Source: Gemmatimonadota bacterium (GTDB lineage Bacteria > Gemmatimonadota > Gemmatimonadetes > Longimicrobiales > Gaopeijiaceae). Taken from it: DNA of 12,719 nucleotides. The stretch lies in NCBI GenBank assembly GCA_016209995.1, contig JACQVC010000279.1:1-12719 (forward strand), given 5' to 3'. The notes below the pieces were generated by a model, which was not told the DNA's origin, searched no databases, and saw nothing but the letters and a program-made list of their open reading frames with translations. Of this stretch, positions 1 to 12,719 are shown one piece after another (position 1 is the stretch's first letter; each line of letters starts with the position of its first letter). The position numbers and the translations under genes are program-made.

Positions 1-28
1 ACTCAGCGCCTTCGCGGGAGAGGATCCT

Positions 29-499
29 ATGGGCAGGCATGGACAGGCTGGCAAGACCAGGCGGGGCTCGGCGGGATCAGAATTTCCTCGCGCCGCGGAC
101 CGCGTGGCGGCAAAGAAGAGCACCGGGGTCGGTGTGGTCAAGTCAGCTAAGCAAGTAGAGTTAAGCGAGGTGAAGGCGGGCAAAGCCACGCGCTTTCAGG
201 TGCTGGTTGGCCCCGACGACGGCGCGCCCAACTTCGTGCTCAGGCGCTTCGTAATGGGACAGGGAGGCGGTATGCCCAAGCATACCAATGAGGTAGAGCA
301 CGAACAGTACGTGCTGCGAGGCCGGGCCCGCATTCTGGTCGGGGACCGCACTCACGAGGTCGGCCCGGACGACTCCCTCTACATCCCCGCGGGCACGCCT
401 CACTCCTACGACGTGATCGAGGCACCGTTTGAGTTCCTCTGCGTCGTGCCCAACCGGCCGGACCAGATCCGCATTGCGGACGACAAGGCCGCCTGCTGA
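29..499 (+). CDS. Single-domain cupin protein
   Basis: A 156-aa protein with one cupin (small beta-barrel) domain at about residues 55-145. Cupin motif 1 is visible around GGGMPKHTNEVEHEQYVLRG: His85, Asn87 where many cupins have the second His, and Glu92. Motif 2 is GPDDSLYIPAGTPHSY with His125. His85, Glu92 and His125 are the likely metal ligands. Proteins of this kind are cytosolic metal-binding enzymes or sensors; the substrate cannot be told from sequence. The first ~35 residues are basic, low in complexity and not part of the domain, so a later start is possible (GTG at 134). I kept ATG 29 because a purine-rich Shine-Dalgarno stretch, GGGAGAGGA, lies 4 bases upstream. No catalytic partner is adjacent; the next gene appears to have its own promoter. 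Confidence 0.85.
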   Translation: MGRHGQAGKTRRGSAGSEFPRAADRVAAKKSTGVGVVKSAKQVELSEVKAGKATRFQVLVGPDDGAPNFVLRRFVMGQGGGMPKHTNEVEHEQYVLRGRARILVGDRTHEVGPDDSLYIPAGTPHSYDVIEAPFEFLCVVPNRPDQIRIADDKAAC

Positions 500-566
500 A
501 CCTCGAAACAAACGTTTGCAAGAGGGCAACTGTACATCACGCCAACGCTTACAACGACCTCACCAG

Positions 567-595
567 TTTACAACCCTCGCCGAAGTCGCTACATT
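567..595 (+). promoter_or_regulatory. Predicted sigma70-type promoter of the 76-aa gene
   Basis: TTTACA (567-572, 5 of 6 match to TTGACA) and TACATT (590-595, 4 of 6 match to TATAAT) are separated by exactly 17 bases. Transcription would start near 602, about 50 bases before the GTG start at 652. TTACAAC occurs twice, at 549-555 and 568-574, the second copy inside the -35 element. This is a pattern match only; no promoter assay is available. Confidence 0.45.
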
Positions 596-611
596 CCTAC
601 GCCTTTCCCGA

Positions 612-628
612 CCCCGACAATGTCGGGG
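612..628. promoter_or_regulatory. 17-bp perfect palindrome, candidate operator or leader hairpin
   Basis: CCCCGACA-A-TGTCGGGG is a perfect 8-bp inverted repeat around a single central base (620). It lies about 10-26 bases after the predicted transcription start and 14 bases before the Shine-Dalgarno sequence of the 76-aa gene. That is a typical site for a dimeric repressor. It could alternatively fold in RNA as a short GC stem in the 5' leader, or end cupin transcription, although no U-tract follows. The binding factor is unknown. Confidence 0.45.
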
Positions 629-651
629 TGCACACCAAATCGGAGGTTAGG

Positions 652-882
652 GTGGACGACTCGGTGGCAGTCGATGCCAAACGCATTCTGTTGCGATACG
701 GCGCTCCCATTGCCGTACTGGAAAAGGTCACGGAGCGGGATCGCATCACGCTTGCCCGGGAGATCGCGCGCACGCCGCTGGCGAAGCGCGAGAAGGTGCT
801 GAAACAGTTGCTGATCGACAAGGGCTACATGAAGGCCGCTGAGAAGGGCCCCACTGCGAAGGGCCCCGCCGCCCGCACTTAG
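652..882 (+). CDS. Small helical protein of unknown function (76 aa)
   Basis: I do not recognise a family. The protein is 76 aa and predicted to be almost wholly helical: a core containing RILLRYGAPIAVLEK and RDRITLAREIARTPL, then an amphipathic basic helix (KREKVLKQLLIDKGYMKA) and a flexible tail carrying the repeat KGPTAKGPA. The coding nature is supported by a strong Shine-Dalgarno (CGGAGG, 641-646) placed 5 bases before GTG 652, and by a good promoter upstream. An in-frame GTG at 628 falls inside the palindrome and lacks a ribosome site, so 652 is preferred. There is no signal peptide or membrane segment. It stands alone between a cupin gene and a converging glycosidase-like gene. A small DNA- or protein-binding role is possible but not shown. 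Confidence 0.65.
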   Translation: MDDSVAVDAKRILLRYGAPIAVLEKVTERDRITLAREIARTPLAKREKVLKQLLIDKGYMKAAEKGPTAKGPAART

Positions 883-931
883 CTCGGTCCAGCCCATCCG
901 CGTGGCCGCGCTGCGGGTCTCGAGCGACCTG

Positions 932-3127
932 CTAGACCTCAATCCTCAACACTCGCTCATGGTCCAGGGCCATCTGGACACGCACACCAGTCCGTTCGCC
1001 CAGTCGAAACGTTTCCAGCTGGGCCCCTCGACCGTCGACGAACACCTGAGCGATAGACCTCACGGGTAGGGCGGGCTCGAAAACGAGAGTGAGGGGGAGG
1101 TCTCCCGCCGTCTGCTCGATGCGGAAGGTCTGCCCGTGCTTCTGTCGCTGGTAGTCCAGCCGAATGCGGGCCTCACCCACGCGCAGGTTCGTTAGGCTGG
1201 CAAAGCGCCACGTTTCCGGGAACTGTGGCGCGAGGCGCACGCGACTGAACGGCGCGTCGGGAACCACCCCCAGCATCCCGTACACGAGCGGCGCCACGAC
1301 CATGGCGGCGGCGCCGGCCGAGTTGGAGCACGAACCGAGCGCAAGCCGGCGGCGGCCGTGCAGCACTTCGGCCCAGGCCCCGCGCTCGCCCTGAGACATC
1401 AGGTCGAGGTTGGCGCGCCAGTGCCGGTACGCGGCACGGGCGCGTCCGGCGCTGTATTCAGCCCACGAGACCAGACCTGTGAGCAAGGGTCGGACGCCAT
1501 CGCGTGCGCTCGCCGGATCGTAGCCGGGGTCCGTAGCGGGACGAGAGCGCACGCCCCACGACGTCGAGAACGCTGGCCCGGCGATGGCGTCCAACCAGGA
1601 GGCGGCCTGGTCCGCGTCCGTGACGCCGACGAGGAGAGGCACGGCCTGCAAGGCCGTCTGGGCCGTATCCAGCGTGCCGTCCGGTCGGACTCGTGCGCCG
1701 TAGAATCCGAGTTTGGAGTCGTATAACCGCCGCGTGAAGGCGGCGCGCGCGGCGGCCGCGCGATCGCGCAGCGCGACAACGCGCTCCTTCTCCCCCGCGG
1801 CTTCCATGGCGTCGGCCAGTCGCGCCAGCGCCGCCGCCCAGATGGCCGCCTCGTAGAGGCCGAGACCGTACCCGCCGGGCGAGCCGGGGTCGATCCACGG
1901 GCGGTCTCCGCGCGCGGGAGTCGGGAGGCCATCCCCGGTCGGCATGGACTCACAGAACGCGAGCGCTCGGTCGACGTGCTCTCGCTCCTGCTGGAAGGTG
2001 CTCAGGTCGGCCGTCCAGAGCAGGTACCACGCCGCCAGCAGCAGATACAGCGCAGTCGTGTCGGATGCGTCGTAGCGCATCGCCCCGCTGGTCGAGCACT
2101 CGCCGGGGATCTTGCCAGTGACGTGTTGCAAGCGTCCCCAGAGCTGGAGCACGTCTCGCGCGCGCTCGAACTGGCCAGCGGCCAGGTGGGCGAGCGCGGC
2201 CCAGATCGCCTCGCGGGCGTAACAGGTGGCGGAGTCTCCGCCGCCAGACTCTCCAGCGGACGGCCCGTACCCGGTGACCACGGCGGACCCGAGGCCGGGC
2301 GTAGTAATCGAGAAAGCATCGAGACGATACTTGGCCCACTCGAGCGCCGCTGACGCCCGTAGCCCGGGTGCGCGCAGCGCCAACGCTTCTTCGCGTCGAG
2401 CACTCGCGCTCGCGATGGTCCGCACGACTTCGGCGCGCAGGTGGGCGATGCGGGCGAGAGCCCACTCGACGTCTGGCCAACCCGCGCAGCTGGCCGCGAC
2501 CACCATGCGAACCCGCTTCCCCCGGTCCAGCCGGAACGCTGCCCGCATCTGCAGCGCCGGGACCGCTGTCCCTTCGTCTGGGTCGGCGGTCAGCCGGTCC
2601 GGCCGCGATGAAAACACGAACGTCGCCAGGTCACCGGCCTCTCCCCGGTCTGCTGCTCGAGACACCGTTAGGCTCTGATCACCCACGCGGTAGCGCAGGG
2701 CTTCGCGGGCAGCCTCCGTCGGCGGCCACGTGCGCTGCGTCTCGGTTCGCCAGATCAGCAACAAGTCTAGCGGATCTCGCGCCGCCCACTCGATCACAGC
2801 GACGGGCAGCTCGCGAGTCACGAAGATCGTCTCCTCGATACGCGCGCCCGCGAGCACCAGTCCGCGCGCCACGCAACCCGGCGCGACCCTCACGGTGAGG
2901 GCTTCCGCGCCTTGCACACGCAGATCGGTGACAACTCTCGAGGGATGAGACCAGACGTCGACGGAGCCGCGCACCTCATCGCCTGTGACCAGGATGCGCC
3001 GCCCCGCCAGAGTGAAGGGGCGGCCCGCCTCGGCCTCCCCCTCCAGCAGGAGAGCCGTACCGGCGGCGTCGAAGTCCGCAGCGAGGCTCGGCACGTGCGG
3101 CAACGGGAGGTCGTGGTCTTCGCGCAC
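932..3127 (-). CDS. Six-hairpin (alpha/alpha-6 barrel) glycosidase-like protein
   Basis: About 731 aa. The N-terminal ~270 residues look like a beta-rich domain, as found before the barrel in glycogen-debranching and GH63-like enzymes. From about residue 280 a helical barrel follows. Recognisable stretches include CYAREAIWAALAHLAAGQFE, GKIPGECSTSGAMRYDASDT (compare amylo-1,6-glucosidase barrels), YGLGLYEAAIWAAALARLAD, and STSWGVRSR...GYDPASARDG. The last matches the region that in relatives reads HNGSVWP. A short beta domain closes the protein. The likely role is hydrolysis or recognition of an oligosaccharide; the substrate is unknown. The usual W of VWP is replaced (GVRPLLTG) and I cannot assign catalytic acids, so activity is uncertain. 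No signal peptide is seen. The frame stays open to TTG 3226, but that overlaps the divergent acetyltransferase; GTG 3127 is the simplest start, with GTG 3094 possible. It converges on the 76-aa gene. Confidence 0.72.
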   Translation of the reverse strand: MREDHDLPLPHVPSLAADFDAAGTALLLEGEAEAGRPFTLAGRRILVTGDEVRGSVDVWSHPSRVVTDLRVQGAEALTVRVAPGCVARGLVLAGARIEETIFVTRELPVAVIEWAARDPLDLLLIWRTETQRTWPPTEAAREALRYRVGDQSLTVSRAADRGEAGDLATFVFSSRPDRLTADPDEGTAVPALQMRAAFRLDRGKRVRMVVAASCAGWPDVEWALARIAHLRAEVVRTIASASARREEALALRAPGLRASAALEWAKYRLDAFSITTPGLGSAVVTGYGPSAGESGGGDSATCYAREAIWAALAHLAAGQFERARDVLQLWGRLQHVTGKIPGECSTSGAMRYDASDTTALYLLLAAWYLLWTADLSTFQQEREHVDRALAFCESMPTGDGLPTPARGDRPWIDPGSPGGYGLGLYEAAIWAAALARLADAMEAAGEKERVVALRDRAAAARAAFTRRLYDSKLGFYGARVRPDGTLDTAQTALQAVPLLVGVTDADQAASWLDAIAGPAFSTSWGVRSRPATDPGYDPASARDGVRPLLTGLVSWAEYSAGRARAAYRHWRANLDLMSQGERGAWAEVLHGRRRLALGSCSNSAGAAAMVVAPLVYGMLGVVPDAPFSRVRLAPQFPETWRFASLTNLRVGEARIRLDYQRQKHGQTFRIEQTAGDLPLTLVFEPALPVRSIAQVFVDGRGAQLETFRLGERTGVRVQMALDHERVLRIEV

Positions 3128-3185
3128 GGTGGCTATATTCCCGCCCGGCGTGCCAGCCCTGCTGGCGCTATACACATGCCATCCG

Positions 3186-3935
3186 GTGCTGCCCGTGCCG
3201 ATCAACGAAACGCCCCACACGCTCAACGAGCTTGGCCAACCCGTCGGGTTGTCGCTGCCCGACTGGGAACCCCCGCGACGACCTTTGCGTGAGCCCCTGC
3301 AGGGGCGCTTTTGCCGGCTGGAGCCGCTCGATCCCGACCGTCACGCGGAAGACCTTTACGCCGCCAACGGGCGCGACGAGGATGGCAGCAGCTGGACCTA
3401 CATGCCGTACGGTCCCTTCGCGTCGCGGGCGGCCTATCGGGCCTGGATGACGGACTACTGCCTGCGGGACGACCCCCTGTTCTTCGCGATCTTCGACCAC
3501 TCCGTCGGGAAGCCCGTAGGTGTGGCCTCCTATCTGAGGATCGCTCCCGCAGACGGCTCCATCGAGGTCGGTCATATCCACTACTCGGAGCAGCTCCGCC
3601 GTACGCCGGTGGCCACGGAGGCCATGTATCTCATGATGAAGAACGCGTTCGAGCTCGGCTATCGCCGCTACGAGTGGAAGTGCGATGCGTTGCACGCCGC
3701 GTCCCGCGCGGCGGCGCAGCGCCTGGGGTTCTCCTACGAGGGCGTATTCATTCAGGCGACGGTCTACAAGGGACGTAGCCGCGATACCGCCTGGTACGCC
3801 GTTCTCGACGGCGACTGGCCGGCGCTCCGGGAAGCGTTCCACCAGTGGCTCGACCCGGCGAACTTCGATCAGCGCGGCCGGCAGCGAACGCGTCTCTCGG
3901 CGTTGACTCGCCCGATCCTGCGCAGCATCGGGTAA
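3186..3935 (+). CDS. GNAT-family N-acetyltransferase (RimJ/RimL type)
   Basis: About 249 aa. It begins with the segment typical of this subgroup (NELGQPVG, LPDWEPP) followed by GRFCRLEPLDPDRHAEDLYAA. The acetyl-CoA site is represented by EVGHIHYSEQLRRTPVATEA. The C-terminal GNAT half reads YRRYEWKCDALHAASRAAAQ and RLGFSYEGVFIQATVYKGRSRDTAW. The family transfers acetyl from acetyl-CoA to an amine, often a protein N-terminus, antibiotic or small metabolite; the substrate here is unknown. The frame is open back to 2985, but that portion is antisense to the glycosidase gene and low in complexity. Family alignment favours GTG 3186 or GTG 3195. No strong ribosome site is visible. TATACA at 3169-3174 is a weak -10 candidate that would give a nearly leaderless message. 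It converges with the B3/4 gene. Confidence 0.85.
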   Translation: MLPVPINETPHTLNELGQPVGLSLPDWEPPRRPLREPLQGRFCRLEPLDPDRHAEDLYAANGRDEDGSSWTYMPYGPFASRAAYRAWMTDYCLRDDPLFFAIFDHSVGKPVGVASYLRIAPADGSIEVGHIHYSEQLRRTPVATEAMYLMMKNAFELGYRRYEWKCDALHAASRAAAQRLGFSYEGVFIQATVYKGRSRDTAWYAVLDGDWPALREAFHQWLDPANFDQRGRQRTRLSALTRPILRSIG

Positions 3936-4000
3936 CGGCGGCGGTCGGTCCTCGAACCAAGGCCGCGCGCTCCGCAACGGGAATCGATTCGCTCGCTCTT

Positions 4001-4684
4001 TCAGGTCGCTGCGACCGACTCCGTCACAGCGCCCGCTCGCGCGAGCAGCTCGCGGTACCACTGCGCCGCCGCGCGCAGGCGCTCTTCGTGGCCTGCCACG
4101 CCCCACACGATCGAGAGGGTTCGGCGAGTCTCCGGGCTCGTCTTCGTGCGCTGCGAGTCGCGCACCGCGTTCGCGCACGGACCCTCCGCATCGAACAGGC
4201 AGAGCAATCCGGCCAGGTCGATCTCCTGACCCGCGGCGTTGAAGACGTACCTCGCGCCTTGGTCCGCGAGTCCGATGCGGAAGGGCGAACGCGCGCGCTC
4301 GAGATCCACGACGCTCACCGGGAGCCCGCTGTGCAGCGACACGGCGTTGCACACGTCCACAGCCAGGTTGATCGACGATAGCGCGCCCTCGTCGGCCGCC
4401 CTGACCAGATACTCCGACGCCGGCTTTCCTCGACCGGTCGGCTTGTAGCCACCGTGACGAAGCATGTCGCGCACCGCCGCGCGAACGGCCTCGTCTCGAC
4501 TCAACGGCGCGGCCGCGTGCGTGCGCAGCAAGTCGGTTAGCCAGGGCGGCACGGACCGCGCTGCCAGCGACCCAAGGAAGTCCGTCTGGAAAGCTTCGCA
4601 ACGGAGAAGGGGGTGCTCGTCCGCCTGCAGGGTCGCGGAGCGGACGCGAGTGGTGTGGCTGGGAGTGGTGGGCGTCAACTTCAA
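4001..4684 (-). CDS. B3/4 (tRNA-synthetase-like) domain protein
   Basis: About 227 aa, a stand-alone B3/B4 domain as found in the phenylalanyl-tRNA synthetase beta chain, where it helps editing of misacylated tRNA. Family hallmarks: HPLLRCEAFQTDF near the N-terminus, RHGGYKPTGRGKPASEYLVRA (about residues 76-96), SINLAVDVCNAVSLHSGLPV, YVFNAAGQEIDLAGLLCLFD and GPCANAVRDSQRTKT. Length is usual for the stand-alone family. A role in clearing misacylated or modified aminoacyl-tRNA is suggested by domain relationship, not proven. No ATG fits. TTG 4684 overlaps the stop of the DUF4159 gene (ATTGA), and a second TTG lies at 4678. With no Shine-Dalgarno, translation is probably coupled to the upstream gene. 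The frame stays open to 5026, but that part is antisense-like sequence within the DUF4159 gene. Confidence 0.82.
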   Translation of the reverse strand: MKLTPTTPSHTTRVRSATLQADEHPLLRCEAFQTDFLGSLAARSVPPWLTDLLRTHAAAPLSRDEAVRAAVRDMLRHGGYKPTGRGKPASEYLVRAADEGALSSINLAVDVCNAVSLHSGLPVSVVDLERARSPFRIGLADQGARYVFNAAGQEIDLAGLLCLFDAEGPCANAVRDSQRTKTSPETRRTLSIVWGVAGHEERLRAAAQWYRELLARAGAVTESVAAT

Positions 4685-5664
4685 TGCGTCATCGCGTAGA
4701 CGACGTAGTTGATACCCATCTGGAGCGCGTAGTTCGAGTAGTAGATCGGATACTCGGGGCGCTCGGCCCACTCCCACGCATCGCCCAGATCCGTGTTCCA
4801 GTTGATGGCCACCAGCAGCCGACCATCCTTGTCGAAGATTCCGCGCACGTGCGGAACCCGCCCGTCCCCTTCCCAGGTGCGGCCCCATTGCGCGTTGCCG
4901 ATCGACGGGATCTGCCGGACCTCGTCGACCTTGTACACTACTCGGAAGATGGGATGATCGAGCGGGATCTCCACGATCGGGTACTCGGGCAGCACCTGCT
5001 GGATCTCGGCCTCGAAGTTCGCCCACTCGTACGTGCCCCAGAAGTCGTCGATCATGACGAAGCCGCCCGCGAGGATGTATTCGCGCAGTCCTTTCACCTC
5101 CGCTGGCGTCATCCCCATGCCGCCGACCTCGAGCATGTACAGGAAGGGGAAGCGCCTCAGGTCCGGGTCATCGAGCTGAACCGGATTCTCCATCTCGTAG
5201 GCGTCGATGTTGATCAGGTGCTGGAGCACGATCAGGAACTGGCGGTCGGACTTCGGATAGTCCACGGCCCAGCTGCCGCCCCATCCCCGGCGTCCGCGGT
5301 AGCCGCTGTAGACGCCGCGCGTGAAATAGAACGAGCGGCCCTGCTTCGGGCCGACCGCGATCCCCTCTATGATCTGTTTGCGCACCTGCTCTTGCGGCAC
5401 CTGCTGCGCGGCCAGCGCGGCGGCCGGATCCGCCGGGCGCACGCCGATCGCATACACGCCCCGCGGGCGGGTGTCCGGGCCCACCTGCGACGACTCGCGT
5501 AGGTCCGCCGCCGCGGTGCCGGAGCCTGCCGACGGGCTGGCCGACACCACCGCCGCGGACCGGCCCTGCGCGGAGCGCTGCGTCGCACCGCGCGCGGCGA
5601 TCCCGGCGGTCACGAGGCTCGCCAGGCCGAAAGCGGCGATCACAACAGGTTTCGCGCGTAGCAC
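4681..5664 (-). CDS. Exported DUF4159 domain protein
   Basis: About 327 aa. An N-terminal signal peptide is visible: basic LRAK, hydrophobic core VVIAAFGLASLVTAGIAA, probable cleavage near residue 26. A Ser/Ala/Gly-rich linker follows (about 35-110). The DUF4159 domain covers about 112-327: FYFTRGVYSG, DYPKSDRQFLIVLQHL, NIDAYEMENPVQLDDPDLRR, FPFLYMLEVGGMGMTPAEVK, GGFVMIDDFWGTYEWANFE, VRGIFDKDGRLLVAINWNTD, LGDAWEWAERPEYP, ending in QMGINYVVYAMTH. The fold resembles a glutamine-amidotransferase/ThuA-like alpha/beta domain; molecular function is unknown, and family members often accompany MoxR/DUF58-type envelope genes, absent here. GTG 5664 was chosen because GGGAG sits 5 bases upstream and it opens directly on the signal peptide; the frame continues to 5937 without sense. 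The stop overlaps the start of the B3/4 gene. Confidence 0.88.
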   Translation of the reverse strand: MLRAKPVVIAAFGLASLVTAGIAARGATQRSAQGRSAAVVSASPSAGSGTAAADLRESSQVGPDTRPRGVYAIGVRPADPAAALAAQQVPQEQVRKQIIEGIAVGPKQGRSFYFTRGVYSGYRGRRGWGGSWAVDYPKSDRQFLIVLQHLINIDAYEMENPVQLDDPDLRRFPFLYMLEVGGMGMTPAEVKGLREYILAGGFVMIDDFWGTYEWANFEAEIQQVLPEYPIVEIPLDHPIFRVVYKVDEVRQIPSIGNAQWGRTWEGDGRVPHVRGIFDKDGRLLVAINWNTDLGDAWEWAERPEYPIYYSNYALQMGINYVVYAMTH

Positions 5665-5845
5665 CTGCGCTCCCGCGTCACGGTCCTTCCCAGCGGACGA
5701 CAACGACCCAAGACACTGCTCAATGACATGCGGTTCCGCAAGCTTTGGCCTCGCTCTCGGTGAGCAAGCTCTGGACTGTGATCCCTCACATGGCGGACGG
5801 GCTCGCCGAGGTCTCACGCGGCGCAAGACTGATGGTGGGCAGCCT

Positions 5846-6523
5846 TTACCCTTCGCCCCCAGTCGCGACCGGAAGACCGGCTGCGCGCCAGTCGGGCAGG
5901 CCGTCCCTGAGACGGCGAGCTGCGTAGCCGTGGGCACGCAGGATCGTCACGGCCTCGTCGGCGAAGACACAATACCGGCCCCGGCTGTAGGCCACGATCT
6001 CGCTACCACCAGGGACCTCGTGGAGGGATTGCTCCAGTCGCGGCAAGGGAAGCGAGCGAGCTCCGGCGATGTGGCCGGCGCGGTACTCGTCTCCAGGCCG
6101 TACGTCCAGGACGATCACGTTACTCGACCGCAGCAGTTCCACCAGCTCATCCGCGCTCACGGTGTCCGCGTCTCGATCCGACCGGTAGCTCGCCACTGCC
6201 CGTTCCAGCTCGGGCACGCGTCCTTCGGCCAGATCGCGGATCGCCTGCACCGCGCGGTAGACGCCTTCATCCGCTAGGCGGTAGTAGCCGTATACCCCCT
6301 CCCGCCGCACTTCCACCAGGCCGGCGTTCCGCATCGCCTGGAGATGCTGCGAGGTGTTCGCCACGGACATGCCGGTCTCCCACGCCAGCTCCTCGACCGT
6401 GCGCTCGCATTGTGTCAACAGGTCGAGCAGCTCCAGGCGCCGCGCGTTCGCCAGCGCCTTCGCCACCTTGGCGAACGCCTGGAACACCTTCGTCTTAAAG
6501 CCACGGGTACGGCCTTCATCCAT
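5846..6523 (-). CDS. ArsR-family regulator fused to a rhodanese domain (Ser at catalytic position)
   Basis: 225 aa. Residues ~12-105 form an ArsR/SmtB winged-helix domain (LANARRLELLDLLTQCERTV, recognition region SVANTSQHLQAMRNAGLVEV, wing RREGVYGYYRL). Residues ~120-220 form a rhodanese domain (VIVLDVRPGDEYRAGHIAGA, DGLPDWRAAGLPV). This two-domain architecture is a known family of thiol or persulfide-linked repressors. In relatives the rhodanese loop reads YCRGPYC; here it is YSRGRYC, so the catalytic Cys is Ser180 (AGC, one base from TGC) while Cys185 is kept. Cys39 in the DNA-binding domain is the only other cysteine. ATG 6523 has no Shine-Dalgarno; the upstream bases are an AT-rich inverted repeat, a likely autoregulatory operator. 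The DUF4159 gene follows on the same strand after 181 bases and could be a target. Confidence 0.9.
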   Translation of the reverse strand: MDEGRTRGFKTKVFQAFAKVAKALANARRLELLDLLTQCERTVEELAWETGMSVANTSQHLQAMRNAGLVEVRREGVYGYYRLADEGVYRAVQAIRDLAEGRVPELERAVASYRSDRDADTVSADELVELLRSSNVIVLDVRPGDEYRAGHIAGARSLPLPRLEQSLHEVPGGSEIVAYSRGRYCVFADEAVTILRAHGYAARRLRDGLPDWRAAGLPVATGGEG

Positions 6524-6542
6524 TATTCAATAAAATAATTGA
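6522..6542. promoter_or_regulatory. AT-rich inverted repeats at the arsR-type gene start, candidate operator
   Basis: Two overlapping inverted repeats lie directly before the regulator's ATG: ATTATT-N6-AATAAT (6522-6527/6534-6539) and TCAAT-N6-ATTGA (6527-6531/6538-6542). The tract is very AT-rich in a GC-rich window. ArsR/SmtB proteins usually bind AT-rich imperfect palindromes overlapping their own promoter, so autoregulation is plausible. TATAGA on the minus strand (6554-6549) is a weak -10 candidate about 30 bases before the ATG. Confidence 0.45.
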
Positions 6543-6697
6543 CGAATGTCTATACACAAGCCTGCGCAGCCGGCATTTATCCTGCTGACGGTCTTGGCGA
6601 GGACCGCGGGGGCAAGGTCGCAGAAGAAGGCGGCTGGAACGGCCGGTGGCGGAAGCGCGCTGGAGGTTGTCGAGCCTCAGCGTGGTCTCCGTTCTTG

Positions 6698-7624
6698 CTA
6701 CCCGAACAGGTTCTTCAGCACGAAGACGATGTTTGCCGGCCGCTCGGCGAGCCGGCGCACGTACCAGGCGTACCAGGCTGAGCCGTAGCTGATGAGGACC
6801 CTGACCTTGTGACCGCCTTGGGTCAGGCGGATCTGCAGATCGCGGCGAATGCCATACAGGAGCTGGAACTCGAAGGCGTCGGAGGGGAGGTTGAGTGTGC
6901 GGGCGAGGGCAAGGATGTCGGCGACGATCCGCTCGTCATGCGTGGCGAACGCCGGTCGGACGCCGTCGCCTTTCCTGGCCTCGAGCATGCGCTTCGCCAG
7001 TCGCAGGAAGTTCGCGTCCACGTCTTTCTTCTTCGCGTACGCCATGCGGGGCGACTCGGCGTAGGCGCCTTTGACGAGCCTGATTCCCGTGCCGGCCCGC
7101 AGGAGCGACTCCAGATCGTCGGCGGTGCGGAGAAGATAAGCCTGTACGCACACACCCACGCGGGGGTACGAGGCGCGCGCGCGACGGTGCATCTCGAGCG
7201 TGACGTCTACGTAGCGGCTCTCCTCCATATCGATCCAGACGTAGTTCCTGTGGGCCGCTGCCCGCTCTACGATTCCGGCCAGGTTGCGGTAGGCCACGTC
7301 CGTACCGAGATTTACGCCCAGGTGCGTGGGCTTCACGGAGACCTCGGCGTCGAGGCCGTTTGCGGCCACGCGGTCGAGAACGGTCCCGTAATTCTGCGCG
7401 GCGGCTGCCGCCTCCTCGACGGTGGTGACGCTCTCGCCCAGCTCGGTGAGCACGCTGGCGATGCCGTGAGCGCGCAGCTCGGCCGCGGCCTGGAGCGCGG
7501 CCTCGAGCGTCTCGCCCGGAAGGAAACGGCGAACCGCACGTCGAATGACGGGGAGACTCGGCAGATGCTCGCGTAGCCAAGCATTGCGAGACGCCCAGAT
7601 CAGTCCTTCCCGGATCGGCGCCAT
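6698..7624 (-). CDS. Proline dehydrogenase (stand-alone, FAD-dependent)
   Basis: About 308 aa, the normal length of monofunctional proline dehydrogenase. It oxidises L-proline to pyrroline-5-carboxylate, passing electrons to quinone through FAD at the membrane. The TIM-barrel motifs are all present: LTELGES, EVSVKPTHLG, YVWIDMEESRYVD, VCVQAYL, IRLVKGAY, FATHDERIV, FEFQLLYGIRRDLQ, and the closing YVRRLAERPANI with the substrate-contacting arginines. Start: ATG 7624, with AAAGGAGG 3 bases upstream. An in-frame ATG at 7648 exists, but the residues it would add (SGRERRR) are merely the translated ribosome site. No pyrroline-5-carboxylate dehydrogenase gene lies in the window, so the second step must be encoded elsewhere. 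Confidence 0.93.
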   Translation of the reverse strand: MAPIREGLIWASRNAWLREHLPSLPVIRRAVRRFLPGETLEAALQAAAELRAHGIASVLTELGESVTTVEEAAAAAQNYGTVLDRVAANGLDAEVSVKPTHLGVNLGTDVAYRNLAGIVERAAAHRNYVWIDMEESRYVDVTLEMHRRARASYPRVGVCVQAYLLRTADDLESLLRAGTGIRLVKGAYAESPRMAYAKKKDVDANFLRLAKRMLEARKGDGVRPAFATHDERIVADILALARTLNLPSDAFEFQLLYGIRRDLQIRLTQGGHKVRVLISYGSAWYAWYVRRLAERPANIVFVLKNLFG

Positions 7625-7694
7625 CCTCCTCCTTTCCCTACCTGACATTCTCGCACCGAACGCAACACCGCAACAGCGGCGGTCGTCATCCGAT

Positions 7695-7733
7695 TCCCGT
7701 GACGCCGTCCGTGGGACGGATTCTGTGACGGGA
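7695..7733. other. Nested inverted repeats between the sigma operon and the proline dehydrogenase gene
   Basis: An inner perfect stem, CCGTCC-GTG-GGACGG (7705-7710/7714-7719), sits inside an outer stem, TCCCGT (7695-7700) and ACGGGA (7728-7733). It lies in the 166-base gap, after the alkyltransferase-fusion stop and before the proline dehydrogenase start on the minus strand. It may act as a terminator for the sigma operon or a leader structure for the next gene. No U-tract follows, so a standard intrinsic terminator is not supported. Confidence 0.35.
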
Positions 7734-7790
7734 GAGGGGGGAAGGCGCTCTTAGCGGCGGCGGCGTACTGGCCTGGCACGCCTCAACGCC

Positions 7791-8519
7791 TCACCCCGCA
7801 CGCAGCAGATCGTCTCGCCCCTCGAGAGTGAGGAGCTGCTTCTTGTACTGGACGCCGCCGGTGTAGCCGCCGAGGGAGCCGTCGCGGCGCACGACGCGGT
7901 GGCACGGCACGACGATGGCGACGGGGTTGTGGCCGAGGGCGTTGCCGACCGCACGGGCGGCTCCAGGCTTGCTGATGCGGCGGGCCAGCTCGGTGTAGGG
8001 GATCACCTCGCCGAAGGGGATGGCTCGCGCGGACTCGAGCACGCGGCGCTCGAACTCGCTCACGCTGCTCAGGTCGACGGGAATGTCGAACCGGGAGCGC
8101 GCGCCGGCGAAATACTCCTCGAGTTCCCGCTCGACGTCCGCCAGCGCGTCCGCATCCTGAACCACGGGCTGACCGGGGAACCGCTCCTCCATCTCGGCCA
8201 CGAAATCGTCGGGTCGCTGCGCGCGCCAGGAGCCCTGCTGCGCGTCCCGCTTCTGCCAGGACAGGCGCGCCAGGCCCCGGTCCGTGCGCGCGACGAACAT
8301 GGTGCCGAAGGGAGTGGGGAAGCTGTGCCAGCGCACGGCAGCGGTCGCGCAGCACACGGGCAGCGCTCCCCGCAGAGCCGTGAGCTCGGCGGCCTGCTCG
8401 CAGCATTCCTCGCAGGTGCCGAGATGCTCGGCTAGCGTTAGCTCCTCGCCGTCCGTCAAATCGCCCGCTACGTAGGCGATGATTCGGTCCTCCGGGACCG
8501 TGCACGGTGTGCGCGTCAT
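7791..8519 (-). CDS. Anti-sigma-type zinc finger fused to O6-alkylguanine-DNA alkyltransferase
   Basis: 242 aa. Residues ~10-50 are an anti-sigma zinc-finger segment (RIIAYVAGDLTDGEELTLAE then HLGTCEEC), ligands His32, Cys36 and Cys39 in the HX3CX2C pattern; Cys6 may be the fourth. Extra cysteines 40, 56 and 57 lie nearby. Residues ~62-242 are a complete MGMT: WHSFPTPFGTMFVARTDRGL, RELEEYFAGARSRFDIPVDL, FERRVLESARAIPFGEVIPY, the helix-turn-helix with arginine finger Arg189 (AARAVGNALGHNP), the active-site PCHRV with Cys206 (TGC), and GGYTGG. MGMT removes O6-alkyl groups from guanine by irreversible transfer to the Cys. Start ATG 8519 overlaps the sigma-factor stop (ATGA), with GGAG 8 bases upstream; an ATG at 8540 would lie inside the sigma gene. 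Position and zinc finger suggest it is the partner anti-sigma factor, with alkylation as the signal (inference). Confidence 0.88.
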   Translation of the reverse strand: MTRTPCTVPEDRIIAYVAGDLTDGEELTLAEHLGTCEECCEQAAELTALRGALPVCCATAAVRWHSFPTPFGTMFVARTDRGLARLSWQKRDAQQGSWRAQRPDDFVAEMEERFPGQPVVQDADALADVERELEEYFAGARSRFDIPVDLSSVSEFERRVLESARAIPFGEVIPYTELARRISKPGAARAVGNALGHNPVAIVVPCHRVVRRDGSLGGYTGGVQYKKQLLTLEGRDDLLRAG

Positions 8520-9067
8520 TCTCTGTACTCCTTCTTCCATAGATCGAACAGCTCTTGGCGCAGGCGCTTCATTCCCTGATAGACGTTCGCACGCGCGCTC
8601 GCTTCCGAGCAGCCGAGCTTTGCGGCGATCGCCGAGTAGTCATCTCCCTCGACCCAACGCAGCCACACGGCTTCGCGCTGCTTCCTGGGCAGACGCGCCA
8701 CGTGCTCGCGCACGCGTCTCCTCGCCGACTCATCCAGTTTGGTCACTCCTTCATCGGGAGACGCATCGCCGTCGGGTAGAAGCTGCGGACCGCGCGCATC
8801 CAGCGCCGCGCGGCGCCGTCGGTCGCGGGCCAGGCGATCCAGCGCTGCGTTGGTCGCCACGCGGTAGAGCCAGGCCCGCGGGGTCGTGTCGGGCGCGATC
8901 AGCGGCGGCTGCTGCGCAGCCGTGAGCCAGACGCGCTGGAGGATGTCGTCGGCTTCGTCAGCGCCGCCCAGCATGCGGGCGACGTGCCGGCGCAGCTCCG
9001 GGCCGTAGCACGCCACCCAATCGGCCAGAGGCGAGAAAGTGGGGGCGTGCTGCGGCTCGAGCGCCAT
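8516..9067 (-). CDS. ECF-type RNA polymerase sigma factor
   Basis: 183 aa from ATG 9067. Region 2 covers about residues 17-85 (LADWVACYGPELRRHVARML, EADDILQRVWLTAAQ, then PRAWLYRVATNAALDRLARD, the part expected to read the -10 element). Region 4 covers about 125-178 (RLPRKQREAVWLRWVEGDDY, SAIAAKLGCSEASARANVYQ, GMKRLRQEL; helix-turn-helix for the -35 element). Regions 1 and 3 are absent, as in ECF (group 4) sigma factors. Cytoplasmic; it directs RNA polymerase to a small regulon. GTG 9076, which overlaps the stop of the 44-aa gene (GTGA), is an alternative start adding three residues. Its stop overlaps the start of the zinc-finger/alkyltransferase gene. The frame remains open to 9592, but that part has no sigma similarity and runs into thrC. 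The regulon cannot be told from the window. Confidence 0.92.
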   Translation of the reverse strand: MALEPQHAPTFSPLADWVACYGPELRRHVARMLGGADEADDILQRVWLTAAQQPPLIAPDTTPRAWLYRVATNAALDRLARDRRRRAALDARGPQLLPDGDASPDEGVTKLDESARRRVREHVARLPRKQREAVWLRWVEGDDYSAIAAKLGCSEASARANVYQGMKRLRQELFDLWKKEYRE

Positions 9068-9072
9068 CCAGC

Positions 9073-9207
9073 TCACGCGAGGAACGCAGATCCCAGCGCC
9101 ACGGCGGTCACCTGCCCGTGCAGGATGGCGGGGATCACGATGGTCACGATGGTTGCGAACAGAGATTCGGTGGCGATACTCAGTGCGATCCTGATCCAGT
9201 ACGTCAT
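9073..9207 (-). CDS. Small hydrophobic protein (44 aa) heading the sigma-factor operon
   Basis: A 44-aa frame too short for usual cut-offs: MTYWIRIALSIATESLFATI, then VTIVIPAILHGQVTAVALGS and AFLA. Two hydrophobic stretches (about 4-29 and 33-44) suggest a membrane-associated peptide, probably one transmembrane helix with a second partial one; a hydrophobic signal sequence is the alternative. Coding is supported by an excellent ribosome site (AGGGAGG, 9219-9213) 5 bases before ATG, and by the stop overlapping a possible sigma-factor start (GTGA). No family is recognised. Being first in the operon it may couple the sigma system to the membrane, or serve mainly as a translated leader for the sigma gene. 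Confidence 0.6.
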   Translation of the reverse strand: MTYWIRIALSIATESLFATIVTIVIPAILHGQVTAVALGSAFLA

Positions 9208-9212
9208 CTTGG

Positions 9213-9219
9213 CCTCCCT
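9213..9219 (-). promoter_or_regulatory. Strong Shine-Dalgarno of the 44-aa gene
   Basis: AGGGAGG followed by CCAAG and ATG. It is the main evidence that translation of this operon begins at the 44-aa frame, since the sigma gene itself has only a weak ribosome site and is probably translated by coupling. Confidence 0.6.
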
Positions 9220-9265
9220 CTCGTTTCCTTCCCTGCAGCGACTGCCGTTGGTCGTCGTCCTTCGA

Positions 9266-9283
9266 CCCGTGTAACGGCACGAG
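9266..9283. other. Short inverted repeat between thrC and the sigma-factor operon
   Basis: On the minus strand, CTCGTG-CCGTTA-CACGGG forms a 6-bp stem with one G-U pair and a 6-base loop, just after the thrC stop and about 60 bases before the 44-aa gene. No U-tract follows. It could weaken read-through from thrC or be an accidental match. I found no convincing ECF-type promoter (GGAAC followed by CGTC at the usual spacing) in this 97-base gap. Confidence 0.25.
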
Positions 9284-9306
9284 AGGGCGGTTCGTGAAAA
9301 ATGAAT

Positions 9307-10629
9307 CTATCGGCCGCCGCTCAGAATCGCGCTGCGCAGCGCGTCGAGCTCGGGGTCTATGACGGTCACGTGGGGCTCCGCCTGGAGGGCAGCGGCGAGG
9401 GCGGGAGGTAGGGGGACCTCGCTGCCGATGAGGGGCTCGACGATCTCCGCGAACTTGGCGGGGTGGGCCGTGGACAGCAGCAGGCCGATGGCAGCAGGGT
9501 CCCGCTCCAGCTCGGCCGCGAGCGCCGCGTAGCCGACCGCCGTGTGGGGGTCGAGGATGTATCCGTGCTTCCGATACACGCGGGTGATACACTCGCGTGT
9601 CGTATTGTCGTCGTGAGCGCTGGCCGACAGATCACGCCGCAGCTGATTCACGTCATCGTCGTAGAGGTGCCGGATCCGCGCCATGTTGCTGGGGTCGCCG
9701 ACGTCCATCGCGTTGGAGATCGTCGGCACCGACGGCTGCGCCTGGAAGTGCCCGGTCTGGAGGTAGCGGGGCACGACGTCATTCGCGTTGGTCGCGGCGA
9801 TGAAGCGGTCCACCGGCAGTCCCAGCCGCTTCGCCATGAGTCCGGCCGACAGGTTGCCGAAATTGCCGGACGGCACGGCCACGACGATGGGGTTCGCGAC
9901 GTCCGGGAGCTGGGCCCAGCCGTGCACGTAGTAGAAGACCTGAGGGATCAGGCGGCCGACGTTGATCGAGTTGGCTCCGGTCAGCACGCCGGGCTCATCG
10001 CGCAAGCGAGGATCCGCGAGCGCCTGCTTCACGAGCCGCTGGCACTGATCGAACGTGCCCCGCACCGCCAGCGCGTGCACGTTCCCGCCCACCGTCGTGA
10101 TCAGGCGCTCCTGTCTCGCGCTGATCTGGCCCTGCGGGAAGAGAACGAACACCTGGGTGTGAGGGAGCCCGGCGAAGGCGTGAGCGACGGCCGCGCCGGT
10201 ATCGCCGGACGTGGCCACGACGATCCTCACCGTTGTGGATCCGCCCCGCCCGAGCTGGGAAGCGCGGTAATAGAGGAGCAGCTGGGCCAGGAACCGGGCG
10301 CCCACGTCCTTGAAGGCCAGAGTGGGGCCGTGGAACAGCTCGAGCACCCAGATGCGCTCGCCGAGTGGTACGACGGGGATCGGGAAGTTCAGCGCGTAGG
10401 CGACCAGACGCCGCAGGCTGCCGTCCGCGATCGCGCCACGCAGGAGGTGGCGCCCGACCTCGAACGCCGAGTCACGGAGCGGTGCGCCCTGGAGACGCGC
10501 GAAGGTCTCGGGCGGCATGGGATCGAGCCTGCTCGGGATATAGAGACCGCCGTCCGGCGCGAGTCCCAGCAAGATGGCCGCCTCGAGGTCGGTGTCCGGC
10601 GCTTTGCCGGCCGTGCTGACGTACCTCAC
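9307..10629 (-). CDS. thrC: Threonine synthase
   Basis: 440 aa. It converts O-phosphohomoserine and water to L-threonine and phosphate, the last step of threonine synthesis, in the cytosol with pyridoxal phosphate. The N-terminus MRYVSTAGKAP is typical. The PLP lysine is Lys107 in HGPTLAFKDVGARF; SGDTGAAVAHAFAG and VAVPSGNFGNLSAG bind cofactor phosphate and substrate; SNAMDVGDPSNMARI and DPHTAVGYAAL are further family blocks; STAHPAKFAEIVEP lies near the C-terminus. Length is usual. The start is GTG 10629, 43 bases after the thrB stop, without a clear Shine-Dalgarno; it is chosen because it matches the family N-terminus. Third gene of asd-thrB-thrC. Confidence 0.96.
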   Translation of the reverse strand: MRYVSTAGKAPDTDLEAAILLGLAPDGGLYIPSRLDPMPPETFARLQGAPLRDSAFEVGRHLLRGAIADGSLRRLVAYALNFPIPVVPLGERIWVLELFHGPTLAFKDVGARFLAQLLLYYRASQLGRGGSTTVRIVVATSGDTGAAVAHAFAGLPHTQVFVLFPQGQISARQERLITTVGGNVHALAVRGTFDQCQRLVKQALADPRLRDEPGVLTGANSINVGRLIPQVFYYVHGWAQLPDVANPIVVAVPSGNFGNLSAGLMAKRLGLPVDRFIAATNANDVVPRYLQTGHFQAQPSVPTISNAMDVGDPSNMARIRHLYDDDVNQLRRDLSASAHDDNTTRECITRVYRKHGYILDPHTAVGYAALAAELERDPAAIGLLLSTAHPAKFAEIVEPLIGSEVPLPPALAAALQAEPHVTVIDPELDALRSAILSGGR

Positions 10630-10672
10630 GGCGCCACGGGAAGCGGCCCGCGTTCACGTCCTGATCCGCCCC

Positions 10673-11626
10673 CTACCATCCCCCGATCTCCCGGACTTTC
10701 GCTCCCCTGCGGTTCACGATGGAGACGTAGGCCTCCGACGGGAGTGAGGCCGCGTCCGCGAAGGCCTTTTGCATAGCCGCCCCGACGCGCTCCGCGATTT
10801 CGAGATTCCGGCAGAGCGCAAACATGGAGGGACCGGAGCCCGAGAGGCCGCACCCCAGCGCCCCCGCATGCAGCGCCGCGTCCTTGACGGCCTGGAATCC
10901 CGGGACGAGCGGCGAGCGCAGCGGTTCGGCCACGACGTCCACCAGCGCGCGGCTGATGAGGTCCCAGTCCTGCCGGAAGAGTCCGGCGACCAGCGCCGCC
11001 GTGTTGCTCCACTGAATCACCGCGTTCGCCAGCGGAACCGAATCCCCCAGGATGCGGCGCGCGTTGCGCGTCTCGATCTCGATGTGAGGGTGCACCACGG
11101 CGCACGCCATTCCGTCGGGCACAGGAAGCTGTACGAGGTCCGGTGGGTCGCCCGGCCGCACGAGCACGAGTCCGCCGTACAGCGCCGGGGCAGCGTTGTC
11201 CAGGTGCGCGGCGCCGGCGCCGATCCGTTCGCCTGCGGCCGCGCAGTGCAGCAGCGTCTCCCGAGCCACGCCCGCGTCCAGCAGGCAATCTACGGCAATC
11301 ACGGCCGCGACGGCGCTCGCCGCGCTGCCACCCAGGCCGCCGGAGAGGGGCAGGCCCTTGTGCACCTCCAGGGCGATGCCCTGCCGGCTACTGATCCGAG
11401 CCAGGAGAACCTGAGCCGCCACGCCCGCCGTGTTACGATCGGCTTGCAGAGGAATGCGGTTGTCATCGCCCGTGACCCGGGTCACGACCACGCCCGGCTC
11501 ATCCCGCAGGCGCGCCACGACCTCATCGCCGGGCCGCTCGAGGGCGAGCCCGAAGACGTCGAAACCGCAGATCACGTTGCCGACCGTGGCCGGCGCGAAC
11601 GCGCGCGCCCAGGTGCGTTGGCTCAC
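10673..11626 (-). CDS. thrB: Homoserine kinase
   Basis: About 317 aa, a GHMP-family kinase phosphorylating L-homoserine with ATP to O-phosphohomoserine, the substrate of ThrC. Motif 1 is FAPATVGNVICGFDVFGLAL; motif 2, the phosphate-binding loop, is GLPLSGGLGGSAASAVAA (about residues 91-108); motif 3 is LGCGLSGSGPSMFALC near the C-terminus. Length is normal. The start is GTG 11626, overlapping the asd stop by four bases (GTGA), with a GGGGGAG ribosome site just upstream. The frame runs open to 12592 through the asd gene, but only the part from 11626 resembles homoserine kinase. Overlap with asd indicates coupled translation. Confidence 0.95.
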   Translation of the reverse strand: MSQRTWARAFAPATVGNVICGFDVFGLALERPGDEVVARLRDEPGVVVTRVTGDDNRIPLQADRNTAGVAAQVLLARISSRQGIALEVHKGLPLSGGLGGSAASAVAAVIAVDCLLDAGVARETLLHCAAAGERIGAGAAHLDNAAPALYGGLVLVRPGDPPDLVQLPVPDGMACAVVHPHIEIETRNARRILGDSVPLANAVIQWSNTAALVAGLFRQDWDLISRALVDVVAEPLRSPLVPGFQAVKDAALHAGALGCGLSGSGPSMFALCRNLEIAERVGAAMQKAFADAASLPSEAYVSIVNRRGAKVREIGGW

Positions 11627-12705
11627 CCGCTCTCCCCCAACAACCCCTTTGCCACCGCCAGCTCCGCGCAGAGAATCGCGCCGCCCGCCGCGCCGCGCAG
11701 CGTGTTGTGCACGAGCAGCACGAATTTGTGGTCCAGGATCGGGCAGGGACGCAGCCGGCCTACGACGACCGCCATCCCGCGCTCCGTGTCGCGGTGCAGG
11801 CGAGGCTGCGGCCAGGTATCGCCGTCGACGTAGTGGATGGGCCGGCGAGGCGCGCTGGGCAGTTCGAAATGCTGCGGCTCGCCGCGAAAATCGTCCCACG
11901 CCGCCCGGATGTCGGCGGCGGAGGCCGGCCGCCGCAGAGAAACGGAGACGCACTCGAGGTGCCCGTCCACGACCGACACGCGGTTGCACTGCGCGCTCAC
12001 CGTCAGGTCCGCGAAAATCAGGCCGTCGTCGCCAAGGCTTCCCAGCACCTTGCGCGACTCGCTCTCCATCTTCTCCTCTTCGCCCGAGATGAAGGGGATG
12101 ACGTTGTCCATGATCTCGAGGCTGGCGACGCCGGGGTAGCCCGCGCCCGAGATCGCTTGCAGGGTGACGACGTTCACCTGATCGATCCCGAATGCCTGGG
12201 CCAGCGGCGCCAGCGCCATGACCAGGCCGATGGTACTGCAGTTCGGGTTCGCGACGATGGCGCCGCCATCGCAGAGACGCCGCCTCGTCAGCTCGAGGTG
12301 ATGCGCGTTCACTTCGGGAACGAGCAGCGCTACGTCCGCGTCGAGGCGGTGGTTGCGCGTGTTGGTGACGACGAGGTGGCCTCGGCGGGCGAGGTCGGAC
12401 TCGAGCGGGCCGGCCACAGACGCGTCCAGCGCCGAGAAGACGAGCCGCGGCTCGACGTCCGGTCCGGCCGCGGCGACAGGCATGGCTGCGACGGCCGGCG
12501 GAAGCGGGCTCGCCTGCAGCCAGCGCGTCGCCTCCGCGTACGTGCGTCCGGCCGAGCGCTCCGAGGCCATGAGGGCTGTGATCTCGAACCACGGGTGATC
12601 GGCCAGCAGGCTCACGAATCGCTGCCCCACGCTCCCGGTCGCACCGAGGATCGCGACGGGGATCTTCGGCGAGGGGCGCGTAGGGGATTGCGGCTGGGGC
12701 GTCAT
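11623..12705 (-). CDS. asd: Aspartate-semialdehyde dehydrogenase (archaeal/fungal-like type)
   Basis: 360 aa. It reduces L-4-aspartyl phosphate with NADPH to aspartate semialdehyde, the branch point to lysine, methionine and threonine. The NADP-binding loop is AILGATGSVGQRFVSLL (residues 18-34); catalytic Cys156 lies in VANPNCSTIG; the base is His249 in NRVSVVDGHLECVSV; HNTLRGAAGGAILCAE closes the dimer domain. The spacing and motifs match the shorter, archaeal/fungal-like branch of the family rather than the E. coli type. The first ~13 residues are a Pro-rich extension. ATG 12705 has GGAG 10 bases upstream, rather far. First visible gene of asd-thrB-thrC; the promoter and any attenuator lie beyond the window edge. 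Confidence 0.96.
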   Translation of the reverse strand: MTPQPQSPTRPSPKIPVAILGATGSVGQRFVSLLADHPWFEITALMASERSAGRTYAEATRWLQASPLPPAVAAMPVAAAGPDVEPRLVFSALDASVAGPLESDLARRGHLVVTNTRNHRLDADVALLVPEVNAHHLELTRRRLCDGGAIVANPNCSTIGLVMALAPLAQAFGIDQVNVVTLQAISGAGYPGVASLEIMDNVIPFISGEEEKMESESRKVLGSLGDDGLIFADLTVSAQCNRVSVVDGHLECVSVSLRRPASAADIRAAWDDFRGEPQHFELPSAPRRPIHYVDGDTWPQPRLHRDTERGMAVVVGRLRPCPILDHKFVLLVHNTLRGAAGGAILCAELAVAKGLLGESG

Positions 12706-12719
12706 AGGTGGAGTACTCC

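Follow-up and report, generated by a model that had tools for sequence, protein, structure and literature searches.

What controls an ECF sigma factor when the gene directly behind it encodes a DNA alkyltransferase (MGMT) that carries an anti-sigma-type zinc domain? This question is raised by an operon in the window, the 12,719-nucleotide stretch of a Gemmatimonadota contig (JACQVC010000279.1) analyzed here. In the accessible portion of PMC8999054, which refers to the original classification, 6-O-methylguanine DNA methyltransferases are given as conserved neighbors of ECF122 sigma factors, and ECF122 is placed among the groups without a cognate anti-sigma factor, its mechanism being unknown. 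A first-pass annotation of the window was aware of no described system of this design. This holds for the anti-sigma assignment and the mechanism, neither of which occurs in that portion of the paper, but not for the pairing of sigma factor and MGMT, which ECF122 already represents. Among the PMC literature matches listed, PMC8999054 was the only paper linking ECF sigma factors with MGMT, and no description of an anti-sigma-MGMT fusion was found. A review on ECF sigma factors in stress (PMC8103513) mentions neither methylguanine nor alkyl in its accessible sections, and the word sigma is absent from those of an alkyltransferase review (PMC10779285).

Organization of the operon

The operon lies on the minus strand. 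The first-pass annotation had described an ECF sigma gene followed, with an ATGA overlap, by the fusion gene, and this layout was confirmed: the sigma gene is located at 9067-8516 (183 amino acids [aa]) and the fusion gene at 8519-7791 (242 aa), the sigma stop and the fusion start overlapping by the 4 nt ATGA. The span given earlier, 7791 to 9207, covers these two genes as named, and it also takes in a third open reading frame (ORF) that had gone unnamed, the small ORF at 9207-9073 (44 aa, minus strand), which is the first gene of the operon. Upstream of this ORF, a promoter-like element, TTTCACG-N16-CGTTACACG, was matched on the minus strand at 9268..9299. Because homologues of the arrangement are conserved, its origin by chance can be excluded.

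The sigma protein scored over the Pfam cut-offs for Sigma70_r2 and Sigma70_r4_2. With 183 aa and regions 2 and 4 only, it has the makeup of an ECF (group 4) sigma factor, and its PDB profile matches were SigL, SigW, SigE, and SigH.

The product of the small ORF is strongly hydrophobic, with one likely transmembrane helix according to hydropathy, and had no Pfam or NCBIfam family match. Counterparts of 39 to 46 aa occupy the same position in seven loci (L031, L032, L034, L035, L036, L037, and L038), and none was found by the same scan in L040-L045. Situated between the promoter and the sigma gene, the 44-aa ORF possibly encodes a membrane microprotein of the switch proposed below. On the other side of the operon, no generally conserved gene was found: when the downstream ORFs of 12 loci were compared by their length and N-terminal residues, a common one was noted only for L035/L037 and L041/L044. 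Elsewhere in the window, a gene at 5846-6523 (minus strand) encodes a rhodanese domain joined to an ArsR-type HTH (Pfam scan) and adjoins a proline dehydrogenase gene (7627-6698).

Domains and predicted fold of the fusion protein

The fusion comprises an anti-sigma-type zf-HC2 region (residues 1-60) and a complete MGMT (residues 61-242). In the Pfam scan, zf-HC2 was matched at residues 9-39 (25.1 bits; cut-off, 22.2), Methyltransf_1N at residues 62-150 (47 bits; cut-off, 21), and DNA_binding_1 at residues 155-234 (111 bits; cut-off, 27). The scan and the residues themselves bear out the earlier account of an HX3CX2C finger joined to a complete alkyltransferase with PCHRV (Cys206) and Arg189; Cys206 is the catalytic cysteine and, by its family, Arg189 the arginine finger. 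Together with the neighboring residues, these make up the active site of an MGMT/Ogt protein. The zinc ligands H32-x3-C36-x2-C39 plus C6 give the pattern C-x25-H-x3-C-x2-C, which is presumably the ligand spacing of RsrA.

Several comparisons pointed to an anti-sigma relationship of the N-terminal domain. Residues 7-58 matched ChrR- and RsrA-type anti-sigma models, at scores below the NCBIfam cut-offs. PDB profile matches confined to residues 7-61 were DdvA (E = 0.0005), ChrR (E = 0.0006), 3hug_B (E = 0.006; 3hug is presumably RslA), a CHAT-domain protein (E = 0.009), and RsiW (E = 0.05). When the whole model was searched against the PDB with Foldseek, the MGMT part dominated the matches, and ChrR bound to SigE (2q1z), at rank 42 with a probability of 0.96 and an E value of 0.23, was the first match that was neither an alkyltransferase nor alkyltransferase-like. 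In the AF2 model (mean pLDDT, 93.7; 35-row alignment), helices 10-17, 23-35, and 37-60 precede the MGMT fold, the first strand of which is 62-69. The N-domain is thus modeled with three helices, whereas class I (ASD-I) anti-sigma domains have four helices wrapping the sigma factor. In general, the N-domain appears to resemble ChrR, RsrA, RsiW, DdvA, and RslA, a likeness that is weak but consistent. As in class I factors, the domain is N-terminal, helical, and similar in sequence to known anti-sigma factors, and the gene lies directly beside the sigma gene in all 37 fusion rows described below.

Pairing of the fusion with the sigma factor

In the protein search, 7995 candidates were scored, of which 4880 were relatives at E <= 1e-3, ordinary MGMTs included, and the best 120 were listed. 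Loci were drawn from two collections: a genome_contigs scan, in which the best 80 of 473 confirmed relatives yielded 15 full-length fusions, and a search across the window's phylum (395 genomes), which yielded 22 fusions among the higher-scoring rows. These 37 locus rows, one of which is the window, represent 23 distinct DNAs, 13 sets occurring in both collections.

A sigma gene was located upstream with the ATGA overlap in 37/37 fusion rows (23/23 distinct DNAs), compared with an adjacent sigma gene in only 3/99 other MGMT loci. The controls comprised 65 same-scan loci, with three adjacent sigma genes, 29 loci of relatives and the 5 nearest stand-alone MGMTs, with none; some of the 62 sigma-less same-scan loci end close to the gene, so that a sigma gene beyond the end would escape. 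The three controls with an adjacent sigma gene (L085, L086, and L102) all have an N-terminal extension and belong to the wider sigma-MGMT class discussed below. The first-pass annotation had named homologues occurring mostly without a sigma gene as a finding that would speak against it, and the opposite was observed. In addition, five genomes in which the nearest MGMT is without the N-domain yielded no orthologue of the fusion's sigma factor (best score, 57 bits; two of the five are 85-87% complete). The same search gave 391 (the query's own), 203, 165, and 90 bits in four sigma-linked genomes, where an unlinked ECF sigma factor reached 65 bits.

The anti-sigma role suggested earlier for the fusion thus gains support, at the level of sequence, from the domain and fold matches, the contrast in pairing, and the absence of the sigma factor from those five genomes, and we regard it as very likely that the fusion holds the sigma factor. 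Sigma factors and their target genes are commonly found in one operon, and the MGMT could be a mere target gene of the sigma factor with an incidental zinc finger. The listing of ECF122 without a cognate anti-sigma factor, in the accessible portion of PMC8999054, would suit such an ordinary operon as well. However, pairing in 37/37 rows against 3/99 other MGMT loci is not what it predicts, nor is the failure to find the sigma factor in the five genomes whose nearest MGMT has no N-domain, and we give this explanation very little credence.

The fusion is often not the cell's sole PF01035 protein, since 16 of 19 fusion genomes have two to four such proteins; it is the only one in the other three, G000 (76% complete), G150, and G145. 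As for the distribution of the fusion, the other 22 genomes of the same family as G000 had no match from the first residue of the fusion on contig G000:C207. Two genomes, G012 and G018, match it from residue 14-15 at 36-37% identity, with no adjacent sigma gene, and the fusions found outside G000 in the 395-genome search belong to families f7, f8, and f9. The G000:C207 fusion possibly reflects horizontal transfer or a misbinned contig.

A wider class of sigma-linked alkyltransferases

Family f6 of the same class has MGMTs that begin with some 35 additional aa of a non-zinc type, and a sigma gene with the ATGA overlap accompanied them in 3/3 fetched genomes (L138, L139, and L140; L102 is on the same contig as L139). 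Among 296 genomes of the Actinomycetota, the phylum of L085, 149 had a match at E <= 1e-25, and the 30 best loci, L085 included, were taken. The sigma gene lies directly upstream in 29/30 of them; the MGMT start codon overlaps the sigma stop by 4 nt in 25/29, and two start codons are TTG. For L226 (G542), whose actinobacterial MGMT is sigma-linked in type and N-terminally extended, no sigma gene was detected within the locus. Neither the actinobacterial nor the f6-type partners showed HxxxCxxC in their extensions. The relatives with short non-zinc extensions gave no sign of anti-sigma similarity: only their MGMT part was aligned in the profile comparison, and the structural model had low confidence (pLDDT, 57.6). 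Homology of these extensions with the zinc domain was considered and not adopted.

Six actinobacterial-type proteins (P0241, P0242, P0244, P0246, P0247, and P0248) join sigma factor and MGMT in a single chain and keep region 4; P0244 is disturbed within the MGMT. Sequencing errors are possible for the six chains because all are single-member clusters, and several other sigma-MGMT chains look frameshifted. Genome G313, besides its one sigma-MGMT pair, encodes another MGMT at G313:C90:26796-27805 (minus strand), and upstream of it, on the same strand, Sigma70_r4_2 was matched.

A search made with no prior motif upstream of the 30 actinobacterial sigma genes returned TCACG...CGTT among the top pairs. 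The set consisted of 28 fetched loci plus L085 and L086, each covered from 400 bases upstream to 60 bases downstream of where the sigma match begins. YTCACG-N15/16-CGTT was present in 16/30 of these regions and not in the other 14 (shuffles, 0.075; reversed control, 0). The window fusion seems, from sequence comparison, to represent a branch within a wider group of sigma-MGMT pairs, with a promoter element common to both branches and to two phyla.

The conserved MGMT gene beside the sigma gene, the neighborhood that the accessible text of PMC8999054 gives for ECF122, is found in the window, and the actinobacterial loci fit the ECF122 description. We infer that the latter are ECF122 or close to it, a match made by description and neighborhood rather than by reference sequence. 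The window and ECF122 share an ECF sigma gene with an adjoining MGMT gene, but the window MGMT carries a recognizable anti-sigma-type zinc domain, whereas ECF122 is listed there without an anti-sigma factor.

Origin of the linkage

In a 71-row tree of sigma factors, one branch (99/95) separated 45 MGMT-linked members, in which the fusion-linked and the actinobacterial ones group together, from 26 other ECF sigma factors; the bootstrap was incompletely settled, and L226 and L234 were left out. The 26 comparison sequences came from five genomes, as the 30 best PF08281 loci minus four that had no domain or were too short, and represent partial ECF diversity. The MGMT tree (109 rows, one unlinked set being represented by alternate loci) needed 5 changes between linked and unlinked and does not support one origin of the sigma-linked MGMT domains. 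In a 35-row MGMT tree, L133, which has neither the N-domain nor an adjacent sigma gene, was placed within the zinc clade (100/99 and 98/95). This position suggests that the domain and the sigma gene were lost together. With this tree, the zinc proteins as one clade were not rejected by the AU test (p = 0.16).

Conserved catalytic residues and a decaying zinc site

The two halves of the fusion are conserved to different degrees. Y175, R189, N198, C206, H207, and E233 are invariant in 120/120 proteins (the best 120 of 4880 relatives) and in 37/37 rows. H32, C36, and C39 are intact in 116/120 of the best-listed proteins and in 22/37 rows. The remaining 15 rows, corresponding to 10/23 distinct DNAs, have broken zinc ligands, and the sigma gene and the catalytic residues are kept. 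All of these loci (L041, L043, L044, L045, L122, and L127-L131) belong to the genus-level group g79, and 9/10 retain the exact short promoter motif described below, L045 having a one-base variant. Since the ligands have been lost while the sigma factor and the catalytic residues stay, zinc appears dispensable in g79 and the alkyltransfer residues do not.

These observations bear on the nature of the signal. The fusion might be an anti-sigma factor that responds, like RsrA or ChrR, to redox or zinc status at H32/C36/C39, with the MGMT as effector only. The presence of zf-HC2, an RsrA-like ligand spacing, and the intact H/C/C set in 116/120 proteins are what such a sensor would have. However, a zinc sensor does not fit ligands that decay in 15/37 rows beside a retained sigma gene, active site, and promoter motif, and HxxxCxxC was not seen in the actinobacterial and f6-type extensions. 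Moreover, the zinc motif of the anti-sigma domain may be structural rather than sensory, according to the accessible part of PMC7406223. Zinc as the sensor was set aside, and redox or zinc sensing is judged unlikely.

The signal might also be reversible engagement of damaged DNA by the MGMT domain of an anti-sigma fusion, rather than covalent alkylation. The invariance of Cys206 is indeed shared by Arg189 and the rest of the active site. Alkyltransferase-like proteins, however, bind lesions without the Cys, yet Cys206 was lost in 0/120 best-listed proteins and 0/37 rows. We consider this signal unlikely as well, and covalent alkylation of Cys206 remains the preferred trigger.

Promoter element and candidate regulon

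The short motif TTTCACG-N15/16-CGTT was found upstream of 15/23 related operons (shuffles: mean, 0.002; most, 1), and TTTCACG alone upstream of 19/23 (shuffles, 0.45); the set of 23 includes close relatives and three f6-type operons and leaves out L033, L039, and L130. The window's own copy occupies 9299-9273, with the small ORF starting 66 bases further on. In 22 fusion genomes, 40 sites were obtained, 15 being the own-operon promoters and 25 lying elsewhere, against 6 in the reversed control. With 25 other sites against 6, further targets of the sigma factor are possible. G000 has three sites besides its own operon. Judged by eye across the 22 genomes, the 25 other sites shared no repair function.

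An extended motif, allowed up to 3 mismatches, gave 7 sites in eight genomes. Five were own-operon matches, as expected, since operons of this kind had supplied the consensus. No other match was found in G000, G150, G394, and G401, one extra site with 3 mismatches was found in G400, and no site in G145 and G198. At L144 (G250:C35:2330-2299), an extended element with one mismatch sits after an apparent MarR-type gene and directly before an RND-type efflux gene, named by eye; it is the only such site in G250, where the own operon is cut at a contig end.

The first-pass annotation had proposed a search for a promoter motif shared by the operon and repair genes. The motif was recovered upstream of the operon but not, by eye, before repair genes among the 25 other sites. 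A wide regulon of repair genes is not supported by the short- or the extended-motif sites, a comparison in which weak sites would be missed. The promoter data suggest autoregulation with few other targets.

The same data bear on a further possibility, that the N-domain inhibits nothing and tethers the MGMT to the sigma factor or RNA polymerase, repair being aimed at transcribed or stress genes. Strict pairing and the single-chain sigma-MGMT proteins would fit tethering equally well. Nevertheless, the N-domain resembles domains that sequester sigma factors, and the extended motif looks autoregulatory rather than broad, which makes tethering quite improbable compared with sigma holding by the fusion.

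Proposed alkylation switch

We propose that the operon works by itself as a DNA-alkylation switch, in which the fusion would hold the sigma factor, alkylation would release it, and the own operon would be induced; as a whole, this reading of the sequences is rather probable. Provided that the sigma factor is held, its release by alkylation is likely. The alkylation trigger is favored because the catalytic residues are invariant, the zinc site varies, and the promoter looks autoregulatory.

To begin the cycle, the helical N-domain of the fusion would bind the sigma factor encoded by the overlapping gene and keep it off RNA polymerase, as family, fold, and strict pairing suggest. The MGMT domain would move an alkyl group from O6-alkylguanine to Cys206, once and irreversibly, as expected because the MGMT family does so and the residues are all present. 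Alkylation would distort or destabilize the MGMT domain, and this change or the loss of the protein would free the sigma factor; such coupling is conceivable because helix 37-60 runs, in the model, almost directly into the first MGMT strand (62-69). The free sigma factor would read TTTCACG-N15/16-CGTT of its own operon, to which the promoter motif points, and lead to new sigma factor and new enzyme. Finally, fresh unalkylated enzyme would recapture the sigma factor and the response would end. The repair capacity regained would scale with the amount of enzyme consumed.

Comparison with known systems

With RsrA and ChrR, the fusion shares an N-terminal helical zf-HC2-type domain and the gene order of sigma factor then anti-sigma factor. 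The C-terminal part of ChrR is a cupin, whereas the fusion ends in an MGMT with a complete set of catalytic residues, and some members of the family appear to do without the zinc site.

The likeness to Ada (Escherichia coli; the ada operon of Bacillus subtilis) is that self-alkylation would turn on synthesis of the repair enzyme. Ada has an AraC-type DNA-binding domain. Neither an AraC HTH nor the phosphotriester domain of Ada was found in the fusion by the Pfam scan. Ada switches via its phosphotriester-repair domain, as stated in the accessible sections of PMC10779285, whereas in the window the sensor would be the O6-alkylguanine cysteine itself and the route would be sigma release. In humans, mice, yeast, and archaea, according to the same sections, MGMT is degraded once alkylated.

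Implications

We see about an even chance that the sigma-MGMT operons of the two phyla are a second adaptive response to alkylation, in which the suicide enzyme is the anti-sigma factor, its alkylation is the signal, the regulon is mainly the own operon, and lesions are counted by enzyme consumed; the zinc variant would then show how ECF122 sigma factors are controlled. The value of the window's branch is that the anti-sigma-type domain lies on the MGMT itself and the promoter element is common to both branches. A concrete and testable mechanism is thereby offered for a sigma group whose control is listed as unknown in the accessible portion of PMC8999054. With one sigma factor, one fusion, and one promoter, the system is small enough to be reconstructed as an O6-alkylation sensor in E. 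coli. If true, the switch would represent a new logic of adaptive response, since the consumption of a single-use enzyme, and not a dedicated sensor domain, would set transcription. In some uncultured environmental bacteria, consumption of the enzyme probably leads to more enzyme being made.
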